A stretch of DNA of 41,339 nt from Candidatus Scalindua sp. Lineage in GTDB: Bacteria > Planctomycetota > Brocadiia > Brocadiales > Scalinduaceae. The translations under genes were made by a program, and so were the position numbers. The notes below the pieces were generated by a model that saw only the letters and a list, made by a program, of their open reading frames with translations, did not search any database and was not told the DNA's origin. Shown here in pieces: positions 1-41,339 of this stretch (position 1 is the stretch's first letter; every line of letters begins with the position of its first letter). The stretch spans positions 1 through 41,339 of the forward strand of contig JAIQZR010000054.1 of assembly GCA_021777035.1 (NCBI GenBank), given 5' to 3'.

Positions 1-197
1 TTCACATATACCTCTAATAATAAATGGGTCAATTAATAATAGAGGGCGCAATTCGTTGAATATAAGGGGGTTGTGCAAAAAAGGACATGAATATAACGCT
101 AAATATTAGGGGGTTAATTTACCATGAAAATGTGTGATCAATAAGAGTTTGACGAGATGTAAGGATGATCAAATACGATTAAAGAGTAAGCTTAATC

Positions 198-458
198 ATG
201 GGGAAGCAAGAAAAACTTTTAATACAAATACTGAAGGGCCAATCGGAAGCTAATATTAATTTCCAAGATTTAGTTGGGTTAATGCAAAGATTTGGTTTCG
301 ACAAAAGGATAAGTGGAGGTCATCATATCTTTAGGAAAGAAGGGGTATTAGAAAAGATCAATTTGCGAAAAGAAGATAACAAGGCCAAGCCTTATCAAGT
401 TCGGCAAGTTAGAAATATTATTTTAAAATATAAGTTAGGAGTTAAGTCTAATGGATAA
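198..458 (+). CDS. hicA: HicA-type mRNA interferase toxin
   Basis: This 86-residue protein matches the HicA family: small and basic, with the core GGHHIFRK (residues about 40-47) that carries the catalytic histidine, followed by a C-terminal helix (YQVRQVRNIILKYKL). HicA toxins are double-stranded-RNA-binding-fold ribonucleases that cut mRNA until bound by HicB. The gene overlaps the next one by 8 bases, the usual arrangement of a translationally coupled hicAB pair. The N-terminus is somewhat longer than in minimal HicA proteins (about 60 residues). No strong ribosome binding site is visible before the ATG. Assignment is by motif and context. Confidence 0.88.
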   Translation: MGKQEKLLIQILKGQSEANINFQDLVGLMQRFGFDKRISGGHHIFRKEGVLEKINLRKEDNKAKPYQVRQVRNIILKYKLGVKSNG

Positions 459-663
459 GTATGAAGTCATTATTTACTGGAGTAAGGAAGATAACGCTTT
501 TATTGCGGAAGCGCCAGAATTGCCTGGGTGTGTTGCCCACGGAGAGACACACTCAAAAGCCTTGACGAACCTGAAATCGGCAATGAAACTCTGGATAAGA
601 ACGGCCAAAGAATTTGGAGACCCTGTCCCGGAACCCAAAGGCCATAGGCTTGCATTTGCATAA
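451..663 (+). CDS. hicB: HicB-type antitoxin
   Basis: A 70-residue protein with the typical HicB start: a short strand (YEVIIYW), then AEAPELPGCVAHGET and a helix of about 20 residues. This RNase-H-like fold binds and neutralises HicA. The C-terminus ends soon after the fold (PEPKGHRLAFA), so there is no separate helix-turn-helix or ribbon-helix-helix DNA-binding domain. If the operon is autoregulated, a DNA-binding part must be very small or absent. It overlaps hicA by 8 bases. Family assignment is firm. Confidence 0.9.
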   Translation: MDKYEVIIYWSKEDNAFIAEAPELPGCVAHGETHSKALTNLKSAMKLWIRTAKEFGDPVPEPKGHRLAFA

Positions 664-1032
664 ATATTTTATAAGACATTAGGAAAGGACAAGCAAGTCC
701 GACTTTACCGCACCAATTAATTTCCGTAGTTTAAGTGTCGGATATAATTAATCCTCACAAGACTGTCCGAACGACAAGCCGTCCGCCCGCGCCGGAACAG
801 ACTGGGACAGATCATTCAAAATGGTTCAAGTCTTTTCACGCAATTATCACTTTTATATTTTTACATAGCTGTTCCGCCAAGTGAGTTACCTATGCCATAT
901 TACGACGAAGATAGTTGGAAGAAAAAAATAGACCCAGCCTTTGATGATTTCATTTAAGTACACTTTATACGTCAATTGGCTGACTTTATCAGCCGTCATT
1001 GGTCATTAGACTGCGTTGTCAATAGGTCAATT
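664..1032. other. Non-coding stretch with one very short reading frame
   Basis: No gene of normal size is visible between hicB and the PIN-domain remnant. A 21-codon frame at 892-957 (+), beginning MPYYDEDSWKKKIDPAF, looks like the first part of a protein that ends abruptly in a stop. It could be the head of a lost antitoxin gene paired with the PIN remnant that follows, but nothing proves this. Confidence 0.35.
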
Positions 1033-1149
1033 AGGATAGTTATTGATACTAACATCTGGGTATCATCATTATTGATGCAATATAAAATATCAGTCGTTTC
1101 AATAGCCCAATTCATAAATCATATAAACGAAACAGATAAACTGTATTGA
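1033..1149 (+). pseudogene. PIN-domain (VapC-like) toxin remnant
   Basis: The plus strand reads RIVIDTNIWVSSLLMQYKIS and then continues for about 18 codons to a stop. The start (strand, D-T-N, then W-V-S-S-L) is the hallmark N-terminus of PIN-domain ribonucleases, where the aspartate of DTN is the first metal ligand. The frame is only about 38 codons, has no start codon, and the rest of the roughly 130-residue domain is missing. It is therefore a truncated relic, lying next to hicAB and a GIY-YIG relic in a small graveyard of mobile toxin or nuclease genes. Confidence 0.6.
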
Positions 1150-1152
1150 TTT

Positions 1153-1283
1153 TTATTCATCCCATTCTTCACTTAAATCGTTCCAATCTGGGTTGTGTTC
1201 GTTTATTATATTTATCTCCCAATCCCTGTGCCAGTTTTTTAGCTGTTTCTCTCTGGTTAATGCGCTCTTCACATCATTAAAGG
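1153..1283 (-). pseudogene. GIY-YIG nuclease 3' remnant
   Basis: Read on the minus strand, this stretch encodes FNDVKSALTREKQLKNWHR, DWEINIINEHNPDWNDLSEE and WDE before a stop. That is the characteristic C-terminal tail of small single-domain GIY-YIG endonucleases (about 85-95 residues, YhbQ-like). The catalytic N-terminal half with the GIY and YIG strands is absent: upstream in the same frame is a stop, and the sequence there belongs to the end of the dynamin gene. Only the last 42 or so codons remain. Confidence 0.65.
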
Positions 1284-1286
1284 AAT

Positions 1287-3047
1287 CTAATTTATCTCAT
1301 TCCATAAGCCTTCAAGTTTTTTCATGTTTTCTTCGAGTTTCCCTGATGTGTTTGATAGTGTAGCAAGTTCGTTTTGGATAAATTCTGCGCTGTCCCTGCG
1401 TATATCTTTTCCCTTTTTCATGGCCTGTTCTATGTTCTCAATAAGTTCATTTCCCAGATTACTGATCTCTTTAGAGTATTGATTAAATGTGCTGCCTATC
1501 CTGGTTGCAAGCGAAGAGCGTGTTCTTCCGGAATTTCTGCCTACTTCAGAGGCTGCCAGATCGATCATCTCCTTCAGGATCATTTTTCTACTGATAGATT
1601 TAGGCATGAAGGTTCTCAGTATGGATTTAACCTCTTCTTCGGTCATAGACATGCTCTCCTGAACCATATAGTAAAATCTTTTATCTTCTGCCAGATCAAT
1701 AGAGAATTCAGATTGTTGCATTGGTACTTCAAAGAGTTGCTCGGCAGCAGTTTTAAACTCTTGTATGATATCGTTGGAACGTTTCGTAAAACGATTAAAG
1801 GTATCCTGGATACTTTCAGATATCACGAGTTCAACATCTCCTTTGAAAACATCAAATCCTTTAACGATCTCCGCCTTGATAACTTTTTGCATATCTTCCC
1901 TTAAGGCGGTTGGGTTGGCGTCATGATTACTTTCATAATAACTCTGCATTGAATTCCTTATCCTGGCAGTTTCAGTCTCTTCAAAAACCTTTAACATCTC
2001 CTCTGTTTTTTTGTTTAATTTAATAGTCTCTCCCTTGATCAAATAAGCAATGTCTTCTTTGTCCTTCTTGAGATTAGTATTGAGTGTGTGAAAGGTGTTT
2101 ATCTTGTTTTCCAACTCCTCTTCGGAATCGGTCAGTGTTTTGGTTTCAATAGCTATCTGAGACACTGTTTGAAGCGTGATTCGCTTTAGTTTGGAGATTG
2201 CAGTCTTTAAGACTACTCTGCCTTTTTCTGATGAGAGAAACGTCCCTATAGCATCCTCCAGGTCTGAAAGGCCGCTTTGTACAAGCAACTCTTCGTCTTT
2301 AGACGTTTTCGCCTCAAGCGCTTTTCTGGCAGAGATTGGCCATATTTCCTGAACAGTAAATCCCATCTCTGTAAGCACATTATTGTTATAGGCAGACATT
2401 TCCGCAATCTCTTTTGGGATCAAATTATCAACTTTATTCAAAACAAAGAATATCTTCTGTGTAGAGCTTTTAATTGTTTCAAGCAGCTCTTTTTCTACCT
2501 GTGAAATGGGAACATCTGCGCTCATGAGAAAAATTGCCGCGTCCAGATGATCCAGGAATTCGTAGGTAGTCTCTGTATTATGGAGGAATGTAGAACCGAT
2601 ACCCGGCGTGTCTACAAGCTGCATTCCTTTTTCAAGGAGTGGAATCGGGTATTCAATACACGCGCATTTAACCCCGCGTCTGTTTTCCGGATTACCACTT
2701 TCTGTGACATAATCATGGATTTCCTCTATCAGGACATCTTGTTCAGTACCATCATTCATGAAAATAGTACACTTGACTTCACTGCCGAATTTGAGGATAG
2801 TTACAATGGATGTCAACGGCACTACGGAAGAAGGGAGGATTGCATTTCCGACCAGACTGTTGATAAGCGTGGTCTTTCCTCTTTTAAACTGTCCCAGCAC
2901 TACGAGGTTAAAATGGTTTGATATCAACTGTTCTCTGACTGCGAGTAAACGTTCATTACCTGTTTCGCTGTCTTCACTCAACAGACTGTTTGTGTCTGCA
3001 ATGATATCCAGGATAGTTGTTTTATGGTTTATAAAAGTTTCTAACAT
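1287..3047 (-). CDS. Dynamin-like large GTPase
   Basis: A 586-residue bacterial dynamin-family protein. GTPase motifs are visible: P-loop GQFKRGKTT (about residues 52-60), switch/G3 DTPGIGS, and G4 NKVD. They are followed by about 350 residues of charged helical sequence typical of the stalk/trunk. Such proteins bind and remodel membranes in a GTP-dependent way. The start is placed at the internal ATG at 3047 (MLETFINHK). A longer frame reaches back to 3125, but its first dozen codons (MRECKVIFSQTL) are read from the end of an inserted inverted-repeat element and are unlikely to be native. It stands alone, convergent with nothing and upstream of the nuclease relic. Cellular role unknown. Confidence 0.88.
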   Translation of the reverse strand: MLETFINHKTTILDIIADTNSLLSEDSETGNERLLAVREQLISNHFNLVVLGQFKRGKTTLINSLVGNAILPSSVVPLTSIVTILKFGSEVKCTIFMNDGTEQDVLIEEIHDYVTESGNPENRRGVKCACIEYPIPLLEKGMQLVDTPGIGSTFLHNTETTYEFLDHLDAAIFLMSADVPISQVEKELLETIKSSTQKIFFVLNKVDNLIPKEIAEMSAYNNNVLTEMGFTVQEIWPISARKALEAKTSKDEELLVQSGLSDLEDAIGTFLSSEKGRVVLKTAISKLKRITLQTVSQIAIETKTLTDSEEELENKINTFHTLNTNLKKDKEDIAYLIKGETIKLNKKTEEMLKVFEETETARIRNSMQSYYESNHDANPTALREDMQKVIKAEIVKGFDVFKGDVELVISESIQDTFNRFTKRSNDIIQEFKTAAEQLFEVPMQQSEFSIDLAEDKRFYYMVQESMSMTEEEVKSILRTFMPKSISRKMILKEMIDLAASEVGRNSGRTRSSLATRIGSTFNQYSKEISNLGNELIENIEQAMKKGKDIRRDSAEFIQNELATLSNTSGKLEENMKKLEGLWNEIN

Positions 3048-3091
3048 GTCAAAAAAATCTTCTAATAAAAAAACTCCTATCGAAGTATTAA

Positions 3092-3272
3092 GGGTCTGTG
3101 AAAAAATGACTTTACATTCTCGCATCCCATTTCAAAGCCATCTTTGTCCGATCTTCATTCGCCGAATCCTCAACGCAGCTTTGGCTGGGCTTCCGGTTCG
3201 GTTCATTCAGATCGACAAAATCTGACCTAAACCTGAGCGTGATAAATTGTAAAGTTATTTTTTCTCAGACCC
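3092..3272. mobile_element. MITE-like element, 181 bp, with terminal inverted repeats
   Basis: The ends are imperfect inverted repeats of about 30 bp: the left end begins GGGTCTGTGAAAAAATGACT and the right end, read on the other strand, begins GGGTCTGAGAAAAAATAACT. Both are flanked by TAA (3089-3091 and 3273-3275), a plausible 3-bp target duplication. The interior has no reading frame for a transposase. Together these are the traits of a small non-autonomous transposable element. It sits about 45 bases upstream of the dynamin start at 3047 and probably separates that gene from its original promoter. Confidence 0.75.
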
Positions 3273-3382
3273 TAACCTCCAACAGGAATTGTCATTCTTA
3301 AGTAAAATTTATTGCCATAACTAATAATTTTCTGAAAATAGTAGTAACTATACTTTCCGTTGTCAAGCGGTAATATGGAGTA

Positions 3383-3426
3383 CATCATCCCCGTCCGAAC
3401 GGCCTGGCCGGGCGGGCGTGATGATG
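3383..3426. repeat. GC-rich imperfect inverted repeat
   Basis: Arms CATCATC and GATGATG flank a GC-rich core of CCCCG/CGGGC type, giving an imperfect stem of about 18 bp in otherwise AT-rich DNA. It lies downstream (in the minus sense) of the YnfA gene. It could stop or stabilise the transcript of the phosphate operon, but no T-tract follows, so calling it a rho-independent terminator is not justified. Confidence 0.4.
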
Positions 3427-3483
3427 CGTTTTAAAGCAGTGACATGGTCACAGCACTCCAAAAAAAATCGAAACCATCTATTC

Positions 3484-3816
3484 CTAAGTACTCCTCGGCC
3501 AGTACATAATTATAAACACACCGACCAGACAAATTATGCCGCCTATAATATCATATTTATCAGGATTTACTTTGTCTATCTTCCATCCCCACAAGATGGA
3601 CATGACAACAAATACACCTCCATATGCGGCGTAGACCCTGCCAAAGTGAGCGGGTTGAAGTGTCGGGATAATTCCGTAGAGTACCAGGATTATTCCACCC
3701 AATAGACCGACTAAGAGACCTTTGCCTTCTCGAAGCCAGAGCCATACAAGATATCCACCGCCAATCTCGCATAATCCTGCCAGTACAAATATGATGATTG
3801 ATTTAGTAATTAACAT
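3484..3816 (-). CDS. YnfA-family (UPF0060) small membrane protein
   Basis: A 110-residue, very hydrophobic protein with four predicted membrane segments. It shows the family pattern [20 protein letters not shown], then [20 protein letters not shown] and a C-terminal [12 protein letters not shown]. YnfA proteins belong to the small-multidrug-resistance-like superfamily. Efflux roles have been reported for some members, but the physiological substrate is generally unknown. The start lies 24 bases beyond the end of phoU on the same strand, so it may be read through from the phosphate operon. Full length for the family. Confidence 0.88.
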
Positions 3817-3840
3817 GAGAAGTAGATTATAAGATTATCT

Positions 3841-4506
3841 TTAATAGTTTGATACCTTAATATCATCCATTGATCCCGTTATGAGAAAAACTATGCGCTC
3901 GCATATGTTGGTTACACGGTCAGCGATTCTTTCAAGGTTATGGGCTGCCCATAGCAGATAAGTGCCCCTTGTAATTATCGTAGGATCCTCAATCATAAAT
4001 GAGAGGAGCTCTCTGTAAACCTGATCGTAAAGATCATCAACCTTATCGTCTTCTTCGCAGATTGCTTTTGCTGTTTCGGCATCCCTGTTTATAAATGCTT
4101 CAATGCTTCTCGTAAGCATGTCAGAAGCCTTCTCGGCCATCCTAGGGATATCAACTAACGGTTTTATAAGAGGGTTGTCTCCGTGCATGATTGCGATCCT
4201 GGCAATACCTTCGGCATGATCTCCCATTCGTTCCAGATCCGTAGAGATACTAAGCACGGCAATCAATTCCCGCAAATCAGTTGCGACCGGCTGCTGAGTT
4301 GCAAGCAGGCTAATACATTGCTCCTCAATATCCCATCGTTTTCTGTTTATAAGTCGATCATCTTTAATCACTTTTTCCGCCTTTATGACATTAAGGTTTT
4401 TTAAGGCATCAACAGAACGGTCTAGCGCGACATTGACCATTTCTCCCTGGCAAATTATCTCTTTTTCGAGTGCCTTCATGTTTTCTCTGAAAGTCTTTCT
4501 TCCCAT
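3841..4506 (-). CDS. phoU: PhoU phosphate regulatory protein
   Basis: A 221-residue all-helical protein with the two PhoU repeats and their metal-binding motifs: DLERMGDHAEGIAR in the first half and NLERIADRVTNICER in the second. PhoU restrains Pst transport and PhoR signalling when phosphate is plentiful. The start chosen is the ATG at 4506 (MGRKTFREN), preceded by a GGGGGAAA ribosome binding site. An upstream frame to 4593 exists, but its extra residues are encoded by a palindromic repeat and are not typical of the family. It is the last pst-type gene of the block. Confidence 0.95.
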   Translation of the reverse strand: MGRKTFRENMKALEKEIICQGEMVNVALDRSVDALKNLNVIKAEKVIKDDRLINRKRWDIEEQCISLLATQQPVATDLRELIAVLSISTDLERMGDHAEGIARIAIMHGDNPLIKPLVDIPRMAEKASDMLTRSIEAFINRDAETAKAICEEDDKVDDLYDQVYRELLSFMIEDPTIITRGTYLLWAAHNLERIADRVTNICERIVFLITGSMDDIKVSNY

Positions 4507-4528
4507 AATTTTCCCCCATTTTTTTGTT

Positions 4529-4598
4529 GTAGGGTGGGCATTGCCCACCTTTTCGTTTCCTATTCCAGAATATTTATGGTGGGCAATGCCCACCCTAC
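4529..4598. repeat. Pair of inverted GTAGGGTGGGCA palindromic repeats
   Basis: Two copies of the 21-bp sequence GTAGGGTGGGCATTGCCCACC (4529-4549, and reverse complement with one or two changes at 4578-4598) face each other across 28 bases. Each copy is itself a palindrome (GGTGGGCA/TGCCCACC), so the pair can fold as two small hairpins or one long one. It lies between pstB and phoU, directly in front of the phoU ribosome binding site. It resembles the REP-type GTAGGGTGGGC repeats found scattered in many genomes. Confidence 0.85.
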
Positions 4599-4632
4599 TT
4601 GAGTATTTTCAAAGTTTGCCAACGATGCTAAC

Positions 4633-5385
4633 TTAGCCAAAATTACCGCTAATATAATCTTCAGTAAGTTTTTCTTTTGGATTCGTAAATAACGTTTTAG
4701 TGTCTCCATATTCAATGAGTTCTCCCATATAGAGAAAGCCGGTAATATCAGAGGCCCTTGCTGCCTGCTGCATATTATGTGTAACAATGATGACTGTGTA
4801 CCGCTTTTTTAGTTTCATCATCAATTCTTCTATTTTGAAGGTGCTGGAAGGATCGAGGGCAGAACACGGTTCGTCCATCAGAATTATTTCCGGTTCAATT
4901 GCAAGTGCCCTGGCAATGCATAGTCTCTGCTGCTGACCGCCTGATAATTCCATAGCAGGCGTGTGTAGACGATCTTCAACCTCTTTAAATAAGCCGCAAT
5001 CTTTCAGTGTTGTTTCTACTGTCTCTGCTATATTCCTTTTATCTTTTATACCATTAATCCGTAAACCGTAAGCGACATTATCAAAGATAGATTTTGGGAA
5101 TGGATTTGGTTTCTGGAATACCATCCCAATCTTTCTCCTGATCTCTGTTACATCGGTATCAGAGGCATAAATGTTTTTATTATGGAAAAGAATTTCTCCT
5201 TCTACTCTTGATTCAGGTATGAGCTCGTTCATCCTGTTTATACACCTTAAGAGAGATGATTTTCCACACCCAGACGGGCCAATAATAGCCGTTATCTTTT
5301 TTTCTTCTATTTCCTGATTGATGTTTTTCAAAACCTGCTTTGTGCCATACATTAAACTCAAGTTTTTTATTATAATATTATTCAT
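4633..5385 (-). CDS. pstB: Phosphate ABC transporter ATPase PstB
   Basis: A 250-residue ABC ATPase with Walker [10 protein letters not shown] (about residues 36-44), Q-loop [15 protein letters not shown] (the proline-rich form diagnostic of PstB), signature LSGGQQQR, Walker [14 protein letters not shown] and the switch histidine in [10 protein letters not shown]. It powers phosphate import through PstC and PstA at the inner membrane. Length is normal. It is separated from pstA by about 155 bases that carry an inverted repeat, and from phoU by the palindromic pair. Confidence 0.97.
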
Positions 5386-5425
5386 ATGTTTTTATAAAGA
5401 TCTAAAAATACCATGTTATTCACAC

Positions 5426-5513
5426 TCGACTCTGCTCAGTGTGACGCTGTACGAGACACCTGCGTGACGTCATCCTCCACCTAACGGATTTGCGGACAGG
5501 TGAGCGGAGTCGA
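5426..5513. repeat. Inverted repeat in the pstA-pstB gap
   Basis: The ends TCGACTCTGCTCA (5426-5438) and TGAGCGGAGTCGA (5501-5513) are near-perfect inverted repeats enclosing about 60 bases of higher GC content with no reading frame. The sequence resembles the CTTCGACTCCGCTCA-type interspersed repeats found in many bacterial genomes. It sits inside the pst operon, where it could fold in the mRNA and alter the ratio of PstB to the permeases. That effect is inference. Confidence 0.65.
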
Positions 5514-5541
5514 AGGATAGTTATTATCGTTTTTCAATAAT

Positions 5542-7140
5542 CTACAGTGCAGATGATACATATTTCTTTCTCAGCTTATTTCTTACAATTATTGCAACCA
5601 GGTTTAGCGCCAGTACGGTAAGAAGTAGTATAAGCGTTGTGGTGTAAACCATTGGTAGCGCAGCCTCTACGTTAGGAGATTGAAATCCTACGTCGTATAT
5701 ATGAAACCCGAGATGCATGAACTTTCTTTCCAGATGGATAAATGGAGAATAACTGTCAAGAGGGAGAGACGGCGCCAGTTTTACAACACCTGTTATCATC
5801 AGTGGCGCTACTTCTCCCGCAGCTCTTGCCATAGCCAGTATCATGCCGGTAAGGATACCGGGTGTTGCCTGAGGAAGGGTTACTCTCCATAGCGTTTCAA
5901 ACTTTGTGGCGCCTAGACCATAAGAAGCTTCTTTTAAAGATTTTGGAACGGAAGATATTCCTTCCTCAGTGGCAACGACTACAACAGGTACAGTCATAAG
6001 TGCCAGAGTAAGTGATGCCCATAGAATACCGCCTGTTCCGAAAGTAGGAGTTGGCAACGATTCGCTGAAGAACATTTTGTCGATACCTCCACCGATAAAG
6101 TATATGAAAAATCCCAGCCCGAATACTCCGAATACTATTGATGGGACACCAGCCAGATTATTTACCGAGATCCTGACAATCCTTGAGAAGATATTATCAC
6201 TGGTATATTCCCTCAGGAAAACTGCTGTTATTACACCAAGCGGAGTAACCGCGAGACTCATTATAAGTACCATTATAACAGTCCCAAAGATTGCGGGGAA
6301 AACACCTCCTTCTGTATTTGCTTCTCTCGGTTCCGCTGATACAAACTCCCAGAACTTTTGGACATAGAAACAGGATTTTGCATAAACACCCATTTGGTTT
6401 GGATCATATATTCGGATAATCTGAAATATCGGCAATGACTCTTCTCTTCTATCAGCCAATTGTATTACCACTTCTTTCCCTTTTGCTGAAGTATAAAGAT
6501 CTGTAAGTGTGTCTACCTTTTCTGTATATAACGTTTCAAGCTCTTCTACTTTTGACTTTATAGCGCCAATTTTCCTCAGAATACTATCTGATTGTGGCTC
6601 TCTTTCCAGACTCTTCAGCGAGAGTCTATGCTTTTCCATCTTATGGTTTATTTTGCCTATCTCTTTCTTTTCAATGTGTCTGATTCTTTTATATAGAGAT
6701 TTACTTTCCTTTAAAAGAGGTTTGAGATCAGTCAGACTTAGGGGGACAATACTGCTGTCGTGTTTCATCCCCCTCAGAAAGCCATACATATTGCCCCACT
6801 CACGTCTTTCGATAGTCAATGCTGTTGGAGGGAAATCCCGAGAAAGGACACTTGAATTGTCAAACCATCTGAAGTCCATACCATAAATATCTCTATTTCC
6901 AATCTTCAATTTAGTCCGATAAGCATCTTTGAGATTTGGTATGGGTTCCACCTTGGCTACCTCTCCAATGACAGTACTGTTGTCATTCAACACAAGACTG
7001 GTGATATTGTGCGGCCAGAATATTCCAAGACCTTTTATCATGATAAGTGTAACCAGCCCAAAGATCATCAAAAGACTAATGGTTAGAGTTCCGCCTGATA
7101 GCCATATATATGGTTTGCCTGTTTTAAATATTTTTTTCAT
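5542..7140 (-). CDS. pstA: Phosphate ABC transporter permease PstA, long form
   Basis: At 532 residues this is much longer than the roughly 290-residue enteric PstA. The first membrane helix (about residues 12-35) is followed by about 240 residues of non-membrane sequence. This includes a charged coiled-coil stretch (near residues 145-215, rich in E, K, R and L) and matches the extended-N-terminus type of PstA (DUF3333-like). The normal permease core then follows, including the coupling loop EASYGLGATKFETLWRVTLP that docks with PstB. With PstC it forms the phosphate channel. It starts 6 bases after the pstC stop. Confidence 0.94.
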   Translation of the reverse strand: MKKIFKTGKPYIWLSGGTLTISLLMIFGLVTLIMIKGLGIFWPHNITSLVLNDNSTVIGEVAKVEPIPNLKDAYRTKLKIGNRDIYGMDFRWFDNSSVLSRDFPPTALTIERREWGNMYGFLRGMKHDSSIVPLSLTDLKPLLKESKSLYKRIRHIEKKEIGKINHKMEKHRLSLKSLEREPQSDSILRKIGAIKSKVEELETLYTEKVDTLTDLYTSAKGKEVVIQLADRREESLPIFQIIRIYDPNQMGVYAKSCFYVQKFWEFVSAEPREANTEGGVFPAIFGTVIMVLIMSLAVTPLGVITAVFLREYTSDNIFSRIVRISVNNLAGVPSIVFGVFGLGFFIYFIGGGIDKMFFSESLPTPTFGTGGILWASLTLALMTVPVVVVATEEGISSVPKSLKEASYGLGATKFETLWRVTLPQATPGILTGMILAMARAAGEVAPLMITGVVKLAPSLPLDSYSPFIHLERKFMHLGFHIYDVGFQSPNVEAALPMVYTTTLILLLTVLALNLVAIIVRNKLRKKYVSSAL

Positions 7141-7146
7141 AGAAAT

Positions 7147-9375
7147 TTATAAATGGCTATATTTCTTTTTCATTTTCTGCCTTATAAGTTCGGCAATGGT
7201 ATTTACGATAAAAGTTGTTATAAAGAGGAGCAGGGCTGCAAGGAACAGCACTCGGTAAAGTGTTCCTCCTAAAGGGGCCTCCGGTATTTCTACCGCAATA
7301 TTCGCTGCAAGCGCTCTGAAACCATTAAAAAGGTTCCAGTCCATAATAGGAGTATTGCCGGTTGCCATGAGAACAATCATCGTCTCACCTACTGCTCTTC
7401 CAAAACCAAGCATAACGGCAGAGAAAATTGCCGGACTCGCGATAGGAAGGACAATTCTTACGGCTGTCTGCCACGGAACGGCTCCCAGCGCAAGAGATGC
7501 TGATGTGAGGTTATTGGGGACATTGCTCATTGCATCTTCGGATATCGTAAAGATAATCGGTAATACGGCAAATCCCATTGCAAACCCTACAACAACGGCA
7601 TTTCTCTGGTCGTACTGCAGACCCAGAACATCCAGAAACCATTGTCGGTAATCGCCATTGAAAAGGAATGACTCTAATGGCCCTCCAAGATATATAGACG
7701 CTAAAATGGCTGAGATAAAAAACGGGATGAGGAAAATGGCTTCTGTCCCATTACGGTACTTACCTTTTATATAATCGGGAAGGCATTTCCATATACAAAA
7801 TGCTCCAACAATAAAGAGTAAAAGAAGAAATGGCATTATTATAATTGCCGGAAATATCTTCTCCATCAGGGGTGCAAGCCAGAGACCGGCAAGAAATCCA
7901 AGGATAACACTTGGGAGCGCTGCCATAAATTCGATTGAAGGTTTTATAATTTTCTTTAAGGAGTTATGGAGGAATTGAGATGTATATAATGCCGAAAGTA
8001 TTCCAATCGGTATCGCAATAATCAAGGCATAGATAGTGCCCTTAATAGTGCCGAAGATCAGAGGTACAAGTCCAAACTTCGGTTCAAAATCATCAGTTCC
8101 TCCTGTAGACTGCCAGGAGTGCTCAGGTTTTTCATATCCCTCATACCACACTTTCCCAAAGAGGGTTTTAAGAGTCGTCTCAGGGTGAGGATTTGAAATC
8201 TTCCAGTGTGTCAGATGGCCTGCGGTATCGGCCACGAGGATTCCATTTGCTTTTGGTGAATAAGCGATGGCAGTCGGTGTTGCCTTCGATCTCAGGTTTA
8301 AGAGAGTCTGTTCTGACGTGGAGTGTTTCAGGTGGACTGTTCCGTCTGATGCAACAGTTACAAAGCACTTGTTTCTCGTGGATGAAGTTATAGATATTAT
8401 GTCTGATCGGTGTGGTTTAACGCTATGCACATTTTTTAGTGACCATCCTGACGATGCGGTATCATCTCTTACACACATCCATGTGTTTACGCCACCTTTC
8501 CGGTCTCCTGCTATAAGAGAGACATCTCCCAGCAAAAACCCCAGTGATGTTATCGATTCATCAGACACCTTTACCTTTTCTTCCAGGAAGGGATTCTCTC
8601 TGTCTCTAGCGTTTATATGGAGCACCTCTCCATGTTCAGTTCCAACATAGAGGTTCTCCATAAAGTAATCAATTGCCAGTGATGTTACCGGTAATTCTTT
8701 TCTCTGTTCTTTTAATTCATCAGATTTTGTCTGCTCCAGTAGGGCGGTAATATCCGTTACTATTTCACTTCTTTTCTCTCCACCAAAAAGATTTTCTTCT
8801 ATCTCTGTTGATTTCAGGATAAGCTTACCATCTTCCGTATAAAAAACGGTAGCAGTTGTTTCCTCATCACTCTTTGAGGTAATATATTGTATCCATTTGC
8901 CTTCTTCACCGGCAAAGCTAACTTCTTCATCAGAGACTTCAGGGGTAATAACTCTTACATCATCTTCATAGGATACGGAGAAATTAATATTTATCGTCAA
9001 GATTCTGCCATCTTTTGTTCCAATAATAATGCGGCCTTTGTCTTCACATACCGCAGTGATTACCGTATCTCCGATTCCTTTAATACCATGCGTCTTTATC
9101 ACTTTACCGTCTGAAAGAGAGATAAAATCAATATTACCATCGTCATAGACTGCGTAGGCAATCTCCTGATATTCATCGAGACCGACCGAAACTGCCTTTC
9201 CACTCAATGAACAGGTATTTTTCCCCAATACCCTGGCACCCCTTACGAGAGGGAAAACCTCCAGGAAGATAAATACAAATAGAGCAAGGATAACAAGTAT
9301 AACAGCCGCACCACCGAAGGTAATACTCCAGTGGGCGGCTCTGTCAACAACTCTTCTTTTATTTAAGGTTTTCAT
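7147..9375 (-). CDS. pstC: Phosphate ABC transporter permease PstC with large extracytoplasmic domain
   Basis: This 742-residue protein has an N-terminal membrane helix (about residues 20-43) and about 390 residues of beta-rich sequence with repeated blocks ending in patterns such as DGTVHLKH, DGRILTI and GEVLHINA, suggestive of a WD40-like propeller. The six-helix permease core follows from about residue 440, with the coupling loop SASLALGAVPWQTAVRIVLP. Enteric PstC has about 320 residues and lacks the large domain, but long forms paired with long PstA are known in other bacteria. The extra domain probably sits outside the membrane near PstS. It begins 9 bases after pstS. Confidence 0.93.
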   Translation of the reverse strand: MKTLNKRRVVDRAAHWSITFGGAAVILVILALFVFIFLEVFPLVRGARVLGKNTCSLSGKAVSVGLDEYQEIAYAVYDDGNIDFISLSDGKVIKTHGIKGIGDTVITAVCEDKGRIIIGTKDGRILTININFSVSYEDDVRVITPEVSDEEVSFAGEEGKWIQYITSKSDEETTATVFYTEDGKLILKSTEIEENLFGGEKRSEIVTDITALLEQTKSDELKEQRKELPVTSLAIDYFMENLYVGTEHGEVLHINARDRENPFLEEKVKVSDESITSLGFLLGDVSLIAGDRKGGVNTWMCVRDDTASSGWSLKNVHSVKPHRSDIISITSSTRNKCFVTVASDGTVHLKHSTSEQTLLNLRSKATPTAIAYSPKANGILVADTAGHLTHWKISNPHPETTLKTLFGKVWYEGYEKPEHSWQSTGGTDDFEPKFGLVPLIFGTIKGTIYALIIAIPIGILSALYTSQFLHNSLKKIIKPSIEFMAALPSVILGFLAGLWLAPLMEKIFPAIIIMPFLLLLFIVGAFCIWKCLPDYIKGKYRNGTEAIFLIPFFISAILASIYLGGPLESFLFNGDYRQWFLDVLGLQYDQRNAVVVGFAMGFAVLPIIFTISEDAMSNVPNNLTSASLALGAVPWQTAVRIVLPIASPAIFSAVMLGFGRAVGETMIVLMATGNTPIMDWNLFNGFRALAANIAVEIPEAPLGGTLYRVLFLAALLLFITTFIVNTIAELIRQKMKKKYSHL

Positions 9376-9384
9376 AATTATAAA

Positions 9385-10356
9385 CTACTTTATTTTTCCC
9401 AGTTCCTCTTCAATAACTGAAGCAGGTAATGGTATATAACCGTCTTTTATAACGACTCCCTGTCCTTCCTTGCTTAAAATGTATTTCACAAACTCCAATA
9501 TCAGAGGGTCAAGCGGCTTGCCCGGCTTTTTATTAATATAGACGTAGAGAAACCTTGCCAATGGATATGAACCATCTAAAACGTTTTCTATTACTGCCTC
9601 TTTATATGAGTTGCCTTTCTTAACAAGAGGTACTGCGCGTACACCGGAGGTTTTGTACCCGATACCACTGTATCCTATTCCGAACCTGTCCTCGGTTACT
9701 CCCTGCACAACAGATGCTGAACCGGGCTGTTCTTTGACGGTGTTCTTGTAATCTCCTTTAAAAAGCGCCTTTTTCTTGAAGTAGCCATATGTTCCGGATG
9801 CGGAATTACGTCCATAAAGGCTTATGGGCCTGTTTCCCCATTCTCCTGCTAATCCTACCTTTCCCCACGTTGTAATATCCTCTCTGTACCCGCTTTTTCT
9901 GGTTTTTGAGAAGATGGCATCCACCTGAGAAAAATTCAGACCTTTTATAGGATTGTCCTTGTTTACGTATACCGCCAGCGCGTCAAGAGAGGTCCTTATC
10001 TGTGTCGGCTTGTAACCGTATCTCCTCTCAAAATCATCCATTTCAGTTGGTTTCATTGCTCTGCTCATTGGACCTATCTGAGCAGTACCCAGGATAATGG
10101 CAGGTGGGGCTGTTGAAGAGCCTTTACCTTCTATCTGGACCTTTACATTAGGGTATAAGCGGTTAAACCCTTCAGCCCAGAATGTCATCAGGTTATTCAT
10201 AGTATCAGAACCTATACTGTTCAGGTTTCCGGAAACACCACCAACCTTGGTATAAGGTTTAATAGCGGAATCAACTTCTACCGCCTGTCCGTTAGTGGTT
10301 ATACCTGTCATACACAAGCTGAAGAAAATCACTGCAAGAATTAATCTGTTCATCAT
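9385..10356 (-). CDS. pstS: Periplasmic phosphate-binding protein PstS
   Basis: A 323-residue PstS-type solute-binding protein. A signal peptide (residues 1 to about 25, ending GQAVEV) is followed by GNLNSIGSDTMNNLM, GKGSSTAPPAI, GPMSRAMKPTE and GRNSASGTYGYFKKKAL, the loops that bind phosphate in this family. It delivers phosphate to PstC/PstA. A strong AAGGAGGT lies 9 bases before the chosen ATG. No lipobox is evident, so it is likely soluble in the periplasm. It lies directly upstream of pstC and downstream of the three-repeat protein. Confidence 0.95.
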   Translation of the reverse strand: MMNRLILAVIFFSLCMTGITTNGQAVEVDSAIKPYTKVGGVSGNLNSIGSDTMNNLMTFWAEGFNRLYPNVKVQIEGKGSSTAPPAIILGTAQIGPMSRAMKPTEMDDFERRYGYKPTQIRTSLDALAVYVNKDNPIKGLNFSQVDAIFSKTRKSGYREDITTWGKVGLAGEWGNRPISLYGRNSASGTYGYFKKKALFKGDYKNTVKEQPGSASVVQGVTEDRFGIGYSGIGYKTSGVRAVPLVKKGNSYKEAVIENVLDGSYPLARFLYVYINKKPGKPLDPLILEFVKYILSKEGQGVVIKDGYIPLPASVIEEELGKIK

Positions 10357-10383
10357 AACTATTGTACCTCCTTAGCGTTAAAA

Positions 10384-11136
10384 TTATTTTCCCCTGATAT
10401 TCCGTTTCTCATATTTTGTCACCGCTTCATCAGCATCAAAGATTACTGTTTCACCATTCGGTCCATATCCTATCTTGATAATACATTTACCCGTTTCACC
10501 TGTGTTCTTAAAGCTGTCCATTCGCTCATGCGAAGTAAAAACATAAACTCTGCCATCTTTTCTCGTTTCACTATAATCACCCTGGTAATTATCTTTTTTC
10601 CCGGATGTAGAGGTAAATACTTTTTTATGGCGTATTTCATACTCCTTAATGGCATCACGCGAATCAAACATAACCGTCTTACCGTCTGCTCCATATCCTA
10701 TCTTCGCGATGAAATCCTTTCCCATCTCACCGGATTTGTCAAAACCTGCCTTGCGTTCTGGAGAGGTGAATACATATATCCTTCCATCTTTTTCAAACTC
10801 CTTATAAGCCTGAATTTTAAGATCGTCAAGTGCCTGCTTTATCTGGTTAGAATCATAATTATAGACCGCATTATCGGAATCAAAGACGACGGTTTCACCA
10901 TTCGGCCCGTATCCTATCTTGATAATGCCCTTGCCCAGTTCACCTGATTTCTTAAAATCATCCATTCTGGTGAGCGAACTGAATACATATACTCTGCCGT
11001 CTTTCCTGATCTCTTGATATGTTGTTTTGCCTTTTGATTCACTATAGGCATTTGTACAGATAAAAGCACAAATTAACAGACTAAAACAACACATTGTTAT
11101 GAGAGAATTAAGAGGCTTTCTCGTCAATGTTACCAT
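10384..11136 (-). CDS. Secreted protein of three about 50-residue repeats, function unknown
   Basis: A 250-residue protein with a signal peptide (residues 1 to about 31) and three copies of one unit at about residues 45-94, 116-167 and 192-242. Each unit reads KDGRxYVF(T/S)S, then R, F, SGE or TGE, GK, KIGYGxxGxTVxFD, then an acidic helix. I do not recognise a named family. The strict repetition and even spacing suggest a ligand-binding or structural bead. It has a strong AAGGAGG site and ends 27 bases before pstS, so it is probably co-transcribed with the phosphate operon. A role in phosphate capture is therefore a reasonable inference, not a demonstrated one. Confidence 0.85.
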   Translation of the reverse strand: MVTLTRKPLNSLITMCCFSLLICAFICTNAYSESKGKTTYQEIRKDGRVYVFSSLTRMDDFKKSGELGKGIIKIGYGPNGETVVFDSDNAVYNYDSNQIKQALDDLKIQAYKEFEKDGRIYVFTSPERKAGFDKSGEMGKDFIAKIGYGADGKTVMFDSRDAIKEYEIRHKKVFTSTSGKKDNYQGDYSETRKDGRVYVFTSHERMDSFKNTGETGKCIIKIGYGPNGETVIFDADEAVTKYEKRNIRGK

Positions 11137-11236
11137 TCTTTTTATTCCTCCTTCAAAGTTTTGATATTAATACGAAAATATCAGCAGCTACATTACTTAA
11201 TTCTTAGAAATTATTAACACTGCCTTTATGAAAGAA

Positions 11237-11277
11237 CCTGCCAGGCAGGCCGGAAAGAGACTTGGGAGACCGTCTCT
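11237..11277. repeat. Two short hairpins between the porin and the repeat-protein gene
   Basis: CCTGCCAGGCAGG (11237-11249) is a perfect dyad, and AGAGAC...GTCTCT (11256-11277) forms a second stem. They lie in the 288-base gap downstream of the porin gene (minus sense) and upstream of the repeat-protein gene. They could act as a weak terminator or processing site that lets the porin and the pst genes be expressed at different levels. No long T-tract follows either stem. The rest of the gap shows no convincing gene. Confidence 0.35.
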
Positions 11278-11424
11278 TATTATATGTGCTTATTCTGTTG
11301 TTGTATTAATGAACGCCATTTTCCTGGGGAGGATTTTGACTAAATATAATACTTTTAAGTTAATTAACAGAACTACAAACCGACCTGCCCTGATATTCAA
11401 TCATATGCTTAAACTATAACAGCC

Positions 11425-12873
11425 CTAAAATGCCAACTGGTACTGCAGGCGGTAAGTGTTGTCTATATCATCTGATCGGCTAACTGAATTTGGCAGTTCA
11501 TTGTCCTGACGGATCCAGTTAAACTGCAGCTTATTGTCGTGAGTCCCGTTAATGAACCAGTTCACACCTAAAGAGATCTCTCTTACAGCGTCTTCATCTC
11601 TTTCATCATCAAAGTCTACGAGCGAATACCGGCCTGCTAACTCAACCTTCTTTGGCATAATGAAATATCCTCCCTGTACAAAGAAGCCCCTGTCAATGAT
11701 GACACCAGAACCAACGGAGTCAATATTGTTGGCGCGGATATCATCAAACTTCCTCCAGTATGCCTCTGCGCTGGTTGAGAAACCCCTGTATTTAAGACCA
11801 TATTCGGCAACAACGCTGGTCCGGTTTACTTCCTTAAGTGTAACACCGGTACCAACGGGGGGATCCAGATCAATCGTAGTACTACTAAACCTTTCTCTAT
11901 CCGCGGCGCCGTCATATGCTATGGCGGCTGACAGGTGGGCAATTGGTTTTTCTGAAAAATTGATGTCGCTCTCAACCTCTCCTATACCCTTTCCATACGC
12001 GCCAAACGGGTTCCAGGAGACCCTTGCTATGTAGAGCATTTCGTTGTTGCCGTTCGAGCTCTGGTTCCTGGCGTTACCGTTAAACATTCCTGTGTAATAC
12101 TCAAACTTTTTATTAAACAGCTTGCCGTGCAGCATTACACCGATCTGCCGATCCATGGTAAACTCATCCTGTGAGCTGGCGCGGTCTATCATCTGCTGGT
12201 TCTGAGAAGAAACCACACGCTGTCTGTTCCAAGGAACCTTCCACTGTCCGAATTGGATAGATGCGGCAGGGTTCTTGTTCCATGATGCCCAGAAGTCGTA
12301 CAGCTCTACGGCCTTGCTCTTGTCCACGGTGCCTGTAGAGGCGAGTGCCAGCTCTATCTTATATTTAAAGTATTTGTACGCATAACCGGAAAATTTTACA
12401 CGTGCCCGGCGTATCCTGAATGAACTGTCATCCTGTTGTTCATCAGAGTCATGTATATTGTCTCTATCCTCATAGCTATATCGAAACTGGATCCTTCCGT
12501 TTATCTTCATGGTGAAGTTTTTGTCCTGTGTCTCAAAGAAAAATCCCTTCTTGTAGCCTAACTTTGGACGCTTCATAATCTCTGCCCACATCCCCTTGCC
12601 TTCACCCTTTTGTAAATATTCGTCAACCCTCTTCCCAATTACTTCGTCATCTATAGGAACTACATATGATTTAGAAATATCCTCCTGCATCTCTATCTTG
12701 CCCTTCAGGTTGTTAATCATTCCCTGCTGCTTCTGCATCATCTCTTCCATCTTCTTCAATTGCCATTGTAAATCATCTCTTTCTTGAGCAGTTACATCCT
12801 TTATCGGCTCAAATAATAGACTCATGGTCAAAATAGCAATTACCATAAAACACGTTGTCAGAAATATTCTCAC
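11425..12873 (-). CDS. OprP/OprO-like phosphate-selective porin
   Basis: A 482-residue outer-membrane porin of the Porin_O_P family. It has a signal peptide ending near VTAQ (about residue 30), then a coiled coil (WQLKKMEEMMQKQQGMINNL), and from about residue 115 a beta-barrel with the family's FRIRRARVKFSGYAYKYFKYKIEL segment. The C-terminus ends in phenylalanine (YQLAF), the outer-membrane assembly signal. Family members import phosphate or other anions under starvation. Its position at the head of the pst block fits that. The leader upstream has a TATACT-like -10, but no obvious Pho box was found. Confidence 0.92.
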   Translation of the reverse strand: MRIFLTTCFMVIAILTMSLLFEPIKDVTAQERDDLQWQLKKMEEMMQKQQGMINNLKGKIEMQEDISKSYVVPIDDEVIGKRVDEYLQKGEGKGMWAEIMKRPKLGYKKGFFFETQDKNFTMKINGRIQFRYSYEDRDNIHDSDEQQDDSSFRIRRARVKFSGYAYKYFKYKIELALASTGTVDKSKAVELYDFWASWNKNPAASIQFGQWKVPWNRQRVVSSQNQQMIDRASSQDEFTMDRQIGVMLHGKLFNKKFEYYTGMFNGNARNQSSNGNNEMLYIARVSWNPFGAYGKGIGEVESDINFSEKPIAHLSAAIAYDGAADRERFSSTTIDLDPPVGTGVTLKEVNRTSVVAEYGLKYRGFSTSAEAYWRKFDDIRANNIDSVGSGVIIDRGFFVQGGYFIMPKKVELAGRYSLVDFDDERDEDAVREISLGVNWFINGTHDNKLQFNWIRQDNELPNSVSRSDDIDNTYRLQYQLAF

Positions 12874-13053
12874 GTTTGCTCTCCTTTTCTCTGATATTTC
12901 TGCCAGTTGACTGGACAGTATATAGGTATTAAAAGTTTTTTTACTCCTTCGGTTATCCGATCGGTAGTGTTACATTTGTCTGCCAATACATCCTTTCAGT
13001 TCTATTGATTGAAGTAGTATTTATAGAAAATATAAATAACTATTAAATAGTGT

Positions 13054-13239
13054 CTATTTTGACTTTTGATCATTAAATCTGAACTTTTCAGTCTTATCGA
13101 TTTGTACAACTCTGCCATCCTGTACTGTTATTTGAATGTAACCGTATTTAATACCTTTTATTAATTCTGCCATTATCGGGATGGTTTGTCGTACGCTTTC
13201 CTCGTAAGAAATTTTCTTAATATTTTTGGTCGATTCCAT
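13054..13239 (-). CDS. YezD-family (DUF2292) small protein
   Basis: A protein of about 61 residues whose C-terminal half, LIKGIKYGYIQITVQDGRVV followed by QIDKTEKFR, is the DUF2292/YezD signature. Function is not established. In other bacteria such genes often lie near sulfur- or phosphate-assimilation genes. Start codons are ambiguous: ATG at 13239 (MESTKNIKK) is best placed after GAGG, but ATG at 13245 and TTG at 13251 are in frame. One copy of the 38-bp TTAAC-box motif lies about 70 bases upstream. Confidence 0.82.
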   Translation of the reverse strand: MESTKNIKKISYEESVRQTIPIMAELIKGIKYGYIQITVQDGRVVQIDKTEKFRFNDQKSK

Positions 13240-13310
13240 TGTCATCCTCAATTTCTGAAGTATTCAATAAGGTCAGACTTTGCTACTGGAGTGGATAATA
13301 CTTATGTAAT

Positions 13311-13348
13311 GTTAACTAAGTATAAGGAAAGTGTTAATTTTTGGTTAA
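13311..13348 (-). promoter_or_regulatory. 38-bp TTAAC-box motif, copy A (upstream of yezD)
   Basis: Read on the minus strand it is TTAACC, AAAAATTAACACTTTCCT, TATACT, TAGTTAAC. TTAAC half-sites start at offsets 0, 11 and 33, that is, on one face of the helix. TTAACC and TATACT are 18 bases apart, as -35/-10-like elements would be. Copies B (14794-14831) and C (27279-27316) have the same length and layout. A promoter with an overlapping operator is the simplest reading. Confidence 0.6.
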
Positions 13349-13505
13349 TTTTATAAATTAATTAATTATTGGCTTAAGGCATCATGAGGGCAGATGTTAC
13401 GCTAATATTTTTAAATAAAAAACTCAATTTAAGTATTAATATGAACGGTAAATGGTTCACTTTCATGCCGATAATAGGAGCATATAATGGTTAGTGGAGT
13501 TGGTA

Positions 13506-14282
13506 TTATTGTCCATTAATGTTGTTAATTGCTACTTCCTGTCGTTGGAATACTTCAATGGGTAACTCTATGAGGAATGTTGCCCCGTTACATACTGAGT
13601 TGTCCAGTCTGATCCTACCGCCGTGCTGCGTAACAAATAAATGAGCATTGTATAAACCAAGACCATCGCCTTTCTTTGTCCTTTCCGAACACATTTCTGT
13701 GTGACCGAAACGCTTGAAACTTTTGTCCTGCATCTCCACCGGTATGCCGGGGCCAGTATCTGTAACCTTGAGCAGTACAGTTTCGTCAAACGCCTCCGCA
13801 CTTATCACTACACGCCCGCCTGATGGAGTGAATTTGAGCGCGTTGGACACCAGGTTGTTAAGCACGTGGTAACGCAATCTCTTCATGTCCCATTTTACAA
13901 TCGGTAATTCAGATATAACTAAGACGGACAGATCAATTCCTTTTGCCTTTGCTTCACAGCCAAAGGTTTTTTCTATTCCGACAAGCTCTTTTGCAAGATC
14001 TTCTATTACTTCGAATTCAACGATCTCTTTTCCCGCTTCCATCTTGGCCATGGTTAGTATGTCTTCTATCAGCCCGAACATATCTTCTCCCGAGTCGACG
14101 ATAATCTTGAGCATATCAAGCCATCTTTGATTTTCATTGGTAGCTTCTATTTCTTTCAGCAGGATCCTGGAAAAACCAAGAAGTGCTACCATCGGAGATT
14201 TGAGATCATGGCTGATTGTAGAGAGTATCCTGTTATGTTTTTCTATGATTTCTTTTTCATTGTCAGCTATAGTGGCGTTCAT
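13506..14282 (-). CDS. Soluble sensor histidine kinase
   Basis: A 258-residue kinase with no membrane segment. HisKA is at the start (ISHDLKSPMVALLGF, phospho-acceptor His near residue 25), followed by the N box LNNLVSNALKFTPSGGR, G1 DTGPGIP and G2 GDGLGLYNAH. There is no sensor domain of its own, so it probably receives signals through partner proteins. It lies 46 bases downstream of a single-domain response regulator on the same strand, and the two likely form an operon. The phosphorelay output is unknown, since neither has a DNA-binding domain. Confidence 0.92.
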   Translation of the reverse strand: MNATIADNEKEIIEKHNRILSTISHDLKSPMVALLGFSRILLKEIEATNENQRWLDMLKIIVDSGEDMFGLIEDILTMAKMEAGKEIVEFEVIEDLAKELVGIEKTFGCEAKAKGIDLSVLVISELPIVKWDMKRLRYHVLNNLVSNALKFTPSGGRVVISAEAFDETVLLKVTDTGPGIPVEMQDKSFKRFGHTEMCSERTKKGDGLGLYNAHLFVTQHGGRIRLDNSVCNGATFLIELPIEVFQRQEVAINNINGQ

Positions 14283-14328
14283 TTAATTATCTCTCATATT
14301 ATTTTATTTTAACTGTGGCAAAATATTT

Positions 14329-14697
14329 CTAACCGATTTTTGTCTTGATCTCTTCTATTAATCTTTCTTTTGTGATCTTCTTACTCAAAAAAATAAGGTT
14401 TGAATCCATCTTCAGTAAGTTTTTATAATCACGCCTGGAAGAATTAGACAGAATAATAATTGGAATATCAGCAAATTCCGGTATTCCTTTTACATACAGA
14501 AAGAATGTATCTCCGGTTACCATATCCAGCAGCATATCGAGAATGATAAGATCAGGCAGCTTTTCGTCCAGTCTCTGAAATGCGTCATCTCCATCATATG
14601 CGTGTATAATTTCATAGTCACTATCCTCAAGCATCAGTGTATACAGATCGTGATAACGTTGCTCATCTTCTACTATCATTATGTTTTTTCTCATCAT
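14329..14697 (-). CDS. Single-domain response regulator (CheY-like)
   Basis: A 122-residue receiver domain: acidic pair in IMIVEDEQ, phospho-acceptor Asp in LIILDMLLD, the Ser/Thr switch in ILSNSS, and the conserved lysine in FLSKKIT. There is no output domain. The start at 14697 (MMRKNIM) follows an AAGGAG site. An upstream in-frame ATG at 14733 lies too far from that site. It is paired with the histidine kinase gene downstream. Copy B of the 38-bp TTAAC-box motif lies about 97 bases upstream. Confidence 0.92.
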   Translation of the reverse strand: MMRKNIMIVEDEQRYHDLYTLMLEDSDYEIIHAYDGDDAFQRLDEKLPDLIILDMLLDMVTGDTFFLYVKGIPEFADIPIIILSNSSRRDYKNLLKMDSNLIFLSKKITKERLIEEIKTKIG

Positions 14698-14793
14698 TAA
14701 GGTCTCCTTACTTTTTTCCTTAGCAATTATCATAAAAAAGTATTTGTTGTATTTTTAAAAATGTACAATTTTTGTCTATTGAACACAATAATT

Positions 14794-14831
14794 GTTAATT
14801 AAGAATAAAGGTTTCGTTAATTTTTGGTTAA
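14794..14831 (-). promoter_or_regulatory. 38-bp TTAAC-box motif, copy B (upstream of the response regulator)
   Basis: On the minus strand it reads TTAACC, AAAAATTAACGAAACCTT, TATTCT, TAATTAAC, with the same half-site offsets (0, 11, 33) and 18-base spacing as copies A and C. The conserved parts are the TTAAC boxes and the TAT(A/T)CT element, while the bases between vary. That is the pattern expected of a functional site rather than a simple repeat. Confidence 0.6.
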
Positions 14832-15199
14832 TTATTAGTGGGTTATCATTCAACAAATATAGTTTGAATAGGGATTATCATTTAAACTCTTTGTGGATTT
14901 GGGTATTTTTGATCACATTTTCTGATTGTTTCTATGCACATTCCAAAAAATATTGTTTAAAATTTCAACAATTTGTTTCAGGCTACAGCAAAATTATCTC
15001 CTCTATTTTGGGCGAAAACAAACTTTCTGCACTTTTTCTCGCATAATTAAACAAATCAATCGTAAATTATCGAAAAAAGTAAACTTTTCTAAGGAAATAA
15101 ATGAATATTGTCATTGTTTGCAAAACTGGCATATCCTTCGCTCTTACTTTTCTAGGTTGTAACCAGCACGATATTTAGTGAAAAAGAAGATAAAAATAC
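14832..15199. other. AT-rich intergenic region, no gene seen
   Basis: Between motif copy B and the first receptor there is only AT-rich DNA with short frames lacking ribosome binding sites or protein-like composition. It presumably holds the promoter of the receptor gene. A candidate is listed separately at 15127-15142. Confidence 0.5.
15127..15142 (+). promoter_or_regulatory. Possible sigma-54 promoter
   Basis: TGGCATATCCTTCGCT keeps the critical GG and GC dinucleotides at the correct -24/-12 spacing, with one mismatch in the TTGC element. It would place the transcript start near 15153, about 47 bases before the receptor ATG. A single match of this kind can arise by chance, and no sigma-54 activator is present in the window. 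Confidence 0.25.
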
Positions 15200-16783
15200 A
15201 TGAATAATATGCAACGCAGGTTTAAAAATACTCTGGTTCTTGCCACGTTTTTTGTGTTATTGTTTACACATGTCCTGGCTCAAAACGTATTCGCTGATGA
15301 TGACCTTACGAGTTTGAGCCTTGAAGATTTGGTGAACGTTAATATCACGTCGGTATCCAAAAGACCGCAAAAACTAATAGATGCTGCTTTTGCAATCTAT
15401 GTGATAACTCAGGAGGATATTCGGCGCTCAGGTGCAACTAATATTCCTGATGCACTGCGCAGAGTACCGGGTATACAAGTTGCACATATTAACGCGAATA
15501 CATGGGCTATAACTTCGCGCGGACTTAATAGCTTTTTATCCAATAAGTTATTGGTCCTTATTGATGGTCGCTCTGTGTATACGCCACTATTCTCCGGAGT
15601 ATACTGGGACGTTCAGGATACTCTACTTACAAGAACTATTAGTGATGACTCAGAGTTTGCCGGTTATAATGTACTGACAAGATGGAAGCATACATTTTCT
15701 GAATCCTCTAATCTTGAACTCCAACTATATTACGACCGAACAGAAAGAGAATCAATTACGCTGAGAGAAGATAGAGATACTTATGACATTGATTTTCAGC
15801 ATAGGTTTAAGTTTGGTAAGCGACAGGACATGATGTGGGGGCTTGGGTATCGCCTTACCCATGACAACATCAGAAACTCATTTATTTTTTCCTTCAATCC
15901 TGAAAGTCGTGACATGCCTCTCTATAGCGGCTTTGTTCATGATGAAATTACACTGCTTGAAGATAAACTACGGCTAACTGTTGGTTCAAAATTATCATAC
16001 AATGCGTTTACCGGTTTAGAGATCCAACCAAACGCTCGACTGCTATGGAAACCGCGTAAACGCCATTCAACCTGGTTATCTTGGTCACGTGCAGTAAGAA
16101 CACCATCTCGTGGAGAAAATGATGTTCGACTCAATAATAGTGTCGATCTTTCTACTGGTGCGCTTGTGGCATTATTTGGTGATCATGGTTTTGATTCCGA
16201 AGTATTGTATTCATATGAACTGGGTTATCGTTTTGCTCCTTCAGGTGATCTTTCTGTGGATATTGCCATGTATTATAATAATTACGATAAACTCCTCACA
16301 CTTGAGCCTGGCACGCCATTTCTTGAAACCTTACCGACACCGGCACATATAGTCTCCCCTTTTATTGCTAGAAACGAGATGGATGGAGAGGTTTTTGGTA
16401 TGGAGATGGCTGTTGATTGGTGGCACTTGAAAGGTTCATACAGTTACCAACAGATACTGATGCATCTAAACAAGAGCAGCCTTGACACTGTATCAGAGAC
16501 CGTTGAGGGGTCAACTCCTCATAACATGTTCTTCATAAGATCTTCCTTCGATCTACCAGGAAATATAGAGCTTGATTTGTCACCTTGCTATACAGATACT
16601 CTTCCCTCTGTGGATGTTGACAGTTATGTGGAGCTTGATGCACGCCTGGCCTGGAAACCATTTGAAAACCTGGAGATATCACTGATTGGTCAACACTTAC
16701 TTGATACTCACCATCCTGAGTTCAAGCAAGGTGTGATTGTATCAACCGGATCAACTGAAATCGAGCGTTTAGTTTTTTTTTAA
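15200..16783 (+). CDS. TonB-dependent receptor with internal deletion, probably non-functional
   Basis: A 527-residue outer-membrane receptor relative. A signal peptide (to about residue 32) precedes the box LTSLSLEDLVNVNITSVSKR (36-55) and the first half of the plug (VITQEDIRRSGATNIPDALR). After YWDVQDTLL the protein jumps straight to barrel sequence (VLTRWKHTFSESS). Compared with the tandem paralogue downstream, about 135 codons are missing in frame. These include the plug's VERIEVIRGPG segment and the first barrel strands. The 3' end runs into a T9 tract (16773-16781) and stops at VFF. With one T fewer the frame would end KIQWSF, restoring the terminal aromatic. Ancestral function was TonB-driven uptake. 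Confidence 0.8.
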   Translation: MNNMQRRFKNTLVLATFFVLLFTHVLAQNVFADDDLTSLSLEDLVNVNITSVSKRPQKLIDAAFAIYVITQEDIRRSGATNIPDALRRVPGIQVAHINANTWAITSRGLNSFLSNKLLVLIDGRSVYTPLFSGVYWDVQDTLLTRTISDDSEFAGYNVLTRWKHTFSESSNLELQLYYDRTERESITLREDRDTYDIDFQHRFKFGKRQDMMWGLGYRLTHDNIRNSFIFSFNPESRDMPLYSGFVHDEITLLEDKLRLTVGSKLSYNAFTGLEIQPNARLLWKPRKRHSTWLSWSRAVRTPSRGENDVRLNNSVDLSTGALVALFGDHGFDSEVLYSYELGYRFAPSGDLSVDIAMYYNNYDKLLTLEPGTPFLETLPTPAHIVSPFIARNEMDGEVFGMEMAVDWWHLKGSYSYQQILMHLNKSSLDTVSETVEGSTPHNMFFIRSSFDLPGNIELDLSPCYTDTLPSVDVDSYVELDARLAWKPFENLEISLIGQHLLDTHHPEFKQGVIVSTGSTEIERLVFF

Positions 16784-16875
16784 AATACAATGGAGTTTCT
16801 GATTCCTCTACTGATCAAAGGTTGTTATTAATAGTTTAAATCATCAATAATTTGATATTTTATAATATGTACTCT

Positions 16876-18906
16876 ATGAAAAACCGGATAATACAGTTAA
16901 TTGTTATTCTTTTAATGTTGTTTCTTGTTGAGTCCTTGGGCTCAAAACGAGTTTTTGGTACGGATGATGTTGGCTTTGATAACAGTCCACCACAAACAGG
17001 TTTTGATTTGACAACGTTATCCTTAGAGCAACTGATGAATATTGATATTACTTCAGTGACTAAATGGCAACAGAGGTTATCCAGGTCTGCATCTGCAATT
17101 TTCGTAATTACAGGGGAAGACATAAGGCGTTCTGGTGTAACCAGTATACCGGAAATCCTGCGAATAGTTCCCGGATTGCAGGTGGCTAGAGTTGATTCCA
17201 ATAAATGGGCAATAACTTCGCGTGGTTTTAACCAGATTTTTTCAAATAAGTTATTGGTCATGATTGATGGACGAACTGTTTATACTTCACTATTCTCAGG
17301 TGTATACTGGGATGTGCAGGATACCTTGCTCGAAGATGTTGAACGAATTGAAGTAATTCGAGGTCCGGGCGCTACTGTATGGGGTACTAATGCGGTCAAC
17401 GGAGTAATCAGCATCATTACTAAAAAAGCCGAAGATACTCAAGGTGTTTTAGTGACAGCAGGAAGTGGAAATGAGGATAGGGGTATTGTCGGGATTCGTT
17501 ACGGCGGTAATATAACGGAGGACGTCTATTATCGTTTGTATGCAAAGTATTTTAACCGGGATGATTTTGTATTCCTTTCCGAAGACAAGGCAGATGATGG
17601 ATGGGATTTTCTCCGTGGGGGGTTCAGGGTAGACTGGGGTCTTTCTGATAAAAACCAGCTAACCTTGCAGGGAGATATCTATAACGGTGATTCTGGCCAA
17701 ACATTGACACTGACCGACGATTTTGTGACTTTTCGAGATGCTGTAGAAACTGCCGGAGGCAACATGCTGGCACGTTGGAAACATACATACTCTGATACCT
17801 CCGACATGACGATGCAACTATATTATGACAGAACCGAACGGGACGAAGCAACTTTGGAGCAATATCATGATACAATTGATTTTGATTTCTTTAGTAGTTT
17901 TAGACTTAGTAAACGACAAAGGATGACGTGGGGACTTGGCTACCGTTTAATTGCAGATCATATTGATGCAAGGAGAACTCTTGGTTTTGATGATGAGGTT
18001 CGCAGTAGCCATATTTTCAGTTTATTCGTTCAGGATGAGGTAACACTCGTGCCTGACAGACTGTCGATGACTGTTGGCTCAAAACTCGAGCGTAATAGTT
18101 ATACAGGGTTTGAGCATCAACCAAGTGCTCGTCTGGTATGGACGCCAAGCGAAGATCACACAGTATGGGCAGCAGTATCACGCGCTGTCAGGACACCAGC
18201 CCGCTTTGATAATGATGGAGATGTTACCTATGTAATTCCTGCTTCGAGTACGCTTAATATCTCAAATACCATTTTTGGTGGTAGTAGTTATGACTCTGAA
18301 AACCTTCTTGCATATGAAATTGGATATCGAGCATTAATACTAAAAAAACTTTCATATGACATTTCGGCGTTTTACAACGTCTATGAAGACCTTCAAACAA
18401 GTGAACTGCAAAGCTCAACATTTACATTCGGCTTCCCGTCAATCGTTTCCAATACGAAACAACTTGATAATAAAGCGGAAGGAGAGACTTATGGTTTTGA
18501 AATATCCGCTAAATATCAGATGACTGACTGGTGGAGGGTGTCTGTTGGTTATTCCTATCTGGAGATAGAGTTGCATAAGAACTCATCAAGTAATGATAGT
18601 GCGGCTGAGGATCCAGAAAGAGATAGTCCGCATAATCAATTTAAGATGCAATCTTTCGTAAACTTGCCGTATGGTCTAGAATTTGATACTACGGTTAATT
18701 ACGTTGAAAATCTTCCTCGTAAGGATGTGTCTGGATACATTCGCCTGGATACGAGATTAGGATGGCATCTAAATAGTAATCTTGATGTAAGCATAGGGTT
18801 ACAAAATTTACTGGATTCTGAACATCAAGAATTCTTTGACAGTAGCGGTATAGAATCTACGCAAATAGAAAGAAGCATATTTGGACAGATTATATGGCGC
18901 CATTAA
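16876..18906 (+). CDS. TonB-dependent outer-membrane receptor
   Basis: A receptor of about 676 residues with a signal peptide (MKNRIIQLIVILLMLFLVES...), the N-terminal box LTTLSLEQLMNIDITSVTKW and a complete plug (DIRRSGVTSIPEILRIVPGL, then VERIEVIRGPGATVWGTNAV and GVISIITK). A 22-strand-type barrel follows, with the C-terminal motif IERSIFGQIIWRH. It imports a ligand (siderophore, cobalamin or other) with TonB energy, and the substrate cannot be told from sequence. The start is placed at the ATG at 16876. An ATG at 16867 and a TTG at 16852 are also in frame, and no good ribosome binding site separates them. It is the intact member of a tandem pair and lies upstream of a YfiR-like gene and a hybrid kinase. 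Confidence 0.92.
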   Translation: MKNRIIQLIVILLMLFLVESLGSKRVFGTDDVGFDNSPPQTGFDLTTLSLEQLMNIDITSVTKWQQRLSRSASAIFVITGEDIRRSGVTSIPEILRIVPGLQVARVDSNKWAITSRGFNQIFSNKLLVMIDGRTVYTSLFSGVYWDVQDTLLEDVERIEVIRGPGATVWGTNAVNGVISIITKKAEDTQGVLVTAGSGNEDRGIVGIRYGGNITEDVYYRLYAKYFNRDDFVFLSEDKADDGWDFLRGGFRVDWGLSDKNQLTLQGDIYNGDSGQTLTLTDDFVTFRDAVETAGGNMLARWKHTYSDTSDMTMQLYYDRTERDEATLEQYHDTIDFDFFSSFRLSKRQRMTWGLGYRLIADHIDARRTLGFDDEVRSSHIFSLFVQDEVTLVPDRLSMTVGSKLERNSYTGFEHQPSARLVWTPSEDHTVWAAVSRAVRTPARFDNDGDVTYVIPASSTLNISNTIFGGSSYDSENLLAYEIGYRALILKKLSYDISAFYNVYEDLQTSELQSSTFTFGFPSIVSNTKQLDNKAEGETYGFEISAKYQMTDWWRVSVGYSYLEIELHKNSSSNDSAAEDPERDSPHNQFKMQSFVNLPYGLEFDTTVNYVENLPRKDVSGYIRLDTRLGWHLNSNLDVSIGLQNLLDSEHQEFFDSSGIESTQIERSIFGQIIWRH

Positions 18907-18970
18907 TTCATAAGATATTACCTATATCCGTATAACATACGTTGGCTAGTATAATGCAATATTAAAAAAA

Positions 18971-19525
18971 ATGAAAAAAACCAGAGTCATTACCAGTCTG
19001 ATTATCATTTTCGTTTGCTACGGAATATTTTGTTGCGCGTCAAGTACGTACGCTAATCCAAAAAATAAAGAATACCATATCAAGGCCGCGTTTCTTTTAA
19101 ACTTTGTTAAGTTCATGGAATGGCCTTCTCATGATCCTTCCGACACTTCTTCATTTATAAACATTTGTATCCTCGGTGACGACCCATTTGATGAAGCACT
19201 TAATACGATAGAGGACAAAATTGTTAAAGAAAAGAAATTAGTTATTAAAAGGTCTCTAAAGATAGAGGATATTAAAGATTGTCAAATCTTGTTTATCTGT
19301 ACATCAGAAAAGAAAAAACTATCGGAGATTCTAACAAAGATAAAAGATCTACCCATATTAACTGTGGCAGAAACCAAAAATTTCTGTCAATCCGGTGGCG
19401 TCTTAAACTTCATAATTGTAAAGGGTAAGATCCATTTTGAAATTAATGTGGATGCTGCAAAACGCTCAGGTTTGAAGATAAGCTCAAAGCTCCTGAAGCT
19501 CTCAAAAATTATTAAAGAAAGGTAA
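18971..19525 (+). CDS. YfiR-family (DUF4154) periplasmic protein
   Basis: A 184-residue protein with a signal peptide (to about residue 29) followed by the family motif [18 protein letters not shown]. Later blocks include [41 protein letters not shown] and [20 protein letters not shown]. YfiR-like proteins are periplasmic regulators. In Pseudomonas, YfiR represses a membrane diguanylate cyclase with a similar periplasmic sensor. Here the partner is likely the hybrid histidine kinase whose gene starts 8 bases later. Placement after a TonB receptor suggests that the receptor, YfiR and kinase sense and respond to one ligand. Confidence 0.9.
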
Positions 19526-19533
19526 TTTTCGTT

Positions 19534-22164
19534 TTGAGATTTCGAGATATTTCCATTAAGCGTAAACTTTCATTGGTTACAATGCTGATATGCGGCATTG
19601 TATTGCTGATTACTTCTGCAATATATATAACCAATGACATTATAACACTCAAAAAGACAATTGCTGAAAAACTATTAATCCTTTCAAAGGTGATAGGATC
19701 AAATAGTACGGCAGCACTATCTTTTGATGATGAAGACGCTGCTAATGAAATTCTTGCTTCGTTAAGTGAAGAAGATCATATTCTTTCCGCATTTCTCTAT
19801 GAAAATGATGGAAATATATTTGCCCAATATCTCAGTAAGGACATCGATTGGGACTCACTAGTGCGCCACAGGAGGAATAATATCTTGCTCAGTGAGGAGG
19901 GACTTAATGACTTTCAATTTAAACGCGTTGTAAAGCTAAACGGAGTCCTGACTACGGCAGAGGATTTCGGTCACATCAAGTTGGAAAGAGGTACTTCTGC
20001 TAGACATACTACGGAAACGGTATATCGTAACTTAGAAGGTATGAACGTATACCAGGAATCAAAACATCTCTTAGAGAAAGAACACTTTTTTTGGGACAAT
20101 CACACGGTATTACCAGAAAATTTAAAAAATAGTTACACTTTCTGGGGTGATCACTTTGATATGTTGCATAATATTATTCTTGACGGAGAAAAAGTTGGCG
20201 TCGTTAGTATACAGTACAGTCTGCAGGAACTGCACTCTCTTGTTAAGTGGTACATTATTACTGGAGGAATCGTTCTTTTAATTTCGTTAAGTATCACTTA
20301 TTTGCTTTCTTTACGATTACAGTATTTAATATCCAGGCCAATTTTATCTCTGGTAGAGACAATGAAAGAGGTCTCAGACAAGAAAAACTACTCTCTCAGG
20401 GTAAAAAAAGAGGGAAAAGATGAGCTTGGTATTCTTATTGATGGTTTTAATGATATGTTGGAACAGGTTTATGACCGTGATGAAGAACTTGAACAACATC
20501 AAAAAGACCTTGAGGGGAAAGTTGCCAGTCGTACTGATGAATTGCAAAAAGCAACTGAAAAAGCATTTGCTATGGCACTGGAAGCCAAAAACGCTAATAC
20601 TGCTAAGAGTAGGTTTCTTGCAAATATGAGCCACGAAATAAGAACACCAATGAATGGCATAATGGGGATGACTGAATTCTTGCTCGAAACAAATTTGACG
20701 CCGGAACAGCGTGAATATTCAGATACCGTTCGCGAAAGTACGGAAGCCTTAATGACCATTATAAATGATATCTTGGATTTTTCCAAGATAGAGGCGGGGA
20801 AATTGGAACTTGAGAGTATTGACTTTGATCTACGTATTACAGTGGAAATCCCCGTCAATCTCTTTGCTATTAAAGCAGAAAATAAGGGAATCGGTTTTTT
20901 CTGTTTTATAGATCCGATAATTCCATCATTATTGAATGGTGATCCCGGACGGTTGAGGCAAGTGATAACTAACTTTATCAGCAATGCGATTAAATTTACT
21001 CAGAGTGGTGAAGTTGTGGTCAACGTGACACTGGCAGAGGAGAATGATTCTCATGTTATTGTACGGTTTGCTGTACGAGATACCGGCATCGGTATTCCTG
21101 CTAATAGTAGTGATCGATTGTTCAAGCCCTTTTCACAGGTAGATACTTCTACTACGAGAAAGTATGGCGGTAGCGGACTGGGTTTAGCGATTTCCAAACA
21201 AATTTCCGAGCTAGTGGGAGGTCAAATCGGTATGGAAAGCGAAGAGGGCAAAGGGTCTACTTTCTGGTTTACAGCCAGATTGAAAAAACAACCTATCTGC
21301 CATCAAAAAGATCATCTGGGAATTGTAGATATCAATAATCTACACATTCTGGTTGTTGATGACAATAATACGAATCGCTACGTTTTAAGAAAATATCTCG
21401 AATCATGGGGCTGTCGCGCAGAGGAAGCCGTTTCAGCAGAGGAAGCTATGACGCTACTATTTGAAGCGGTTAAAAGAGATGATCCATTTAAAATAGCTTT
21501 GCTGGATTTTTGCATGCCTGTGGTAAATGGCGAAACACTCTGTAGAGAGATTAAGAAAGTGCCACAATTCAAGGACTTGATTCTTGTAATGTTGACTACC
21601 ATTGGCAAGCGAGGTGATGCTGAGCATTTTCAAAAAATGGGATTTGCGGCATACCTGCTCAAGCCTGTGAAGCAGTCAATGTTGTTAGATTGCCTCAGGA
21701 TAGTTTCTGGTGAATCAGCAAGTGATGAAAAAGAATTATCTAATCATATAGTCACAGAGTATTTAATATCTGAAGATCATAAGCAACATAAACGCATACT
21801 TCTGGTAGAAGACAACATCATAAATCAGAAGGTTGCCATACGTATTCTGGAGAAGAAGCTTGGATATTACGTAGATACTGTATCAAACGGAAATGAAGCC
21901 GTAGCAAATTTGCAAATGTTTGATTACGATCTTGTGATTATGGATTGCCAAATGCCAGAAATGGACGGTTACGAGGCTACTCGTTACATACGTGATGAGA
22001 GTTCGAATGTTAAAGATCACAATATCCCAATAATTGCGATGACAGCTAATGCTATGATGGGAGACAGGGAGAAGTGTCTTGAGGCTGGCATGGACGATTA
22101 CATTGCCAAACCGATCAATGCAAAAGAACTGGCAGACGCAATAAACAGAAATCTGACTAGCTGA
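19534..22164 (+). CDS. Hybrid sensor histidine kinase with two receiver domains
   Basis: An 876-residue membrane kinase starting with TTG. The first helix (about residues 13-33) and the segment [20 protein letters not shown] are typical of CHASE8-type periplasmic sensors. A second helix near 240-262 is followed by HAMP, a coiled coil and HisKA ([10 protein letters not shown], His 367). HATPase_c follows ([32 protein letters not shown]), then two receivers with phospho-acceptors Asp 658 (LLDFCMPV) and Asp 804 ([11 protein letters not shown]). No Hpt domain follows, so a separate phosphotransfer protein would be needed for a full relay. The sensor part contains an unusual insert rich in charged and aromatic residues (about 155-215). 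Partner of the YfiR-like protein. Confidence 0.93.
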
Positions 22165-22213
22165 AATCGACAATATCACATTTGGTTCCATTATTTCTAT
22201 CTACATCTCCAGT

Positions 22214-23765
22214 ATGCTCATACTCTTATCGTGTGATGTAGCAAAAGCGGAATCTGAAGAAATAGATTTGACAGAGCTTGATTTAGTAGAGCTCATGGAA
22301 ATAGAAGTGGAAACAACTTCTGCAAGAAGGGAATTAAAGGTAACAGAGTCACCATCTACCATTTCAATTATTTCAAGAGACGATATTGAAAATTCCTGGG
22401 CTACAAACATTCCTGGTCTTCTTAGAAATACCCTCGGAATTGATGTAATAGGTATTTATAGTGGAACACATATGGTCAGCCTCAGGGGTTCAAATCCATT
22501 TTCCTCACTAAAAGTTGCAATATTAATTGATGGGCAGGTTCTGGAACCACTCATGTATGGTACGGCTGTTTGGAATCAGTTACCTGTTCCCATAAATGAT
22601 ATTGAAAGAATTGAAGTGGTACGTTCACCAGGCGTATTGTATGGAGCAAATGCATTTCATGGACTTGTCAATATTATTACTAAATCTCCTACAGAAGAAA
22701 CCTCACATACTGTCTCATTGACTGGTGGTGAAATTGAAACTTTTATCGGCACTGCACAAACATCAGGCAAAATTGACAGGGTAGGGTATCGTGTCAGTCT
22801 GGAAAAATATCAAGCGGATGAATATCCAAAAGAAGAGAATAAATACAAATTTGACCGTACCTCAGACAGACACACCATATGCTCGACTTAAATTCAGGAA
22901 GGACCTTTCAGAAGAGTCAAATTATGAGATTCGCCTAAATCATGATTTCAGCTCATTCGAACTGACTAATAATAGGGTACGGAGTCACGGTAGGAATGCT
23001 GGTCACCCAGCAGCAGCACCCCCCGCACAGATCCGTACATGCGGAACTGCCGCATACGGCTCCTACCTCTCAAGTATTTGGCGTCAAAGTAAACTCTCTG
23101 ACGCACCCGGCCCAGTCCATTCAACGTGAAGCTCCGGCTTTGTATCCGGTTCGCGGCTTCCTGCTCCAGGTTCCTCTTGGTCGGCGTCCTTTCCTCCATC
23201 GACTCCGCTGAGACTTCAGTCACATTGTTCGCCGACTTCCCAGGTAATATGTTGCCGTCCGACTCCTCGGGGGATACAACCACAGGCGTACGGTTACTAA
23301 CCTTTCCTGTCGCCTCTGTCGCAGCAGCTTCGGTGTCACGCAGTTTCCTTCCCGAGGTCTACCGATTCTCGCGCGGAGAGTGTCCACACATGCCAGGTTC
23401 TCTGACTCCGCCGGAGCATGGCACCACTCGCATATCGCGATGCCAGGTTTTGCCTTCGCGCCACCCAACTAGCTCGGCCTCCGGAAAAAGGTGTTTTCGG
23501 AGCTCAATAGCCCGCCTGTGCTTCCCCTTGTCAACGCTTCCCCACGCTCTCCTACGCCTTCATTGTAAGACTCTTTCATTCTCTACTCTCCACCGATTTT
23601 AGTCGGCGCTTTCTAGCTGACCCCTATGTTCCTGATCTGCATAAAAGCAAGAGCTCTCTCCTATTTCAGCACACATCACCTTTTATGGAGAGGCATTACT
23701 TTGTATGGGGAGCTCAGGCAACACTTGAGAAAACGAGAGACAGAGGTGAAGAAAAAAGCAGGTAA
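22214..23765 (+). pseudogene. Third TonB-dependent receptor, broken by frameshift and group II intron
   Basis: The frame from 22214 encodes a short leader, the box LTELDLVELMEIEVETTSAR and a good plug (DIERIEVVRSPGVLYGANAF, then HGLVNIITK). A two-base loss near 22870 shifts the frame: DRTSDRHT should continue PYARLKFRKDLSEESNYEIR, which is read in another frame up to about 22975. There an antisense group II intron begins. Beyond it, near 23634-23765, a frame reading DLHKSKSSLLFQHTSPF then HYFVWGAQATLEKT may be a continuation of the barrel, but it ends at once. Most of the barrel is missing. It lies 50 bases after the hybrid kinase. Confidence 0.75.
22977..23621 (-). mobile_element. ORF-less group II intron (antisense to the receptor)
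   Basis: On the minus strand, 23062-23030 reads GAGCCGTATGCGG, then CAGTT, then CCGCATGTACGGATC. This is the 33-nt domain V hairpin of group II introns with the AGC catalytic triad at its base. A domain VI-like stem (GGGTGCTG...CAGCATTCC) follows. The 560 bases before domain V are GC-rich, unlike the surroundings, and resemble domains I-III of bacterial introns (for example GAAAGAGTCTTACAATGAAG). No reverse transcriptase is encoded, so movement would need a protein supplied elsewhere. The exact 5' end is uncertain: a canonical GTGYG was not found, so the element may be truncated there. Confidence 0.75.
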
Positions 23766-23847
23766 TAAGAATCCTATTATGAGTGTTTATGCAGAAACTC
23801 TTTTACTCATAATTAAATTTCAAATCGTATGTCAATAATTCATTTTT

Positions 23848-24930
23848 CTAGAAATTCCAATTAAAACCAATGCTTAACCGCCATTCTTCACTTGGAAGAG
23901 GCCCGTTAAGTGATTGGTAGACTGGGAGCCCTCCTTCGACTTCTATGGAATTTCCTTTGACCATTCCTTTTTGAAACGTAATTCTAACACCTGGTAATGC
24001 AATCAGTTTCTCTCCTCCAAAATAACTGGGAGTGGTGACTGGAACTGCTCCTGGCGTAGCCATTCTTGAATCAACTCCATCTATAGTACTAGAGATATGT
24101 GACATGAGTTTAAATGAGGGTTCAAGCCAATCAAAGAACAGCTTTGACCGTATCCAGGCGGTTAGCATAACTTGGTCGCCCAGGCTGTACTCCTGGTCAT
24201 TCCGTCCCAGATGGATTTTAGCATGCACACCTCCACCCCATGATAATCGGTCCGATCTGCCAATATAGTCGATACCAAATAACGGGTCAAACGTACCTGA
24301 GCCAAGCTGCATTGTATAGGGCAGATGATTTCGGTGGCCGGGAGCAGGAGTATCTCCCTTTTCGTTAATAGACCCGATCGGAAAACTGATCCCTAAACTA
24401 GGCACAATATTATGATTGTCTTTCAGCTTCAAGCGGTAAGACGATTTTAGTGAAACATCACCAATACCTGACGTATAAATTGTAAATCGACCGAATCCCG
24501 AGGCACGACTTATATGCGTGGTTTTTTGTCGAATATATGGTACTTGAAAACTAAAGTTCAGTTTTTTGGTAGCTCGGTAGGTAAGACTGGTCATATGCAT
24601 TTCTTGAACGATACTTTTTGGCATAACAGCGTACGCTGTCAGTACCTCTCTGGTTGACAGACTTCTGGTTCCATGCTGATACTCACCAAATTCAATCCTG
24701 GCATAATGGTGTTCTATTGACCAACGGTTTGCCCATGACTCTTTGAAATTGTCATCAGATTGTTCGTAGATCTGCACATTTAGAAGATCTATGATGCTGA
24801 GCTCAGTCAAATCAATTGGGGGAGTTTGTGCTTTAAGCGGAGATGCAAACAAGGCCGTAAAAAGTGTTATCAATACAAATAGTTTAAAGCGATATATGCA
24901 AATCATATTAATCATGTATCTCTTTTTCAT
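23848..24930 (-). CDS. Outer-membrane protein (transporter-like beta-barrel) with receptor-type N-terminal box
   Basis: A 360-residue protein with a signal peptide (ending near KAQ, residue 35) and the segment LTELSIIDLLNVQIYEQSDD (41-60), which resembles the N-terminal box of the three TonB receptors nearby. The remainder is beta-rich (LSFSFQVPYIRQKT-like strands, GIGDVSLKSSYRLK, GLGISFPIG-type repeats) and ends WRLSIGFNWNF with the C-terminal phenylalanine of barrel proteins. It resembles the putative outer-membrane transporters sometimes annotated MetA-pathway/phenol-degradation-like. The substrate is unknown. There is no plug domain, so it is not itself a TonB receptor. Confidence 0.75.
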   Translation of the reverse strand: MKKRYMINMICIYRFKLFVLITLFTALFASPLKAQTPPIDLTELSIIDLLNVQIYEQSDDNFKESWANRWSIEHHYARIEFGEYQHGTRSLSTREVLTAYAVMPKSIVQEMHMTSLTYRATKKLNFSFQVPYIRQKTTHISRASGFGRFTIYTSGIGDVSLKSSYRLKLKDNHNIVPSLGISFPIGSINEKGDTPAPGHRNHLPYTMQLGSGTFDPLFGIDYIGRSDRLSWGGGVHAKIHLGRNDQEYSLGDQVMLTAWIRSKLFFDWLEPSFKLMSHISSTIDGVDSRMATPGAVPVTTPSYFGGEKLIALPGVRITFQKGMVKGNSIEVEGGLPVYQSLNGPLPSEEWRLSIGFNWNF

Positions 24931-25350
24931 TTGATCTAATCCTTAATAAGCAACAATTAATAAAATGCTCCTGAATTGCAAATGCTTGACTAAAGCACTG
25001 CATTACAGTAATGATGTTGTCCAGAGTATCTTTTAATAAGGAGCGAAAAACGTGCCTTTCCTCGTGGGAAAATAAGGCTACGTTATGGATATTTGCAGTG
25101 TTATCCCGTAATGGATCAATCTAAAAATTTGCCGTGCTCGCATAAAAGAGATTGTAAACTTAGATGTTATATCCAAAGTAGAAGTATTAAACAAGTTCAT
25201 ATATGACACAAAAGTATAATCGAGCATCGACAGACCGGCAATGCTACGGTTAACGGCGTCTTGGTTCCAGCAATGAAGTCTCCAAACAGGCAATGTCACT
25301 ATGGCATATCCTGTTAAGATTGGGGGTCGGCCTACGTGGCAAAACTGTTT
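24931..25350. other. Intergenic region without a convincing gene
   Basis: Contains a small perfect dyad CATTACAGTAATG at 25001-25013. A minus-strand frame near 25078-25299 lacks a ribosome binding site and any recognisable motif. The last bases (from about 25318, GATTGGGGGTCGGCC) may be homologous to the leader of the intact TPR gene at 27380-27455. Confidence 0.4.
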
Positions 25351-25545
25351 ATGAAAATATCAGTAAATATAATAAAAGATCTAAATTTCAGTGTGGCCAG
25401 AGCTTTTTGTTGATGGTACTCATGCATTGTTTATTTTTTCGGCAATTGCCCAAGAGGATTTGTGGAGAAATTGAACGATGAAGTGACTAAACTTTTACAG
25501 GTGAGGAGATATGCAGATGCTATTAACGTGAGTGAAGAAGTTCTT
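25351..25545 (+). pseudogene. Degenerate 5' copy of the TPR-protein gene
   Basis: This stretch aligns with the start of the TPR gene at 27503. ATGAAAATATCAGTAAAT corresponds to GTGAAAAAATCAGTAAAT. Further on, GCCCAAGAGGATTTGTGGAG matches GCCCAGGAGGATTTGTGGGA, and AGGAGATATGCAGATGCTAT matches CGGAGATATGCGGATGCAAT. Internal deletions and stops break the frame, and similarity ends near 25545, before the TPR repeats. It is a partial duplication relic. Confidence 0.75.
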
Positions 25546-25746
25546 TGATTTCACTCAATTCCTTTTCCAGTTTTTGGCCGTGAACACTATTTTTGTAAGA
25601 CATTATAATCAGTTTTACTGAAACCAGAAAGACGCCAGCTTTTAATAAAAGATCATGCGTAAAACCTTTGGTAAATAATGCAACACCAAAAAGTATAAGG
25701 GTAATTATTATGATGAATACGGATCCTGTATCGATTTTTTTATCAT
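25523..25746 (-). pseudogene. Small two-helix membrane protein, frameshifted in an A7 tract
   Basis: The minus strand encodes DKKIDTGSVFIIIITLILFG, then VALFTKGFTHDLLLKAGVF, LVSVKLIIMSYKNSVHG and a charged tail QKLEKELSEIKELLHSR before a stop. That is two membrane helices followed by a short coiled coil. The only suitable start, ATG at 25746, is one base out of frame across a run of seven A (T7 at 25735-25741, plus strand). With eight A it would read MIKKIDTGSV and give 75 residues. It is therefore a slippage site, a sequencing error or a fresh pseudogene. It lies just downstream of glgC, and its 3' end overlaps the TPR-gene relic. No family recognised. Confidence 0.6.
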
Positions 25747-25824
25747 TATATTAACCTCGTATTTTCAAACCTACTAAAAAGTTTCATAGCTTATTTACAC
25801 CTAATAATTCAACATGTTTTTTCT

Positions 25825-27111
25825 TCAAATAATAGTCCCATCAGTGATTACGGCTCCTTTTTCTACGACAACGATACCATCTTTGATCACATATCCTTCT
25901 CCTTCAAGATAGTCGGAATTTTTATGATTGTTGATTTTTACATTGTTACCGATATAAGCATTCTTATCTATGATTGCTCGTTCAATAATACAGTTGCTCC
26001 CAATACCCATATGTATCTCTCCCTCTTCCTTGATTTCTCTCGTTTCATAATAATCAGCACCCATAATAATAGAACCTGTGATGACAGTATTTTTATTAAT
26101 TATACTTCGTACTCCAATTACAGACCTGTTAATAGAGACGCTGTGAACAACACATCCGTCTGAAATGAGCGAGTCCTGAATATCACATTGTTCTAACCGG
26201 GAAGGGGGTAAGAATAGTGGTTGTGCATAAATGGGGTACTCTGTGTCGTAAAACGTCATCTGTGGAGAAGGAGATGCCAGGCTAAGATTGGCCTCATAGA
26301 ATGCTCGTATTGTACCAATATCTTCCCAATACCCCTTATGGAAGAAGCCGGTCAGTTTCTTCTCTCCGAGAAGACTGGGAATAATATGTTTTCCAAAATC
26401 AGCCTCTTCAGTGTTCTCCATAAGCTCGCAGAGATAATCTTTCGAAAAAACGTAAATTCCCATATTTGCCAGTACATAATCGTTGTCGGCATTCAATCCT
26501 TCTGCTTGTTTAACTGATGATGGGACATAATATGATTCAATAAGCGATGCATCTTTTGGCTTTTCTGTAAACGCCTTAATATCTCCATTATCATCTACTT
26601 TGGCAAGACCAAACTCTGATGCCTTTGCTTTGTCTACAACAGTCAGCGCAATGGTAACGTCTGCTTGACTCTTTTCGTGCTTTTCAATTATCAGGTTATA
26701 GTCCATTTTGTATAATTGATCACCTGAAAGGATCAGGCAATATTCAACATTCATATCTGCGGAAATGTGTCTGATATTTTTCCTTATGGCATCTGCAGTT
26801 CCCTGCAACCACTCTTTGTTTTCCATGCTCTGTTCAGCAGCAAGGATACGTATATATCCGCGTGAGAAATGATCAAACTTATAGGTTTCGTAAACACTTC
26901 TATTAAGGGACTCTGAATTGAATTGGGTGATGACAAAAATCTTTTTTATTCCTGAATTAATACAATTGCTCACCGGTATATCGACAAGTCGGTATTTCCC
27001 TCCAAGCGGGACAGCCGGTTTTGACCTCTCTTTTGTTAAAGGATAAAGTCTGGTTCCTTTTCCTCCTCCCAGAATAACTCCAGCTACGTGATTCATGTTT
27101 AGGTTGTTCAT
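25825..27111 (-). CDS. glgC: Glucose-1-phosphate adenylyltransferase (ADP-glucose pyrophosphorylase)
   Basis: A 428-residue GlgC that makes ADP-glucose from ATP and glucose-1-phosphate, the committed step of bacterial glycogen synthesis. The nucleotide-binding GVILGGGKGTRLYPLTKERSKPA is at residues 11-33 (with the KPAVPLGGKYRLVDIPVSN extension). The substrate-binding region SGDQLYKMDY and FTEKP follow, and a C-terminal left-handed beta-helix of hexapeptide repeats begins near residue 300. The start follows a GGAG site. A 168-base leader separates it from copy C of the TTAAC-box motif. No other glycogen gene is in the window. Confidence 0.95.
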   Translation of the reverse strand: MNNLNMNHVAGVILGGGKGTRLYPLTKERSKPAVPLGGKYRLVDIPVSNCINSGIKKIFVITQFNSESLNRSVYETYKFDHFSRGYIRILAAEQSMENKEWLQGTADAIRKNIRHISADMNVEYCLILSGDQLYKMDYNLIIEKHEKSQADVTIALTVVDKAKASEFGLAKVDDNGDIKAFTEKPKDASLIESYYVPSSVKQAEGLNADNDYVLANMGIYVFSKDYLCELMENTEEADFGKHIIPSLLGEKKLTGFFHKGYWEDIGTIRAFYEANLSLASPSPQMTFYDTEYPIYAQPLFLPPSRLEQCDIQDSLISDGCVVHSVSINRSVIGVRSIINKNTVITGSIIMGADYYETREIKEEGEIHMGIGSNCIIERAIIDKNAYIGNNVKINNHKNSDYLEGEGYVIKDGIVVVEKGAVITDGTII

Positions 27112-27278
27112 TGCTCTGCTCCTTTCACTCCAATAACGTTAGATTATAGAATGAAATTAAACATTTATGGGAAAAGTTCAACAAAATTATTTATCACTTT
27201 GAAAGTTATTTTGAATCCAATCCCTGATTCCATCTTTCACCACTCTATTACATTCAGGTGGAATAGTACGTTTGTATT

Positions 27279-27316
27279 GTTAGCCGAGTATAAAGAAATT
27301 GTTAATTATTGGTTAA
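27279..27316 (-). promoter_or_regulatory. 38-bp TTAAC-box motif, copy C (upstream of glgC)
   Basis: On the minus strand it reads TTAACC, AATAATTAACAATTTCTT, TATACT, CGGCTAAC. The first two TTAAC boxes and the 18-base spacing to TATACT match copies A and B exactly, and the third box is CTAAC. It could instead serve the plus-strand TPR gene, but in copies A and B only the minus-strand orientation leads to a nearby gene. Confidence 0.55.
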
Positions 27317-27401
27317 GAACAGGGGAAACAACTTGATATTGTCTGATTATTGTCTTAATATTCTTTATACTTAATGAGGTTAGGGTTTGGGGCTGACAGC
27401 A

Positions 27402-27453
27402 GACCTCTCTTTCGAGAGGATTCCAATTCTGGAATCCTCTCGAAAGAGAGGTC
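27402..27453. repeat. Perfect 52-bp palindrome (24-bp stem, 4-base loop)
   Basis: The arms begin GACCTCTCTTTCGAGAGGAT (left, from 27402) and pair without a mismatch over 24 bp around the loop ATTC, ending at 27453. There is no T-tract, so it is not a standard terminator. It lies in the leader of the TPR gene, 49 bases before its start. In RNA it would be an extremely stable hairpin, and in DNA a possible cruciform. Confidence 0.9.
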
Positions 27454-27502
27454 GATCACGCTTATGTAACGAATATTGATTGCTATAGAAAGGATGATAA
27501 CA

Positions 27503-28354
27503 GTGAAAAAATCAGTAAATCTAACAAGAGATCTGGTGTCCTATGGCGCCAAAGTGTTTTTGATGATGCTTCTGGCGGTATCGTTTACCTTGCCGACTTT
27601 TGCCCAGGAGGATTTGTGGGAGGAACTAAACGATCAAGCTGCTAAACTTTTACAAGAGCGGAGATATGCGGATGCAATTAAGGTGTGTGAAGAAGCAATA
27701 CAGGTTGCCACGGACACATTTACTCCTGACCATCCTTGTATTGCCATTTCCAAAAACTTGCTGGGAACGCTTTATTGGACCTATGGTAGATTCTCCGAAG
27801 CGGAACCTCTCTTCATGCAGGCTCTTCGGATTTATGAAAAGGGGCTTGGGTCGGATCATCCAAAAGTTGCTACTGTCCTGCAGAATTTAGCGGATATGTA
27901 TCTGGCCCAGGACAGATATGCTGAGGCAGAGCCCTTTTACCAGCAGGCTATTGCAATATACGAGAATGCATTTGGCCCTGACCATCCCAGTGTTGTGGCA
28001 GTTTTAAATAGCCTGGGAGGACTTTTTCAAGACCAGGGGAAAAATGTTGAAGCGTTACCGGTTTTCGAACGGGCATTGAGAATCGAAGAAAAAACAGTTG
28101 GGCCTGACCATCCTGATATTGCCACGGCGCTGAATAACCTGGCTACACTTAATTTCTACCTGGGTGCAAACGATATGGCTGAGTCCCTTTATATACGAGC
28201 ACTAGAAATATATGAAAACGCTTATGGTAAAGACCACCCATTTGTTGCAACTGTGCTGGTGAACATGGTAGAGTTTTATGAGAAGGTGGGAAGAAAAGGA
28301 GAAGCAGAAAGATTCGCAGAAAGAGTGGAACAAATTCAGTCAAAATATCAGTGA
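27503..28354 (+). CDS. Secreted tetratricopeptide-repeat protein
   Basis: About 283 residues: a signal peptide (ending near TFAQ) followed by five kinesin-light-chain-type 42-residue TPR units. Each carries a phrase such as YAEAEPFYQQAIAIYENAFG then DHPSVVAVLNSLG. TPR arrays bind partner proteins, and export suggests a periplasmic scaffold. The start is GTG at 27503 (MKKSVNLTR), 8 bases after AGGA. The degenerate copy at 25351 has ATG at the corresponding position, which supports this choice over the TTG at 27476 or ATG at 27494. Confidence 0.88.
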   Translation: MKKSVNLTRDLVSYGAKVFLMMLLAVSFTLPTFAQEDLWEELNDQAAKLLQERRYADAIKVCEEAIQVATDTFTPDHPCIAISKNLLGTLYWTYGRFSEAEPLFMQALRIYEKGLGSDHPKVATVLQNLADMYLAQDRYAEAEPFYQQAIAIYENAFGPDHPSVVAVLNSLGGLFQDQGKNVEALPVFERALRIEEKTVGPDHPDIATALNNLATLNFYLGANDMAESLYIRALEIYENAYGKDHPFVATVLVNMVEFYEKVGRKGEAERFAERVEQIQSKYQ

Positions 28355-28400
28355 TGATATAGGTTCAGAATAGGCTACAAATGATGGTAGGAGTGGGGTG

Positions 28401-28458
28401 GTTTGAACCGTTTGAACAGCTTAAACGGTTCAAACGGTTTAAGTTGTTTAAGCCGTTC
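28401..28458. repeat. Cluster of GTTTGAACCG / GTTTAAGCCG palindromic repeats
   Basis: About 58 bases made of variants of a 12-base unit in alternating orientation (GAACCGTTTGAACAGCTTAA, then ACGGTTC, ACGGTTTAAGTTGTTTAAGC). GAACCGTTT and AAACGGTTC at 28405-28431 form an inverted pair. It lies between two convergent genes, where it could end transcription from both sides. It also resembles simple repeats that expand by slippage. Confidence 0.7.
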
Positions 28459-28499
28459 TCTGACTTAACGCGCTTCAAATTTTTTGTAGCTATGCTATG

Positions 28500-28946
28500 T
28501 TATGTATCCTTCTTGAGTTGTTCGGCAACTGATGTAAAGAGGATATTTTGAGCTTCAATGAGCTTCTTATATTTGGATTCGATTCTTTCAAGGTTTTTTG
28601 ATCTTACAGCATCAAGTAGATCGCCTTCGATTTCGGCAACTTCAACTCTTTTGTAATAATCCATAGTCTCTTTCAGATGCGCCAATACAATTTTTCCGGT
28701 CAGCACGGGATGGTTATTGGTTACATTTGCGTCCTCAAATATAGTGCCATGTTCCAATTCAACTTCCAGCCCCTGTCGGAAAGTAGCAAGTGAGATATCC
28801 ATATTTGTAGTGTTTACTAATTTCAGAATCGTAGAAGCCTCTTCATCGGAAACGACAGGTTCTGTTATTAATGTCCAGTCTTTCAATCCAAGTTTGTCGC
28901 ATACTCTTTTTACTTCAGCAGTTGTTATATATTCGGTTAAAGGCAT
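28500..28946 (-). CDS. DUF5661-like protein
   Basis: A 148-residue soluble protein. The central block VELEHGTIFEDANVTNNHPV then LTGKIVLAHLKETMDYYKRV matches the recurring DUF5661 pattern (ELEHG, NVTNDDP-type, TGKIALAHL, DYY). Biochemical role unknown. The N-terminal third (MPLTEYITTAEVKRVCDKLG) looks like a small helical domain. It has an AAAGGAGC ribosome binding site. It stands alone on the minus strand, convergent with the TPR gene. Confidence 0.72.
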   Translation of the reverse strand: MPLTEYITTAEVKRVCDKLGLKDWTLITEPVVSDEEASTILKLVNTTNMDISLATFRQGLEVELEHGTIFEDANVTNNHPVLTGKIVLAHLKETMDYYKRVEVAEIEGDLLDAVRSKNLERIESKYKKLIEAQNILFTSVAEQLKKDT

Positions 28947-29093
28947 TGTTTGCTCCTTTTCTTAACAATAATGATTTCATTTTAATTCTGGAGTCTAATA
29001 GATTATGTTTTAGAAAGCAAGTTAAAATTTACACCAATAAGAGGGAGTATGCCATTGATTTTTAAGGAAAACTATCGGTATTCCTGGCCCTTT

Positions 29094-29672
29094 TTACTTG
29101 TATCTTTCGTGACAATTTTTTCTGCTCTGAGCAAGCGATTCTACTGCTGAAATCATTACTTTCAGATCAGAAGTGTTAAATGCTTCGTAGAGAGAATCTG
29201 TCTGTTTCAGAAAGGTCGCATAAAATTCTACTCCTTTGTCCGGATAGGTACACATTGTTTTTGAATCCCGACAAAATCGTTCTATCAGACTGGATTCCGG
29301 GAGGACTTGCTCTACTATGCAACTACTCTTAATAGCTTTTAAGTCTTTTGACATGCGTTTTTTCAAATCTTTGTAGCTTTCAACGTCAGGCACTGTAGAT
29401 GCCGGTTCGACTTTGTCACCCTCTTCCTTATCTTCATCATCTCCTTCATTCAATGATAATGGATTCTCTAATTTAAATTTCAATTTAGAAGAGAAGGTGT
29501 CACCTTTGGCTTTGAGACGGATCTTTACATCTGTCTCAACTGCTATAGAGCACTGCTCTCCGTTTATGGAGACTACTCCTCTTTCCAATTCTTCTGCTAA
29601 CGTTCTCAACTTCTCGGCTGCTTCATTGAGTGAAAGACAAAGCTCTTGTTTTTGCTTATTTGAGTCAGACAT
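29094..29672 (-). CDS. Amphi-Trp / XXXCH domain protein
   Basis: A 192-residue protein. The N-terminal part (about residues 1-90) has the amphi-Trp-like layout: LSLNEAAEKLRTLAEELERG, then GEQCSIAVETDVKIRLKAKG and a paired strand FSSKLKFKLENPL. After an acidic linker (about 85-100), a helical C-terminal region ends RKNCHERYK. It looks like the heme-attachment end of cytochrome c' (CxxCH) but has arginine in place of the first cysteine. This is the hallmark of the XXXCH domain described with the GAK (ATP-grasp/kinase) gene set. No GAK partners are in the window. ATGs at 29672 and 29675 both follow GGAGG. It forms a unit with the gene 23 bases upstream. Confidence 0.75.
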   Translation of the reverse strand: MSDSNKQKQELCLSLNEAAEKLRTLAEELERGVVSINGEQCSIAVETDVKIRLKAKGDTFSSKLKFKLENPLSLNEGDDEDKEEGDKVEPASTVPDVESYKDLKKRMSKDLKAIKSSCIVEQVLPESSLIERFCRDSKTMCTYPDKGVEFYATFLKQTDSLYEAFNTSDLKVMISAVESLAQSRKNCHERYK

Positions 29673-29695
29673 CATTACCTCCATTTCCTTTATGC

Positions 29696-30019
29696 TTAAG
29701 CATAGGATATTTTGGTTATAGGGTAGCTTACGCTCGAACCACTTCTGTCTTTTGCCTGTACATGAGTCCATGGTTCCTCACCGTCAGTCATTCTTACGAA
29801 ATGGAAAGGTAATGGTTGGCGTTGCTTCGGCCCGCCACTCGGATTTATGGTAATACTAACTGTTAAAATCTTTTTACTGGTTGCATGTTCGTCATCCTGA
29901 TCTACAATCACTTCGTCATCAAAGGAATCAGCCATTACAATACCATCAACCCTAAGGAATTTTGTTTTAGCTCTTAAATCCCATTCCGCTTTCGTTATCT
30001 TAATCTTCAAAGTTTCCAT
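29696..30019 (-). CDS. Small protein of unknown function, partner of the XXXCH gene
   Basis: A 107-residue protein with strand-rich sequence (LKIKITKAEWDLRAKTKFLR, VDGIVMADSF, an acidic DQDDEH turn, LTVSITINPSGGPKQRQPLP). No family recognised. There is no signal peptide or membrane helix. The start at 30019 (METLKIK) is preceded by AGGAG at a good distance. The ATG at 30031 overlaps that site and is rejected. The gene ends 23 bases before the XXXCH gene, so the two are probably co-expressed. Confidence 0.8.
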   Translation of the reverse strand: METLKIKITKAEWDLRAKTKFLRVDGIVMADSFDDEVIVDQDDEHATSKKILTVSITINPSGGPKQRQPLPFHFVRMTDGEEPWTHVQAKDRSGSSVSYPITKISYA

Positions 30020-30300
30020 ATGGTAAATCATCTCCTATTAAATAATTTGAAAAATTGCACTTAGTGGAATTAGTCAAAACAGTAAAGATATACAACACCC
30101 TTTACCCTGTGTACCTTAGCAAATACATAAGGAATTGCAACACTAAAAAGCCTGATCTCTTTCTTGTATTTTATAACAAAAATAAATCATATAATGCCAT
30201 GTGATTAAAGAAAATTAATGACTTTGAGGGATTTGTTTATAGAATAGACTACATAGCAATACAATATAATTTGTATCAAACAGAAATGGAGGAAAGAGAG

Positions 30301-31437
30301 ATGTATGTTACCGGAATTGGCAGAACAAAATTTGGAATACTAACGGAAACTATGCCGGAACTGATCTATCAGGCAATGTATAGTGCTATAAATGATAGTC
30401 CTATCTCTATTGAAGATATAGGGGCTGTATATGTTAGCAATTTTATTGGTGGTCCGTCTGAGAAGCAGTTGCATCTAAACTCAGTAGTATCAAGTTTGCT
30501 TCCTGAGCTTAGACTGCCGATTATACGTGTTGAAACAGCATGTGCATCCGGTAGCAGCGCTCTGTATCAGGCGATAATCGCTTTATCACGATTTGAAAAT
30601 ATTCTTATAGTTGGTGTTGAAAAAATGAGCAATGCGACTTCTTCTGAATGCTCTCAGAATCTGGGAATGGCTGGAGATCGAATGGCAGACCAGATGCAGG
30701 GTTTGATTTTTCCAGCACATTATGCCCTTGTCGCCCAACAGCATATGCAAAAATACGGTACTACCCATGAGGATCTCGAGTTGGTCGCATTTAAAAACCA
30801 CAATAACTCCAGACTAAACCCGTTAGCTCATTTCAGTCATAAGGATGTAACCCTTGAAATGATAAAAAACGCACCCGTCATAGCTTCTCCCTTGAATCTA
30901 TTTGATTGTTCACCAATTTCAGATGGTGCTGCTGCCGTCGTAATTTCAAGAAATAAAAGAGACGACAGGGATGTTAAAGTAACGGGATCAGCTCTAGCTA
31001 CAGATCATATCTCTTTGTCTCACCGAAAAGTACACACTTCTCTTGAGGCGGCAAAAGTGGCCAGTAAGGAGGCATATGAACTGGCAGGGATTACTCCCAA
31101 AGATCTGGATATCGTGGAGGTTCATGACTGTTTTACGATCAACGAACTTGTTGCTATGGAAGATCTTGGTATATGCAAGCCGGGGGAGAGTAAAGATTGG
31201 ATCAGGGAGGAGAGGACATCTATTAAAGGCGACGTACCAATAAATACTGATGGAGGTTTAAAGGCGGATGGTCATCCAATAGGCGCTACCGGTCTCGCCC
31301 AGGTGTTTGAAGTTACTACCCAACTGCGAGGAGAAGCAGGAGAACGCCAGGTAGACGGAGCCGAGGTTGGCCTGACACACAATATTGGTGGCGTCGGTGG
31401 GACGGCCGTAATACATATTCTTGAAAGGAGGGGTTAA
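30301..31437 (+). CDS. Thiolase-superfamily protein (archaeal acetoacetyl-CoA thiolase-like)
   Basis: 378 residues with the thiolase active-site cysteine in VETACASGSSA (Cys 81), the catalytic histidine in GGLKADGHPIGATG (His 325) and the C-terminal motif HNIGGVGG (His 360). Classical biosynthetic thiolases have a cysteine (CxGGG) at this last position, while the histidine is usual in SCP-x/archaeal thiolases that work with a DUF35 partner. The reaction would be condensation or cleavage of a 3-ketoacyl-CoA. The ATG at 30301 follows GGAGG by 8 bases. The next gene, which carries a DUF35 domain, starts 1 base after the stop, so tight coupling is likely. Confidence 0.88.
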   Translation: MYVTGIGRTKFGILTETMPELIYQAMYSAINDSPISIEDIGAVYVSNFIGGPSEKQLHLNSVVSSLLPELRLPIIRVETACASGSSALYQAIIALSRFENILIVGVEKMSNATSSECSQNLGMAGDRMADQMQGLIFPAHYALVAQQHMQKYGTTHEDLELVAFKNHNNSRLNPLAHFSHKDVTLEMIKNAPVIASPLNLFDCSPISDGAAAVVISRNKRDDRDVKVTGSALATDHISLSHRKVHTSLEAAKVASKEAYELAGITPKDLDIVEVHDCFTINELVAMEDLGICKPGESKDWIREERTSIKGDVPINTDGGLKADGHPIGATGLAQVFEVTTQLRGEAGERQVDGAEVGLTHNIGGVGGTAVIHILERRG

Positions 31438-31438
31438 C

Positions 31439-32545
31439 GTGGTATACGAGTGTGAAGATTGCCAGAAACAGTGGTATTATAACGTAAAAAAATGCATCTT
31501 CTGCCAGGGGGATGTCATAGAATTGGAGCCAGGCAAGAGCACTGTAAGAGGAATCACTAAGATAGAGATTCCCTCACCCGGACACACCAGGGTTCCCTAT
31601 TGTGATCTTCTGTTAGAGGATGAATATGGAAACTTTGAAATAAGGAAATCTTTTTCAGATCATGATTTGGGTGAAATGATAGAGGCAGTGCCGAAAGAAG
31701 CTAAAAAGGTAGCTAAAAGCAGGACTATAGGAATAGTGGGTGCGGGGACGATGGGTAGTGGTATTGCTCAGATTTGTGCTCAAACAGGTTATCATGTTCT
31801 GGTGATTGATCGGCACGAAGAGACTGCCAGAAAGGCACTCATAAAGATCGATAAAGCACTTTCTAAAACGACTAAAGATGATTTGAAACAGGAAATTCTC
31901 AACAGAATCAAGGCGACAACCAACCTGTATGAGATGGAGCATGCTGACCTTGTCATAGAGGTATTGACAGAGGATATGGAGTTGAAGAAAGAGGTTTTCA
32001 GGGAACTGGATAATGAGTGTTCCAAAGATACCATCTTTGCGACCAACACCTCTTCACTTTCTGTAACTGAGTTATCTGAGGTGCTGAAAGATCCCGGCAG
32101 GCTTGTAGGTCTTCATTTTTTCAATCCGGTTCCGAGAATGAAGCTGGTTGAAATAATACGGTCAAAGAACACATCGGAGGAAGTAATTGAATATGCAAAG
32201 GAGGTCGCATTTGAATTGGACAAAACTCCTGTAGTTACAGGTGATGCGCCAGGTTTTATTGTAAATCGACTTCTTCTGATATTCTTGAATGAAGCTATAG
32301 ATAAATACGCCGATGGTACTTCGACAGCAGCGGACATTGATAAGGCCGTGACACTGGGTCTTAATCATCCCATGGGACCGTTGGCATTATCAGATCTAAT
32401 TGGTCTTGATGTTTGTAAGGCAATTCTGGATGTGTTATATGAAGGATACAAAGAACCCAAATACAAGCCATGCAAGACACTATGCGAGATGGTTGAGAAA
32501 GGTACACTTGGCAGAAAGACAGGAGAAGGATTTTATAAGTATTAA
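31439..32545 (+). CDS. DUF35 (zinc ribbon + OB fold) fused to 3-hydroxyacyl-CoA dehydrogenase
   Basis: 368 residues, starting with GTG after AAGGAGG. Residues 1-30 form a zinc ribbon (Cys 5, 8, 19, 22). Residues about 33-90 form a short OB-like domain (STVRGITKIEIPSPG, VPYCDLLLEDEYGN), the DUF35 pattern. From residue 95 a Rossmann domain (GIVGAGTMGSGIAQ), then the dehydrogenase signature GLHFFNPVPRMKLVEII and the C-terminal domain DAPGFIVNRLLL...NHPMGPLALSDLIGLD. This enzyme class interconverts 3-ketoacyl- and 3-hydroxyacyl-CoA with NAD(H). Freestanding DUF35 proteins hold thiolase and a second enzyme together, and here the scaffold is part of the second enzyme. Confidence 0.9.
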   Translation: MVYECEDCQKQWYYNVKKCIFCQGDVIELEPGKSTVRGITKIEIPSPGHTRVPYCDLLLEDEYGNFEIRKSFSDHDLGEMIEAVPKEAKKVAKSRTIGIVGAGTMGSGIAQICAQTGYHVLVIDRHEETARKALIKIDKALSKTTKDDLKQEILNRIKATTNLYEMEHADLVIEVLTEDMELKKEVFRELDNECSKDTIFATNTSSLSVTELSEVLKDPGRLVGLHFFNPVPRMKLVEIIRSKNTSEEVIEYAKEVAFELDKTPVVTGDAPGFIVNRLLLIFLNEAIDKYADGTSTAADIDKAVTLGLNHPMGPLALSDLIGLDVCKAILDVLYEGYKEPKYKPCKTLCEMVEKGTLGRKTGEGFYKY

Positions 32546-32578
32546 TACCCCACCCTGCTTATTTGGAGGATATAGACA

Positions 32579-33943
32579 ATGAATGAGAACAACAAACTTA
32601 TTGAAGAACTTGCAGATAAAATTAAAACAGGTAAAGTCCAGCCCTGGAAGGCTGAATCAGTCCTGCTTGAAGAATATGATGTCCGCGCTCCTGAGCATTT
32701 TCAGATTGCAGCATTAAGCAGAAGGAAGTGTATAGAGGAGTTAACCGGTCAGAAGTTTAATTATTTAGAATTGCCTGAAAAACCTTACTTGATGCAATGG
32801 CACTGCCCAAAAGATAACTCAATCTGGCAGTTAGAAGCGAGGGACACGGATACCGTCTGTACTCACTGTGGATCCGCACTGGAACCGCATGGATCCGGAT
32901 CAGATAGATTTCTGCCGCTGGTAAATAACTATATCGGTGGTAAAGAGGAGTACTACTCCTCTGCCGGTCAGATAAAGGTCTTTGGGGATGTTGATAAAAC
33001 CTTTACCAATTTATTAGCCTATGGCCCTGGATTCGGATCGATCGGGATTAGTGTTGGCTGTTTCCGTATAAATAAATTGGGCGGAGCTGAAGTAAAAGTT
33101 GGCAAATGGGCTGGAGCAGCACGTAATTTAGGATATATTTTTGAAAGTGAAGAAGATCGCGAAAAAGCAGTAATAGTTGCAAAGGAGTCACTTCCTGTCT
33201 TGAGGAAAGAGATGGAGGAAAAATATCTGTCTGAGTTCAGTGGTGAAATTTACGAGGTTGAATTTGTCAGGCGTCAACATCATGGTCAGTTTTTTATCTA
33301 CATCTGTTTCTATACCAGATTTGAACATGCTCGTGGACACGGTGTTACTTCAGCAGCAGTAGGATTTGCCCGGGGCCGTTTAGATGCGGAATTTATAGAT
33401 AAAGGCGTTACATACATACAGAGTCTTATCGCCATGGGTTTTGACGGAGACCTGAAACCGTCGCCGAGAAATCGGCGTGGACGTTATGTCTCCGCACAGG
33501 TTAAAATGCCTATACAGGCTTACGAGAAAATGAGCAAGACTGGAATTGATAAATTGATGTCGTATATGGAGATTGACCGTCAAGGAGTTATGCAGGAACA
33601 GGGAGGGTTTGTTTACTCCGGAATGGGAGGGGAGATAATCCCCGCACTCTACCGCGGAACTAAAGTCAACCCGCGTCCGTATAACGTTTCCTGTACCGAA
33701 AACGTCTACGTAGAGACCAGAGGAGAAGACGTAATATTTGGAGTAGAATTACCCAATCTTGAAGTAGGTGCTGCTTCAAATAAAGAAGGGCCGATCTGTC
33801 CAACTGCCAGAGAAGTCCTTAAGTTTATGGGCATAGGGACATCAAAAGAGTTTGCTGCAGCTGCCGCTGCCATGACTCTTGCGGGCGAGTTCAACTTCAC
33901 ATTGCTTCACTTGCGTGGTGAAATGTATGCGAGCAGTAAATAA
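32579..33943 (+). CDS. HMG-CoA-reductase-like protein with zinc-ribbon insert and altered active site
   Basis: 454 residues. The C-terminal 160 resemble class I/archaeal HMG-CoA reductases in order: GDLKP (290-294; family DKKP), GRYVSAQVKMP, GGFVYSG, NVSCTENV, VELPNLEVGA (family MPSIEVGT) and TLAGEFNF (family AGELSL). The catalytic aspartate (GQD) appears replaced, and the terminal catalytic histidine (GH/SHM) reads RGEM. Residues 75-97 carry His-Cys and CTHC, a probable zinc site not seen in the usual enzyme. Thus the fold is likely conserved but the chemistry is uncertain. A TGGAGGA site precedes the ATG, and it lies 33 bases after the dehydrogenase. The homology was judged by eye. Confidence 0.55.
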   Translation: MNENNKLIEELADKIKTGKVQPWKAESVLLEEYDVRAPEHFQIAALSRRKCIEELTGQKFNYLELPEKPYLMQWHCPKDNSIWQLEARDTDTVCTHCGSALEPHGSGSDRFLPLVNNYIGGKEEYYSSAGQIKVFGDVDKTFTNLLAYGPGFGSIGISVGCFRINKLGGAEVKVGKWAGAARNLGYIFESEEDREKAVIVAKESLPVLRKEMEEKYLSEFSGEIYEVEFVRRQHHGQFFIYICFYTRFEHARGHGVTSAAVGFARGRLDAEFIDKGVTYIQSLIAMGFDGDLKPSPRNRRGRYVSAQVKMPIQAYEKMSKTGIDKLMSYMEIDRQGVMQEQGGFVYSGMGGEIIPALYRGTKVNPRPYNVSCTENVYVETRGEDVIFGVELPNLEVGAASNKEGPICPTAREVLKFMGIGTSKEFAAAAAAMTLAGEFNFTLLHLRGEMYASSK

Positions 33944-34147
33944 CAAATGCCATTATGGCAGCAAAAAAAAATATTTATGGCCTTGTGCGCCATTGTGGCA
34001 GTATTGATGTTGCTTAAAAATATTTGTAAACGTTGTTTATTTAATTACTTACTTACGCAGATTTCTATTCCAATAATAATATAAAATATATTGGCATTTT
34101 GTTTGCTGTTAACAATGTAGATACCTGATTTTTCAAAATAAACAAGC

Positions 34148-34546
34148 ATGATGACATTGTTAAAGCGTGATAAAGCAAATTATAGGATATTGATTACAGA
34201 CGATGATGACGATTGTCGTTACGGTTTGAAGGAAATCTTCGAGCCTGAAGGTTATACGACATACTTGGCAAGTTGTGGGAGAGAGGCTGTGGAAATTGCT
34301 AAGCATGAGTTATTGCATTTACTGATTCTGGATATACACATGCCGGATTTTAGTGGTTTCGAAACACTTAGATTTATTAAAGAGGAAAAGAAGATATCAA
34401 TTCCATGTATTTTTGTATCAGCAGATACCTCTCAAGACTTAAAGTTTGAGGCCATTGAGGCAGATGCTTATACTTTGATTTCTAAACCAATAAAAAAAGA
34501 GATAATTATTTATGCTGTAGAGCAATCACTTGAAAAATACTATTAG
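34148..34546 (+). CDS. Single-domain response regulator (CheY-like)
   Basis: 132 residues forming one receiver domain: acidic cluster ITDDDDD, phospho-acceptor in LILDIHMPDFSG, switch Ser in VSADTS and lysine in ISKPIKK. It lacks an output domain, and no kinase is adjacent. The groES gene begins 47 bases downstream, so read-through into the chaperonin operon is possible. The 200 bases upstream contain only AT-rich DNA and a short TGCCATTATGGCA dyad. Confidence 0.92.
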   Translation: MMTLLKRDKANYRILITDDDDDCRYGLKEIFEPEGYTTYLASCGREAVEIAKHELLHLLILDIHMPDFSGFETLRFIKEEKKISIPCIFVSADTSQDLKFEAIEADAYTLISKPIKKEIIIYAVEQSLEKYY

Positions 34547-34593
34547 AGGTAAATTATTAAGTTAATCAAAGCTTAGAAAGGTGACAAGAAACA

Positions 34594-34881
34594 ATGAAGA
34601 CAAAGCCATTAGGAGAAAAGATTTTAATTAAGAGATTTGATGCAGTTGAAAAAACTGCCGGAGGTATTGTATTACCGGATGCTGCTAAAGAAAAGCCAAA
34701 AGAAGGAAAAATAATAGCCCTTGGTGACGGGAAGTTGTTGGACAGTGGTGAAAGGGCGAAGTTTCAGGTAAAAAAAGGAGACAGAGTTGTATTTACATCT
34801 TATGCAGGAACTGAAATTGATATTGATGGCGAAGAGTACCTGTTAATGACTGAAGATGATATTCTTGCAATTATTGAATAG
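34594..34881 (+). CDS. groES: Co-chaperonin GroES
   Basis: 95 residues with the GroES fold markers: KPLGEKILIKRFDAVEKTAGGIVLPD at the start (the mobile loop), GDGKLLDSG, VKKGDRVVFTSYAGTEI and EEYLLMTEDDILAIIE. It caps the GroEL cavity. It has an AAAGGTGA site and precedes groEL by 13 bases. No CIRCE inverted repeat is seen upstream, so the HrcA type of heat-shock control is not evident here. Confidence 0.96.
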   Translation: MKTKPLGEKILIKRFDAVEKTAGGIVLPDAAKEKPKEGKIIALGDGKLLDSGERAKFQVKKGDRVVFTSYAGTEIDIDGEEYLLMTEDDILAIIE

Positions 34882-34894
34882 TTAGGAGAACGGA

Positions 34895-36484
34895 ATGGCT
34901 GGTAAAAAAGTACTGTGTGGCCACGATGCTAGTATGGCCATAAGAAAAGGAATAAATAAGTTAGCAAGCGCTGTCAAGATAACCATGGGCCCAAGAGGCA
35001 GAAATGTGATCATTGAGAAAAGCTTCGGTTCTCCCACAATAACAAAAGATGGTGTTACTGTTGCAAATGAAATATCGTTTCAAGATCCATACGAAGAGAT
35101 AGGAGCGCAACTGGTAAAAGAAGTCGCATCTAAAACGAATGATATTGCTGGTGACGGGACAACGACCGCAACAGTATTGGCTGAAGCAATATATACAGAA
35201 GGGCTAAAAAGTCTTGTTGCAGGTGCAAATTCTGTTGGAATTAAACGAGGTATTGAGAAAGCTGTGGAGGCGATAACCGTAGAACTTGTTAAAATGAGTA
35301 AGGGGGTCTCTGGTAAAAAAGAGATAGAACAGGTGGGTACTATTGCGGCAAATAACGACCCAGAGATAGGCAAGCAGATAGCGGATGCTATGGAACGGGC
35401 TGGTAGTGACGGTGTAATAGCGGTTGAAGAAGGTCAGGGCTTGGAAACAACGGTAACTTTAGTTGAAGGGATGCAATTTGATAAGGGCTATCTGTCTCCG
35501 TATTTTATCACTGATACAGAGAAGATGCAGGTTGTTTTTGAAAATCCATATATCCTTGTTTATGAGAAAAAAATCTCTGCAATAAAAGACCTTTTACCGA
35601 TATTGGAAAAAATATCTAAAGCGGGAAAGCCTTTATTGGTGATTGCTGAAGATCTGGAGGGTGAAGCGCTCACTACTCTCGTGGTTAATAAGATGAGAGG
35701 GACATTGAAATGCGCTGTAGTGAAGGCACCTGAGTTCGGAGATAAACGGAAGGCTGCGCTTGGAGACATTGCGGCTGTAACTGGTGCTGATGCGATATTT
35801 GAGGACTTAGGGATCGGGCTGGACAGCCTTAAATTATCTGATCTGGGTAGCGCTAAAAAAGTAGTTATCGATAAAGATTGCACAATGATTATAGAAGGTA
35901 GCGGATCAAAAAAAGAGATCCAGGGTCGAGTTGAGCAGATTCGAAATGAAATTGAAAATTCTACTTCTGATTATGATATAGAGAAATTGCAGGGAAGGCT
36001 TGCAAAACTTGCAGGTGGAATCGCAAAGATAAGTGTCGGTGCTGCGACAGAGGCAGAGATGAAGGAAAAGAAGGCGCGCCTGGAGGATGCGATGCATGCT
36101 ACTAAGGCTGCTGCTCAAGAAGGGATTTTGCCCGGAGGCGGTGTGGCGCTTTTAAGATCAGAGAAGGTCTTGAAAAAAGTGGAAGCTGGGCTTGATGAAG
36201 ATGAAAAGATTGGAGTAAACATTATACGGAAAGCTCTTGAGGTTCCACTAAGACAAATTGCTGATAATGCGGGGCTTAACGGGATCTTGGTTGTCCAGAA
36301 GGTAAAAGAGATGGACGGGAATAATGGATTTGATGTTGCAAAAGAAAAGTATACAGACTTGGTTAAGGCAGGCGTTATTGACCCTACAAAGGTTGTAAGA
36401 ACTGCTCTTCAAAATGCGGCAAGTATTGCAGGGTTATTATTGACAACCAATGCAATTGTCAGTGATGCACCGGAGAAGGAATAG
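34895..36484 (+). CDS. groEL: Chaperonin GroEL
   Basis: 529 residues, with [22 protein letters not shown], the ATP-hydrolysis segment [12 protein letters not shown] (Asp of GDGTT), and the C-terminal GGGVALLR and [20 protein letters not shown] blocks. It folds client proteins in an ATP-driven double ring with GroES. The usual flexible GGM tail is absent: the protein ends SDAPEKE. Planctomycetes often encode several GroELs, so this may be one of a set. The operon ends at a clear terminator at 36542. Confidence 0.97.
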
Positions 36485-36541
36485 AGAAACAGTTTAAATG
36501 CAGTAGATATTGAAAAGCATTTAAGTGATTCCATATTATAG

Positions 36542-36579
36542 AAAGTGCCATCTTTATGTATAAAGATGGCACTTTTTTT
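36542..36579 (+). terminator. Rho-independent terminator of groES-groEL
   Basis: AAAGTGCCATCTTTA and TAAAGATGGCACTTT form a perfect 15-bp stem with loop TGTA, followed by a T-tract. It lies 58 bases after the groEL stop and 58 bases before purB. Confidence 0.93.
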
Positions 36580-36637
36580 CTTATAGGCAATAATGTTCTA
36601 AATAGATGTTATTAAGAAAATCAGAATTGAGTATAGG

Positions 36638-38113
36638 ATGAAGAAAAAAAACAATAAATCAATGAGTAAAAAACAGGATAAATATCAAAAATACCAAAGC
36701 CCGCTTGCCGAAAGGTATGCAAGCGAGGAGATGAGCTACAATTTTTCAGATCAATTGAAATATAGTACATGGAGAAAGCTTTGGATTGCACTGGCAGAAA
36801 CAGAAAAAGCTCTTGGGGTTAAAGCAATATCAAGGAAGCAGATTGATGAAATGAAAAAATACCAGGATAATATAAATTTTGACGCGGCCAGAAAACACGA
36901 ACTCAGGGTGAAGCATGATGTAATGGCACACGTTCATGCCTTTGGTGATCAGTGTCCTGCTGCAAGCCCGATAATTCATTTAGGTGCAACAAGTGCGTTT
37001 GTACAGGATAATGCTGATTTGATTCTAATGAAAAGAGGTATGAATATCCTGTTGAAGAAACTGGTTAATATTGTAGATGCATTGGTTGTGTTTGCCAAAG
37101 AGTATAAAGATTTGATTACTTTAGGATATACTCACTATCAACCAGCCCAACTTACTACTGTTGGGAAAAGGGCGTGTCTGTGGATGCAGGATTTTATTAT
37201 TGATATAGAAGACCTGGAAAGCCGGATAGAAAATTTAAGATTCAGGGGTGCTAAAGGTACGATAGGCACGCAAAATAGTTTTATGGCCCTGTTCAATAGA
37301 GATGAAAAAAAGGTTAAGCAACTTGATCAGCAAGTATCAAAAAAAATGGGATTCGAGAAGATCCTTCCAGTTGCCGGTCAGGTATATACTCGAAAGCTTG
37401 ACAGCCAGATTTCAGATGTTTTATCCGGTATCGCCCAATCGGCACATAAGTTTTCAAATGATTTGCGGCTTCTGCATAATTTGAAAGAGATCGAAGAACC
37501 GTTTGGGAAGAAGCAGATAGGCTCTTCTGCCATGCCGTATAAACGAAATCCTATGCGTTGTGAAAGAGTAGCATCTTTAGCCCGTTACATAATCTGTAAT
37601 GGTTTGAATACTGATCTTACGAGCAGTGTACAGTGGTTTGAAAGAACGCTGGATGATTCCGCAAACAGGCGACTTGTATTGCCGGAAATGTTTGTTGCGA
37701 CAGATGCAATGCTGGACATTGTTCTTGGCGTTGTCAGGGATTTAAGTGTCTATCCAAAGGTAATAGAGAAACGTGTCAATGAAGAGTTGCCGTTTTTGGC
37801 ATCAGAAAGCATATTGATGGAGGCTGTTAAGGCTGGCGGAAACAGGCAAAATCTCCATGAGAAAATACGCAAATATTCTATGGAGACTATTACCCTTATC
37901 AAAGAAAAGGGTGCGGATAATGATTTTATTGAGCGAGTCAAAAAGGACAAGGATTTTGCAATAATTAAAGAGAGGCTTGATGATATATTAAAGCCCAAAA
38001 ACTTTATCGGAAGAGCTCCTAAACAGGTGACTGAGTACATCTCAGAAGTTGCTAAACCTATGCTGAGAAAGTTCAAAAAACTGCTTGGGGTAAACACAGA
38101 ATTCAAGGTGTGA
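36638..38113 (+). CDS. purB: Adenylosuccinate lyase
   Basis: 491 residues, of the longer type similar to eukaryotic adenylosuccinate lyases. Motifs: HDVMAHVHAFGDQ, GATSAFVQDNADL, TLGYTHYQPAQLTTVGKRA and the fumarase/aspartase signature GSSAMPYKRNP followed by MRCERV. The enzyme releases fumarate at two steps of purine synthesis (SAICAR to AICAR, adenylosuccinate to AMP). The first 20 residues are very lysine-rich and may not all be native. A second ATG (MSKKQDK) lies 8 codons in. The stop precedes the thiE start by only a few bases. Confidence 0.95.
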   Translation: MKKKNNKSMSKKQDKYQKYQSPLAERYASEEMSYNFSDQLKYSTWRKLWIALAETEKALGVKAISRKQIDEMKKYQDNINFDAARKHELRVKHDVMAHVHAFGDQCPAASPIIHLGATSAFVQDNADLILMKRGMNILLKKLVNIVDALVVFAKEYKDLITLGYTHYQPAQLTTVGKRACLWMQDFIIDIEDLESRIENLRFRGAKGTIGTQNSFMALFNRDEKKVKQLDQQVSKKMGFEKILPVAGQVYTRKLDSQISDVLSGIAQSAHKFSNDLRLLHNLKEIEEPFGKKQIGSSAMPYKRNPMRCERVASLARYIICNGLNTDLTSSVQWFERTLDDSANRRLVLPEMFVATDAMLDIVLGVVRDLSVYPKVIEKRVNEELPFLASESILMEAVKAGGNRQNLHEKIRKYSMETITLIKEKGADNDFIERVKKDKDFAIIKERLDDILKPKNFIGRAPKQVTEYISEVAKPMLRKFKKLLGVNTEFKV

Positions 38114-38118
38114 GAACT

Positions 38119-38757
38119 ATGAGCAACTCACTCAGAGGTTTAGATCTTGTTTTAATAACGAACAGGAAGGCTTCCGGAACTAAACTTACGGACATTATAG
38201 AACATGCGATTGAAGGAGGAGTTGGAACCGTACAGTTAAGGGAAAAAGATTTAGGTACGTATGATTTGTACTGTTTAGCAAAAGAGATTCGAGAGATAAC
38301 AGAGGAAAAAGATGTAAGACTCGTAATTAATGACAGGGTTGATATCGCAATTGCGGTTGATGCAGATGGCGTTCATCTTGGTTGGCAATCTTTGAAAATC
38401 GGTATGGTTCGGAATATGATAGGGCGAGACAAATTGATTGGCTTCTCAGCACATAGCCTTAGGGAAGTGGAAATGGCGGAAAACAGTGGGGCCGATTATG
38501 TTACCATTAGCCCAATCTTTGACACCGAAAATAAAGATTATTTCATTAAGCCGTTGGGAGTTGATGAGATAAGAAAGATAAAGGAGCAAATAAAGATTCC
38601 TGTTATTGCGTTAGGCGGTGTTAATGAGAACAATGTAAGGACTGTGCTCGAAAATGGTGCTGATGGTGTTGCTGTAATATCTGCTATTGCTCTATCCGCA
38701 AGCCCTAAACAAGCTGCAACGGAAATTTGTAACGAAATTAAAAAGATTAGGGTTTAA
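38119..38757 (+). CDS. thiE: Thiamine-phosphate synthase
   Basis: 212 residues of a TIM barrel with the ThiE motifs GGVGTVQLREKDL, LVINDRVDIAIAVDADGVHL, ISPIFDTENK and IPVIALGGVNENNV. It joins the thiazole and pyrimidine moieties of thiamine. The ATG at 38119 follows AAGGTG. A GTG at 38110 overlapping the purB stop is also possible. Probable operon purB-thiE-hisI. Confidence 0.94.
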   Translation: MSNSLRGLDLVLITNRKASGTKLTDIIEHAIEGGVGTVQLREKDLGTYDLYCLAKEIREITEEKDVRLVINDRVDIAIAVDADGVHLGWQSLKIGMVRNMIGRDKLIGFSAHSLREVEMAENSGADYVTISPIFDTENKDYFIKPLGVDEIRKIKEQIKIPVIALGGVNENNVRTVLENGADGVAVISAIALSASPKQAATEICNEIKKIRV

Positions 38758-38790
38758 TTTTCAAGACAAAATTTTAATTGGGAGCAAAAG

Positions 38791-39177
38791 ATGCAATTAC
38801 TAGATAGTATTAAATTTGATGATAAAGGTTTAATTCCGGCAGTAATAGTAAACGTAGCCGATAATAGGGTTTTAACGCTATGTTTTATGAATCAGGATGC
38901 CTTGGAAAAAACAATTGAAACAGGCAAGGTGCATGTGTTTAGACGTTCGCAGAACAGATTAATGCTCAAGGGAGAAACTTCAGGCCATACACAGTTAGTA
39001 GAGGAGATATTCTTTGATTGTGAGGGTAAATCATTAGTTCTTAAGGTTAAACAGAATATTGCGGCATGCCACACAGGCTACATGTCATGTTATTACAGAA
39101 AGTATAATAACAAAACGGGTAGTATCGAAATAAACGAAGAAAGAATCTTTGATCCTGAAAAAACATATAAGGTTTGA
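38791..39177 (+). CDS. hisI: Phosphoribosyl-AMP cyclohydrolase (HisI-like)
   Basis: 128 residues with the HisI layout: CFMNQDALEKTIETGKVHVF, then KGETSGHTQ, DCEGKSLVLKV and ACHTGYMSCYYRK. Three cysteines that bind zinc in this family are present (Cys 77, 93, 100). The usual DCDxD magnesium-binding triad is DCEGK here: Asp 76 is kept, but the second is Glu and the third Lys. The tryptophan before KGETSG is also missing. It may therefore be a divergent but active enzyme, or a paralogue. The reaction opens the purine ring in step 3 of histidine synthesis. It has a GGGAGC site. Confidence 0.85.
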   Translation: MQLLDSIKFDDKGLIPAVIVNVADNRVLTLCFMNQDALEKTIETGKVHVFRRSQNRLMLKGETSGHTQLVEEIFFDCEGKSLVLKVKQNIAACHTGYMSCYYRKYNNKTGSIEINEERIFDPEKTYKV

Positions 39178-39287
39178 CGATAGTCAAAAATTGCTTGCAA
39201 AGAATTTTATCACATGTTATATTTGGCGATTGAAGTTTCTCTATCTTTACTTGCTTCATGCTGAGAATTAGTGGAGGAAAACAGAAT

Positions 39288-39980
39288 ATGATGAAAAATA
39301 TGAAACGTTTCGGGTTCGTGTTTTTAACTCTGGCAGTCTTCCTGGTGCAGGGTTGTGCTGAAATGGATGAACTGAGAATCGCTAATACGCGTCAAGCAAT
39401 TACTGTTCGCGACCAAACGGCAGAGATTGATAAATTAAAGGCGGAATTAGACGCGGCAAGTAGATCCAGCAAAGGTTACAGAGATCGCGCACAATCAGAT
39501 GCAAAGATAAAGAGAGAACTACGTGCAGAATTGCAGAAACTTGCTAGTTCTATCGGAGAGGGAGCTTTGGTTCGAGATACAAAAGAAGGTCCTATGATTC
39601 AACTTCCGGAGACAATTTTGTTTGATTCCGGTCTTGCAAAACTAAAGGCCAATGGAGAAACCGCCTTGGAGAAAATTGCCAAGCATCTTGAGTCACATCC
39701 TGCAGCCATGGTAAGAATTGATGGTCATACAGATAATGATCCTATCGTAAAATCAAAATATTTATGGAAATCAAATCATCATTTATCTGCCGGAAGGGCA
39801 TTAAGTGTTTTGCATTATCTTGTGAATAAAGGACATGTTGAAGAGAAGCGAATACATATAGCCGGTTATGGCCCCAACAGGCCAATAGCCCCTAATAGTA
39901 ACAAAGCTGGAAAGATGCAAAACAGAAGAGTTGAGTTTCTCATTTTGTCTGAAGAACCCAGTCAGAGTAACCAAAATTAA
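39288..39980 (+). CDS. OmpA-family lipoprotein
   Basis: About 230 residues. A lipoprotein signal ends LVQGC, with the cysteine near residue 23. A coiled coil follows (about 30-85, TAEIDKLKAELDAASR), then an OmpA C-terminal domain (ILFDSGLAKLKANGETALEK, RIDGHTDNDPI, LSAGRALSVLHYL, GYGPNRPIAPN, NRRVEFLI) that binds peptidoglycan. It anchors the outer membrane to the wall, and the organisation is Pal-like but with a long coiled stalk. The ATG at 39288 follows GGAGG. An upstream frame from 39258 runs through that site and is rejected. Confidence 0.9.
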   Translation: MMKNMKRFGFVFLTLAVFLVQGCAEMDELRIANTRQAITVRDQTAEIDKLKAELDAASRSSKGYRDRAQSDAKIKRELRAELQKLASSIGEGALVRDTKEGPMIQLPETILFDSGLAKLKANGETALEKIAKHLESHPAAMVRIDGHTDNDPIVKSKYLWKSNHHLSAGRALSVLHYLVNKGHVEEKRIHIAGYGPNRPIAPNSNKAGKMQNRRVEFLILSEEPSQSNQN

Positions 39981-40073
39981 CTAAATTAAATCTTAAACAC
40001 TTCTTACAAAGCTTAAGCCTTGCTATAAGTAGAGGAAGATGTTGTTGAATAAAAAGTAAGGTCGTAAGGCAGT

Positions 40074-41339
40074 ATGGCGAAGGCAGTAAAACCGCAAGAA
40101 AAAAAGGCAAATAATAGTAGTAAGACTTGGGAGGTTTTGTGTTCTGTCAGGCTTGCTGTTATTATAATAGTAATGATGGCTGTTGCGTGTGTTTTAGGAA
40201 CGGTCATTCTTCAGCAGAAATCTCCGGAAGAATATGTAGGCAGATATGGAGAAGGTCTTGCAAAATTCTTCTCGGCAATCCAGTTTACTGATATATTTCA
40301 TTCCTATTGGTTTTCGTTCCTTCTGGTATTACTATGTGTAAATTTAGGTTGTTGTACTGTTAAGCGGTGGCGAAATAAGGTACTGATGGTCGGTTTTTTA
40401 GTGACACATATCAGCATAATCTTAATCCTGATTGGGTGTGTTGTAGATCTTCTTATAGGTGTGAAAGGTGGTGTTAATATCTATGAGGGTAAGTCAGTAG
40501 ATTACTATCTGACAAGGCCTGATTATCAGAAAAATTTACTGGGATTTGAGGTGTTTTGTGATGATTTTATGATTGAGAAGCATCCTCCGAAATATAAGCT
40601 GATTACTTACGTAAAAGACAAAGATAAACAAAAAGCGGTATCTTTAAAAGTGGGTAAGAAGATTAGCATCCCCGGCACTAATTATGCGGCTACTGTTAAA
40701 GAACTTATTGATGACGCAGAGGTTCTACATGAACCTGTTAATGTGTCTGATGAACCTAACAACCCGGCTCTATATATTCAACTTTCAGACAAAGACAATA
40801 TTACTGCGGAAGGTTGGCTTCTTGCCAAAGACCGTAACTGGTATACCGATACTCAACGTGATTTAAAGATAGACTACGTTTGGGCTGACAATGATGAGGC
40901 GCATGAGAAGCTGGCAAATGCAGCAACTAAGAGCAGCACTAAACCATCGTTGGATATAAGAATAGAGGGAACAAATATAGTTAAAAATGTGCCAGTTGCA
41001 AAAGGGAATAAAGTCTCGATTGAGGGCACTGACTATGCGATTGAGATAAAGGACTTCGCACTGGATTACTCCAAGAGGTTGGTGCCGTTAAGCGAACAAG
41101 AACCAAATAATCCTGCCGTAATGGTTGAAATTAGTGGCCCTCAGGGAAAAGATTCTCGCTGGTCGTTTTCGAAGTATCCTGATTACCAGGATAAGGCCCA
41201 TAAAACAATCTATAAGGATGTTAAACTTTTATGTACCGTTCCTGAAAATTTTTCAGATGCTAAGAATAGAGTAAGAATTGTCCAGAACAGAAGTGGTAAG
41301 CAGACGATTACCTACATAAAGGATGGAAAAGTAATTAGT
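40074..41339 (+). CDS. ResB-like cytochrome c biogenesis protein (partial, runs off the end)
   Basis: At least 422 codons open to the window edge. The start MAKAVKPQEKK precedes a membrane helix (about 25-45, LAVIIIVMMAVACVLGTVIL). The segment QFTDIFHSYWFSFLLVLLCV then NLGCCTVKRW forms a second helix, and THISIILILIGCVVDLLIG a third. A large beta-rich domain follows, with two similar blocks (KKISIPGTNYAATVKEL and NKVSIEGTDYAIEIKDF). This matches ResB/Ccs1 of the System II cytochrome c assembly machinery, which delivers heme with ResC/CcsA. A CcsA partner is expected just beyond the window. AAGG lies before the ATG. Confidence 0.85.
   Translation, partial: MAKAVKPQEKKANNSSKTWEVLCSVRLAVIIIVMMAVACVLGTVILQQKSPEEYVGRYGEGLAKFFSAIQFTDIFHSYWFSFLLVLLCVNLGCCTVKRWRNKVLMVGFLVTHISIILILIGCVVDLLIGVKGGVNIYEGKSVDYYLTRPDYQKNLLGFEVFCDDFMIEKHPPKYKLITYVKDKDKQKAVSLKVGKKISIPGTNYAATVKELIDDAEVLHEPVNVSDEPNNPALYIQLSDKDNITAEGWLLAKDRNWYTDTQRDLKIDYVWADNDEAHEKLANAATKSSTKPSLDIRIEGTNIVKNVPVAKGNKVSIEGTDYAIEIKDFALDYSKRLVPLSEQEPNNPAVMVEISGPQGKDSRWSFSKYPDYQDKAHKTIYKDVKLLCTVPENFSDAKNRVRIVQNRSGKQTITYIKDGKVIS

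What the first reader, a model, noticed from the sequence alone, without database searches (positions are those of the whole stretch)
30301..33943. Thiolase / DUF35-dehydrogenase / HMG-CoA-reductase-like cassette
Archaeal mevalonate synthesis uses a thiolase and HMG-CoA synthase joined by a DUF35 protein, followed by HMG-CoA reductase. Here the thiolase is of that type and DUF35 is present, but HMG-CoA synthase is replaced by a 3-hydroxyacyl-CoA dehydrogenase, and the reductase homologue has an altered active site. The three genes are tightly spaced (1 and 33 bases). One reading is a rewired pathway that condenses acyl-CoAs, channels and reduces the product, and then acts on the thioester. The product is unknown. 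A link to unusual planctomycete lipids is speculation.
Basis: partly seen in the sequence, partly recalled or inferred. Interest (0 to 1): 0.75.

Follow-up and report, generated by a model that had tools for sequence, protein, structure and literature searches.

The report
Anammox acyl-CoA operon, HMGR-like enzyme
In some anammox bacteria (which turn ammonium into nitrogen gas), three neighbouring genes appear to make and modify a short acyl-CoA molecule, using a relative of the cholesterol enzyme HMG-CoA reductase whose catalytic centre has been replaced.

Summary
Observation confirmed. The window comes from a Candidatus Scalindua-like genome. In order it has an archaeal/SCP2-type thiolase, a zinc-ribbon (DUF35-like) domain fused to a 3-hydroxyacyl-CoA dehydrogenase, and an HMG-CoA-reductase-fold protein (hmgrL), 1 and 33 bases apart. 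The same order occurs in 11 genomes of three families; the full-length fusion was found in those 11 of 44 genomes only. Thiolase and dehydrogenase keep their catalytic motifs; all three genes are under purifying selection. It is not a mevalonate pathway in this genome: no HMG-CoA synthase match, IspG present, HMGR catalytic positions changed or missing. hmgrL belongs to a family (21 sequences, two phyla) with a different invariant active site; in Desulfobacterota a dienelactone-hydrolase-like gene follows it in 8 of 10. My reading: the adaptor docks dehydrogenase on thiolase, coupling condensation and reduction (or the reverse), and hmgrL acts on the hydroxyacyl-CoA by non-HMGR chemistry. Substrate, direction and product are unknown; the DUF35 call is moderate. 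A ladderane link is not supported: 26 of 34 hydrazine-synthase-positive genomes lack the intact operon.

The parts
30301..31437 (+). Thiolase, archaeal/SCP2-type, 378 aa; catalytic motifs C81 (TACASG), HDCF (H275, C277) and GHP (H325) present
   Evidence: role of the motifs recalled, Cys and His also from PMC6392133 passages
31439..31720 (+). N-terminal 94 residues of the fusion: zinc ribbon (C5, C8, C19, C22) plus OB-like part; DUF35-like thiolase-docking adaptor (inferred)
   Evidence: alignment A5; hhalign to 10 DUF35 proteins P = 1.2e-4, probability 55.6%; shuffle control; found only in cassette genomes, plus an 82-residue piece in G006
31721..32545 (+). 3-hydroxyacyl-CoA dehydrogenase part of the fusion (GAGTMGSG NAD motif; TSSL, H226, E238 and N276 present)
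   Evidence: catalytic residue roles recalled
32579..33943 (+). HMGR-fold protein (hmgrL), 454 aa, with a CPKD...CTHC ribbon near the N-terminus; the four HMGR catalytic positions changed or absent
   Evidence: single-sequence PDB search found no HMGR

Best explanation
The three genes form one anammox-lineage operon of acyl-CoA metabolism, not a mevalonate pathway. Step 1 (inferred from intact motifs): the thiolase condenses two acyl-CoAs, most simply acetyl-CoA, to a 3-oxoacyl-CoA, or cleaves one. Step 2 (inferred): the dehydrogenase, fused to a DUF35-like adaptor, docks on the thiolase and interconverts the 3-oxoacyl-CoA with an (S)-3-hydroxyacyl-CoA using NAD(H). Tying the unfavourable condensation to the reduction plays the part that HMG-CoA synthase plays in the archaeal thiolase/DUF35/HMGCS complex. 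Step 3 (inferred, weakest): the HMGR-fold enzyme takes the hydroxyacyl-CoA. It keeps the fold and part of the substrate pocket (D291 and K293 at human D690 and K692) but has lost the Glu, Lys, Asp and His of HMGR catalysis. Its reaction is therefore probably not the HMGR four-electron reduction; more likely it transforms the thioester (hydrolysis, lactone or acyl transfer, dehydration). Shown: the genes, their order, co-occurrence, purifying selection, residue changes and homology to HMGR. Not shown: complex, substrate, direction, product.
For: Gene order identical in 11 of 11 genomes holding the full-length fusion; thiolase-to-fusion gap always 1-10 bases. In G002, G011 and G012 only a 3' piece of hmgrL remains, in G002 and G012 next to the same downstream genes and in G011 between the same neighbours, so the cassette was lost there. 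dN/dS in the three closest comparisons: thiolase 0.020-0.037, fusion 0.042-0.049, hmgrL 0.066-0.077. Catalytic motifs of the first two enzymes are present. Precedent for the docking: Shy, an N-terminal DUF35 plus hydratase encoded downstream of the thiolase-like aldolase Sal, binds Sal through DUF35 (PMC11321319, passages). HMGR homology: family profile to 6hr7 E = 8.8e-12; 14 of 14 members scanned match PF00368 at E <= 0.1; Foldseek ranks HMGR first, 4.7e-9, on a poor model. Residues: human E559, K691, D767, H866 (roles from PMC7503714 passages) correspond to P/T150 (12 and 8 of 20), L292 (20 of 21, F in 1), N364 (21 of 21) and no histidine after residue 444; N755 corresponds to E352 (21 of 21). 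No HMG-CoA synthase match in G000, no second HMGR match there, IspG present.
Confidence: 0.5

Rival explanations
1. Catabolic module: the operon runs in the beta-oxidation direction. hmgrL releases or prepares a 3-hydroxyacyl-CoA, the dehydrogenase oxidises it, the thiolase splits it to acetyl-CoA, letting Scalindua use small organic acids.
For: Both reactions are reversible (recalled). Scalindua is described as having the greater ability to use small organic acids (PMC3655542, passages). The best-scoring NCBIfam model for the dehydrogenase is 3-hydroxybutyryl-CoA dehydrogenase PRK05808, 349 bits, below its 408 cut-off. In the Desulfobacterales locus L036 hmgrL lies near CoA-transferase-like and short-chain-dehydrogenase-like genes (labels from my reading of the sequences).
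Against: I see no acyl-CoA dehydrogenase, enoyl-CoA hydratase or CoA ligase among the neighbouring ORFs (by reading). Thiolases paired with DUF35 include biosynthetic (6esq) and catabolic (BbsAB, recalled) enzymes, so type does not decide.
Confidence: 0.3
2. hmgrL is a catalytically dead HMGR-fold subunit (scaffold or regulator) rather than an enzyme.
For: All four HMGR catalytic positions are changed or missing.
Against: 96 positions are invariant across the 21 sequences (gaps ignored), including many charged ones: R252, H254, D289, D291, K293, R300, R302, D333, R334, E352, R366, E390, E395, E403, R411, E412, E437. That suggests a rebuilt active site.
Confidence: 0.15
3. Remnant or variant mevalonate pathway: the HMGR homologue still makes mevalonate.
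For: HMGR homology and a thiolase plus DUF35-like neighbourhood. 4 of 44 genomes, three of them cassette bearers (G004, G010, G021; also cassette-free G019), have a partial HMG-CoA synthase match in a frame of 419-442 aa.
Against: No HMG-CoA synthase match in the window's genome (PF08540). IspG of the MEP pathway found in 9 of 11 cassette genomes. hmgrL scores 26.4 bits against an NCBIfam HMGR cut-off of 441.8.
Confidence: 0.03
4. The operon makes a precursor of ladderanes or another anammox-specific lipid.
For: Among the Planctomycetota sampled (392 genomes) the matches all lie in the window's order.
Against: 26 of 34 hydrazine-synthase-positive genomes lack the intact cassette, some of them incomplete assemblies. 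A lipid found only in some Scalindua is not excluded.
Confidence: 0.07

Closest known systems
Archaeal acetoacetyl-CoA thiolase / DUF35 / HMG-CoA synthase complex (6esq)
   Same: Thiolase subunit homologous (2.3e-75); a zinc-ribbon/OB-like element is encoded directly after the thiolase here
   Different: HMG-CoA synthase replaced by a 3-hydroxyacyl-CoA dehydrogenase fused to the adaptor; DUF35 homology only moderate
Shy-Sal bile-acid hydratase-aldolase complex (DUF35-MaoC fusion)
   Same: Adaptor at the N-terminus of the enzyme of the neighbouring step, encoded downstream of a thiolase-fold partner (PMC11321319, passages)
   Different: Partner is a true thiolase by motifs, the fused enzyme is a dehydrogenase, and there is a third HMGR-fold protein
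Benzoylsuccinyl-CoA thiolase BbsAB (7pxp)
   Same: Thiolase subunit homologous (2.8e-51); works with a DUF35 subunit (recalled)
   Different: DUF35 subunit separate from any dehydrogenase (recalled)
HMG-CoA reductase (6hr7, Methanothermococcus; human 1dq8)
   Same: Homology at profile level; D690 and K692 equivalents kept
   Different: E559, K691, D767, H866 changed or missing, DAMGMN stretch replaced, extra N-terminal ribbon; partner genes differ

Membership tests
HMG-CoA reductase | HMGR sequence homology and fold | tested here: met
   profile to 6hr7 8.8e-12; 14 of 14 members scanned match PF00368 at E <= 0.1; Foldseek ranks HMGR first on a low-confidence model; VIA-align does not separate its S-domain from other ferredoxin-like folds
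HMG-CoA reductase | catalytic Glu, Lys, Asp, His (human 559, 691, 767, 866) | tested here: not met
   P/T150, L/F292, N364; no histidine after residue 444. Human numbers of aligned motifs partly recalled; E559 from the 6hr7 alignment only; alignments stop before H866
HMG-CoA reductase | NCBIfam equivalog cut-off | tested here: not met
   26.4 bits against 441.8; other members 25.4-35.5 or no match among 5 scanned
HMG-CoA reductase | NADPH-dependent reduction of HMG-CoA | not testable with these tools
   needs an assay; the DAMGMN stretch aligns with RGHGVTS
DUF35 (PF01796 and its ribbon) | Pfam match over cut-off | tested here: not met
   4 of the 11 fusion N-termini were scanned, none matched a DUF35 model; no PF01796 match in G000 at E <= 1
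DUF35 (PF01796 and its ribbon) | zinc ribbon followed by OB fold | tested here: inconclusive
   collinear hhalign over 84 columns, P = 1.2e-4; 2 of 60 shuffles keeping the cysteines and 0 of 60 keeping the ribbon scored as high; model poor
Thiolase, SCP2/archaeal type | thiolase domains and Cys, HDCF, GHP motifs | tested here: met
   (PRK06064 427.8 over 420)
3-hydroxyacyl-CoA dehydrogenase | both 3HCDH domains and catalytic motifs | tested here: met
   residue roles recalled
Archaeal thiolase/DUF35/HMGCS system | HMG-CoA synthase subunit | tested here: not met
   absent from the operon and not matched in G000
Ladderane biosynthesis genes | present in anammox genomes generally | tested here: not met
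   intact cassette in 8 of 34 hydrazine-synthase-positive genomes

The most novel reading that the evidence does not exclude
hmgrL founds a new enzyme family: an HMGR fold that has exchanged its reductase quartet for a different invariant active site (D289/D291/K293/E352/N364/R366) and catalyses non-HMGR chemistry on hydroxyacyl-CoAs. In anammox bacteria a DUF35-like adaptor fused to the dehydrogenase channels such a substrate to it from a thiolase; in Desulfobacterota a dienelactone-hydrolase-like enzyme works with it instead.
Probability: 0.35. Interest if true: 0.75.

Novelty: new variant of a known kind. Interest (0 to 1): 0.55.

Why it matters
HMG-CoA reductase is a textbook enzyme, and I know of no relative using its fold for another reaction (recalled; not systematically searched). 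A conserved family with that fold and a rebuilt active site, tied in anammox bacteria to a thiolase and an adaptor-fused dehydrogenase, would be a new acyl-CoA pathway in organisms important to ocean nitrogen loss, and would extend the DUF35 docking principle to dehydrogenases.

Tried and rejected
Mevalonate pathway rejected for this genome. Ladderane or general anammox lipid link not supported (with 7, 24, 31). Plasmid carriage: no plasmid match for hmgrL. A Desulfobacterota source of the whole cassette: the fusion's N-terminal domain was found in 0 of 395 genomes of that phylum; the tool warns that an empty answer without a known positive in the set shows nothing, though the same query found all 4 cassette genomes present in a 392-genome Planctomycetota sample.

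Literature searches without a relevant hit: Scalindua + HMG-CoA reductase, 0 papers; Scalindua + thiolase, 2, listing seen only; DUF35 + 3-hydroxyacyl-CoA dehydrogenase, 3, passages of one read; HMG-CoA reductase with dienelactone hydrolase, Desulfobacterota or sulfate-reducing, 1, listing only, irrelevant; anammox + HMG terms too broad to judge, 5 of 1,107 listed. Further listings.

Rows set aside: alignment A4 holds 14 of the 21 hmgrL sequences; L066 and L069 are cut by contig ends. dN/dS comparisons with saturated dS (printed inf: 3 thiolase, 2 fusion, 4 hmgrL) were not used, and of the rest I quote the three closest; the others range up to 0.041, 0.062 and 0.056. G006 has only an 82-residue piece of the fusion (93% identity) and is not counted among the 11.
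Full report
What is there. The window is contig C154 of a 4.16-Mb, 204-contig genome. Relatives found by hmgrL, where named, are Candidatus Scalindua, Candidatus Brocadiaceae S225, Candidatus Anammoxibacter and one Desulfobacterales bacterium, so I take the window for an anammox-lineage planctomycete. The PF18582 hydrazine synthase model matches 34 of 44 genomes of the order but not the window's own, G004 or G008; I guess assembly gaps. Three genes lie on the + strand: thiolase 30301-31437, fusion 31439-32545, hmgrL 32579-33943, with gaps of 1 and 33 bases. A response regulator, groES and groEL (by my reading) and a purB-like gene follow.

Conservation. hmgrL was sought in 39 genomes (own included): 10 have a full-length copy and 3 have fragments. 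A sample of 392 Planctomycetota genomes (E <= 1e-20) added one more full-length copy, G299, of another family of the order. The fusion was sought in 44 genomes (E <= 1e-20): 11 have a match covering all of it, and these are the 11 with full-length hmgrL. Other matches are dehydrogenases that start at about residue 78 or later, except an 82-residue N-terminal piece in G006. Thiolase, fusion and hmgrL are in the same order and strand in 11 of 11. A profile of the N-terminal 94 residues found 4 of 392 Planctomycetota genomes, the 4 intact-cassette genomes of that sample, and 0 of 395 Desulfobacterota. In G002, G011 and G012 no thiolase or fusion was seen in the fetched stretch, and a 3' piece of hmgrL is left beside the response regulator and groES-groEL genes. 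In the hmgrL tree rooted on the Desulfobacterota sequences the 11 anammox-lineage copies group together (0.998), G021 and then G299 branching before the window's family (0.73 and 0.93), in keeping with vertical descent and repeated loss. dN/dS for the three closest comparisons is 0.020-0.037 (thiolase), 0.042-0.049 (fusion) and 0.066-0.077 (hmgrL); groEL gives 0.050 in the one of these pairs where it was at hand, and 0.040-0.055 over four pairs.

The enzymes. The thiolase scores above the NCBIfam PRK06064 cut-off, has archaeal 6esq among its two best PDB matches, and has the Cys, HDCF and GHP motifs. The dehydrogenase part has both 3HCDH domains and the expected motifs (roles recalled). Its N-terminal domain has four invariant cysteines and conserved RVPYC, LLLED and GNF stretches in 11 of 11. 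No DUF35 model matched the 4 N-termini scanned or anything in G000. Profile comparison with 10 DUF35 proteins from genomes of the Desulfobacterota sample aligns 84 columns collinearly, P = 1.2e-4, probability 55.6%; 2 of 60 shuffles keeping the cysteines, and 0 of 60 shuffling only the part after the ribbon, scored as high. I therefore call it DUF35-like.

hmgrL. The window sequence alone finds no HMGR in the PDB, but the family profile finds the Methanothermococcus enzyme at 8.8e-12 and human HMGR at 0.0036. Human catalytic residues are K691, E559, D767 and H866 (PMC7503714, passages). In the alignments these fall on L292 (L in 20, F in 1 of 21), P/T150 (12 and 8 of 20), N364 (21 of 21) and no histidine after residue 444; the E559 position comes from the 6hr7 alignment alone, no alignment reaches H866, and I placed the human numbers on the aligned motifs partly from memory. 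D690 and K692 are kept as D291 and K293 (21 of 21 each), and N755 becomes E352 (21 of 21). The protein has a further CxxD...CxxC ribbon near its N-terminus. A shallow AlphaFold model was poor (mean pLDDT 47.7); Foldseek still ranks HMGR first, but VIA-align fits unrelated ferredoxin-like chains as well as HMGR S-domains, so the sequence profile carries the claim.

Elsewhere. In 395 genomes of the Desulfobacterota phylum hmgrL occurs in 10 at E <= 1e-20, 43-55% identical to the window's over the matched parts. None has the thiolase or fusion in the fetched 5.6-20 kb around it. In 8 of 10 a dienelactone-hydrolase-like gene follows it (PF01738 in the 5 scanned); of the other two, one contig ends 90 bases past hmgrL and one is the most divergent member. 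Six of six inspected hydrolases have a GxSRGG motif.

Interpretation. The window's genome has no HMG-CoA synthase match, no other HMGR match and has IspG, so this is not mevalonate synthesis there; 3 of 11 cassette genomes do have a partial synthase-like match of unknown meaning. DUF35 domains fused to the enzyme of a neighbouring step and docking on a thiolase-fold partner are known from Shy-Sal (PMC11321319, passages). By that precedent the fusion probably holds the dehydrogenase on the thiolase. The HMGR-fold enzyme probably acts next, on the 3-hydroxyacyl-CoA, by another reaction. Direction, substrate and product are inference. The lipid idea is weakened because 26 of 34 hydrazine-synthase-positive genomes lack the intact cassette, some of them incomplete.

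Papers. PMC7503714, PMC11321319, PMC6392133, PMC3655542, PMC8084838 and PMC2649909 were seen as found passages only; others as search listings.

Noticed in passing
L036, L062-L067, L069 (Desulfobacterota): hmgrL is followed by a dienelactone-hydrolase-like gene in 8 of 10 genomes: a conserved two-gene unit of unknown function.
   Followed up: partly
window 29696-30031 (-): Conserved 111-aa hypothetical protein divergent from the cassette in 10 of the 11 intact loci, and still present in cassette-free G011 and partly in G012.
   Followed up: partly
window 29094-29771 (-): Protein with a XXXCH domain of the GAK system and a weak amphi-Trp match.
   Followed up: no
window 28500-28946 (-): DUF5661 protein.
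   Followed up: no
window 22214-22891 (+): 225-aa TonB-receptor-like ORF that looks truncated (label from reading).
   Followed up: no
G004, G010, G019, G021: Frames of 419-442 aa with partial HMG-CoA synthase C-domain matches, absent from the window's genome; possibly polyketide-type HMG synthases (guess).
   Followed up: no
G000 (window's own genome): No hydrazine synthase alpha (PF18582) match although 34 of 44 genomes have one; likely an assembly gap (guess).
   Followed up: no
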